Positions 1-40,699 of a DNA stretch of 40,699 bases are shown here, piece by piece. The notes beneath the pieces are model-generated. The model had not been told where the DNA came from and ran no database searches. It saw only the letters and a list, made by a program, of their open reading frames with translations. The stretch's first letter is position 1. Each line of letters starts with the position of its first letter. Source of the stretch: Candidatus Omnitrophota bacterium (GTDB lineage Bacteria > Omnitrophota > Gorgyraeia > Duberdicusellales > 4484-171); contig JAGLUN010000044.1 of the NCBI GenBank assembly GCA_023134705.1, positions 1-40,699 on the forward strand, written 5' to 3'. The translations under genes were made by a program, and so were the position numbers.

Positions 1-158
1 CGTATCCAGGTATTTTTCATGGTATAGGAAAGTATACCCTTATACCCTTACGGGCACAAGCGGGCACAGATAAAACTTTCCTAACCACTGAAAAATTCCG
101 AAAAGTTGTCGCGAAGCGATTTTCTTGAATGCATTTTTCCGGTTAACCCCTAAAATTT

Positions 159-2234
159 CTAATAGCTTTTCTTCGCTCCATGATAACTATGGTCAAATCC
201 GATGTGTACTTTCGGAAAAGCTTTTACCCGGAAAATTATCCAGACGGTTACCTCCCGTTCTTTATCAAGATCAACACCTAAATCCACCCACCAGCAGTGT
301 AAATCTCTTCTCAACCGGTACTGCTGTTCCTTAAAATCTCCTGTTCTATACTCATAACGCAGATAATTCTTGAATTGCAGTTTAGGAGTTATCTCATAAG
401 TTAACCCAAGGGTACCTTGCGAGCTTTCTTTCCGGGCATAGCGATGGCCGCAGGAAACAATATATTTTTCGTTTTTAGCATGAAAATTTAAATCAGCGTT
501 TGCTTCTTTAACTACCCGGTCAACACAATCATAAGTAGAATCCGCGTTAAAGGATATTTCTTTTTTAGGATAAAATTCCAAATCCATCTTCGCCTTATCG
601 AAATAAGATCCTTTGCCTTCTTCATTCAATTTATATTCCAACGAAGGGGAAAAATAAAGAAAGTCCCAATGCCGGAGCTTATTCTTTGCCTGAAACTTAT
701 TGTCTAATGCAAAAATAAGCGATTCTTTTCTTTCCAGGTCATCAATATTGTCGAATTGAAAAAGCTGGGATTTAGATACTGTCGGAGAATGGATATAACC
801 GTAAGTTAAAATAGGAGTTATAATATGCCTTATTTTCAACGCTGTTTCACCGAGCAGAGAAAACGGACCATCGAATACTTTATAGGAATTCGTACTTAAA
901 CTGACGCCGGTCTTGAAAGCGTTCCGTAAAATATTTTCATTGCCGTAAACATTCTTAGAATAGTAACTCGATAAACAACCGGCATAAGGATTTATGTTTA
1001 ACCAGCCTAATTTCGTTTCATAACTTAAAGTGTTATCAAAGTTTAAACGCAGACTATCATCATCCTGCCCGGAATTCGCGTTCTTCCTGGAAAGATTCGC
1101 CAAAGAAGCCCCGGATTCAAAATAAAAAGGGTACTCGTTAAATATTTTTTGTTTATAACGATTGTATTCAAGTTTCGGAAGATACTCAGTTTCACTGTAA
1201 AAGCGGTTTACTCTTTTTTGAACAAGCAAAGACAGAGAAGAATTATAAAATGCCCAATCCATCAAAGTATAAGAAAGAGGGTGTGGATCTATCTCATACT
1301 CCCGATAAAAGAAATCTTTCATGAAGTCTTCGTCAGAAAATTTGTTGAATTCTGAAACTACCGAAAAATTTTCTAACTGTAAATTATACGAAAATTGTCC
1401 CTTATATCTTTGGTAAGGAGGATATTTTAAAACAGTCTCTTTCCGATAAAGCTTATCGTTAAGCTGATAAACATTGAAAAGCGCTTCTCCAAAGTTCAAA
1501 AAATTGGAATAATGAGTTATCCCCTTGCCTATCCCCCTGTTCTCATACCAATCACCAAGTATTTTCCCCCGGTTATATTTGTTTAAGTGATACCGCCACC
1601 TTGTAAGAGTATAATATCCCCAGATACCGTCTTTCCCGGGAATAATTTCAACCGGGAACGATTTGTCGTCTATAGGATGGGAATAATAAGGAAGGTAAAA
1701 AATAGGGACTTTTCCTATTTTTAGGAATACATTTTTCGCGACAGTTTTTTTACCAGGATAAATAGTAATTCTTTTTGCCGTTAACCGGTAATGGGGCGTC
1801 TTTGAATCGCAGGTAGTTACAAAACCATTTTTCAAAGTATATTTATCCTCTGTGTATTCTCCTTTTTTCGCTTCACCATATAAAGGAAAAGATTCCACTC
1901 TGATGCTATCTACCTGGGCTTCTTCCTTATTAAAAGAATAGAGGACATTTTCGCCAAAAACGGTTCCTTTACCCGAACTAACTTTAACCTCGCCTTTAAT
2001 CAAAGCGATATTCTCTTTAACATCATAAACAACTTCATTACAGTTTATAACAATATCCTTATACTTTATAACTACATTACCTTTAGCTGCGACTTTATCC
2101 TCCTGATGAAGATAGCTGACTTCATCCCCATCAACAATAACCGGAATAGCCTTATTCTGGGGGAAAACCATGAGATTAACCGATAAAATTAAAATAAAGA
2201 TAATGCCCAAAATAATCGTTATATTTTTCTTCAT
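159..2234 (-). CDS. lptD: LPS-assembly protein LptD (OstA family)
   Basis: Outer-membrane beta-barrel that inserts lipopolysaccharide into the outer leaflet. A 691-residue protein that starts with a signal sequence (MKKN, then a hydrophobic run to about residue 25). Residues 30-140 carry the OstA/LptA jellyroll pattern (VIVDGDEVSY, KGNVVIKYKD, NCNEVVYDV). The long C-terminal part is rich in aromatic, alternating strands typical of the LptD barrel and ends in Tyr. Length is close to the usual 700-800. The start codon overlaps the stop of the upstream aldolase gene by 4 nt (ATGA), so the two are probably translationally coupled. Its presence shows a diderm, LPS-bearing envelope. Family assignment is firm; the barrel strands were not modelled. 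Confidence 0.88.
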   Translation of the reverse strand: MKKNITIILGIIFILILSVNLMVFPQNKAIPVIVDGDEVSYLHQEDKVAAKGNVVIKYKDIVINCNEVVYDVKENIALIKGEVKVSSGKGTVFGENVLYSFNKEEAQVDSIRVESFPLYGEAKKGEYTEDKYTLKNGFVTTCDSKTPHYRLTAKRITIYPGKKTVAKNVFLKIGKVPIFYLPYYSHPIDDKSFPVEIIPGKDGIWGYYTLTRWRYHLNKYNRGKILGDWYENRGIGKGITHYSNFLNFGEALFNVYQLNDKLYRKETVLKYPPYQRYKGQFSYNLQLENFSVVSEFNKFSDEDFMKDFFYREYEIDPHPLSYTLMDWAFYNSSLSLLVQKRVNRFYSETEYLPKLEYNRYKQKIFNEYPFYFESGASLANLSRKNANSGQDDDSLRLNFDNTLSYETKLGWLNINPYAGCLSSYYSKNVYGNENILRNAFKTGVSLSTNSYKVFDGPFSLLGETALKIRHIITPILTYGYIHSPTVSKSQLFQFDNIDDLERKESLIFALDNKFQAKNKLRHWDFLYFSPSLEYKLNEEGKGSYFDKAKMDLEFYPKKEISFNADSTYDCVDRVVKEANADLNFHAKNEKYIVSCGHRYARKESSQGTLGLTYEITPKLQFKNYLRYEYRTGDFKEQQYRLRRDLHCWWVDLGVDLDKEREVTVWIIFRVKAFPKVHIGFDHSYHGAKKSY

Positions 2235-2887
2235 TTGTCCAATATCTTTTTAAGCTTCTTCCAATCGTCCATAAACTTTTTTATTCCCGCCTCGGTTAAA
2301 GGATGCCGCATGAGCTTTTCGATAACATAAAACGGAACTGTGGCAATATCAGCACCCACGCGGGCTGCTTCTAAAAAATGTATGGGATGACGGATCGAAG
2401 CTACGATTATCTGCGTAGATATCCCGTAATTGTCATAAATCAATTTTATATCGCTTACCAATGCCATACCTTCAGCAGATATATCATCTAATCTGCCTAC
2501 AAAAGGGGAAACATAAGTAGCCCCGGCTTTAGCTACTAAAAGTGCTTGCGATGAAGAGAAACAGAGAGTAAGATTAGTTCTGACCCCTAATGAAGTTAAT
2601 CCTTTTGTAGCTTTTAAACCCTCTACAGTACACGGAATTTTTATCACAATATTAGGTGAGATCTTTACCAATCTTTTTGCTTCAGCTACCATCCCCCGGG
2701 CTTCTAAACTGGTAACTTCCGCGCTTACCGGGCCGTTTACTATCTGACATATATTTTTCAACTGCGCAACAGGATCCGCTTGCTCCCTGGATAACAGAGT
2801 AGGATTCGTAGTAACCCCATCCAAAACACCAAAAGAATTTGCCGTTTTGATATCTTCAAGGCTGGCTGTATCAATGAATAGTTTCAT
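2231..2887 (-). CDS. fsa: Fructose-6-phosphate aldolase / transaldolase-like protein
   Basis: Class I aldolase of the small transaldolase (FSA/MipB) family; 218 residues matches the about 215 of that family and is far shorter than classical transaldolase. Visible motifs are LFIDTASL at the N-terminus, the TTNPTLL segment (residues 26-32) and VIKIPCTVEGL with the Schiff-base lysine at Lys83. Whether it acts as aldolase (fructose-6-P to dihydroxyacetone + G3P) or as transaldolase cannot be read from sequence. A good Shine-Dalgarno (AAGGAGATTTGG) precedes the ATG. A TTGACA box lies 28 nt upstream of the start. It is first in a two-gene unit with lptD. Confidence 0.9.
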   Translation of the reverse strand: MKLFIDTASLEDIKTANSFGVLDGVTTNPTLLSREQADPVAQLKNICQIVNGPVSAEVTSLEARGMVAEAKRLVKISPNIVIKIPCTVEGLKATKGLTSLGVRTNLTLCFSSSQALLVAKAGATYVSPFVGRLDDISAEGMALVSDIKLIYDNYGISTQIIVASIRHPIHFLEAARVGADIATVPFYVIEKLMRHPLTEAGIKKFMDDWKKLKKILDK

Positions 2888-2938
2888 CCAAATCTCCTTC
2901 TTATCCTGTTAATCCTGTCAAATTTCTTTCATGTTCTT

Positions 2939-3547
2939 CTTGACACCACCCTTATAGAAGCGTCAACTCGCTAACTAGTTAATTGTTTTAATTATTCTAT
3001 TTTTCGTCCTTCGTCCTTCGTCTTTTCGTCTCTCGTCCCCCGTCTCCCGTTTTTCCTGTCCCTCTGTCTTCTGTTCTCTGATTTTCCGCCAGAGGCGGAT
3101 CTGCCTATGGCAGACTGTCTCCTAATGAGTATCTAGCATCGAGCATCTAGGATCTAAAAAGCTATCCCTCATCCTTCTCATCTCACTTTTATCTCTATAT
3201 TCTTTAATAGTATTGCCTGTTGCGTATCGCGTATCGTGTATAAGGTTACTTAAAGTTACTTAAGGTTGCTTAAGGTTACTTAAAGTTGCGTAAAGTTACG
3301 TCAAGTAAACTCCACTGTATTTCTATATTCTTTACTAGTATCGCGTATTGCGTATCGAGTATCGCGTATCGAGCATCCAGCATCTATCACTCAATTCTCC
3401 CTTTCGTCCCTCGTCCGAGTAAACGAAGTGAACGGTCGTCTCTCGTCCTTCGTCTTTTCGTCCCTCGTCTCCCCATCTGCGTGTATCTGCGTTTCCGCCA
3501 AGGCGGATCCGCCTCTGGCTGAAGATTTGCGTTAATCTGCGTCTACA
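2939..3547. repeat. Intergenic patchwork of heptamer arrays and palindromes
   Basis: About 660 nt separate the aldolase gene from the ROK kinase gene and no believable gene lies in it. It contains degenerate 7-bp tandem arrays: CGTCCTT/CGTCTCC-type units at 3005-3050 and 3405-3472, ATCTAGC/ATCGAGC-type at 3131-3156, and TATCGCG/TATCGAG/CATCCAG-type at 3339-3387. Two copies of a TCCGCC..GGCGGATC palindrome lie at 3085-3115 and 3494-3521. A larger element with a 10-bp array lies at 3183-3318. A 78-codon plus-strand ORF through this block is made only of repeat units. Confidence 0.75.
3183..3318. repeat. Dispersed element B, copy 1, with seven 10-bp units
   Basis: Begins with CACTTTTATCTCTATATTC and carries seven 10-bp units of the AAGGTTACTT/AAAGTTACGT type at 3242-3311, then CCACTGTAT. 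A second copy occurs at 15371-15483 with only five units, so the two differ by exactly 20 bp inside the array. Downstream of copy 1 the start of the element is partly repeated (TTCTATATTCTTTACTAGTA at 3321-3340). Confidence 0.8.
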
Positions 3548-4462
3548 CTATCCGCGTCTATCGTCTAAGTTATCTTTAGCCAGAAAAGCCGCCCCGATTA
3601 TACCGGCGTCTTTTAATTTCGCTTTGACTAATTGTAATTTTTTAAGATGCGGCCACATAGCGTGATCTTTTATAACCGACCAGACTAAAGGTTTAAATAA
3701 TTTAAAAGCTCCGGACACTCCTCCCCCAAAAACAATAATTTCGGGATTAAAAACATTTATCATCCCGGCGAGGAATCTTCCTAAGCTGTAAGAGAATTCT
3801 TCCCAGACAATTAAAGCTTCTTTTTCTCCTTCCAAAGCTTTTGAAAGAATGTCATGTACTTGGGGTTCTCCTCCTTTTTTCTTTTTTAATTTTCTATATC
3901 TTTCGATTAAATGTTTACTGCCGACAAAAGTTTCAATACACCCTTTACTCCCACAACTACATTTTTTCCCATCTAAAACTACCGGAATATGACCTAATTC
4001 GCAGGCGCTATTTTCGCCCTGTAAAATTTTGCCGTCTAAAATTATTCCACCTCCCAACCCTGTGCCTAAAGTCAATAATATGACCCGGGATTTTCCCCTG
4101 GCCGCGCCTAATCGTGCTTCGGCTAAAGCAAAAACATTCGCGTCATTCTCCAGGAAAACCGGAAGTCCAAGCATTTTTTCCAAAGTTATTTTTAGGGGAT
4201 AATTTTTCCAGCCATCGATATTCGGGAGATAATAAATAAAGCCTTGTTTTACGTTGATTATTCCCGGCGCTCCAATGCCTAAACCAGCGATAGAATAATT
4301 TTTGAATATTCCGAAAAGTTCTTTTATCTTGGCTAAAAAAGCATCTTTTTTCTTTAGCTGACTTGAGGAAATAACTTCTTTCCTGATCAATTTTCCTTTA
4401 CCGTCCGTAATCCCGGCTTTTAAAAAAGTTCCGCCCCAATCTATTCCTAAATATGTTTTCAC
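3548..4462 (-). CDS. ROK-family sugar kinase (glucokinase-like)
   Basis: ATP-dependent hexose kinase of the ROK (repressor, ORF, kinase) family; 304 residues, the usual length. The phosphate-binding DWGGT motif is at residues 8-12. The catalytic aspartate is Asp107 in FLENDANVFAL. The ROK zinc site is complete: His158 (ELGHIP), Cys168, Cys170 and Cys175 in CSCGSKGC. There is no N-terminal helix-turn-helix, so it is an enzyme rather than a ROK repressor. Substrate (glucose, N-acetylglucosamine or N-acetylmannosamine) cannot be fixed from sequence. The last residues (NLDDRRG) are read from the edge of the downstream repeat block. It stands alone, with 282 nt of repeat-containing DNA upstream. 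Confidence 0.88.
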   Translation of the reverse strand: MKTYLGIDWGGTFLKAGITDGKGKLIRKEVISSSQLKKKDAFLAKIKELFGIFKNYSIAGLGIGAPGIINVKQGFIYYLPNIDGWKNYPLKITLEKMLGLPVFLENDANVFALAEARLGAARGKSRVILLTLGTGLGGGIILDGKILQGENSACELGHIPVVLDGKKCSCGSKGCIETFVGSKHLIERYRKLKKKKGGEPQVHDILSKALEGEKEALIVWEEFSYSLGRFLAGMINVFNPEIIVFGGGVSGAFKLFKPLVWSVIKDHAMWPHLKKLQLVKAKLKDAGIIGAAFLAKDNLDDRRG

Positions 4463-4635
4463 AAAGTTTATTTTATATCATATTTTAATGTTTGCAATAT
4501 AAATTCTTTAAGGGGCTATGGGCGGAATAGGCAGAGAGAGTGTTTAAATGCAAAATGATAAATATAAAATTAGCATTTTAAAGTGGAAAAAGGAAGGATT
4601 TTAAATTGTGTTTCGTAGTTAATAACTGGTGTTTT

Positions 4636-4715
4636 GCGGGCTGATAATACATTTTTTAAAACAAACTACTAACAACAAACTACTCGTGGTGATTTTAGTT
4701 GGTTGTTGGTTTGGG
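4636..4715. repeat. Dispersed element A, copy 1 (inverted)
   Basis: Runs GCGGGCTGATAAT, then ACAAACTACTAACAACAAAC, ACTCGTGG and GTTGGTTGTTGGTTTGGG. It is the reverse complement of the arrangement at 28981-29100 (same GCGGGCTGATAA end, same AGTTTGT-type 7-bp units). It fills most of the gap between the ROK and GGDEF genes, just 3' of the GGDEF stop codon. Confidence 0.72.
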
Positions 4716-4744
4716 AAGAGGGATTTGGGAATTTTAGGGTTTAT

Positions 4745-6082
4745 TTATCCCCTGAGGAAGAAAGCGGATGCATTTGCTGAAGGAGAATAATCAGTATAAT
4801 TAGATATCCTGCTCTGGACATCCTCAGGGATGTCCAGAAAGTAGACCCCTACTTTGTAAATCTCTTTCTTGGATATATCTTTATGAATAATCCTGCATCT
4901 AAACTCTTTAGCAGGATGGCTTTTACTAAAATGTAAACGGCAAACTAACTCTTCAGAAGGAAGATCCTGGGAGAAAAAAAGCAGTATTCCTTTTTTCGAA
5001 ATATTCGAGACACTCAAAGATTTAATTTTCTTTTTTCCTAAAGGATCGACTATTTCCATTCTTAAATCGTTAGAAGCTTTTACTCTTAACCATTTTCTTC
5101 TTTCTAAAATAATAGAATCTCTCCCGCCCCTTTTCGCCCGGTATAAAGCGTTATCCGCAGCGCCAACCAGCTCCTGGATATCGTCACCATTATACGGGAA
5201 TGACGCGATGCCGGCGCTGAATTTAACAAAAACCCCTCTTTTTAGGCGCGGAGAACTTATTTTGGCTTTCGAAAGTTTATTTTTAATTCTGTGTAAAACT
5301 ACCAATGCCTCATTAAAACTTATCTCCGGAAGAATAAGCAGAAATTCTTCTCCTCCGTATCTACTAACAATATCCATGTTGCGGACATTATTCTTGATAA
5401 CATCGGCAAAAACTTTTAAGATATCATTTCCAGCCAAATGCCCGTACATATCATTTATCGTTTTAAAATGGTCGATATCGACCATAGCAATGCTTAATTC
5501 TTTACCGTAACGCCGGCAACGTGCGATTTCGCTCTCGAGAAGATTCATTGTCCACCGGTAGTTTATACATCCGGTAAGTTCATCATAAAATGCTAATGTC
5601 CGTAGTTTCTCCCTAAATTTCTTTTCAACCTCAGAGATATATCCGGTGATAATACCACTTAAAAAATACACGAAGAATCTGAAAAACAAACTTTTTACAA
5701 TCAAATCTCTAAATGCCCAATATCTGTATATATTCACCTCTAAAAAAAATACAAAAAATCCAGCGGCTGCCGCCGTTAATCCTCCACGCAGACCAAACCA
5801 TAATCCCGCGAGACAAATCAAAGTAATGTAAAAGTACCCTAGAGAAAAATCAAACGTTCGGACAACACCTCGCGAAATCACAAGACAAATAAAACTGATG
5901 ATTAAAAAATTTAAACGGAATTTTGGGGAAGAAAGGATTTTTAAATATTCTTCGCGGAAGTTATCAAACTTATTTCGCGGTATCAATTTTCGCATAATGA
6001 AACTGCCGCGCGAAAAGCCTCTGAATAATAAGAACATTCTTTGGAAAAAATCTAAAAATTTACTATTTCTCAACCATCCCAT
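4745..6082 (-). CDS. Membrane-anchored diguanylate cyclase with C-terminal PilZ domain
   Basis: Likely makes c-di-GMP and also binds it. A 445-residue protein: several membrane segments between about residues 55 and 150, then a GGDEF domain (about 160-325) with intact active-site GGEEF at 243-247. An inhibitory I-site RNMD (234-237) sits at the expected distance before it. Residues from about 327 form a PilZ domain with both c-di-GMP-binding signatures, RKWLR (329-333, RxxxR) and NISKKG (360-365, NxSxxG). Having cyclase and receptor in one chain suggests self-sensing or local output, possibly linked to type IV pilus motility (a pilT gene lies elsewhere in the window). Neither Met1 nor the alternative Met30 has a convincing ribosome-binding site. 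Confidence 0.9.
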   Translation of the reverse strand: MGWLRNSKFLDFFQRMFLLFRGFSRGSFIMRKLIPRNKFDNFREEYLKILSSPKFRLNFLIISFICLVISRGVVRTFDFSLGYFYITLICLAGLWFGLRGGLTAAAAGFFVFFLEVNIYRYWAFRDLIVKSLFFRFFVYFLSGIITGYISEVEKKFREKLRTLAFYDELTGCINYRWTMNLLESEIARCRRYGKELSIAMVDIDHFKTINDMYGHLAGNDILKVFADVIKNNVRNMDIVSRYGGEEFLLILPEISFNEALVVLHRIKNKLSKAKISSPRLKRGVFVKFSAGIASFPYNGDDIQELVGAADNALYRAKRGGRDSIILERRKWLRVKASNDLRMEIVDPLGKKKIKSLSVSNISKKGILLFFSQDLPSEELVCRLHFSKSHPAKEFRCRIIHKDISKKEIYKVGVYFLDIPEDVQSRISNYTDYSPSANASAFFLRG

Positions 6083-6200
6083 AATTTATATTATTCTAAT
6101 TCGATACTTTACTAATCTGGTGAGAAAAGACATATATTACAATTCGAACGAATTTGCTGCTTCGGCGGTTTAAAGTGGATTATTAATATACCCGGAGCCT

Positions 6201-6591
6201 TTATTCCTTTCGCACTAACCTTTTCCCAAAAACTGTCTCAGCGTGAAGTCTGTTTATAACACACCAAGCTATAGAGCCGAAATAAGAATAAACCATATTA
6301 ACCATATAGTCAAGGATTAAATGTGTGATATATCCCACCGCCCCCATGAACATATAAGCTTTTTCGTGTAAAGACTTGCGAGCAAAAGAGTTAGAACAAT
6401 GTCAAAACTATGTAAAAGGGAGCCCATGGATAAACCTGCGGCATCATTTTGTACGATCCTTGGGAGCGACATTCCGCCAGCCAAAGGGCGGATTTCGCTG
6501 AATACTTTAATTGCCGAAGAATATAATGGATAATATGATCAAGATCTACCAATACACCGAAACAGGCTTCTGCTAAAATTATTCGTATCCT
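6201..6591 (-). pseudogene. Frameshifted remnant of a YdjM/DUF457-like membrane protein
   Basis: No intact ORF exists here, but two overlapping minus-strand frames read like one membrane protein. The 5' frame gives FGVLVDLDHIIHYI, and the 3' frame gives LHSFDIVLTLLLASLY and GYITHLILDYM and ends at a stop at 6201. The spaced Asp/His residues (DLDH, HSFD, HLILD) and the hydrophobic character resemble the metal-binding pattern of the YdjM/DUF457 family. A +/-1 shift is needed between about 6392 and 6560. No start codon is found, because the 5' end abuts the terminator at 6604. A TCCGCC..GGCGGA palindrome (6473-6492) sits inside it and could be the lesion. Family is a tentative reading by eye. 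Confidence 0.42.
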
Positions 6592-6603
6592 CTAAGTTTC
6601 AAA

Positions 6604-6640
6604 AAAAAGAAAATCCGCTTTTGGGGCGGATTTTCTTTTT
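6604..6640 (-). terminator. Intrinsic terminator after the Lys-rich peptide gene
   Basis: A perfect 15-bp stem (GAAAATCCGC core paired with GCGGATTTTC, extended by A/T pairs) with a 7-nt loop at 6619-6625. On the minus strand it ends in a run of eight T. It lies 40 nt past the stop codon at 6680. Because the A/T pairs are symmetric it could also stop plus-strand transcription. Confidence 0.85.
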
Positions 6641-6679
6641 ATCCCTTGATGTAAAACTAATTTATTTTTTCTTAGCTAG

Positions 6680-6769
6680 TTACTTTTTTTTCTTCTTAGC
6701 TACATTTTTCTTTGTTGCTTTCTTCTTTACAACTTTCTTCGCGACTGCTTTTTTCTTTTTTACTGCCAT
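6680..6769 (-). CDS. 29-residue Lys-rich, histone-tail-like microprotein
   Basis: An ORF of 29 codons preceded by an excellent ribosome-binding site (AAAGGAGGTGATTC then ATG) and followed by a strong intrinsic terminator, so it has all the marks of a real gene. The product begins MAVKKKKAVAKKVV and has 16 Lys among 29 residues, the rest mostly Ala and Val, with no acidic residue. Composition resembles the AK-rich tails of bacterial histone H1-like proteins (Hc1/Hc2, AlgP). A DNA- or RNA-binding role is inference from composition alone. It follows rsfS by 129 nt of AT-rich DNA and may have its own promoter or be the last gene of that operon. Confidence 0.72.
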   Translation of the reverse strand: MAVKKKKAVAKKVVKKKATKKNVAKKKKK

Positions 6770-6898
6770 GAATCACCTCCTTTTTTTTTAATACACTATT
6801 AATTTAACATATTTATATTATTTGTCAATAGTTTTTTGCAATTTTTTTAAAAAAATTTTTGTAACAATTTTTTTAAGAATATTTCGCGGCAGGAAATT

Positions 6899-7288
6899 TT
6901 ACTGCGGGGTATGCAACTTTATTTTTTTAGGCACCCTAACCCGGGTTGCTTCTTTCCAAAGATGTTCCATATCATAAAAGTTTCGCATCTCTTCAGAAAA
7001 AATATGAACGATAACATTAAAAAAATCTATCACCAGCCAACCTGACGCACTGTTATTCTGCTTGTGATGAATTAAAATGTTTTTTTCTTTAGATAACTTT
7101 ATTACTTCTTCGTATATCGCGTCAATCTGTTGTTGTGAATCACCTGAACATAAAACAAAATAATCGCATAGATTTGATATCTTTCTTAAGTCAAGAATCA
7201 TCGCTTTTATCGCTTTCTTTTTTAGTACAACTTCCCGGATTAATATCGCTTTATCTCTTATTGTTCGATCTTTCTTCGAAACTCTCAA
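6899..7288 (-). CDS. rsfS: Ribosomal silencing factor RsfS (Iojap/YbeB)
   Basis: Binds ribosomal protein uL14 and blocks joining of the 30S and 50S subunits when nutrients run low. 129 residues, normal for the family; recognisable segments are LCDYFVLCSGDSQQQIDAI, GWLVIDFFNVIVHIF and FYDMEHLWKEA. The start is a TTG at 7286-7288, two nt after the M16 protease stop. It is supported by an AAGGAGG Shine-Dalgarno placed inside the last codons of the protease gene, so the two are coupled. The basic N-terminal 20 residues extend beyond the Iojap core. Confidence 0.92.
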   Translation of the reverse strand: MRVSKKDRTIRDKAILIREVVLKKKAIKAMILDLRKISNLCDYFVLCSGDSQQQIDAIYEEVIKLSKEKNILIHHKQNNSASGWLVIDFFNVIVHIFSEEMRNFYDMEHLWKEATRVRVPKKIKLHTPQ

Positions 7289-7290
7289 GA

Positions 7291-8571
7291 TTACGCCTCC
7301 TTATCAACTATTTTTTCTAAATGACTGCCCAGGTCTTTATGAATATCTCCTACGCAAGTCACACAAATCCTTTTAAAATCAAAGACTTTCTTCGCCAGCT
7401 GACGAATAGCCTCTCTGTCAACTCCAATAATGGCTTTTTTAAGTTCGTCAAATGAACATATTCTACCTAAAGCCATGTAAAAATCTACCGGATAGAATAA
7501 TCGTCCCTGAGGTCTTTCCAACCCCATTACTACCTGCCCAAGGATATAATCCTTCGCCCGTTCTAATTCTTTAAAAGATACTAGTTTTTCCTGTACTTTT
7601 CTTAACTCCCGTATAATGCATTTAAAAGCTACATCTATATTCTTTTTATCCAACCCGGTGTGAATTATAAATGTCCCTACATCTCTATACTTTTTCACGT
7701 CCGCGGATATATCATAACATAATCCTCTTTTTTCCCTTATTTCCTCGAAAAGCCGCGAGCTCATATTCGCGCCCATAAGTACATGAATAAGTTCTATCGC
7801 GAATTTATATTTGCTTCGGTACGAAATTCCTCTGAAACCAAGACAGAGATGAGTTTGATCTAAACCCTTGTTTTCTACAATAACTTTCTTTTGACGCAGC
7901 GAAGACGGGAAAACCGATTCCAAAGATACAGGCTTATCAGACATTCCTTTTGTCTTTTTGGCAATTAAATCCCTTAGTCTATCTTGAGTAAAATTTCCCA
8001 CACAACAGATAACCATACGGGACGGCAAATAGTACTCTTCCTTAAATTTTTTCAAATTAAATCTTTTTATACTTTTCACCGTGTCAACCGTACCAATTAC
8101 ATCATTAGCCAAAGGATGATTCCCCCAGAGAATTCTATCTAAAAGAGACAAAGCCCTGAAGCTCGGCAAATCGTTATACATTTTAATTTCTTCTAAGATA
8201 ACGTTTCTTTCTTTTTCTACCTCTTTACGCTCAAACAAAGGGTTAGCTACCATATCAAAAAGGACATCCAAAGTAATTCCTATGTTTTTCTTTAAAAATT
8301 GAGCATAATACACAGTGACTTCCTGAGAGGTATAACCGTTTAACATGCCTCCTCTTCCTTCGATTTCTCTTTTTATACTCCGGTACGAGCATTTTTTTGT
8401 CCCTTTAAAAAGCATATGTTCGGTAAAGTGAGCTATACCTTTTAGGTTTTTGTTCTCATCCCGCGCGCCGATTTTAAAAAATATACCTATGGCGGCTGTA
8501 GAAAAGCCTCTCATCGGAGAAAAAATCAAGGTAACCCCGTTAATCTTTGAAACTGTAAACATAATCTTCAC
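7291..8571 (-). CDS. M16-family zinc metallopeptidase (processing-peptidase type)
   Basis: A 426-residue single-unit M16B protease. The inverted zinc motif HFTEH (residues 48-52, HxxEH) is intact, and the third ligand is expected in VILEEIKMYN about 76 residues later (Glu127/128). GLDQTHLCLGFRG and the C-terminal R/Y region SSRLFEEIREKRGLCYDI are standard for the mitochondrial-processing-peptidase/PqqL group. No signal peptide is seen, so it is cytoplasmic. The first codon of the frame is GTG (8571); the ATG at 8562 is an equally good start and neither has a strong Shine-Dalgarno. It lies 49 nt after trpA and just before rsfS. Protease neighbours of trp genes have no known link to tryptophan. 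Confidence 0.9.
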   Translation of the reverse strand: MKIMFTVSKINGVTLIFSPMRGFSTAAIGIFFKIGARDENKNLKGIAHFTEHMLFKGTKKCSYRSIKREIEGRGGMLNGYTSQEVTVYYAQFLKKNIGITLDVLFDMVANPLFERKEVEKERNVILEEIKMYNDLPSFRALSLLDRILWGNHPLANDVIGTVDTVKSIKRFNLKKFKEEYYLPSRMVICCVGNFTQDRLRDLIAKKTKGMSDKPVSLESVFPSSLRQKKVIVENKGLDQTHLCLGFRGISYRSKYKFAIELIHVLMGANMSSRLFEEIREKRGLCYDISADVKKYRDVGTFIIHTGLDKKNIDVAFKCIIRELRKVQEKLVSFKELERAKDYILGQVVMGLERPQGRLFYPVDFYMALGRICSFDELKKAIIGVDREAIRQLAKKVFDFKRICVTCVGDIHKDLGSHLEKIVDKEA

Positions 8572-8620
8572 AAATTTTAAAGAGAACTACTCCCCAGATT
8601 CCAACGCACCATGAAACGGA

Positions 8621-9406
8621 TTATTCTTGGAAGCCTTTAACGTACGTTGAAAGCATATTTAGAAAGTTTTTCTCTTGATAATGGTCATCTATATATTTTA
8701 CTATGGCACTTCCCACAATAATCCCGTCACTCTCTTTTGTAAGTTTTCTGACTTGTTCCCGGTTATGTATGCCAAATCCCACACATATAGCTATATCAGT
8801 ACAGCTTTTCAATCTTTTTATATGCTCTAATACCGATTTTATAAAAAAATCTTTCGGCCCGGTTATCCCGGTAACAGAAACATAATACACAAAACCCCGG
8901 CAAAGTTTCATGATCTTTTGTGCCCGCTCAAACTCCGTAGCAGGCGTTACAAAGAATATCGTATCCAGTTCATACTTTTGTGCTTCTTTTATATAATTGC
9001 CGGCTTCTTCTATCGGCAAATCAACAATCATAATCCCTCCCACACCAGCATCTTTACTCTTTTTGAGAAATTTCTTAAGCCCTAACATATATACCGGATT
9101 ATAATAAGTCAAAATAATCAAAGGTGCTTTAACTTTAGATTTCAGCTTTTCTAATCCGGCGAAAAAATAATCCGGATTCACTCCATTTTTTAAGGATATT
9201 TGAGTCGCCTTCTGGATTATAGTGCCGTCCGCCAGAGGATCAGAAAAAGGAAAACCGACTTCAATAAAATCCACACCGCTTTTATCCAAAGAGGTGATTA
9301 TCTTTCCGCTTAAACTAATACTGGGAAAACCAAACGGGATATAAACAATAAAAGCTTTCTTTTTCTTCGCTTTTAACTCTCTGAATTTATTCTCTATCTT
9401 TCCCAT
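8621..9406 (-). CDS. trpA: Tryptophan synthase alpha subunit
   Basis: Cleaves indole-3-glycerol phosphate to indole and glyceraldehyde-3-phosphate; the indole is channelled to TrpB. 261 residues, a TIM barrel of standard length. The catalytic pair is visible as Glu49 (FIEVGFPFSDP) and Asp60 (PLADG), at the same numbers as in the E. coli enzyme. The phosphate-binding loops (GFGI, GIIVGSAIV) are present. It is separated from trpB by 187 nt filled with dispersed element A, unlike the tight spacing in the rest of the operon. Confidence 0.95.
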   Translation of the reverse strand: MGKIENKFRELKAKKKKAFIVYIPFGFPSISLSGKIITSLDKSGVDFIEVGFPFSDPLADGTIIQKATQISLKNGVNPDYFFAGLEKLKSKVKAPLIILTYYNPVYMLGLKKFLKKSKDAGVGGIMIVDLPIEEAGNYIKEAQKYELDTIFFVTPATEFERAQKIMKLCRGFVYYVSVTGITGPKDFFIKSVLEHIKRLKSCTDIAICVGFGIHNREQVRKLTKESDGIIVGSAIVKYIDDHYQEKNFLNMLSTYVKGFQE

Positions 9407-9477
9407 CTTATTGATATTTTATAACGCCGATTCCCGCCGAATTAAATATTCAACCGCGGATTTCGCGGATTCTTTTT

Positions 9478-9591
9478 AAACCAACTACGAACTACAATCT
9501 CCACGAGTAGTTTGTTGTTAGTAGTTTGTAGTTTGTTTAAAAAAATGTGTTGTCTTCCCAAAACCAACTACCAACTACGAACTACAATCTT
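9478..9591. repeat. Dispersed element A, copy 2, between trpB and trpA
   Basis: Consists of AACCAACTACGAACTACAAT, a central block TCCACGAGTAGTTTGTTG followed by more AGTTTGT-type 7-bp units and an A-run, and a second AACCAACTACCAACTACGAA. The two arms are direct repeats of each other and partly complementary to the centre, so the whole can fold. It interrupts the trp operon directly 3' of the trpB stop codon. Confidence 0.78.
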
Positions 9592-9593
9592 CT

Positions 9594-10790
9594 TTATCCT
9601 TTATCCTTATCCTTTATCTTTCCTCTCTTCTCCCGGACAATATCCAAATCTTTATCGCCTCTTCCTGAAAGACAAAGTATAACTAAACTACCTTTATTCT
9701 TTTTTGCGATTTTTTTCAAATAATACAAAGCATGGGAAGGCTCAAGCGCAGGGATTATTCCTTCCAGTTTGCTTAGCATTTTAAAACCATGTAAGGCCTC
9801 TTTATCACTTACCGCGACATAGCAAGCTTTCTTTATTCTTTTGTAGAAGGAATGCTCCGGACCGACTCCCGGATAATCCAACCCGGCAGCAATCGAATGT
9901 GTCGCTTTAATTTGGCCGAATTCATCCTGTAAAAGGAATGACTTCGCGCCGTGCAAAATTCCTACTTTGCCTTTAATCAAAGAGGCACAATTTAAAGAAG
10001 AAAGCCCTAATCCCCCTGCTTCCACACCGATATTTTTCACTTTTTTATCATCAAAGAAAGGGTGGAATAACCCTATAGCGTTTGATCCACCGCCTACACA
10101 AGCAACAAGATAATCCGGAAGGCGGTTTTCTTTTTTTATAATCTGAGATCTGGCTTCTTTACCAATAACCGATTGGAAATCTCTCACTATAAGAGGATAC
10201 GGATGCGGACCTACTACCGAACCTAAAAGATAATACGTATCTTTTACGTTTGTAACCCAGTCTCTTATAGCTTCGTTACAGGCATCTTTTAAGGTCTTTG
10301 AACCGCTTCTTACGGGAAAAACATTAGCGCCTAAGATTTCCATCTTAAAAACATTCGTTTTCTGCCGCCTCATATCTTCTTCACCCATATATACATCACA
10401 TTTAAAACCAAAACGAGCCGCTACCGTAGCTGTGGCTACTCCATGCTGCCCAGCGCCGGTCTCAGCAATAATCCTTTTTTTCCCCATATGCCTTGCCAAA
10501 AATATTTGCCCCAAAGTATTGTTTATTTTATGCGCGCCCGTATGTAAAAGATCTTCTCTTTTTAGATAAACTTTGATACCTAGATACTCACTCAGCTTTC
10601 CGGCAAAATATAACGGGGTGGGTCGTCCGGCGTATTCTTTAAGGTAAAAATCTAATTCCCGAAGAGATCTTTTATCCTTTTTAAACTTAAAATAGCTCTC
10701 TTCCAGCTCCCTAAGGCAAAAAGATAAAGTTTCCGGGATAAATCGTCCTCCGAAATCGCCAAAATATCCTTTCTTATCAGGCATCCTCAT
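9594..10790 (-). CDS. trpB: Tryptophan synthase beta subunit (TrpB1 type)
   Basis: PLP enzyme that condenses indole with L-serine. 398 residues. The PLP lysine is Lys88 in [23 protein letters not shown] is the phosphate-binding loop and GRPTPLYFA the conserved N-terminal segment. It overlaps trpF by 14 nt (or 8 nt if Met3 is used), suggesting coupling. The C-terminal tail KIKDKDKG is read out of a degenerate TTTATCC 7-bp array (about 9593-9620), so the original C-terminus has probably been remodelled by the repeat. Length and motifs place it in the main TrpB1 group rather than TrpB2. Confidence 0.95.
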
Positions 10791-11415
10791 AACATTTAAC
10801 GTTTTTGATAAAAGACTTTACTTTATCTATATCTTTTTTGCCAGGGAAACTTTCTACACCACTGGCAACATCTAAAGCATAAGGAGTTATAACTTTCAAA
10901 ACACTATTTACGTTATCCGGGGTAAGGCCCCCGGAAATGATCATCCTAATTTTACTATCTAATTTGCCAAGTTTCTTAAGCATACTTATCTTAAGTCGTT
11001 TTTCTCCTTTCAACTTCCTGGCCCATTCCACATCAAAAAGACAGGCATCGACTCTATATTTTTCAACGTTAACTAAAAACTTATCCTCATAGGGGAAAAA
11101 GGTTTTAACTACTTTAAACCCCGGACGAAAAAAATTACAAAAACCAAATGATTCTTTACCATGGAATTGAAGAACATCCAGCCCTAATTCCTCCCCGATT
11201 TTGAGAACAACCTCTTTTTTTTCATCGACAAAAACTCCCACTTTAACGATAAACGGAGGCAATTGTTTTATTATTTGTTTGGCTTTAGAGGGTAAAATAT
11301 ACCGGGGACTAACTTTAGAAAAAATGAATCCCAAGACGTCCGCTCCCAGTTCCGCACAGGATAAAGCATCTTTGGAGTTAGTAATCCCACATATCTTGAT
11401 CTTTATTACTGCCAT
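10777..11415 (-). CDS. trpF: Phosphoribosylanthranilate isomerase
   Basis: Amadori isomerase converting phosphoribosylanthranilate to CdRP. 212 residues. The signature [12 protein letters not shown] with the catalytic cysteine (Cys9) is at the N-terminus, followed by GADVLGFIF, and VASGVES close to the C-terminus completes the phosphate site. It lies 30 nt after trpC and overlaps the start of trpB. It is a free-standing protein, not fused to TrpC as in enterobacteria. Confidence 0.94.
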
Positions 11416-11445
11416 TTACCCCGTTAGAGAAAGCTGCGGATTCCT

Positions 11446-12228
11446 TTATTCATCCACATTTAATTCTTTCAACTTAACTTCCACGTCTTCCTTGCTCATA
11501 AGAGTTTCCCCTACTAAAACGGCATTTATCCCCAAGCCTTTTAAAAAAAGGATATCTTTGAATGATTTAATCCCGCTTTCACTTACCGTAATGATTTCCT
11601 GGGGGATAAAAGGAGCAATTTTTTTTGTCCTTTCTAAATCAACCGTTAAAGTATTAAGATCCCGGTTATTTATACCGATAATTTCGACGGGAGATTTTAA
11701 AATTTTTTTTAACTCTTTCTCCGTGTGAACTTCTACCAGAACATCCATCCCTAAATCTTTCGCGACATCATACAATCGTTTAAATTTATTTTCATCCAGG
11801 ATCTTCATAATAAGAAGGACTGCGTCCGCTCCTAAAGCTCTGGATTCTAATAGCTGCACCTCATCAAGGATAAAATCTTTTCTCAAAATCGGGATGTTCA
11901 CGTTTCTTCGTATCTCCTCAATATATACGGATTTACCTAAAAAGAATTCTTCTTCAGTAAGGACAGATAAAGCCTGAGCGCCGGCTTTCTCCAAACTTTT
12001 TGCCAATTCAACTGGGGAAAAATCTTTCCGGATTATGCCTTTAGAAGGAGAAGCCTGTTTTATTTCCGCGATTATAGATATTTTATTCTCCCTTTTTATT
12101 GCCTCTTTTAACGAACGCACCCGGGAAGCTTTTTTAATGATCGAGGTTATTGCTGTTTTGTTTTTCTTCAGCATGGCTATCCGCTTTTTCGTAACCTCTA
12201 AGATTAAAGACAAAATATTAGAATTCAT
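11446..12228 (-). CDS. trpC: Indole-3-glycerol phosphate synthase
   Basis: Decarboxylating cyclase that turns CdRP into indole-3-glycerol phosphate. 260 residues, TIM barrel. Conserved blocks include IIAEIKQASPSKG (substrate-binding lysine and SPS), ILRKDFILDE with the catalytic lysine, VEVHTEKEL, IGINNRDLNTL and VSESGI. The start ATG shares one base with the trpD stop (TAATG), so the two are coupled. Confidence 0.95.
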   Translation of the reverse strand: MNSNILSLILEVTKKRIAMLKKNKTAITSIIKKASRVRSLKEAIKRENKISIIAEIKQASPSKGIIRKDFSPVELAKSLEKAGAQALSVLTEEEFFLGKSVYIEEIRRNVNIPILRKDFILDEVQLLESRALGADAVLLIMKILDENKFKRLYDVAKDLGMDVLVEVHTEKELKKILKSPVEIIGINNRDLNTLTVDLERTKKIAPFIPQEIITVSESGIKSFKDILFLKGLGINAVLVGETLMSKEDVEVKLKELNVDE

Positions 12229-13256
12229 TATTTCTGACTATGTTTTTCATCTAAAAAATCTTTGAATTTTAAAAATTTGTCGTATACCTTTCCCTGTTTA
12301 AGCAATTTTTTTGCCAGACAAACTCCTTCTTTAAAATTTTTCACTTTTTTGAGGATGTAAAAAGAGACACTCGCGTTGGCCAGAATAATATCCTGACAAG
12401 GTCCCTTTTTTCCTTTAAAAACATCCAGAATTATTCCGGCACTTTCCCGGGCGTCTTTTACCTCTAAATCTTTCAATTCACATCTTTTTAAACCAAAATG
12501 TGAAGGGGATATAACTATTTTTTTAATCATCTTGTTATTTAAAAATACCGCTTGAGTTTTTCCGGTCAAACTAACCTCATCTTTTAAGTCTTTACCAAAA
12601 ACCACAAAAGCACGTTTGCTCCCTAAGATTTTTAAAGCCTTAGCCATTTTCAGCATTAAATCCGGAGAAAACACTCCTAAAAGTTGATAATTTGCAAAAG
12701 CGGGATTACACAAGGGCCCTAAAATATTAAATATTGTCTGTATGCCTATTTCTTTTCGCACAGGAGAAACAATTTTAAAAGCCGGATGATACAAAGGCGC
12801 GTAGAGGAATCCTATACCTATTTTCTCAATTGCTTCTTGCATAACATGACCCGAAGCATTAATGTTTATTCCCATTGCCTCTAAGACATCCGCGCTTCCA
12901 CAGGTAGAAGACATCGCTCTATTTCCATGCTTGGCTACTTTTGCCCCGGAAGCGGTGACAACAAAAGCTACGGCAGTAGAAATATTAAATTTGTTAGTTT
13001 TTGAACCACCTGTACCGCAGGTATCAAAAACAGGTTCTCCACCCGGTATATTTAATCTGATTGCTTTACTTCTTATAACTTTTGCGGCCGCGGAAATTTC
13101 TTCGTAGGTTTCACCTTTCGCTTTTAAGCCTACCAAAAACGCAGCGATTTGCGAAGGAGTCGCTTTCCGGCTAAAAATCTCCAGGAAAACTTCGTGAGTT
13201 TGCATGGCATCCAAATTTATTTTCTCAGTTACTCTCGCGATTGCGTCTCTAATCAT
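12228..13256 (-). CDS. trpD: Anthranilate phosphoribosyltransferase
   Basis: Transfers phosphoribose from PRPP to anthranilate. 342 residues. The PRPP-binding glycine loop DTCGTGGSKTNKFNIST and the anthranilate-site segment KHGNRAMSSTCGSADVLEAM are both intact. It is free-standing, without the glutaminase fusion seen in enterobacteria; the glutaminase is the separate upstream gene. Gap to trpG is 56 nt, and it overlaps trpC by one nt. Confidence 0.95.
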   Translation of the reverse strand: MIRDAIARVTEKINLDAMQTHEVFLEIFSRKATPSQIAAFLVGLKAKGETYEEISAAAKVIRSKAIRLNIPGGEPVFDTCGTGGSKTNKFNISTAVAFVVTASGAKVAKHGNRAMSSTCGSADVLEAMGININASGHVMQEAIEKIGIGFLYAPLYHPAFKIVSPVRKEIGIQTIFNILGPLCNPAFANYQLLGVFSPDLMLKMAKALKILGSKRAFVVFGKDLKDEVSLTGKTQAVFLNNKMIKKIVISPSHFGLKRCELKDLEVKDARESAGIILDVFKGKKGPCQDIILANASVSFYILKKVKNFKEGVCLAKKLLKQGKVYDKFLKFKDFLDEKHSQK

Positions 13257-13312
13257 AGCTATTTCTTACTTGCAGACAACCCGATTTTTAGTGCCCAGCG
13301 CGAAAAATCCGT

Positions 13313-13876
13313 TCAGAATCGTAAAAAATTTTCCAAAATTTTTTTCCCCTCTTGACTCAATATGGACTCGGGATGAAACTGAACTCCGAAAAGCGAATCA
13401 TCTTTTTCCTTTATGCCCATTATTATACCATCTTTTGTATAGGCATTCACCAATAAATTCGGAGGCAGACTTTTTCTCTCAATAATCAAGGAATGATACC
13501 TTGTAGCAGAGAATGGATTCTTTACTCCTTTAAATATAGTCTTTTTGTCATGATAAATCAAAGAAGTTTTACCATGCATTATCTTAGGCGCCTTAATAAT
13601 TTTTGCTCCAAATACATAACCGATGCATTGATGCCCAAGGCATACTCCTAAAATAGGAATTTTTTTATAAAATTGTTTTATAACCTCACAGCTTATTCCG
13701 GCTGAAAGCGGAGTCCCCGGCCCGGGAGAAATTACTATTTTAGAAACATTTAACTTTTTTATATCAACCGGAGTTATCTTATCATTCCGGTAAACCCGGG
13801 TTTTCTTCCCCAGCTCTTGTAAATATTGAACCAAATTATAGGTAAACGAATCGTAATTGTCAATTACTAATATCAT
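13313..13876 (-). CDS. trpG: Anthranilate synthase glutaminase component (TrpG/PabA)
   Basis: Class I glutamine amidotransferase that supplies ammonia to TrpE (or PabB). 187 residues, standard. The catalytic triad is Cys79 (LGVCLGHQ), His168 and Glu170 (QFHPES); the oxyanion loop SPGPGTP is at 50-56. An SD-like GGAG sits 9 nt before the ATG. It is the first gene of the trp cluster seen here, and no trpE precedes it, since murA lies next. The partner subunit must be encoded elsewhere. TrpG and PabA cannot be told apart by sequence alone; the operon favours TrpG, possibly serving both. Confidence 0.9.
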   Translation of the reverse strand: MILVIDNYDSFTYNLVQYLQELGKKTRVYRNDKITPVDIKKLNVSKIVISPGPGTPLSAGISCEVIKQFYKKIPILGVCLGHQCIGYVFGAKIIKAPKIMHGKTSLIYHDKKTIFKGVKNPFSATRYHSLIIERKSLPPNLLVNAYTKDGIIMGIKEKDDSLFGVQFHPESILSQEGKKILENFLRF

Positions 13877-13915
13877 GCTTAAATCTCCAATGTAGGCTTT
13901 GAGCTAAAGAATAAT

Positions 13916-14090
13916 GTAGTTTGTTGTTAGTAGTTTGTTAAGAAAGAAGAAAAGGAGTCTGTCCCCTTTTTCCCTTTTTTCTTTTTGTCTTCCCCTTTTT
14001 TGTCTTCTTCGTGTTGATTCGTATCTTAAAAATTCGTGACAATTCGTGTCCCCAAACCAACTACAAACAACCAACTACAATCTACAATTC
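13916..14090. repeat. Dispersed element A, copy 3 (split), with a C/T-rich insert
   Basis: GTAGTTTGTTGTTAGTAGTT at 13916-13940 and AACCAACTAC..CAACTACAATCT at 14054-14090 are the two ends of element A. Between them is a pyrimidine-rich stretch with AAAAGGAGTCTGTCCCCTTT (13950-13970), a short inverted repeat that resembles sequences associated with REP transposases. The block separates the murA stop from trpG. I see no leader peptide or attenuator for the trp genes here. Confidence 0.7.
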
Positions 14091-14105
14091 ACTTTTATCC
14101 CCCGT

Positions 14106-15365
14106 TCACTGCTTCTGCCGGCTTATCCTCGCTCCCAACCTTCTAAATTTATCTTCTAACTTAAAATAGCCTCTGTCTAAATGATAAATTCTTAAAACTT
14201 CTGTTTTTCTTTCCGCGGCTAAACCGGCAATTATTAACGCTGCCGAGGCTCTTAAATCCGAAGCCATTACTTCGGCACCATAAATTTTTTTTACCCCTTC
14301 AATTATAGAATAAGGCCCGCTGCGAGAAATCTTTGCCCCCATTCGGTTTAATTCCGCTACATGCATGAACCTGTCCGGAAATACTTTTTCGGTAATTAAA
14401 GAAACCCCGCCGGCCAAAATTAAAGGAACCATAAATTGCGCTTGTAAATCCGTAGGGAACCCAGGATAAGGTAAAGTAGTAATATTCGTAGGTTTGATTA
14501 TCCGGGGAGGTTTTATAATAAGGGAATTCTCTTTAATTTTGATTTTCGCGCCCATTTGTTTCGCTACTTCTATTACCGAGATAAGATGAGAGGGGCGAGC
14601 ATTCTTTATTATAAGTGGGGAGCCGGTAGCTAAACTAGCGGCGATAAAAGTGCCGGTTTCAATCCGGTCAGGAATTATCCTAAGCTCGGCACCACCTAGA
14701 CGTTTTTTCCCTTTAATCCTGATAAGCGGTGTCCCTTCCCCTTCAATGTCTGCTCCCATTCTTTTCAAAAATAAGGCCAGGGCTACTATTTCCGGTTCGC
14801 AAGCACTATATTCTATGATTGTCTCGCCTTTAGCTAAACAAGCTGCCATCAAAATGTTTGTGGTAGCTAAAACCGATGAACCGAAATGCCCTCCTAAAAA
14901 TATATGATTTCCTGTAAGCCGCTTTACATCAGCCAGGCAATAACCATCTTCTATCCTTATTCTGGCTTTTAGTTGTTTTAATCCCTTAATATGCAAATCT
15001 ACCGGCCTAGGCCCGATAACGCAGCCTCCGGGAAGCGAAACTTTTGCTTTCCCTCTTTTTGCTAGGAGCGGCCCCAAGACACAAAAAGACGCCCGCATTG
15101 TTCTTACCAGGCGATAAGGGGCTGTATACCGTTTTACTTTTTTACTTTTAACAACTAATTTTTGTTGATAAAATTGAATTCTCTTCCCCAAAACTTCTAA
15201 AATTTTTATCATCGTACGTATATCGCTTAAGTCCGGGACATTAGACATTCTGCATTCCTCGTCCGTAAGAAGAGTCGCGGCCATAATCGGTAAACAGGCA
15301 TTTTTTGAACCGCTAACGTTTATTTCACCCTTTAAATATGATTTATATATTGAGAATTTATCCAT
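14106..15365 (-). CDS. murA: UDP-N-acetylglucosamine 1-carboxyvinyltransferase
   Basis: First committed step of peptidoglycan synthesis: transfers enolpyruvate from PEP to UDP-GlcNAc. 419 residues, normal length. The PEP-attacking cysteine is Cys115 in LPGGCVIGPRP, the same number as in E. coli, so the enzyme should have the fosfomycin-sensitive Cys rather than the resistant Asp form. The N-terminal SGSKNACLP motif and the C-terminal ASDLRASAALIIAGL are present. The start ATG at 15363-15365 is preceded by GAGGGACGAAG, a Shine-Dalgarno-like sequence that is itself part of a 7-bp repeat. Fifth member of the rho-rpmE-prfA-prmC-murA cluster. Confidence 0.95.
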   Translation of the reverse strand: MDKFSIYKSYLKGEINVSGSKNACLPIMAATLLTDEECRMSNVPDLSDIRTMIKILEVLGKRIQFYQQKLVVKSKKVKRYTAPYRLVRTMRASFCVLGPLLAKRGKAKVSLPGGCVIGPRPVDLHIKGLKQLKARIRIEDGYCLADVKRLTGNHIFLGGHFGSSVLATTNILMAACLAKGETIIEYSACEPEIVALALFLKRMGADIEGEGTPLIRIKGKKRLGGAELRIIPDRIETGTFIAASLATGSPLIIKNARPSHLISVIEVAKQMGAKIKIKENSLIIKPPRIIKPTNITTLPYPGFPTDLQAQFMVPLILAGGVSLITEKVFPDRFMHVAELNRMGAKISRSGPYSIIEGVKKIYGAEVMASDLRASAALIIAGLAAERKTEVLRIYHLDRGYFKLEDKFRRLGARISRQKQ

Positions 15366-15370
15366 CTTCG

Positions 15371-15483
15371 TCCCTCATCCCACTTTTATCTCTATATTCT
15401 TTACTAGTATTGAGTATCGTGTATAAGGTTACTTAAAGTTACTTAAGGTTGCGTAAAGTTACGTCAAGTAAACTCCACTGTAT
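15371..15483. repeat. Dispersed element B, copy 2, with five 10-bp units
   Basis: Same start (CACTTTTATCTCTATATTC) and same end (GTAAACTCCACTGTAT) as the copy at 3183-3318. The internal 10-bp array is at 15425-15474, with five units instead of seven. It occupies the gap between prmC and murA. Flanking CGTCCCT heptamers lie at 15508-15533 and, degenerately, before murA. Confidence 0.8.
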
Positions 15484-15499
15484 ATAATATATTTCTAAT

Positions 15500-16342
15500 C
15501 TATTCTTCGTCCCTCGTCGCCCCTCGTCCCTCGTTTTTTTTCAGGAGCACTCCTCTCCAATGACCGGAGTAATCTTTTATCCACTCTAAGAGATCATAAA
15601 AACCCAGCTCTTTTATAAAAGAATCAAGAAGTTTTTTATGATTGTATCCGATCTCTATTATAATAAATCCGTCTTTTTTTAAACACGAATACCCTTGTTT
15701 TAATATCTTTTTGATAAAAAACATTCCTTTATCTTTTGCGTTAAGCGCGAGCCGAGGCTCATAACCAAGCGAACCTCTAATGAAACGCTTCTCTACATAA
15801 GGAGGATTTGAAACAATTAAATCAAACGTTTTTTTCTTAAAGCTCATTAAAAGATCGGAATTAACTAATTTAACATCCAGGTTATGCCGTATCAAATTCT
15901 TTTTAGCGACTCTAAGTCCGTTAAAGCTTAGATCAGAAGCAAACACAGTAACTTTAGCCTTCAAAAACTTTTTTATACTTATGGCGATATTTCCACAGCC
16001 GCACCCTAAATCCAAAACGCGGCTAAGATGTTTGTCTCTGATTATTTCTATTGCCTTCTCAACAATCAACTCCGTCTCTTTCCTTGGTATCAAAACCTGC
16101 GGGTTAACTTCGAATTCCAGGCCAAAAAATTCTTCTTTATAAATAATATAGGCCGCGGGCATTCCTTCTGCATACAAACGTTTTATCTCCTCCAAACGTT
16201 TTAACCTCGTTTTATTTAAAAAAACGTCTTCCCTAAAATCGCCGCGGAGTTTGTCAAAACCCGGTAAATTTCTCAGCAGATAACTCAAATCACGATCTAG
16301 GAAAACTTTTCTGTTCGAATTAAGCCAAGCCCTTAGCTTCAT
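15500..16342 (-). CDS. prmC: Release-factor glutamine N5-methyltransferase
   Basis: SAM-dependent enzyme that methylates the glutamine of the GGQ motif in RF1 and RF2; both factors are encoded in this window. 280 residues. SAM loop DLGCGCGNIA at 111-120, catalytic NPPY at 179-182, and the PrmC linker VLIPRKETELIV at 84-95. It overlaps prfA by 23 nt, a common arrangement. The last 11 residues (NEGRGATRDEE) are encoded by a CGTCCCT-type 7-bp array and have no family counterpart, so the 3' end has been extended or replaced by repeat DNA. Confidence 0.94.
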   Translation of the reverse strand: MKLRAWLNSNRKVFLDRDLSYLLRNLPGFDKLRGDFREDVFLNKTRLKRLEEIKRLYAEGMPAAYIIYKEEFFGLEFEVNPQVLIPRKETELIVEKAIEIIRDKHLSRVLDLGCGCGNIAISIKKFLKAKVTVFASDLSFNGLRVAKKNLIRHNLDVKLVNSDLLMSFKKKTFDLIVSNPPYVEKRFIRGSLGYEPRLALNAKDKGMFFIKKILKQGYSCLKKDGFIIIEIGYNHKKLLDSFIKELGFYDLLEWIKDYSGHWRGVLLKKNEGRGATRDEE

Positions 16343-17393
16343 AAAACTTTTTCCTCTCGATAGCCTTCAATTCCTTTACCACAAAATCCAAATCTCCCTC
16401 CAGAATCTGAGGAAGCTTATAAACCGTAAAATTTATTCTGTGGTCAGTTACCCGGCGTTCAGCAAAGTTATACGTCCTTATTTTTTCACTGCGGTCGCCG
16501 GTTCCCACTTGAACTTTTCGTTGGCGCGTAACCTGAGCAACACGTTCTCTCTCCATTTTATCTAACAACCTTGCTTTTAATACCCTCATCGCTTTGTCCT
16601 TATTTTTTATCTGGGAACGTTCAGCCTGACAGCTTACTACAATCCCTGTGGGCAAATGCGTAATTCTCACGGCGGAATCAGTACGATTTACATGCTGACC
16701 GCCGGCACCGCTGGCTCTAAAAGTGTCGATCTTTAAATCATCGGAATTAATTTTTAATTCCACCTCCTGAGGCTCAACTAAAACCGCAACCGTGGCAGTA
16801 GAGGTATGAACTCTCCCTCCCGACTCAGTAGCCGGAACACGCTGAACGCGATGCACTCCACTTTCAAACTTAAGATGAGAATAACAACTCCGGCCCCTAA
16901 TGGAAAAAACAATCTCTTTGCAACCATTTAGCTCCGTAAAATGAGAACTTAACACTTCCAGTTCCCATCCTTTTCTCTCGGTGTAATGCGAATACATCTT
17001 AAACAAATCCGCGGCGAATAATGAAGCCTCTTCTCCCCCGGCAGCAGCCCGAATTTCTATAATAATATCCCGGTCTAAATCCTGTTCTTCTTCAAATAAC
17101 TTTCCTTCTATCTCTTCCTCTATTTTCTTTATTTTTCCTTTAATGACAGGGAGCTCATCCTGCGCGAGTATTTTCATATTTTCATCCTCATCCTTTGAAG
17201 AAATAATCTTTTCTAAATCATTCCTTTCTTTTAAAAAAACTTCACGTTTTTTTATAAAGGCGACAAGCTTTTCCAAAAAGGAAAATCTTTTAGCCAGAGC
17301 TTGATATTTCTCTCGCGCGGCATAAATTTCCGCGGAAGAAAGCTTTTTGGTAATTTCTTTATGCTCTTCTTTAATTTTTTCGTAATCAATCAT
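16320..17393 (-). CDS. prfA: Peptide chain release factor 1
   Basis: Recognises UAA and UAG and triggers peptide release. 357 residues with the start at 17391-17393 (MIDYEKIKEE), which matches the RF1 family length. A longer frame to 17438 adds 15 residues that do not look like RF1 and is rejected. The codon-recognition motif is PAT (187-189, PxT, diagnostic of RF1 against the SPF of RF2). The catalytic GGQ is at 231-233. The region upstream has been interrupted by the IS at 17448, only 54 nt from the start, so expression now depends on read-through or on a promoter in or beside the IS. Confidence 0.95.
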   Translation of the reverse strand: MIDYEKIKEEHKEITKKLSSAEIYAAREKYQALAKRFSFLEKLVAFIKKREVFLKERNDLEKIISSKDEDENMKILAQDELPVIKGKIKKIEEEIEGKLFEEEQDLDRDIIIEIRAAAGGEEASLFAADLFKMYSHYTERKGWELEVLSSHFTELNGCKEIVFSIRGRSCYSHLKFESGVHRVQRVPATESGGRVHTSTATVAVLVEPQEVELKINSDDLKIDTFRASGAGGQHVNRTDSAVRITHLPTGIVVSCQAERSQIKNKDKAMRVLKARLLDKMERERVAQVTRQRKVQVGTGDRSEKIRTYNFAERRVTDHRINFTVYKLPQILEGDLDFVVKELKAIERKKFYEAKGLA

Positions 17394-17510
17394 ATTGCCT
17401 TGCAAATTGGAAGTCAAGAAGAATGGGGCCCACAGCATTAACAGACTGGGTCAAATCACCCGCAAAGCTCTTTGACACATTAACTAAAATTAGACCCTAA
17501 TCTATGATAA

Positions 17511-17535
17511 AATAACCTCAATAAAGGAGGTTATT
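17511..17535 (+). promoter_or_regulatory. Hairpin masking the transposase ribosome-binding site
   Basis: AATAACCTC (17511-17519) is perfectly complementary to GAGGTTATT (17527-17535) with a 7-nt loop AATAAAG. The 3' arm contains most of the AAGGAGG Shine-Dalgarno of the transposase, whose ATG is at 17538. A transcript starting upstream would fold this and hide the ribosome-binding site. Such hairpins are known in several IS families as protection against read-through expression. Confidence 0.65.
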
Positions 17536-17537
17536 AC

Positions 17538-18980
17538 ATGGGATACATAAAAGGTGATCGTAATCAACTGACGTTATTACCAACAGCTATAGAAGACTAT
17601 GTATCTGCCGACGATCCGGTTCGTGCTTACGATGCATTTATCGCGACATTGGATTTTGCACAGTTAGGAATCGAACTCGACAATAATCAATCTGGGGCAA
17701 ATTCCTACTGGCCAAAAGCTATGCTCAAATTGCTTGTTTACGGGTATAGCTACGGTATTCGCAGCTCGCGTAAATTAGAAAGAGCGTGTTATCATAATTT
17801 ATCGTTCATCTGGTTAACAGATGGAATAAAACCTGATTATCGTACAATCGCAAGGTTCAGAATTGATAACAAAGAAGCGCTGAAGAACGTATTAAAACAA
17901 AGTGTGCATATGTGTTTGAAGTTGGATTTGATTGAAGGAAACACTTTGTTTATCGACGGTACGAAAATCAAAGCCAATGCTTCCTTGAGTAATACCTGGA
18001 CACAAAAAGACTGCCAGAAATATATGAAAAAAATATCAAAGAACATCGAAAGAATTCTGAGCGAATGTGATCACGTTGATACTAATGAAGCAGAAGCCGG
18101 CTCGCTAGTAAAACTTAAAGATGAACTCAAAGACAAAAAAACTTTAAGAGATAGAATAAAAAATATAACAGCTGAATTACAAAAGAACGAAAAAACATAT
18201 ATAAACACAACAGATTCCGACAGCATAAAGAGTAAAAGTGACCGTGGAGTAAAGATGTATCATAACTGTCAAATTACCGTTGACGAAAAGAACGGGCTTA
18301 TCGTTAATGCCGATGTTATTCACAAAGAAAATGATGCCAATCAACTCAGCATTCAGACCATGCAAGCACAGGAAATTTTAGGCAAACAGCCGGAAACCGT
18401 CTGTGCTGATTCTGGATATCATAGTCTTAACGATTTAGAAAAACTTGATTCTTCGATTACTGTCATCGTACCGGGACAGAACCAGATAACCAAGGAACGG
18501 ACACCGGAAAAGATAAAACCATTTCCTAAAGAGCAGTTTCGCTATGACGACAAACGAGATTGTTATATATGCCCGGAAAATAAAAGATTACGACGTACGG
18601 GCTTAACCATCCCCGATAGGCCAAATGCTATAGTATACAAAGCTATAGCTAAAGAGTGCAAACGTTGTAAACACTTTGGCACATGTACGACTTCAAAAAT
18701 AGGTCGTAAAATTATTCGGCACAAGAATGAAGTATTGATGCAACATTTGGCAAAAACATACCTCAGTAATGCAGGTCAGCAAGTATATAAACTTCGCAAA
18801 CAAAAAGTAGAGTTGCCGTTTGCCCATTTTAAACAGAACATGAACATGCGGCAGCTTCTTTTACGAGGGGTAGTAAAAGTAAACGTTGAGTTAAACCTAT
18901 CTGCTATAGGATATAATTTAACTCGTATGATAGGATTACTGGGAGTTCACCGGTTAAAAGAAGCGTTCAATACTGTTTAA
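17538..18980 (+). CDS. IS1182-family DDE transposase
   Basis: 480 residues, intact. N-terminal DUF772-type region (about 15-100, including IRSSRKLERACYHN and DYRTIARFR), then the DDE catalytic core with FIDGTKIKANASL and VCADSGYHS carrying the two aspartates. A zinc-ribbon-like segment follows (CPENKRL...CKRCKHFGTC), then the C-terminal core piece ending in QNMNMRQLLLRG and the usual LSAIGYNLTRM. It is the only plus-strand gene in the window. It has a good Shine-Dalgarno (AAGGAGG) held in a hairpin. Confidence 0.93.
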   Translation: MGYIKGDRNQLTLLPTAIEDYVSADDPVRAYDAFIATLDFAQLGIELDNNQSGANSYWPKAMLKLLVYGYSYGIRSSRKLERACYHNLSFIWLTDGIKPDYRTIARFRIDNKEALKNVLKQSVHMCLKLDLIEGNTLFIDGTKIKANASLSNTWTQKDCQKYMKKISKNIERILSECDHVDTNEAEAGSLVKLKDELKDKKTLRDRIKNITAELQKNEKTYINTTDSDSIKSKSDRGVKMYHNCQITVDEKNGLIVNADVIHKENDANQLSIQTMQAQEILGKQPETVCADSGYHSLNDLEKLDSSITVIVPGQNQITKERTPEKIKPFPKEQFRYDDKRDCYICPENKRLRRTGLTIPDRPNAIVYKAIAKECKRCKHFGTCTTSKIGRKIIRHKNEVLMQHLAKTYLSNAGQQVYKLRKQKVELPFAHFKQNMNMRQLLLRGVVKVNVELNLSAIGYNLTRMIGLLGVHRLKEAFNTV

Positions 18981-18982
18981 AG

Positions 18983-19014
18983 ATATCTCACGGTGTGCGT
19001 CTTGAGATATTTTT
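18983..19014 (+). terminator. Terminator of the IS transposase
   Basis: ATATCTCA (18983-18990) pairs with TGAGATAT (19003-19010) across a 12-nt loop, followed by TTTT. It lies directly after the transposase stop codon, inside the IS. Confidence 0.6.
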
Positions 19015-19189
19015 AGGGTTAATAAGTCTTTAATTTTGTTTATTACACCTTTTTGTCAAAGAACAAATCTTAATATGACCCGACTTGGCAAGTCCGTGGT
19101 ACCATATAAAACCGGGATCAAACACAATTGTTAACTTTTAAAACGCGCTATTCTATTTGTCTCCGCCCGACAAAATGCCATAAAGAGTT

Positions 19190-19393
19190 TTATCCTTTCT
19201 TACCGTATTTCTTCAAGAATTTTTCTACCCTTCCTTCAGAATCGACAAACTTCTGTTTTCCGGTAAAAAAGGGATGACAATTCGAACAAATTTCCACATT
19301 AATCGTTTTTTTTGTGGAACGGGTATGAAGAACATTACCGCATGCGCATATAATAGTGGCAAATTCATATTTTGGATGAACCTTTTTTTTCAT
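19190..19393 (-). CDS. rpmE: Ribosomal protein bL31 (zinc-binding form)
   Basis: 67-residue 50S subunit protein. The start at 19391-19393 ([11 protein letters not shown]) is chosen because a textbook Shine-Dalgarno GGAGGTGG lies 5 nt before it; a longer frame adds 12 unrelated residues. Four cysteines, in ICACGN and EICSNCHPF, form the zinc site of the C+ type. Second gene of the rho-rpmE-prfA cluster. Its 3' side now faces the IS, 108 nt away. Upstream lies a 76-bp repeat that recurs before pilT. Confidence 0.94.
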
Positions 19394-19420
19394 AATTCCA
19401 CCTCCAAGTTTTACTTTTGA

Positions 19421-19496
19421 TATTGTCAAACTTTTCTCTAAACTCCTCCGCCTACGTAATAAATTTTATTTAGGCGGATCCACCTTGGGTGGAAAA
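19421..19496 (-). repeat. 76-bp two-hairpin repeat R1, copy upstream of rpmE
   Basis: Matches 37223-37298 at 75 of 76 positions. Read on the minus strand it holds a hairpin GGTGGA/TCCACC, a longer hairpin whose stems are CCGCCTA/TAGGCGG with an AT-rich loop, and then GAGAAAAGTTTGACAATA. The end carries a TTGACA box 30 nt from the rpmE start. A related, imperfect hairpin (CACCGC..GCGGAGGTG) lies next to it at 19508-19542. It lies between rho and rpmE. Confidence 0.85.
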
Positions 19497-19588
19497 TAAC
19501 AAATCCCTCCTCCACCGCAATAAATCTTATTTAAGCGGAGGTGCTTGTAATTTGAGATTTCCATATAAATCTTGACACTACTTTACTT

Positions 19589-20857
19589 TTAAATATTTTT
19601 ACTTAAACTAAGTAGAAACTCTACGTTATTTTTCGTCTTTGATAATTTATCAAGTAAAAGTTCCAGAGCTTCTACCGAACTTAATTCATTTAAAGCCTTT
19701 CGTAATACCCAAATCCTTTGAAGTTCATCGGGGTGAATGAGTAATTCTTCCCGGCGGGTATTAGATCGTTTTATATCTATGGACGGATATACCCTTCTTT
19801 GGAATATGCTCCTGTCCAAAGTTATTTCCATATTTCCGGTCCCTTTAAATTCTTCAAAGATTACATCATCCATGCGGGAACCGGTATCTACCAACCCGGT
19901 AGCGAGAATAGTTAGAGATCCGCCTTCTTCCAATGCGCGTGCCGCCCCAAAAAATCTTTTAGGCTTATGAAGAGCGTTGGAATCTATACCTCCGGATAAA
20001 ATTCTTCCTGAATGGGGCTCAACCAAATTATAAGCCCTTGCTAAACGAGTAATACTGTCTAAAAGGATTACAACGTCTTTTTTATGTTCCGCTAACCTCT
20101 TGGCTTTCTCTAAAACCATTTCCGCTACTTGGACATGACGTTGAGCAGGTTCATCAAAAGTAGAACTTATTACTTCACCTTTTACCATCATTTTCATTTC
20201 GGTAACTTCTTCCGGTCTTTCATCAATGAGAAGAATAATCAAAATCACGTCAGGATAATTTTTTACCAGCCCATTGGCGAATTTCTGCAATAATACGGTT
20301 TTGCCGCTGTAAGGAGGGGCAACAATTAAACCGCGTTGTCCTTTACCTATGGGAGACAAAAGATCGAGTATCCTTGTAGACATTTCTTTCGGTTCTATTT
20401 CCAGAATATATCTTTCTTTAGGATATACAGGAGTTAAATTATCAAACAGCACTCTGTTTCGAGCTTCTTCAGGGTCCTCAAAATTTACCGCTTCGACTTT
20501 AAGAAGCGCGAAGTATTTTTCATTATCTTTGGGAGGTCTGATCTGTCCGCTAACCGTATCACCTGTTCTTAAGGTAAATTTTCTTATTTGCGAAGGAGAA
20601 ACGTAGATATCATCAGGCGAAGGCAAATAATTATAATTCGGAGATCTCAAAAAACCGAATCCTTCAGAAAGCACTTCAAGCACCCCGCTACCAAACATTA
20701 ACCCTTCCTTTTCCGCCTTAGCCTGTAAGATTTTGAAAATAAGGTCCTGTTTCTTCAAACCGCTGATACCATTGACTTTCAGGCCTTTTGCTACTTTAGT
20801 TAATTCGGATATCTTCAGGTCTTTTAATGTGCCGATATCCATACTTCTGTCGCTCAT
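19589..20857 (-). CDS. rho: Transcription termination factor Rho
   Basis: Hexameric RNA-dependent ATPase that ends transcription. 422 residues, close to the 419 of E. coli and without the long N-terminal insert of many high-GC Rhos. Order: Rho-N domain (1-50), CSD RNA-binding domain ([21 protein letters not shown]), P-loop APPYSGKT (180-187) and Walker B region [16 protein letters not shown]. In the P-loop the catalytic Lys186 is kept, but the position equal to E. coli Lys181 is Tyr183, which is unusual. A strong Shine-Dalgarno (GGGAGGAG) precedes the ATG. It is followed by rpmE. Confidence 0.95.
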
Positions 20858-20945
20858 CTTTCTCCTCCCTTTTTTATGAATTCAGTCTTCCTCTCATTAT
20901 CATTATTTATTTTACCCTCTCTTCATAACAAAGCCCCGGTTTAAT

Positions 20946-21533
20946 TCACCGCAGCTCTTGCCATAAATGATTTATTTCTGTTATAAATCTTTTTTTAGAA
21001 CGGTTATTATTGATTACAAAATCGCTTTTTTCCATTTTTCCTTTGAAATCACTTCGCAAAGATATAAATTTCAAAGCTTCTTTCGGGGGAATGCCGAATT
21101 TATCTTTTAGCCGTTTCAAAATGATACTGCGTGGAGTATAGACAAATACAACTTTATCAAAAATCTTCTCTAATCTTTTCTCAAAAAGAAGCGGGACTTC
21201 GGCGATATAAACACCTTTTTCCTTTTTAGCTTTGCCTATCCATTTTTTTAAATCATTTACAGCTTCAGGATGGACTATCCGCTCTAACTTCTTTAAAGAT
21301 TTTCTCTCATTTAATACTAGTTTCCGTAATTTTAAGCGGGATATGTTTCCATTTTTAGCCAAAGCACAAGGGAATAATTCCTTTACTCTTCTATAAACCT
21401 CTGAATTCTTATTCTTGTAATAGGAATGAATTACTTTATCTACATTATAAACATGAGCACCTTTTTTCTTCAAAATGTTTAAAACGGTTGTTTTGCCTCC
21501 ACATAAAACCCCCGTTACGGCAAAAACCGGCAT
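20946..21533 (-). CDS. coaE: Dephospho-CoA kinase
   Basis: Last step of coenzyme A synthesis: phosphorylates the 3'-OH of dephospho-CoA. 195 residues, normal. P-loop GVLCGGKTT at residues 8-16. The conserved VYNVDKVIH (Asp of the substrate site), the IVHPEAV motif and VAEVPLLFE are all present. It lies 88 nt before rho. The 231 nt upstream to glgA contain an inverted repeat (AACTTCGTG/CACGAAGTT) and no recognisable gene. Confidence 0.92.
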   Translation of the reverse strand: MPVFAVTGVLCGGKTTVLNILKKKGAHVYNVDKVIHSYYKNKNSEVYRRVKELFPCALAKNGNISRLKLRKLVLNERKSLKKLERIVHPEAVNDLKKWIGKAKKEKGVYIAEVPLLFEKRLEKIFDKVVFVYTPRSIILKRLKDKFGIPPKEALKFISLRSDFKGKMEKSDFVINNNRSKKRFITEINHLWQELR

Positions 21534-21764
21534 TATATTTCCTTATGTGTTAAGTAGTTATCGCGGGCCAAGAAACTTCGTGTTCCGACGAAGTCGAAAC
21601 ATTCAGAACCTTCCTCACGAAGTTCCTTGTTGGTAAAACCCCAATAAAAGGTTTATACCTACGGCTTTTATAGGATACTGCCTTTTTGTGACCTTCCTAT
21701 GCAGCAAGAAAAGTTAAACCGTGTATTTTTTTCTGCTTTACCATAGATAAGATAAGGGAAATCA

Positions 21765-23174
21765 CTATTTTAAAGCTGCCTTCAACTGCGCTGAAGATAA
21801 AAGCTGACATCTCTTGTATATATCCATATATTCTTTGGCTGTTTTCGCCCAGGAAAAGTTAAACCCGGTTATTTTCTTCAATAATTCGGACCACTCACTA
21901 TTCCTGGAAAATAGCTTGTAAGCTCTTTCTATTACCGCTACCAGGTCTTTATGATGATAGTTGTGGAAAACAAAACCACCACCTCCATCCTGATAATCAA
22001 TTACCGTATCTACTAATCCACCTGTGTAGTGAACCACAGGAACAGTAGCATATTTATAGCTGATCATCTGCGATAATCCGCAGGGTTCAAATCTTGAAGG
22101 CATAAGAAAGGCATCACAGGAAGCGTAAATCCTATGAGCTAAGACTTCATCAAATTTCAAATGAAGCGAAAGACTTTTATGTTTTTTCGCCTTTGTCTTT
22201 AAAATTTTATGATACTTCTCGTCCCCCGTTCCTAAAATTACCACTTGATGATTGCCTAAAATTTTATCTAAAGCTTTAGAAAAAATATCTATACCCTTTT
22301 GTTCGGCAAGACGGGTAACTATCCCCAGAAGAAATATTTTTTTATTCACCTTTAAGCCCATTTCTTTCTGGAATTTTCTTTTATTTATAGCTTTGTTTTC
22401 CAGGGTTTCCAAAGAGTATGGGGTATAAATAAGTTTATCCTTTGCCGGATTCCATACATCATAATCTATGGCGTTTAAAATCCCACATAGCCTCTCTCTT
22501 TTTTCGCGTAAAACACCATCCAGTCCGCATCCGTAATCAGGGGTTTGTATTTGCTTCGCGTACCGGGGGCTCACCGTGTTCACCATATCAGAAAAAATAA
22601 TCCCGCCTTTAAGAAGATTGATTTTATTATAGAACTCAAGGTGATTGACCGAAAAATAATCCGGGTTTATACCTAATTGAGGAAATTTTTCCTTCTCAAA
22701 TACTCCCTGATATGCAAGATTATGGATGGTAAGGACAGATTTTGCTCTCTTAAAAAGAGTAACATTTTTATAAAGAATTTTCAAGTAAATATTTATAAGT
22801 GAAGATTGCCAATCATTAGCATGAAAAATATCGGGAGAAAAATTTATCCTTTTGAGGATATCAAAAGACTTTTTACAAAAAAAAGAAAACCTTTCCAAAT
22901 TATCAGGGTAATCACCCCGGGGAGAGGTATAAAGATGCTCCCGCAGAAAATAGTCATCATTCCGCACAAAAATAATTTCTACCTTCTTCGCTAATTGGGA
23001 TGTACCGTAATCATCGAACATTTTTTGCGGTTTAATCTTATTGTACAAGGGCATAAAAACTTTAACCTCTGCGCCTTGTTTTGCTAAAGCACCAGGAAGA
23101 CTTCCACTGACATCGGCTAATCCGCCTGTTTTAGCAAAGGGAAAAACCTCTGATGAAAAAAACGCGATTTTCAT
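21765..23174 (-). CDS. glgA: Glycogen synthase (GT5)
   Basis: Extends alpha-1,4-glucan from ADP-glucose. 469 residues, typical of bacterial GlgA. The N-terminal EVFPFAKTGGLADVSGSLP holds the nucleotide-sugar-binding KTGGL (15-19 region). VLTIHNLAYQGVF and DGVLREKRERLCGILNAIDY are family hallmarks, and the C-terminal SRFEPCGLSQM carries the catalytic Glu. Shine-Dalgarno AAGGAGG sits 5 nt from the ATG. No other glg gene is in the window, so glycogen metabolism must be completed elsewhere. Confidence 0.94.
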   Translation of the reverse strand: MKIAFFSSEVFPFAKTGGLADVSGSLPGALAKQGAEVKVFMPLYNKIKPQKMFDDYGTSQLAKKVEIIFVRNDDYFLREHLYTSPRGDYPDNLERFSFFCKKSFDILKRINFSPDIFHANDWQSSLINIYLKILYKNVTLFKRAKSVLTIHNLAYQGVFEKEKFPQLGINPDYFSVNHLEFYNKINLLKGGIIFSDMVNTVSPRYAKQIQTPDYGCGLDGVLREKRERLCGILNAIDYDVWNPAKDKLIYTPYSLETLENKAINKRKFQKEMGLKVNKKIFLLGIVTRLAEQKGIDIFSKALDKILGNHQVVILGTGDEKYHKILKTKAKKHKSLSLHLKFDEVLAHRIYASCDAFLMPSRFEPCGLSQMISYKYATVPVVHYTGGLVDTVIDYQDGGGGFVFHNYHHKDLVAVIERAYKLFSRNSEWSELLKKITGFNFSWAKTAKEYMDIYKRCQLLSSAQLKAALK

Positions 23175-23301
23175 TTAACCTCCTTTCTTTAAAATAGATA
23201 ATATTTTTTATAAGGAGACCAGGAATACAGGAGATTTATCTATATATTACTCGTTTATTTTCTAATTTTATTTTTAGCTACCGATTTTGCGGATTATTTT
23301 T

Positions 23302-23466
23302 AACCACAAGATTTTCACGAGATTCTCACAAGATTGATATGAAAATATAGTTTTTAAATCATAATTTAAAAAAACCACGTTTGTCTGTGTCTTTTTTTCT
23401 GTGTTCACCCCGTTAGATGGTTCAATTATATTATCTAACGGGGTAAATCTGTGAAATCTTGTGGTT
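23302..23466. repeat. MITE-like element with nested inverted repeats
   Basis: The 549-nt gap between polA and glgA has no gene but holds a 165-bp symmetric element. Its outer arms are AACCACAAGATTTTCAC at 23302 and GTGAAATCTTGTGGTT ending at 23466, complementary apart from one base. Near the right arm is a perfect 12-bp hairpin, ACCCCGTTAGAT (23407-23418) with ATCTAACGGGGT (23433-23444). A half copy of the inner motif (ACCCCGTTAGA) also occurs at about 11417-11428. The rest of the gap (23467-23723) is AT-rich with nothing I recognise. Confidence 0.68.
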
Positions 23467-23723
23467 TAAATATTTTGTCCATCGGCGATTTCGGTGGTTG
23501 AGCACTTTATTAAGTATCCAGCGAAATCCATCCTTTGGCGGACTAATTTTATTTTTTTAGCCAGCATAATCCACCTAATTATGCTTTATTCCTTTTTGAG
23601 TACACAGAGAATTTTTCTTTTTATTTATTCCCTCTGTGACCACTGTGGTTTTTTTCATATTGCTCTTGATATTACCTTAAAGTCGGTATTATCAAAAATT
23701 CTACTCAAATCCTTTCCACAATT

Positions 23724-26246
23724 TTATTTTATTTCTTCTAAATCCAACCAGTTTTTTCCGACCTTCATATTAACTTTAAGCGGCACATCTAAAGATACTG
23801 ATTCCTCCATATTTTTCTGAACAATCTTTTTAACCAGGGCAAACTCATCTTCCCCAATTATGTCAAACACTAATTCATCGTGTATTTGCATTATCATCTT
23901 TGATTTTAAATTTTCTTTCTTAAACTCCTTGGATATATTTATCATCGACATCTTAATTATATCCGCCGCTGAACCCTGAACCGGCATATTTATTGCCGCG
24001 CGTTTCGCGAATTCTTTTATCTCGTGATTAGAACTTTTCATTTCCGGGAAATACCGTCTTCTTCCTAAAATAGTTTTCACGAAGCCTTTTTCTTCCGCCT
24101 CCCGGCATATATTCTCAACATATCTTTTGACTCCGGGGTACCGCGCGAAATAATTTTCAATAAAAGAACTGGCTTCTTCAAAAGAAATATCCAATTCTTT
24201 AGCCAACCCGTAAGGACTCATCCCGTAAATTATCCCGAAATTTATTTTTTTGGCAAGATTTCTTTGCCGGGGGAGAACTTCTTTTTGCGGAATTCCGAAA
24301 AAAAGCGAAGCAGTATGAGTATGGATATCCAAACCCTTTTTGAAGGCATCTGTTAAGTTAGTATCTCCGGTAATATGAGCTAAAACCCGTAACTCAATTT
24401 GGGAATAATCACAACAAAGAATAAAACCGCTTTTAAAAGAAGAAATAACAGCTTTTCGGAGTCCTTTCGCGAAATCACTTTTCACAGGAATATTCTGAAG
24501 ATTTGGCGAAGAAGAGCTTAATCGTCCGGTAAGAGTTTTGGTCTGATTGAATTTCGCGAATATCCTGCCGCCGTTTGCCTCCGCTTCCTTTAAAAAAGGT
24601 TCAAGATAAGCTGAGTTTAGCTTATTTAAATGGCGGTATTCCAGGAGGAACTTTGCGATCGGATAATTATCAGCAAGTTTCTCTAAAACTTCTTCATTAG
24701 TTGAAAATCCGGTTTTTGTACGTTTCAACGGGGAAATTCCCAAATCTTCAAAAAGAATCTTTCTTAATTGTTTCGGAGAATTAAGGTTGAATTTCTCCCC
24801 GGCGATATTATAAATTTCCCGGCTAACGGCTGACAACCGTTTTTTCACCTCTACCGAAAATCTTCGCAAAAACTCTATATCCACTTTTATTCCCAATGAT
24901 TCCATGTCTGATAAAACTTCAATCAAAGGCATTTCCAGATTAAAAAATAAATCATTCATACCTCTGTTTTTAAGTTCTTCAACAAAGAATTCATAAAGCC
25001 CGGCAATGTAACCGGGTAAAGCCTGCGGCGATATTTCCTTAATAAAAATATTTAAAAACTTACTAACTAAATTCTCCGGCGTAAAATCACCTAAACCAGG
25101 GTCAATTATATAAGCGGCGATTTTCACATCAAACCACGGACCGCGACATTCAATTTCCTTTTTAAACGCGGGAAAGTTCTCTTTAAGAAAGTAAGATATT
25201 TTCTGTATACTATCATCATCAAAAACGCCTTTTAATTGGCTTAGACTTGCTTTATAAACCGTAGAAGCCCGCTCGCCCAGGATATAAAGCTCCTCTTTAT
25301 CTTTATCAGGATAAAAAATGACCTTTCTATCTGTCTTTATCCGCTCTATCAACTCCGGAGTGACACGGTCTATAATTTCTATCTCAATATTTAAAGAGGT
25401 TTCCGGGATATCTTTTAAAAACATTTTGAATCCGAATTCTTTAAAAAAATTATATAACTCCCGATAATCCGGTTCTTTCATTTTTAAGCCTTCCCAAGAA
25501 AAATCCAGGTCAGGAAATGATAGTTCAACTAAGTCTTTACTTAAAAACACCTCTTTTTTACTGGCGATTAAACTATCTTTGATTCTTGAAGAAAATTTAT
25601 CCAAATTATTATATATATTTTCAATGCTCCCGTAAGTCTTTACTAATTTTGCCGCTCCTACCTTACCTATACCTTTTGCGCCCGGGATATTATCCGTAGG
25701 ATCCCCGGTCAGAGATAAATAATCAGCCATATAAGCAGGAACAAAACCGTAATCCCGAATAAACCATTCTTCATCGTACATCTTATCTTTAACCGGTTCG
25801 TACACACAAACCTGCCTGCCTTTAATAAGCTGATAAAAATCTTTATCCGAACTTACAATTACAACTTTAGAATTATCTTCCACAGCTTTTTTTGTTAGCG
25901 ATGCTATTAAATCATCCGCCTCAAACCCTTCTTTTTCAATGCTTTCTATTCCCATATAGTTAATCAAATTCTTAATCATCGGCACTTGTAACTTAAGCCC
26001 GTCAGGAACCGGCGGCCGCTGTATTTTGTAATCTTTAAACTTGTCCTGACGAAATGTCTTTCGTGAAACGTCAAAACATACCACTAAAGAAACGGGATTA
26101 TACTTCTTAATAATTTTTTTCAAAGTATTAAGAAATCCATAAATCGCGCCGGTAGGAAAACCTTTAGAATTTGAAAGATTCACAGCAAAAAACGAACGAT
26201 AACAGATGGCAGTTCCATCAATAAGATAAAGTACTTTATCACTCAC
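23724..26246 (-). CDS. polA: DNA polymerase I
   Basis: Repair and Okazaki-fragment-processing polymerase, 840 residues. The N-terminal 5'-3' exonuclease (1 to about 290) has YLIDGTAICYRSFFA, GFEADDLIASL and SSDKDFYQL. The middle domain lacks the DxE metal motif of the 3'-5' proofreading exonuclease (VIFYPDKDKEELY at that place), so proofreading is predicted absent, as in Taq. The polymerase domain has CDYSQIELRVLAHI (motif A), RNLAKKINFGIIYGMS (O helix, motif B) and QIHDELVFD (motif C). The start is GTG (26244-26246) without a clear Shine-Dalgarno. A short out-of-frame ATG upstream (MKTHNSE) overlaps it. Confidence 0.94.
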   Translation of the reverse strand: MSDKVLYLIDGTAICYRSFFAVNLSNSKGFPTGAIYGFLNTLKKIIKKYNPVSLVVCFDVSRKTFRQDKFKDYKIQRPPVPDGLKLQVPMIKNLINYMGIESIEKEGFEADDLIASLTKKAVEDNSKVVIVSSDKDFYQLIKGRQVCVYEPVKDKMYDEEWFIRDYGFVPAYMADYLSLTGDPTDNIPGAKGIGKVGAAKLVKTYGSIENIYNNLDKFSSRIKDSLIASKKEVFLSKDLVELSFPDLDFSWEGLKMKEPDYRELYNFFKEFGFKMFLKDIPETSLNIEIEIIDRVTPELIERIKTDRKVIFYPDKDKEELYILGERASTVYKASLSQLKGVFDDDSIQKISYFLKENFPAFKKEIECRGPWFDVKIAAYIIDPGLGDFTPENLVSKFLNIFIKEISPQALPGYIAGLYEFFVEELKNRGMNDLFFNLEMPLIEVLSDMESLGIKVDIEFLRRFSVEVKKRLSAVSREIYNIAGEKFNLNSPKQLRKILFEDLGISPLKRTKTGFSTNEEVLEKLADNYPIAKFLLEYRHLNKLNSAYLEPFLKEAEANGGRIFAKFNQTKTLTGRLSSSSPNLQNIPVKSDFAKGLRKAVISSFKSGFILCCDYSQIELRVLAHITGDTNLTDAFKKGLDIHTHTASLFFGIPQKEVLPRQRNLAKKINFGIIYGMSPYGLAKELDISFEEASSFIENYFARYPGVKRYVENICREAEEKGFVKTILGRRRYFPEMKSSNHEIKEFAKRAAINMPVQGSAADIIKMSMINISKEFKKENLKSKMIMQIHDELVFDIIGEDEFALVKKIVQKNMEESVSLDVPLKVNMKVGKNWLDLEEIK

Positions 26247-26281
26247 TGTTGTGTGTTTTCATTCTGGAGGTTTAAGGATGG

Positions 26282-27100
26282 CTATTCTTGAATACTGAAA
26301 ATTATAGATAACGCGTCTTTCAGCTTTTCCGCCGCTAATTGATATCCATCGTTTTCTAAATAACCCATGGCTTTGTTTATCTCAAACTGTATCTCCGACC
26401 TGATTTTTCTTTTTTTCGCCGTAATATAATAAGAAGTAATCTCAGCCTGAAGCGCTTTATCCGAAGGATTTAAAGAAAGGGCAGTTCTAAATTCGCGTTC
26501 TGCTCCACTATAATCTCCCTGAGAAAACAAATTCATCCCGATATTAAAATGCATCTTTGCTTCTTCTAACGCCTTTAATCTTTCCTGCTCCATCTGATAA
26601 GTTAAATTTCTAGAAAGCGAACAAATATCGTGTTGAAAAACTTGTTTCTTGAGTTCTGGTGAAAGATCGAATTTATTCAAATGTTCCCGTGCTTTATACC
26701 ACCAGGCATCTTTCGTTGCGGCGTAGATAATTCTTTTCACCCAATATTGAATTGCTTTCTCATTATTGCCTCTTTTTTCATAGAGAAGAGCAAGATTAGT
26801 ATACGGAGACAGGTAGGCGGGATTAACCGATACCGCTTGTTCATACATTTTTATCGCGGCCTCTTCATCTCCCATCACTTCCAGGACAACTCCTAAATCA
26901 TTATAAGCTTTATAGCAAGATGTATCAACCTTTATGGCTTTTTGATAATAAACCATCGCTCCCTCAATGTCTCCGAAGGATTGAAGTTTATAACCTTCTT
27001 CCCGATACAAGCAAGCTTGTTCTTTTAGATAGTCAGGAGTTTGCGCGTGAACAATGAAGGGCACAAGAACTAAAAATAATATTAAAACCCCTTTCTTCAT
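26282..27100 (-). CDS. Exported TPR-repeat protein
   Basis: 272 residues if started at the ATG at 27098-27100, which begins a clean signal peptide (MKKGVLILFLVLVPFIVHAQ, cleavage after HA). The frame runs nine codons further to 27127, but that extension would bury the signal peptide. Five or so tetratricopeptide repeats are visible, e.g. AMVYYQKAIKVDTSCYKAYN, AAIKMYEQAVSVNPAYLSPY and GAEREFRTALSLNPSDKALQ. Probably a periplasmic scaffold; specific partner unknown. No ribosome-binding site is seen, and a promoter-like pair sits so close to the ATG that the mRNA could be leaderless. It lies 35 nt before polA and may be co-transcribed with it. Confidence 0.82.
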   Translation of the reverse strand: MKKGVLILFLVLVPFIVHAQTPDYLKEQACLYREEGYKLQSFGDIEGAMVYYQKAIKVDTSCYKAYNDLGVVLEVMGDEEAAIKMYEQAVSVNPAYLSPYTNLALLYEKRGNNEKAIQYWVKRIIYAATKDAWWYKAREHLNKFDLSPELKKQVFQHDICSLSRNLTYQMEQERLKALEEAKMHFNIGMNLFSQGDYSGAEREFRTALSLNPSDKALQAEITSYYITAKKRKIRSEIQFEINKAMGYLENDGYQLAAEKLKDALSIIFSIQE

Positions 27101-27106
27101 CGGTTC

Positions 27107-27135
27107 AAAATAACATATTTCTATCATACTGTCAA
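27107..27135 (-). promoter_or_regulatory. Candidate sigma-70 promoter, possibly leaderless start
   Basis: On the minus strand TTGACA (27130-27135), a 17-nt spacer and TATTTT (27107-27112) are followed after 6 nt by the ATG of the TPR gene at 27100. With usual geometry transcription would begin at or next to the start codon, which fits the absence of a Shine-Dalgarno. The -10 box matches the consensus at only 4 of 6 positions. Confidence 0.35.
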
Positions 27136-27161
27136 GTAGAATAACCGGAAAACCTCAATAA

Positions 27162-27284
27162 TTAACTCAAAAATTGACGTATCATTTTTTCGGTAGTGTT
27201 TCCTTTGTAAGGCCTATGATTTACAATTATTTGCCCGCATCTTTCTCTTCCAGCCGCAATTTTTGGGTTAACGAATCTTTTATC
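27162..27284 (-). pseudogene. Possible C-terminal remnant of a lost gene
   Basis: Between the LPLAT gene and the TPR gene, a minus-strand frame open for 40 codons reads like real protein (RFVNPKIAAG, then NHRPYKGNTTEKMIRQFLS and a stop at 27162). It is cut upstream by a TAG and has no start codon. I cannot assign a family. It may be a relic of a gene once upstream of the TPR gene, or chance. Confidence 0.2.
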
Positions 27285-27369
27285 CTAACTATGCAGAGTT
27301 ATTTGTTCGACCCTAGTTCACAATTATGGCATCAGCCATAAGAATTTAATCCCCAAATCCCCCTAAACT

Positions 27370-28323
27370 CTAAATTTTGTTTTCTAATTTTTGAACCTTA
27401 AACTTTTTACACATTATTTTTTTTGAGGGCCGGGATTTCCACCGCCGGTGGATCCATGTCCAAAGTGCCGGATAATCTTTTATCCAATCTTCAATCATCC
27501 CTGTAAGTTTGACCGCGTTAATTAAAATGGTTTCATCCGTATCTCCGGTATAATCAAGCGAGACACCAGAAAAGAATTTTATACAATGATTGGACTTTCC
27601 CTCCCGTATGATATAAACCGGGAGTAAAACAGCATTCGTTCTTAAGGCAAAAACGATTGGTCCAGTAGGTGTCGCGGCTAATTTCCCGAAAAAATTCACC
27701 CATACTCCACCACTGCCAAAATTCTGATCCATAAGAAGCATTACAAGCTCATTATTGCGCAAAGCTTTAACTGTCTGTTTTACGCATTCTTTCCGGGGAT
27801 AAGAAGCAATTGTCTTAACACTGGCTTTTTCCTTAACATATTCAGCATAAACATCTATCGTCTTATTTTTGATTGGCCGGGTAATCACGTTAACTTTATA
27901 ACCCTGTTGGGCTAAAGCCGCGCATATCAAAGAGAAATTACCAAGGTGAGCTGTTAGAAGAATGACCCCTTTGTTTTCATTTAATGCTCTATCTAAATAT
28001 TCTCTCCCTTCAACAGGGATATTTCTTAAATCCGGAAACCTTTTTGAATAATGGACAACTTCCAAACAAGATCGCGCCATAGATATGAAACAATCACGCG
28101 CGATATTATCTCTAATCCTTAAAGGAAGTTCCGGAAAAGCAATTTTTAAATTATCTAAAGCAATCTTACGACGCGAGGGAACAACATAATAGGCCAATTT
28201 ACCCAGAACACTCCCTATGGAATAAATCCATTTTAAGGGCAATAAACTCCCTAAGGAAATGAATAAATGTAAGGCTGCCCCGGCTAATACTTTTTCTGAA
28301 AAAATTTTTTTATTTTCCCCCAT
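27370..28323 (-). CDS. LPLAT-family acyltransferase (LpxL/HtrB-like)
   Basis: Resembles the late acyltransferases that add secondary acyl chains to Kdo-lipid A. 317 residues, the usual length. The N-terminal hydrophobic anchor is at about 13-50, followed by the LDNLKIAFPEL segment and the catalytic block GVILLTAHLGNFSLI. In this block the expected HX4(D/E) motif reads His126-LGNF-Ser131, so the acidic partner is missing. Later blocks (GVWVNFFGKLAATPTGPI, WIHRRWKSRP) are standard. Either the family variant uses another residue or the activity is changed. The C-terminal KFKVQKLENKI is low-complexity. The lipid A assignment is inferred from family and from lptD and lnt elsewhere in the window. 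Confidence 0.83.
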   Translation of the reverse strand: MGENKKIFSEKVLAGAALHLFISLGSLLPLKWIYSIGSVLGKLAYYVVPSRRKIALDNLKIAFPELPLRIRDNIARDCFISMARSCLEVVHYSKRFPDLRNIPVEGREYLDRALNENKGVILLTAHLGNFSLICAALAQQGYKVNVITRPIKNKTIDVYAEYVKEKASVKTIASYPRKECVKQTVKALRNNELVMLLMDQNFGSGGVWVNFFGKLAATPTGPIVFALRTNAVLLPVYIIREGKSNHCIKFFSGVSLDYTGDTDETILINAVKLTGMIEDWIKDYPALWTWIHRRWKSRPSKKIMCKKFKVQKLENKI

Positions 28324-28419
28324 ACCTTAGCACCGCTTAAATGGAAGATCCTCGATTCTCAATCTTCGAATTCGCGTAACGCTTAACCATAACATATAAC
28401 ACCTTTACGCCCACTCTCC

Positions 28420-28914
28420 CTATTCTCCCAGTTTATATCCGATTTTCCGCAAAAATCCCTTCCGCCATTTAACTTCAGAATCATCCTCAATCCCGTTTGG
28501 TGAGAAACCGTCTACTGCGCCTAAAAAGGCTCTTCCCTGCCCGGTTACGGCAACAACGACTTCTACTTCATTGGCACCCGCACAAAAAACCGCACATACC
28601 TCTGATAATTGTTTAATCCGATTAAGAACGTTTAGCGGATAGGCGTCTTTTAAAATGATAAAAAACATATGTCCACAACCTATTTTTAAGGCATTTTTTA
28701 CAGCGATGCTTTTCAATTCTTGGTCATTTCCTTCAGTTCTAACTAAGCATTTTCCTGATGCTTCACAGAAAGCTATACCGAATTTTATAACAGGAGAAAC
28801 TTCAATCAAGGCCTCATATAAATCTTCTACTGTTTTTATAAAATGCGCCTGTCCGATTATAATATTTAATTCCTCCGGTTTCTCTACTTTTACCACTTCA
28901 AATCTCAGTTCCAT
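28420..28914 (-). CDS. Adenosine-specific kinase family protein (PF04008)
   Basis: 164 residues, matching the compact family first described from Pyrobaculum and common in archaea and thermophiles. Recognisable segments are GIAFCEASGKCLVR, GCGHMFFIILKDAYP, VCAVFCAGANEVEVVV, GAVDGFSPNGIE and the C-terminal RKGFLRKIGYK. The family is annotated as adenosine-binding or adenosine-specific kinase; its physiological role in bacteria is unsettled. A strong Shine-Dalgarno (AAGGAGG) precedes the ATG, with TTGACA boxes 11 and 33 nt upstream. It is separated from the CDF gene by element A. Confidence 0.85.
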   Translation of the reverse strand: MELRFEVVKVEKPEELNIIIGQAHFIKTVEDLYEALIEVSPVIKFGIAFCEASGKCLVRTEGNDQELKSIAVKNALKIGCGHMFFIILKDAYPLNVLNRIKQLSEVCAVFCAGANEVEVVVAVTGQGRAFLGAVDGFSPNGIEDDSEVKWRKGFLRKIGYKLGE

Positions 28915-28980
28915 AAATACCTCCTTGTCAAGAGTAAGCTAAGATATTGTCAAAGTTTTATACTGCTCCCCGTTAACAAA

Positions 28981-29100
28981 TAGCTACAATCTCCGCGAGT
29001 AGTTTGTTGTTAGTAGTTTGTAGTTTGTTAAAAAAATCTGTTATCAGCCCGCTTTATCAAAAATATCCTTCCCTTAAACCAACTACAAACTACAATCTAC
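28981..29100. repeat. Dispersed element A, copy 4 (fullest)
   Basis: Runs CTACAATCTCCGCGAGTAGT, then AGTTTGT-type heptamers, an A-run, CTGTTATCAGCCCGCTTTAT, and ends AACCAACTACAAACTACAAT. Its last bases (CTA at 29097-29099) are the TAG stop codon of the CDF transporter gene. The inner part reappears inverted at 4636-4715, and the core also at 9478-9591. Confidence 0.78.
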
Positions 29101-30248
29101 TTTTCTCCTTTCTCCTTTCTCCTTTCTCCTTTTACATACGGCTCAACATGGACATTCACCGAAGAAAAACCAAATTTATCTTTAAATAAGTCCGATACTT
29201 TATGGGAAATTTTATGTGCTTCATCCAGAGAGGTATTTTTATCAATCATCAAATGTAAGTTTAATATAGTTCTGTCTTCGCTGATGAATATTTTTAATCC
29301 GTGGAAGTCCTTTATTTTTTTTATTGCCCGGGTTAATTTTCCCAAAGTTTCGGCAATCTCTTTTTTTTGAGTAAAATAAGCTTTTTTGGATAAATCTACG
29401 TGAACGATACATTTTCCTAAGCCCTGATGATAGACTTTTTTTTCAATTGTATCAGCCACCGAATGCGCCTCTTCCAGAGACAAATCCCTTTCTAATTCTA
29501 TGTGAAATGTAATAATATTCGTTTTTCCGTACGAATGAATGTTAAGATCATGTAAATTTTTAATCTGGGGAAACCCGGCCGCGATGGCTTTAATCTCCTT
29601 GTAAAGCTTTGAAGAAGGCTTCTTCCCGATTAATCTATCCACAACGGATCTTGTTAAATTTACCGCCCAGAACATTATTACTATAGAAACGAATATTCCG
29701 ACTAAAGCATCAACGAATAAAAGCCCGTTTTTTACAAAAATCAGACCTGTCCCGACACATAAACTAGTAAGGAAATCAGTGTAATGATGACGGCTGTCAC
29801 TTACTAAAAGGTAAGAATTAATCTTCCGGCTTACCTTTGAGGTAACAAATCCTAAAATAAGCTTTATTACAGCAGTAAGAAAGATAATACCGATGAAAAG
29901 GTTTGTCACCTTAAGCCCGGAATAAGAATAAAATCTTAAAAAAGATAATCTAAAAAAATTGCATCCAGCAAGAAAAATGAGTAAAGCAATAATAAGGGTT
30001 CCGATATCTTCTATCCTTCCATGTCCAAAAGGATGTTCTTTGTCGGGACCTTTCTTGCTTATGATTACACTGAGGATTACTACCAGAGTTGTAATTACAT
30101 CCGACAAAGTATGGACACAATCACCTAATATAGAAATACTGTGGGAAATAATCCCCAAAGCCAATTTCACTCCGGCGAGAAGTAGATTAATCGCGATGCT
30201 AAATAAGCTTATTTTTAAAGATAATCTATAATAATTATCCCGCTTCAT
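29097..30248 (-). CDS. Cation diffusion facilitator (Zn/Mn/Fe-type) with doubled C-terminal domain
   Basis: Inner-membrane divalent metal/proton antiporter. 383 residues, about 80 longer than a usual CDF. Six membrane segments in the first 200 residues carry the two HxxxD metal motifs, His46-Asp50 (VHTLSD) and His154-Asp158 (RHHYTD), plus the HPFGHGRIE loop. The C-terminus holds two successive ZT-dimer-like domains (about 205-290 and 300-375), both with the DLSLEEAHSVADTIE/NTSLDEAHKISHKVS pattern. The last residues (GERRKEKGEK) are read from a TTTCTCC heptamer array (29102-29129), and the stop codon lies in element A. It starts 5 nt after lnt. Metal specificity is not evident. Confidence 0.9.
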   Translation of the reverse strand: MKRDNYYRLSLKISLFSIAINLLLAGVKLALGIISHSISILGDCVHTLSDVITTLVVILSVIISKKGPDKEHPFGHGRIEDIGTLIIALLIFLAGCNFFRLSFLRFYSYSGLKVTNLFIGIIFLTAVIKLILGFVTSKVSRKINSYLLVSDSRHHYTDFLTSLCVGTGLIFVKNGLLFVDALVGIFVSIVIMFWAVNLTRSVVDRLIGKKPSSKLYKEIKAIAAGFPQIKNLHDLNIHSYGKTNIITFHIELERDLSLEEAHSVADTIEKKVYHQGLGKCIVHVDLSKKAYFTQKKEIAETLGKLTRAIKKIKDFHGLKIFISEDRTILNLHLMIDKNTSLDEAHKISHKVSDLFKDKFGFSSVNVHVEPYVKGERRKEKGEK

Positions 30249-30253
30249 TATAA

Positions 30254-31744
30254 TTAATTGTCATTGTATCTCCCGAAAATCGGCATAAAAACAGCTATCA
30301 CAGCGAATAAAACAATCAATTCCGGATGCCGGGAATAAAAACTTACTTCTTTATCCAGATTGATATCCGCGGCGAATACTCCTTCAGTAAATATTTCCTT
30401 ACCCTTCCTGCTAAATTTTTTTATGTCTCCCGTAGACGAAACCCATCCGGTTATACCGGTATTTGCCGCTCTTACGATTGGGATCCTATTCTCTATGGCT
30501 CTAAAAACCAAAACGGCCAGATGTTGACTTGCTTCAGGCTCGCCGTGAAACCAGGCATCATTGGTAATATTCACAATGAAATCAGAACCCCGGGCAAAAT
30601 CCCTGGCCATAAACGCGAATAAATCTTCAAAACAGATAAGCACGCTAAACTTTTTTCCATTAAGGCTAAAAACTTCCTTATTGTTTCCCGGAGAGATATC
30701 GCCCATTGTATTTATTACTTTTATAAATTTTACGAAATTCCGCAAAGGGATATATTCTCCGAAAGGAACTAATTTCAATTTACGGTATTTAGCTAAGATT
30801 TCACCTTCTTGGTTAAGCATTATTGCCGCATTATAAAATTTGCCGTTGGCTTTTTCTACCGCACCGATAAGCGCTGTTTTGTTTATCCCATCAAAAAGAT
30901 TTTGCAACTCTGCCAAATTGCTTTTTTGCAAAATGAAAGGATAACTGGCCTCTGGATAAATAATCAAAGCGGATTCAGGCGCTAACTTCCCCAATCTTTT
31001 CAACTTTTCAAGAATTACCGGGATATACGATGATTCCCATTTTAAATCCTGGGAGATATTCGTCTGAACCAAAGATAATTTTATTTTGCCGGAAATTTCT
31101 CCGGTATTTACCCGATAGAATGAATAAAGAAAGCTTACTGATAACAAAGTTGCAAATAAAATCGTTTCTTTTGAAATTATCTGCCATGGCCCAGCCTTAG
31201 GCAGCAATCCGCCTTCCCTGTAATTTCGGCCGGCTATTTTTTTCTTTAAAATATCATAAATAGTAATATTCGTTAGAATGATCAGCCAAGAAATAAACTT
31301 GACACCCAGGATATCGGCACCCTGGATAAGAAATACATTTTTATACTGGGAGTACCCCAAAATTGCCCAGCCGAATCGCGGCCAGATCATTTCCCTTGAA
31401 AACTCCAAAAGAATCCACAAAGACGGTATGGTTAAAAATTTAAACGAACGTCGTAAGAAAAATTTTGCCAGGTAGGCAAACACAACCCAGTAAAGAGAAA
31501 GATAAAATACAAGAATGATAAGGCCTAATTTCGTGACATACCCTACCCAGAATATTACCGTAAAAAAATAGGCGAATCCTGCCCCAAAAGCATAAATTAA
31601 GAGCCTGGTTTTCTTTGATTTTTCGAGAACGAAGAAGAAAGGAGAAAGCGTAAACCAGATAAGAAACGAAAAACAGGGATGGTTAAAACTCAGACCGGAC
31701 AAAACTCCGCTTATTATACTGACAAAAAATAATTTAAGATTCAT
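30254..31744 (-). CDS. lnt: Apolipoprotein N-acyltransferase
   Basis: Adds the third acyl chain to the N-terminal cysteine of lipoproteins. 496 residues. About seven hydrophobic segments lie in the first 210 residues, then a nitrilase domain with the E-K-C triad: Glu265 (IYPEASYPF), Lys322 (YRKLKLVPFGEY) and Cys371 (SVLICFEDLF). A last membrane segment is at the C-terminus. Motifs are complete, so it should be active. It is followed closely by the CDF gene and preceded by 393 nt of repeat-rich DNA after secA. Confirms a diderm with triacylated lipoproteins. Confidence 0.93.
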   Translation of the reverse strand: MNLKLFFVSIISGVLSGLSFNHPCFSFLIWFTLSPFFFVLEKSKKTRLLIYAFGAGFAYFFTVIFWVGYVTKLGLIILVFYLSLYWVVFAYLAKFFLRRSFKFLTIPSLWILLEFSREMIWPRFGWAILGYSQYKNVFLIQGADILGVKFISWLIILTNITIYDILKKKIAGRNYREGGLLPKAGPWQIISKETILFATLLSVSFLYSFYRVNTGEISGKIKLSLVQTNISQDLKWESSYIPVILEKLKRLGKLAPESALIIYPEASYPFILQKSNLAELQNLFDGINKTALIGAVEKANGKFYNAAIMLNQEGEILAKYRKLKLVPFGEYIPLRNFVKFIKVINTMGDISPGNNKEVFSLNGKKFSVLICFEDLFAFMARDFARGSDFIVNITNDAWFHGEPEASQHLAVLVFRAIENRIPIVRAANTGITGWVSSTGDIKKFSRKGKEIFTEGVFAADINLDKEVSFYSRHPELIVLFAVIAVFMPIFGRYNDN

Positions 31745-31774
31745 TGAATATATTTTATCAAACCTTCGCTGTAG

Positions 31775-31933
31775 GGGCCAGGCCTGCCTGGCCCTTTAAT
31801 TTATGATTTTTAATATTATTTTCATCGTTATCCCATTTCGCGGGATTATTTATAATATATTCTCGTATTTTATATGGATAAATTATTTGGTTTTATATAT
31901 TTGGTAAAGGGCCGGGCAGGCCCGGCCCTTTAC
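31775..31933. repeat. Pair of GC-rich palindromes bounding an AT-rich core
   Basis: GGGCCAGG-CCTG-CCTGGCCC (31775-31794) and GTAAAGGGCCGGG-CAGG-CCCGGCCCTTTAC (31904-31933, a perfect 13-bp stem with a 4-nt loop) are related palindromes about 110 bp apart, with very AT-rich DNA between them. The arrangement looks like a small non-autonomous element or a paired REP unit. As strong hairpins between secA and lnt they could also end or slow transcription. Confidence 0.72.
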
Positions 31934-31992
31934 AACGACATTGATTTATCATTTTGCATTTGAACTCTAAGCGCTTTGCCCTATGCCTATTC

Positions 31993-32113
31993 AGCTCAAA
32001 GCTCAAAGCTCAAAGCTCAAAGCTCAATAGCTACAATCCCTTCCCCCAAACCAACTTCTAACGAGTATCGCGTATCGAGGATCTAGGATCTAGCATCGAG
32101 CATCGAGCATCAA
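31993..32113. repeat. Two heptamer arrays downstream of secA
   Basis: AGCTCAA units (7 bp, about five copies) at 31993-32028. Then come seven contiguous heptamers at 32065-32113: GTATCGC, GTATCGA, GGATCTA twice, GCATCGA twice and GCATCAA. The second array is built from related but distinct heptamers in pairs. Between the two lies a scrap of element A (CTACAATC..AAACCAACTTC). No gene is visible in the 393-nt gap between lnt and secA. Confidence 0.82.
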
Positions 32114-32137
32114 AAGATTTCTCGCTACTCTTTTATT

Positions 32138-34999
32138 CTATTTCCCGCAGCACTTTTTATATTTCTTACCGCTTCCACAGGGACAAGGATCATTCCTTCC
32201 TACTTTTTGCTGAGGTTTTTGAGACAAGGTTTGGGCCGCAGGAGTAGTTTCTCTTTCAGTACTCTTCAACGAAGAATATTGGGAATGCACAAAATTTTTA
32301 GGTATATTATCAAAAACAGTTACGATTTCTTTCCTGGGTGTCAGCTTGGTTTTAAAAAGGAACTCTACGATACCCTCTTTAATAGAAGCCACAGTCTCAT
32401 TAAAAAGGGAATATGCTTCTTTTTGATACTCTACCAAAGGATTAACCTGGGCGTGGCCTCGTAAATGTATCCCTTCCTTTAAAGAATCGATAATTAAAAG
32501 ATGATTTTTCCAATGAGAATCTATTACCCATAAAGCGATATTCTTTTCCATATAACGCAGGATTTCCGGCGTAAATTCGTTTTCCTTCATCTCATAGATT
32601 GCGAATATTTTATTCTTAACCAAATCTAAAATCTCTGAAATTTTCTTCCCTTCCAGGTCAATAACGTCCAGCGAAAGACTAAATTTAACCCTTATCCAGG
32701 AAGTAAAACTTTCCCAGTCACTGTCTTTATAGTAAAAATTGAGTTGTTTTTCTATAACGCTGTCAATCATTTCGATTATTTCTTCTTTTATATCATCTTC
32801 CTCCAGGACTAAACGTCTCTGGCGATAAATTACCTCACGCTGCTTGTTTAAAACATCATCATATTCCAAAAGATGTTTTCTTATTTCAAAATTATGAGCC
32901 TCTACTTTCCTCTGGGCAACCTCAATAGAACGATTAATTAAACCATGCTCAATCGGTTCATCTTCGGGAAATCCGAATTTTTCCATCAGGAAGTAAATTT
33001 TTTCTGAACCGAAAAGGCGCATTAAATCATCTTGCAATGATATATAGAAACGCGATGACCCCGGATCCCCCTGACGCCCGGCTCTGCCTCGTAACTGGTT
33101 ATCAATTCGTCTTGCCTCATGCCGCTGGGTTCCGATAACATGCAAACCGCCTAATTCCACTACTTTATTATGTTCCTGTTCGAATTCGCCTTTATTTTCC
33201 TTATAAATTTTATCATACCACTCTTTATAATCGGGATTATCAAAAGAGATATTGTTCCTATTCAATATGTCCTTCACAAAAAAATCAATATTTCCTCCCA
33301 GGACTATATCCGTACCGCGTCCGGCCATATTAGTGGCAATAGTAATCTGTCCCAAACGTCCTGCCTGAGCGATTATATGAGCCTCGCGTTCATGATATTT
33401 AGCGTTCAAAACGTTATGAGGGATTCCTTTCCTCTCAAGCATATAAGAAAGTTCTTCCGAATCTTCAATTGAAGCCGTTCCTACAAGTATAGGCTTTTTA
33501 ATTTCGTACAACTCCCCGATTTCCGATATTACGGCGTTAAATTTTACTTTTTTGTTTTTATAAATTCTGTCCGGATTGCTTAATCGCCTCAAGGGTTTGT
33601 TAGTAGGTATTACCATCGTGTCTAAATGGTAAATATGCTTGAATTCATTCGCTTCGGTGTAAGCGGTCCCGGTCATTCCAGCAAGTTTTTTATACATACG
33701 GAAATAATTCTGCAAAGTGATTGTGGCCAGAGTCTGGGACTCCTGCTGAATCCGCAGTTTTTCCTTTGCCTCAACCGCTTGATGCAAACCGTCTGACCAA
33801 CGCCTTCCCGGCATAAGACGGCCGGTGAAATCGTCCACGATAATAACTTTGGCATCTTTTACGATATAGTCCTTGTCCCGCTTAAAGAGGTAATGAGACC
33901 TTAAAGCCTGACTAAGATAATGTACCCAACTGTTGGAGAACCGATCGGGGGTATCTTCGGAAATACTTTTAATCTGTAAAAGCGATTCGGATTTTTCTTC
34001 ACCTCTTTTGGTAAGATAGGCATTGTGGGATTTCTCTTCCACTATAGCATCCCATACTTTTTCTAACTCCTCAGGCTCCATTCTTTGTTCTGTCCCATCA
34101 GTATGTTTTAAAATTACGATTCCTTCTTTTGTATCATGACGGGAAATAACTAATTTTGTTTTAAACTGCCGGGCCACATTTTCCGCGGAATAATATTTCT
34201 CTATAGAAACTTCTGCCGGCCCGGAAATAATAAGAGGGGTTCTTGCTTCATCGATAAGTATGGAATCAACTTCATCCACGATAGCGTAAAAATGCTGTCT
34301 CTGGACTACCTCCTCTAAATTGTTGGACATATTATCTCTTAAGTAATCAAAACCGAACTCATTGTTTGTCCCATAAGTTATATCACAATCATAAGCCGCT
34401 TTTCTTTCTGTCTTACCCATATCCTGCTGAATCACCCCGCAACTTAAACCTAAGAACGCATATACCGGTGACATCCATTCATAATCACGGTTTGCTAAAT
34501 AATCGTTTACGGTGACGATATGCACACCTTCTCCGGCAAGAGCGTTTAATGAAGCCGCAAGCGTAGCAATTAAAGTCTTTCCTTCGCCGGTAGTCATCTC
34601 GGCAATTTTATTCTTGTGCAGAATTATGCCTCCTAAAATTTGGACATCAAAATGGCGCATATTAAGTGTCCGGCAGGCAGTTTCTCTTACCATAGCATAA
34701 TAAAAAGGAAGGATTTCGTCTAAAACCGCCTCAAGCGATATTTTGTACTGCGGTTCGGTTAGATTATCCGTCTTTGCAGCTATCATCATTTTAAATTCTT
34801 CGGTTTTCACTTTAAAGAAATTATCCGGCTTTTGCTTTAACTCCTGTTCAAAAGAATTTACCACATTTACTATTTCAGCCAGGGGAACAATCTCTTTCGC
34901 TGAAGGAAGAGGAATCTCTTCGGAGAATTTAATCATAACTAAAGGCTTTAACTTCTTAATTTTGCCCTGGTATTTGTTAAGAAAAATTTTTTTTAACAT
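32138..34999 (-). CDS. secA: Preprotein translocase ATPase SecA
   Basis: Motor of the Sec export pathway. 953 residues. The first nucleotide-binding domain has the Walker A region AEMTTGEGKTL and the DEAD-type motif IVDEVDSILIDEARTPL. The preprotein cross-linking domain and helicase-like NBD2 (IGTQRHEARRIDNQLRGRAGRQGDPG) follow. The C-terminus ends in the SEC-C zinc motif DPCPCGSGKKYKKCCG, which binds SecB or ribosomes. The N-terminus is about 20 residues longer than usual between the first helix and the VNSFEQEL segment. It starts 9 nt after the prfB stop, a pairing seen in several phyla. Confidence 0.96.
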   Translation of the reverse strand: MLKKIFLNKYQGKIKKLKPLVMIKFSEEIPLPSAKEIVPLAEIVNVVNSFEQELKQKPDNFFKVKTEEFKMMIAAKTDNLTEPQYKISLEAVLDEILPFYYAMVRETACRTLNMRHFDVQILGGIILHKNKIAEMTTGEGKTLIATLAASLNALAGEGVHIVTVNDYLANRDYEWMSPVYAFLGLSCGVIQQDMGKTERKAAYDCDITYGTNNEFGFDYLRDNMSNNLEEVVQRQHFYAIVDEVDSILIDEARTPLIISGPAEVSIEKYYSAENVARQFKTKLVISRHDTKEGIVILKHTDGTEQRMEPEELEKVWDAIVEEKSHNAYLTKRGEEKSESLLQIKSISEDTPDRFSNSWVHYLSQALRSHYLFKRDKDYIVKDAKVIIVDDFTGRLMPGRRWSDGLHQAVEAKEKLRIQQESQTLATITLQNYFRMYKKLAGMTGTAYTEANEFKHIYHLDTMVIPTNKPLRRLSNPDRIYKNKKVKFNAVISEIGELYEIKKPILVGTASIEDSEELSYMLERKGIPHNVLNAKYHEREAHIIAQAGRLGQITIATNMAGRGTDIVLGGNIDFFVKDILNRNNISFDNPDYKEWYDKIYKENKGEFEQEHNKVVELGGLHVIGTQRHEARRIDNQLRGRAGRQGDPGSSRFYISLQDDLMRLFGSEKIYFLMEKFGFPEDEPIEHGLINRSIEVAQRKVEAHNFEIRKHLLEYDDVLNKQREVIYRQRRLVLEEDDIKEEIIEMIDSVIEKQLNFYYKDSDWESFTSWIRVKFSLSLDVIDLEGKKISEILDLVKNKIFAIYEMKENEFTPEILRYMEKNIALWVIDSHWKNHLLIIDSLKEGIHLRGHAQVNPLVEYQKEAYSLFNETVASIKEGIVEFLFKTKLTPRKEIVTVFDNIPKNFVHSQYSSLKSTERETTPAAQTLSQKPQQKVGRNDPCPCGSGKKYKKCCGK

Positions 35000-35008
35000 T
35001 GACCCGCT

Positions 35009-36106
35009 TTAATCTTTTTTATTATCACCCAAATTCTTAATTAAATAAGAGTATATAAATTTATCGATTTCTCCGTCAAGCACCGCTTTGGTCTGAGGAA
35101 TCTCTATCTGCGTACGATGATCTTTAACTAAATGATAAGGATGCAAGATATAAGAACGGATCTGTGACCCCCATTCTATCCTTCTTTTATCCCCTCCAAG
35201 AGCATTTATTTCTTTCTTTTTTTGCTCCTCCTGAAGTTTATAAAGTTTTGCTTTTAAAACCGATAAAGCTGTTTGTTTATTTTGATATTGAGAGCGTTCA
35301 TTCTGACAACTCACGATAATTTTCGTAGGCAAATGCGTGATTCTTACCGCGGAATCAGTGCGATTTACATGCTGACCGCCGGCACCGCTGGCCCTAAAAG
35401 TATCGATCTTCAAATCTTCCGGGTTAATTTTCAATTCGATATTTCCTTTTATCTCCGGCAAAATATCTACCGAGGCAAATGAGGTATGACGGCGTTTGTT
35501 AGAATCAAAAGGAGAAATTCTTACTAATCTATGTACCCCTCTTTCTGATTTTAAATTCCCGTAGGCATATCTGCCTTCTACCAAAAAGGTAACATTTTTT
35601 ATCCCTGCCTCCTCTAACCGCACCTCATTTAAAACCTTTGTTTTAAAACCTTTATTTTCTGCCCATCGAAGATACATCCTGAAAAGCATACTTGTCCAGT
35701 CGCAAGCTTCGGTCCCTCCTGCTCCTGAATTTATTTCCAGAATAGCATTCGCTTGATCGAATTTATCCCGGAATAAAATTCGGAATCTAAACGCTGATAT
35801 CTTTTCCTCCAAACTTTCTAATTCTTTAAGCGTCTCCATATAGTATGAAGAATCATTTAACTGAACCAGTTCTTTCAAGCCTTCATATCTTTCTTCGAAG
35901 TTTCGAAAACTATCCACATCTTCTTTACACTCCTTTAACTCTTCTATAATCCGTGAAAATTCTTTTTCTTTATTCCAAAATTTCGGCTCAGACATTTTAA
36001 GCTGCAAAACTCGCATTTGTTCTTTCTTCCTGTCGATATCCAGGACATTTTTAAATTCGTCAATCTTTTCCCTAACTGACTTTAGCCGTTCTTGAATTTC
36101 TTGCAT
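35009..36106 (-). CDS. prfB: Peptide chain release factor 2
   Basis: Recognises UAA and UGA. 365 residues. The anticodon-like motif is SPF (198-200), diagnostic of RF2; the catalytic GGQ is at 243-245. The N-terminus reads through without interruption where most bacteria have the in-frame UGA and programmed +1 shift: VLDIDRKKEQ aligns with the YLDYDAKKER that follows the shift in E. coli. So this gene lacks the autoregulatory frameshift. It starts 2 nt after pilT and is followed by secA. Confidence 0.95.
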   Translation of the reverse strand: MQEIQERLKSVREKIDEFKNVLDIDRKKEQMRVLQLKMSEPKFWNKEKEFSRIIEELKECKEDVDSFRNFEERYEGLKELVQLNDSSYYMETLKELESLEEKISAFRFRILFRDKFDQANAILEINSGAGGTEACDWTSMLFRMYLRWAENKGFKTKVLNEVRLEEAGIKNVTFLVEGRYAYGNLKSERGVHRLVRISPFDSNKRRHTSFASVDILPEIKGNIELKINPEDLKIDTFRASGAGGQHVNRTDSAVRITHLPTKIIVSCQNERSQYQNKQTALSVLKAKLYKLQEEQKKKEINALGGDKRRIEWGSQIRSYILHPYHLVKDHRTQIEIPQTKAVLDGEIDKFIYSYLIKNLGDNKKD

Positions 36107-36108
36107 AA

Positions 36109-37179
36109 TTAAATTAAACTGCGATTTCTTAATAAAAGTTCTAATTCTTCTTTTTTATCAGCGTATTCTAAAGCTATCTTAGAATCTATAATCTTTTTTT
36201 CGACTAAGTCCACAAGAGATTGATCGAACCGCTTCATCCCGTAAATATCTCCCGAAGCAATATACTTTGGTATCTCCGTTAACTTATTGTCTTTAATAAG
36301 ACGCGCTATCGTAGGGCTTAAACTCATTACTTCGTAAGCCGGGATTACCCCGTCATTGGCTATACGGGGAATAAGCCTTAAACATACAACCCCCTTAAGA
36401 AGTCTGGAAAGCTGGGCTAAAACAAAACTATGCTGGTGCGGAGGGAAAAAATTTATAATTCTTTCTACGGTTGAAGGCGCATTAACAGTATGAAGTGTTG
36501 AAAATACCAAAACGCCCATTTCCGCGGCAGTCAAAGCGGCATAACAGGTTTTTTCATCTCTTATGTTTCCGATAAAAATAACATCAGGAGAATGAAGGGC
36601 GAACTGCCGCAAAGCTTCCTCATAAGAAAATACATCTTTCCCTATTTCCCGCTGGTTTATTAAACACTTCTTATCCTGATAAGTAAACTCTATGGGTTCC
36701 TCAATAGTTAAAATATGCTTGTTGTAATTTTCATTTATATGCTCAATCATACTGGCAATGGTTGTAGATTTCCCACTTCCCGTAATCCCGGTAAGAAAAA
36801 TAAGCCCCCGCCTTTCTGTGCAAAACTTTTCCAAAACAGTACCCGGCAAATTAAGACTTTCGAAAGAAGGAATATGCAAATCAATTTTTCTTATTACTAT
36901 AGAAACGGTATTCCGCTGAAAAAACGCGCTCACGCGTAAACGCCAGTTTTCTCTAAACCAAAGCGCAAACTCACAGTTTCTCTTTTCATGCAGCTCTTTT
37001 TTTAAATGAACAGGTGTAATTTCGTCAATTATCTGATTCATGTCTTCTGAAGTAAAAGTATAATTATCGATTTCTTTTACCAGCGAATGAACCCTTCCTC
37101 TTAATTTACTATTCGCCCTTATAAAAATATCCGCGGCATCAGTTTTTAACATAACCTCAATAATATCATTAAATTGCAT
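36109..37179 (-). CDS. pilT: PilT-like twitching ATPase with altered Walker B
   Basis: Type II/IV secretion-superfamily ATPase of the pilus-retraction group, 356 residues. Walker A GITGSGKS is at 131-138 with Lys137. The Asp box LTIEEPIEF is intact at 158-166. The Walker B region reads DVIFIGNIRD where almost all PilT/PilU proteins have GEMRD or GEIRD, so the catalytic glutamate is Asn205. The first His of the His box is Val223 (AAEMGVLVF); the second, His230 (TLHT), is kept. The C-terminal AIRNLIRE-type motif is not obvious. It may be a regulatory or structural paralogue. Upstream is the 76-bp R1 repeat. No other pilus gene is in the window. Confidence 0.88.
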   Translation of the reverse strand: MQFNDIIEVMLKTDAADIFIRANSKLRGRVHSLVKEIDNYTFTSEDMNQIIDEITPVHLKKELHEKRNCEFALWFRENWRLRVSAFFQRNTVSIVIRKIDLHIPSFESLNLPGTVLEKFCTERRGLIFLTGITGSGKSTTIASMIEHINENYNKHILTIEEPIEFTYQDKKCLINQREIGKDVFSYEEALRQFALHSPDVIFIGNIRDEKTCYAALTAAEMGVLVFSTLHTVNAPSTVERIINFFPPHQHSFVLAQLSRLLKGVVCLRLIPRIANDGVIPAYEVMSLSPTIARLIKDNKLTEIPKYIASGDIYGMKRFDQSLVDLVEKKIIDSKIALEYADKKEELELLLRNRSLI

Positions 37180-37222
37180 AATTAACCCTCCCTTACTCCC
37201 TTACTTCCTTAAAAACACATGG

Positions 37223-37298
37223 TATTGTCAAACTTTTCTCTAAACTCCTTCGCCTACGTAATAAATTTTATTTAGGCGGATCCACCTTGGGTGGAAAA
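37223..37298 (-). repeat. 76-bp two-hairpin repeat R1, copy upstream of pilT
   Basis: 75 of 76 bases equal the copy at 19421-19496, and it has the same orientation relative to the gene it precedes. The TTGACA box at its end is 46 nt from the pilT start codon. Confidence 0.85.
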
Positions 37299-37410
37299 CA
37301 TTAAATAAATTTCAATATTCACTGACCACAATTCCAAACAACATTAAAAATATTAATGTTTTGGACATTTGAAGAATGATAACACTTTCACCGGCAATTC
37401 CTGCATTCAT

Positions 37411-37680
37411 CTATTTTAACATATCTTTTATTTTTTTCTCCAAATTTATCAATTTTTTTTTCATCTCTTTGCCCAGGGAATATCCGCCGGTATCACCGTT
37501 AGATTTTATAACCCGATGGCAAGGTATGAAAACCGGAAAAGGATTTTTTTTAACAGCATTGGCGGCAGCTCTATAAGCCTTCGGTTTACCGGCCAATTTC
37601 GCGATTTCGCTATAAGTACGTATTTCTCCGATGGGAATTTTTAAAACCTCCTTTAATACTTTTTTCTCAAATTCAGTCAT
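37411..37680 (-). CDS. Single-domain O6-alkylguanine-DNA alkyltransferase
   Basis: 89 residues consisting only of the C-terminal, DNA-binding catalytic domain of the Ada/Ogt/MGMT family: VLKIPIGEIRTYSEIAKLAG is the winged-helix part, then AANAVKKNPFPVFIPCHRVI with the alkyl-acceptor cysteine and GGYSLG. The N-terminal domain of classical Ogt is absent. It is not an alkyltransferase-like (ATL) protein, which has Trp in place of that Cys. Either a minimal repair enzyme or a damaged-base sensor. No Shine-Dalgarno is evident. The region between it and pilT is AT-rich. Confidence 0.87.
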   Translation of the reverse strand: MTEFEKKVLKEVLKIPIGEIRTYSEIAKLAGKPKAYRAAANAVKKNPFPVFIPCHRVIKSNGDTGGYSLGKEMKKKLINLEKKIKDMLK

Positions 37681-37779
37681 TTACGTCAGACATCAGACCT
37701 TAAAAAATCGTTAGATACTATATAATAGATGATCGAGAATAGTCTGCCAGATCCGCCTCCGGCGGAAAAATAGAAGATA

Positions 37780-37980
37780 GAAAATCGAAAAACCGATATA
37801 TATTAAGGAGTAAAATCTTCCTTGCTATAAATGCCCCCTTTACTCCGCTTTGTTTATTAATATAATGAGCATATCGCATATGAAAAGTTTTGAATATCAC
37901 ATACATTTTGTCGATAATTACCTCTCCTGAACAATATGAGGAGGCGTATTTGGAACAACTATGCGGGCTTGCCTTGGCAT
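37780..37980 (-). pseudogene. Decayed REP-associated (Y1) transposase, MPRQARI type
   Basis: The minus strand from an ATG at 37980 reads MPRQARIVVPNTPPHIVQ, the highly characteristic N-terminus of IS200/REP-type Y1 transposases, then a stop. In a second frame FHMRYAHYINKQSGVKGAF and RKILL follow, which matches the conserved region after the HUH motif (Y..YIN...G..F..R). The middle with the HUH site is deleted. A REP-like AAAAGGTGTCTGTTGTCCCT (38020-38040) lies 40 nt upstream, and a TCTGCCAGATCCGCC/GGCGGA palindrome (37743-37767) lies beyond its 3' end. The rest of the 430-nt gap (37681-38111) shows nothing more. Confidence 0.62.
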
Positions 37981-38111
37981 GTAGTTATTTTAGGCAGGGA
38001 ATAAACCTTTGTCAATAAGAAAAGGTGTCTGTTGTCCCTTTATTCCAAAGATGTCAATAGTTTTCCGTTTTCCGGGTCTGCCCCTGTTGTTTCTGGTAGT
38101 CGCTTAAGAAG

Positions 38112-38762
38112 TTAATTATTTAACGCTTCAAAATATTGCAGATTTTCTTCCGCTACAGACATGTTTTCTTTTATGAGGCCAAATAGTTCCGTGAAATGAT
38201 TTTCTGTGCATATCATCAACGCATCTTTATAAATATTTATAGCCTTGGTTAGTTTTTCTCGGGCGTTTCCTTCTTGGGCAGATACCATATAGGCGTCAGC
38301 AAGACTACACATTATATGAGCGGTAGAACGATGTTTTTTAGTGGAGATATCTATCTCCATGGCTTCTTCGTAGAAAATAATCGCTTTTTTAATATACAAG
38401 GTGTTACGCTCCTGGAGCATATAGATACTTGCCAAACAAAGGCCTTGATGGTGTTTTAAGATAGCATAATAGTGCAACCAATCGTGTTTTTCATTTTTTT
38501 GCATAATTTCGTCTATAAGTTGTTTGTATTTTATTGAAATTGTCTTGTGTGCTGCAGCCGCAGCAGTATATTTTTTTAAAGCGGCTTCGTATTGGGCGTT
38601 TTCGAATAATTCATGTGCTTCATCTGTTAATTCAAGACAGTGATCCATTGATGCCACTAATTCTTCTTCAGTGTTTGAATTGGCTGATAATAACGCTATT
38701 GGCTTAATAGATGAAATAACAATGAACAACAGGGTGGTTAGTATCTTGTATTCTATCCTCAT
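38112..38762 (-). CDS. Exported alpha-helical, TPR-like protein of unknown function
   Basis: 216 residues. The N-terminus (MRIEYKILTTLLFIVISSIK, then ALLSANS) is a signal peptide or signal anchor. The remainder is all-helical with TPR-like pairs: AHELFENAQYEAALKKYTAA, KKAIIFYEEAMEIDISTKKH and KLTKAINIYKDALMICTENH. No enzyme motif is seen. No close family comes to mind. It is flanked on both sides by transposase relics, so it may belong to a repeat-rich, variable part of the chromosome. Confidence 0.68.
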   Translation of the reverse strand: MRIEYKILTTLLFIVISSIKPIALLSANSNTEEELVASMDHCLELTDEAHELFENAQYEAALKKYTAAAAAHKTISIKYKQLIDEIMQKNEKHDWLHYYAILKHHQGLCLASIYMLQERNTLYIKKAIIFYEEAMEIDISTKKHRSTAHIMCSLADAYMVSAQEGNAREKLTKAINIYKDALMICTENHFTELFGLIKENMSVAEENLQYFEALNN

Positions 38763-38805
38763 GGTATAATCTTCTTACGGGCAAACACAGGGTCACACAG
38801 ACACA

Positions 38806-38830
38806 GGGTCAGGCACTGAAACGTGAAATA
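38806..38830 (+). repeat. REP-like inverted repeat, left copy
   Basis: 25 bp beginning GGGTCAGGCACTGAAACG. It contains the TGA stop (38809-38811) and the codons for the final Ser-Arg-Phe-Ser-Ala of the transposase. Confidence 0.82.
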
Positions 38831-39756
38831 ACCCTACCCATCTCTTTTCTGAACTTACTATCTTCTTCCATCAATACCTCAACGCTCTTAGCTGCCTTAC
38901 TAATCGCTGTGGGACATATCTCAAACATCTTCCCGATCTCTCTATTAGTTATATTAATAAAACGCTTAAGAAGATATATAGCTATCTTCTTTTCTTTTAG
39001 GCGACGATTTTTCGCGTTCAATAGTTGGCTCCTACTCTTCCCAGTCATTTTTTCTACTCTATCTAATACATCTTCCGCACTAATATTTATTTCTAATTCT
39101 TTCTTGTAAGCAAATTCTCCGCTATCCACCTGCTCTTTCAATTCCTCTAACTTATCTTTAATAAATCCTTGCCTTCCTAATATGAATCCTGCATATACTT
39201 TATTAAACAGAGTATCTTCCCTACCTATTCCTTCTAACACAAATTGCCGATATCGTTGTGGCCTCATATTAAGATACAGACTTATTTGCTCTTTATCTAT
39301 ATAGCCATCACCTTTCTTATCTATATACCCTCTATAACTAGACCATTTATACTTTTCAGGACTTTTAACCATTTTCGCGCGTACAGGATTTAGATGTATA
39401 TACCTTGTCAATTCCAAAAAGTAAGAATCCTTATCTACCAAAATAGATTTATACCGGCCTTGAAATAGATGGCCGCACTTCCTGCGTTTTATATTGTAAT
39501 ATGTTGTATATGAGCTATTAATATGATGCATTATAGAGGAAAGATTGGGTTTAAGCGTCTCAATTTGAAGATGGTAATGGTTGGGCATTAAAGTGTAAGC
39601 ATAAAGATAAAATCTAAATTTATCTTTTGCTTTCTGAACATATTCTAGAAACTTCTTGTAATCATATTCACTTATAAATATCTTTTTCCTATTGTCTCCT
39701 CGACTGGTAATGTGATATAAACAGTTTTCTCCTTGTAATCTATAGGGGCGTGCCAT
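38809..39756 (-). CDS. REP-associated tyrosine transposase (Y1/HUH) with C-terminal DnaA-like HTH
   Basis: 315 residues if started at the ATG at 39754-39756 (MARPYRLQGENCLYHITSRG), the conserved beginning of this family; the frame extends 9 codons further upstream. The N-terminal Y1 domain (1-150) carries the HUH motif in LMPNHYHLQIE and the catalytic-helix region SYTTYYNIKRRKCGHLFQGR. Residues from about 205 form a DnaA-domain-4-like helix-turn-helix (LDRVEKMTGKSRSQL, then NREIGKMFEICPTAISKA), found in a subset of RAYT proteins. Likely recognises the REP-like inverted repeats on either side. Intact and possibly active. Confidence 0.88.
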   Translation of the reverse strand: MARPYRLQGENCLYHITSRGDNRKKIFISEYDYKKFLEYVQKAKDKFRFYLYAYTLMPNHYHLQIETLKPNLSSIMHHINSSYTTYYNIKRRKCGHLFQGRYKSILVDKDSYFLELTRYIHLNPVRAKMVKSPEKYKWSSYRGYIDKKGDGYIDKEQISLYLNMRPQRYRQFVLEGIGREDTLFNKVYAGFILGRQGFIKDKLEELKEQVDSGEFAYKKELEINISAEDVLDRVEKMTGKSRSQLLNAKNRRLKEKKIAIYLLKRFINITNREIGKMFEICPTAISKAAKSVEVLMEEDSKFRKEMGRVISRFSA

Positions 39757-39792
39757 AGGTACATTATATCTTTTAAGTTGCACCTGTCAATC

Positions 39793-39817
39793 TATTTCAC
39801 GTTTCAGTGCCTGACCC
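39793..39817 (-). repeat. REP-like inverted repeat, right copy
   Basis: Exact reverse complement of 38806-38830, 37 nt upstream of the transposase start. It abuts the truncated 3' end of a second, decayed transposase gene. Confidence 0.82.
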
Positions 39818-39819
39818 CG

Positions 39820-40077
39820 TTATTCTCTTATTCTCAGTGTTGATGTATTGCATTATTCTGGAAAGATTAGGCTGGCTTGTCTCCAAAAGAAGATGATAAT
39901 GATTTGACATTAAAACGTAAGCATAAAGATAAAACTTATATTTCTCTTTTGCTAATTTTATATATTCAAGGAATTTTCAAAATCGTACTTGCTTATAAAT
40001 ACCTTCTTTCGGTCATCTCCGCTGCTCGTTATATGATAAATATAATCTTCTAATTGCAATCGATACGGTCTTGCCAT
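39820..40077 (-). pseudogene. Second REP transposase gene, frameshifted and truncated
   Basis: From the ATG at 40075-40077 the minus strand reads MARPYRLQLEDYIYHITSSG, then DDRKKVFISKYDFE, very close to the intact neighbour. A one-base loss in an A-run near 39980 shifts the frame. The continuation YLYAYVLMSNHYHLLL-like sequence with the HUH motif follows in the next frame, then SQPNLSRIMQYIN. The gene then breaks off at the REP repeat of the neighbouring unit. So only about 85 codons of some 315 remain. Confidence 0.78.
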
Positions 40078-40287
40078 ACCGGCATTTTAATCTCTCTCCT
40101 AACTAATTGTCAAATCTTTTCGCATTTCGAGGTCTGACCCCATTATCTAGTCATCTCCGCTGCTCGTTATATGATAAATATAATCTTCTAATTGCAATCG
40201 ATACGGTCTTGCCATACCGGCATTTTAATCTCTCTCCTAACTAATTGTCAAATCTTTTCGCATTTCGAGGTCTGACCCCATTATCTA
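40012..40287. repeat. 138-bp direct tandem duplication
   Basis: 40012-40149 and 40150-40287 are identical as far as I can compare. Each unit contains the first 22 codons of the decayed transposase (start ATG at 40077 and again at 40215), its upstream region, and AGGTCTGACCCCATTATCTA, which resembles the CCTGACCCC end of the neighbouring REP. Short ATTATCTA units continue to about 40322. Confidence 0.88.
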
Positions 40288-40342
40288 TCATTATCTATGC
40301 ATTATCTATGACTCCATTATCTAAAAATTTTATAAAAATTCT

Positions 40343-40699
40343 CTATTCTCGGTGTGGCTTTAAAGCCTTTGAAAATCCAGGATGGACTTTATCCCCAAGC
40401 TCAATTGCCCTATCATAAAATTCAATAGCTAAGCCATATTGCTCTCTATAATAGTATACTACAGCTAAATTATAATGCGCCTTGGCATAGTTGGGACTAA
40501 TGACAATGGCTTTTTTATACTCTACGATTGCTTCATCAAACATCCCTTTGTCATAACAAACTACCCCGAGGTTGTAATGCGCATTGGCATGTTTGGGGTT
40601 AATGGCAATGGCTTTTTTATACTCCGCGATTGCTTCATCAAACATCCCTTTGTCGTGATAAACTACCCCGAGGTTATGATGCGCATCGGCATAGCCAGG
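40343..40699 (-). CDS. TPR-repeat protein, 3' part (runs off the window)
   Basis: The frame is open to the window edge, so the true start lies beyond 40699; 118 codons are visible. They form three or more tetratricopeptide repeats of the canonical NAHYNLGVVCYDKGMFDEAI type, followed by a C-terminal tail ending HPGFSKALKPHRE. Successive repeats are almost identical in DNA (102-bp period, aligned at 40505 and 40607), which points to recent internal duplication. Function is not indicated. Possibly part of a much longer TPR protein, perhaps fused to a glycosyltransferase, as is common for this repeat type; the fusion is a guess. Confidence 0.85.
   Translation of the reverse strand, partial: PGYADAHHNLGVVYHDKGMFDEAIAEYKKAIAINPKHANAHYNLGVVCYDKGMFDEAIVEYKKAIVISPNYAKAHYNLAVVYYYREQYGLAIEFYDRAIELGDKVHPGFSKALKPHRE

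Follow-up and report, generated by a model that had tools for sequence, protein, structure and literature searches.

Arrays of seven-base units with quite different sequences stand at several sites in one contig of Candidatus Omnitrophota bacterium, one of them next to the secA gene. The question raised by this locus is why such different sequences should share one period. The original prediction answered it with one generating mechanism, rather than spread of one element, acting in intergenic DNA. The whole stretch of DNA analysed, hereafter the window, is 40,699 nucleotides long and corresponds to contig C39 of a draft genome of 1.41 Mb in 94 contigs.

A heptamer array next to secA

The target array is located at 32065–32113 on the minus strand, starting 27 bp 3′ of the secA stop codon, and its seven heptamers were confirmed letter for letter. 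On the minus strand these are GATGCTC, GATGCTC, GATGCTA, GATCCTA, GATCCTC, GATACGC and GATACTC, and Tandem Repeats Finder (TRF) reported the array at 32062–32111 with period 7, 7.1 copies, 86% matches and a score of 51. It is flanked by secA (32138–34999, minus strand), the product of which is closest, among named relatives, to proteins of Candidatus Omnitrophota (64–66% identity), and by the gene for apolipoprotein N-acyltransferase (30254–31744, minus strand). Two G+C-rich palindromes, GGGGCCAGGCCTGCCTGGCCC (31774–31794) and AAGGGCCGGGCAGGCCCGGCCCTT (31907–31931), separated by about 110 bp, immediately precede the start of the LNT ORF (31744, minus strand). The window gave no match to Rfam at the gathering score, and a known structured RNA family was rejected on this ground.

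In 26 relatives, the region within 400 bp of the secA stop was compared. A period-7 array was absent in 25 of them, and the remaining one carried an unrelated heptamer array beginning at the secA stop itself. The array next to secA therefore requires no gene-specific function.

Excess of period 7 in the genome

Tandem similarity was scanned for every period from 1 to 30 in sampled stretches amounting to 584 kb of the 1.41 Mb. In the first sample of 354 kb, which included contigs with matches already known, 47 arrays were detected at period 7, 18 at period 14 and 8 at period 21, while the neighbouring periods 6 and 8 gave none and 3, respectively. Third-order Markov shuffles (mean of five) predicted 0.2 period-7 and 0.4 period-14 arrays for the same 354 kb. 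The second sample, 230 kb from 20 arbitrary contigs taken without such selection, gave 13 arrays at period 7 and 4 at period 14; for periods 6 and 8 the numbers were 2 and 5. The only further clear peak in the 354-kb scan, at 10/20, came mainly from the dispersed TAAAGTTACT element. In the contigs sampled first, seven-base arrays occur at about 20 per 100 kb. The density was 0.65 per kb outside ORFs of at least 120 amino acids against 0.039 per kb inside them, a difference of approximately 17-fold; the predicted absence from coding DNA thus holds for most arrays, but some do lie within ORFs. Both the excess of 7-nt tandem repeats and the concentration outside coding DNA agree with the heptanucleotide class of simple sequence repeats (SSRs).

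Among relatives of the same family, 20 stretches contained 14 arrays at period 7, and no other period exceeded 5. Period-7 arrays numbered 16 at loci of 72 genomes from outside Omnitrophota, and 4 in 251 kb of random members of the phylum. The period histogram that had been proposed as a check accordingly peaked sharply at 7 itself and at the multiples of 7. This peak is general, weaker in relatives and other phyla, and unusually strong in the present genome.

Arrays within the window

The other arrays listed in the original prediction were all present, with corrections to three of them. On the plus strand lies a perfect array of five AGCTCAA units (31993–32028), which has no second occurrence in the sampled parts of the genome and is probably young. 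Three further arrays, all on the minus strand, belong to the same GATVCTN/GATACGC family as the target. The second copy (3336–3384), predicted as TATCGCG/TATCGAG at 3339–3387, carries the recurrent end AATACGC GATACTA and the flank TCTATATTCTTTAC; the third (3127–3154) has four units, and a short copy of three units (3222–3242) is joined to the 10-bp-period TAAAGTTACT element. CGTCYYY heptads, predicted as CGTCCTT/CGTCTCC at 3005–3050 and 3405–3472, form an array at 3003–3050 and an interrupted one at 3405–3472, both on the plus strand. Element A (9483–9587) and a second element A (28999–29095) consist of inverted AACTACN heptad arrays of hairpin design.

The three corrected arrays, all on the plus strand, overlap the last codons of an ORF and so are not strictly intergenic as predicted. 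CGTCCCT units are indeed present at 15508–15533, at the 3′ end of a methyltransferase ORF, but with irregular spacing, which TRF reads as period 10. The TTTATCC array at 9593–9620 contains one unit of 6 bp and encodes the C-terminal tail IKDKDKG of an ORF for a PLP-dependent enzyme adjoining trpA. The perfect TTTCTCC array (4.4 copies, 29102–29132; predicted at 29102–29129) encodes the C-terminal tail of a cation-efflux ORF. A dispersed element of 10-bp period, TAAGGTTACTTAAAGTTAC, was also observed in the window at 3241–3306 and 15424–15462; it is often joined to GATACGC heptads, and a 14-bp version, GTAACCTTCTTAAT, exists elsewhere in the genome.

A dispersed family of degenerate heptads

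After clustering, 43 of the 91 sampled arrays, including the target, fell into one family. Its consensus, GAT[A/G/C]C[T/G]N, describes 51 arrays with 306 units, while the reversed sequence gives 6 arrays. Over the whole genome, 35 copies of the unit pair GTATCGM-GTATCGM and 93 matches to GATVCTN were counted, the reversed control being 0 in both cases. Many copies have a common order of units and the common end AATACGC-GATACTA, and some also share flanks such as TCTATATTCTTTAC. The unit of element A, AACTACN, is found 48 times in the genome, often as inverted pairs. From these counts and the size of the family, dispersal is a major cause of the pattern, and the claim that no single element had spread was not borne out. 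The sequences are unrelated, as claimed, among the perfect arrays, which are nearly all different heptamers, but not among the 43 arrays of this family.

Within the family the phase is strictly kept: of the intervals between one GATVCT and the next, 111 measure 7 bp, three measure 8 or 9 and none measures 6. T occupies position 4 in 6 of the 306 units, where 32% is expected. Adjacent units agree at 5.36 of 7 positions, compared with 5.10 after shuffling (reached in 0 of 500 shuffles), and this slight likeness is a trace of local duplication. Identical neighbouring units account for 8.2%, against 6.2% between arrays. Since identical neighbours are rare and adjacent units are barely more alike than shuffled ones, recent slippage is minor in the GATVCTN family. 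The near-absence of indels and of T at position 4 is unexpected under neutral drift, and points to some constraint; no part of the pattern is explained less well than this phase-keeping. The idea that free positions are universally spaced 3-1-2-1 was considered and rejected, as this spacing was found in 27 of 44 arrays here and 9 of 15 in the set of SecA-hit loci, but in only 5 of 15 from genomes G224 and G188.

Inverted pairs and occurrence in other genomes

GATVCTN arrays were found in 17 of 285 Omnitrophota genomes, the 93 matches mentioned above being from the present one, and AACTACN was also found in G002, G016, G019 and G188, paired in G016 and G188. Both units recur patchily in other genera and families of Omnitrophota, often as inverted pairs. 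In G224, a member of another family, GATVCTN builds scattered hairpins, each of which has two arms of about four heptads and a loop of 11–12 bp; single examples of this design were detected in G188, G181 and G010, and over G224 and the others together the loops measure 11–13 bp.

Inverted partners with a score of at least 12 were found near 11 period-7 arrays of the present genome, against 0 in the complement-only control, although here arrays matched the surroundings of other arrays nearly as frequently (9), which is what a dispersed family would give. The same comparison gave 3 against 0 for members of the same family and 8 against 0 for SecA-hit loci, mostly of other phyla. For the target array, no inverted partner was detected among the best-scoring pairs. 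Hairpin pairing as the constraint on the units was rejected, as the free positions of the arms lack covariation (30 of 94, compared with 31% in shuffled arms).

Nor is the GATVCTN grammar special to Omnitrophota: viral contigs contained 61 such stretches, many of them perfect, against 19 for the reversed pattern. In viral contigs L323–L383, GATNCTN arrays, some perfect and others degenerate, reach 24 units. A stretch of 3,024 bp with a heptad array, the only nearly identical locus encountered, is fully identical between loci L208 (G060:C128) and L209 (G000:C3), which were assigned to genomes of different families; the contig was probably misassigned in one bin.

Perfect arrays

The count of perfect arrays was restricted to those in which 14 or more bases match past the first copy; such near-perfect arrays are presumably young. 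The present genome contains 12 of them, made of 12 different heptamers, and none at periods 5, 6 or 8. Five more heptamers were obtained from relatives and five from SecA-hit loci, mostly of other phyla; over all sets, perfect arrays numbered 0 at period 5, 1 at period 6 and 2 at period 8. The diversity of perfect heptamers, together with the near-emptiness of these neighbouring periods, fits a period-specific generator. AGCTCAA ×5 and the other perfect arrays look freshly expanded, and with units that are nearly all different, the prediction of one generating mechanism for period 7 was supported.

Insertion into genes

Several arrays sit in frame within ORFs. In a gene for a sugar aminotransferase, the segment encoded by the array falls within some 13 additional residues, which the orthologues of three relatives lack when compared at the protein level. 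This insert without counterpart in orthologues, and the absence of arrays beside secA in 25 of 26 relatives, indicate that the arrays come and go. Two other loci with in-frame units were observed: L040 (61–2100), a single ORF with membrane and TPR-like parts, in which arrays of several heptad families are all in frame, and L217 (G226), with five ATCCAGT units within a fabD-like gene.

Y1/REP-type transposases

The genome contains six genes and one fragment of Y1/REP-type transposases. The gene within the window (38809–39783, minus strand) resembles the REP-associated tyrosine transposases and has a DnaA domain IV-like C-terminus (NF047646, 76 bits against a cut-off of 80). It carries the inverted repeats CACGTTTCAGTGCCTGACCC on its flanks, with a fragment of a second copy at 39824–39979. 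Adjoining this fragment, a 138-bp tandem duplication with 99% identity (40012–40291) carries the end word GAGGTCTGACCCC. Heptad arrays flanked none of the six genes or the fragment, and the ends of the window gene and of four other loci are the transposases' own inverted repeats. RAYT/REP mobilisation of the arrays was thus not supported, and no transposase or copying enzyme linked to the arrays was found.

Discussion

The target array is a copy of a dispersed intergenic family of 7-bp units, and on balance we consider it probable that such arrays were born by slippage and then spread by copying. At birth, heptamer arrays of many sequences would arise by repeat expansion favouring a 7-nt step, probably through slippage of strands as DNA is synthesised; the excess of period 7 that perfect arrays show is the ground for this view. 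Some arrays, with their flanks or as inverted pairs, would then be copied to many sites, including in frame into genes, and the copies would diverge through substitution with the 7-bp phase kept. Dispersal and insertion are evident from the copy number, the common ends and the insert-free orthologues; copying is the route that we infer.

The draft state of the genome, in 94 contigs, might suggest an assembly artefact, but the arrays are far shorter than a typical read, lie within contigs and between intact genes, and have comparable counterparts in other assemblies and phyla. As chance was likewise refuted by the Markov control (47 period-7 arrays against 0.2), this explanation has next to no probability. 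Less remote, but still improbable, is that REP- or MITE-like hairpins were moved by a transposase, RAYT or other, with period 7 inherited from a founder hairpin. The inverted-pair elements of G224 and others, with arms of about four units, the AACTACN pairs here and in G016 and G188, and the Y1/REP-type genes, one of them in the window, would agree with such an origin. However, none of these genes is flanked by heptads and five loci have inverted repeats of their own, most arrays here, including the target, are without an inverted partner, and the period 7 of many unrelated single-copy arrays would be left unexplained.

The most serious alternative is that the arrays were selected as phase-locked binding arrays, with a protein or RNA transcript recognised per 7 bp and two positions per unit free. 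A fixed GAT.C with free positions in 51 arrays, the strict 7-bp spacing, the same grammar recurring in other families and the excess of inverted pairs over the complement-only control all speak for it, as does the orientation: in 23 of 31 tandem contexts, the arrays point the same way as the genes on either side (P = 0.011). Sites for a global regulator were also proposed by the authors who described similar elements in Geobacter (PMC2700814). Against this, conserved gene association is absent at the secA site in 26 relatives, some arrays are inside genes, the free positions of hairpin arms do not covary, there is no known binding protein, and the conservation of the core follows in part from the method by which the arrays were collected. 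We regard binding arrays as rather unlikely, but as the phase-keeping is poorly explained otherwise, they keep real weight. A broader reading, in which the arrays would be a cross-phylum class of intergenic elements defined by pitch and not by sequence, with one conserved machinery making or reading degenerate heptads, often inverted pairs, in exact phase, is improbable.

The STRR heptamers of heterocystous cyanobacteria are intergenic and present in many copies, as are the G-rich heptamers of Xanthomonas and Nostoc and the arrays described here; the sequences are unrelated, and the present arrays are not G-rich. The Xanthomonas and Nostoc units are GGGAATC/GGGGAYT (Rehm 2015, PMC4692102). Closer in design are the elements of Geobacter metallireducens, in which GGGACCG ×4 occurs at 49 sites and class 3, with five MTYCTGA units, has sites mostly paired on opposite strands (PMC2700814). 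These are likewise dispersed degenerate heptads with opposite-strand pairs, located between and within genes, and pairs of the class 3 type are seen in AACTACN and in the G224 elements, but the unit sequences differ and the target array is unpaired. TAACTGA direct repeats of Beggiatoaceae, Cyanobacteria and Bacteroidetes (PMC4679880) also form intergenic heptamer arrays (of 2–6 copies) that are patchy across distant lineages. They are, however, a single heptamer placed mostly just upstream of start codons, whereas here there are many heptamers without such placement: the unit is GATVCTN or another, and the target lies 3′ of the secA stop.

According to later accounts (MacGregor 2015, PMC4679880; Rehm 2015, PMC4692102), heptanucleotides were described by Mrazek et al. 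2007 as the most abundant class of long SSRs in most bacterial genomes, with polymerase interaction and slippage as the proposed cause (PMC4679880). As far as these accounts go, the preference for 7 bp and the idea of slippage are already known and were published in 2007. The SSRs so described resemble the present arrays in that the exact 7-nt unit is the commonest and the distribution is phylogenetically scattered; here, however, about half of the arrays form one dispersed degenerate family, not independent simple repeats. A literature search on Omnitrophota and repeats found no description of such arrays in this phylum.

The bacterial preference for tandem repeats of 7 bp has been a standing question since 2007. 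The present genome is suited to separating slippage from selection, as it holds many heptamers and combines dispersed arrays with locally born ones, and it can be compared with hundreds of related genomes. Through in-frame insertion, the heptad repeats also supply proteins with new peptide segments and C-terminal tails.
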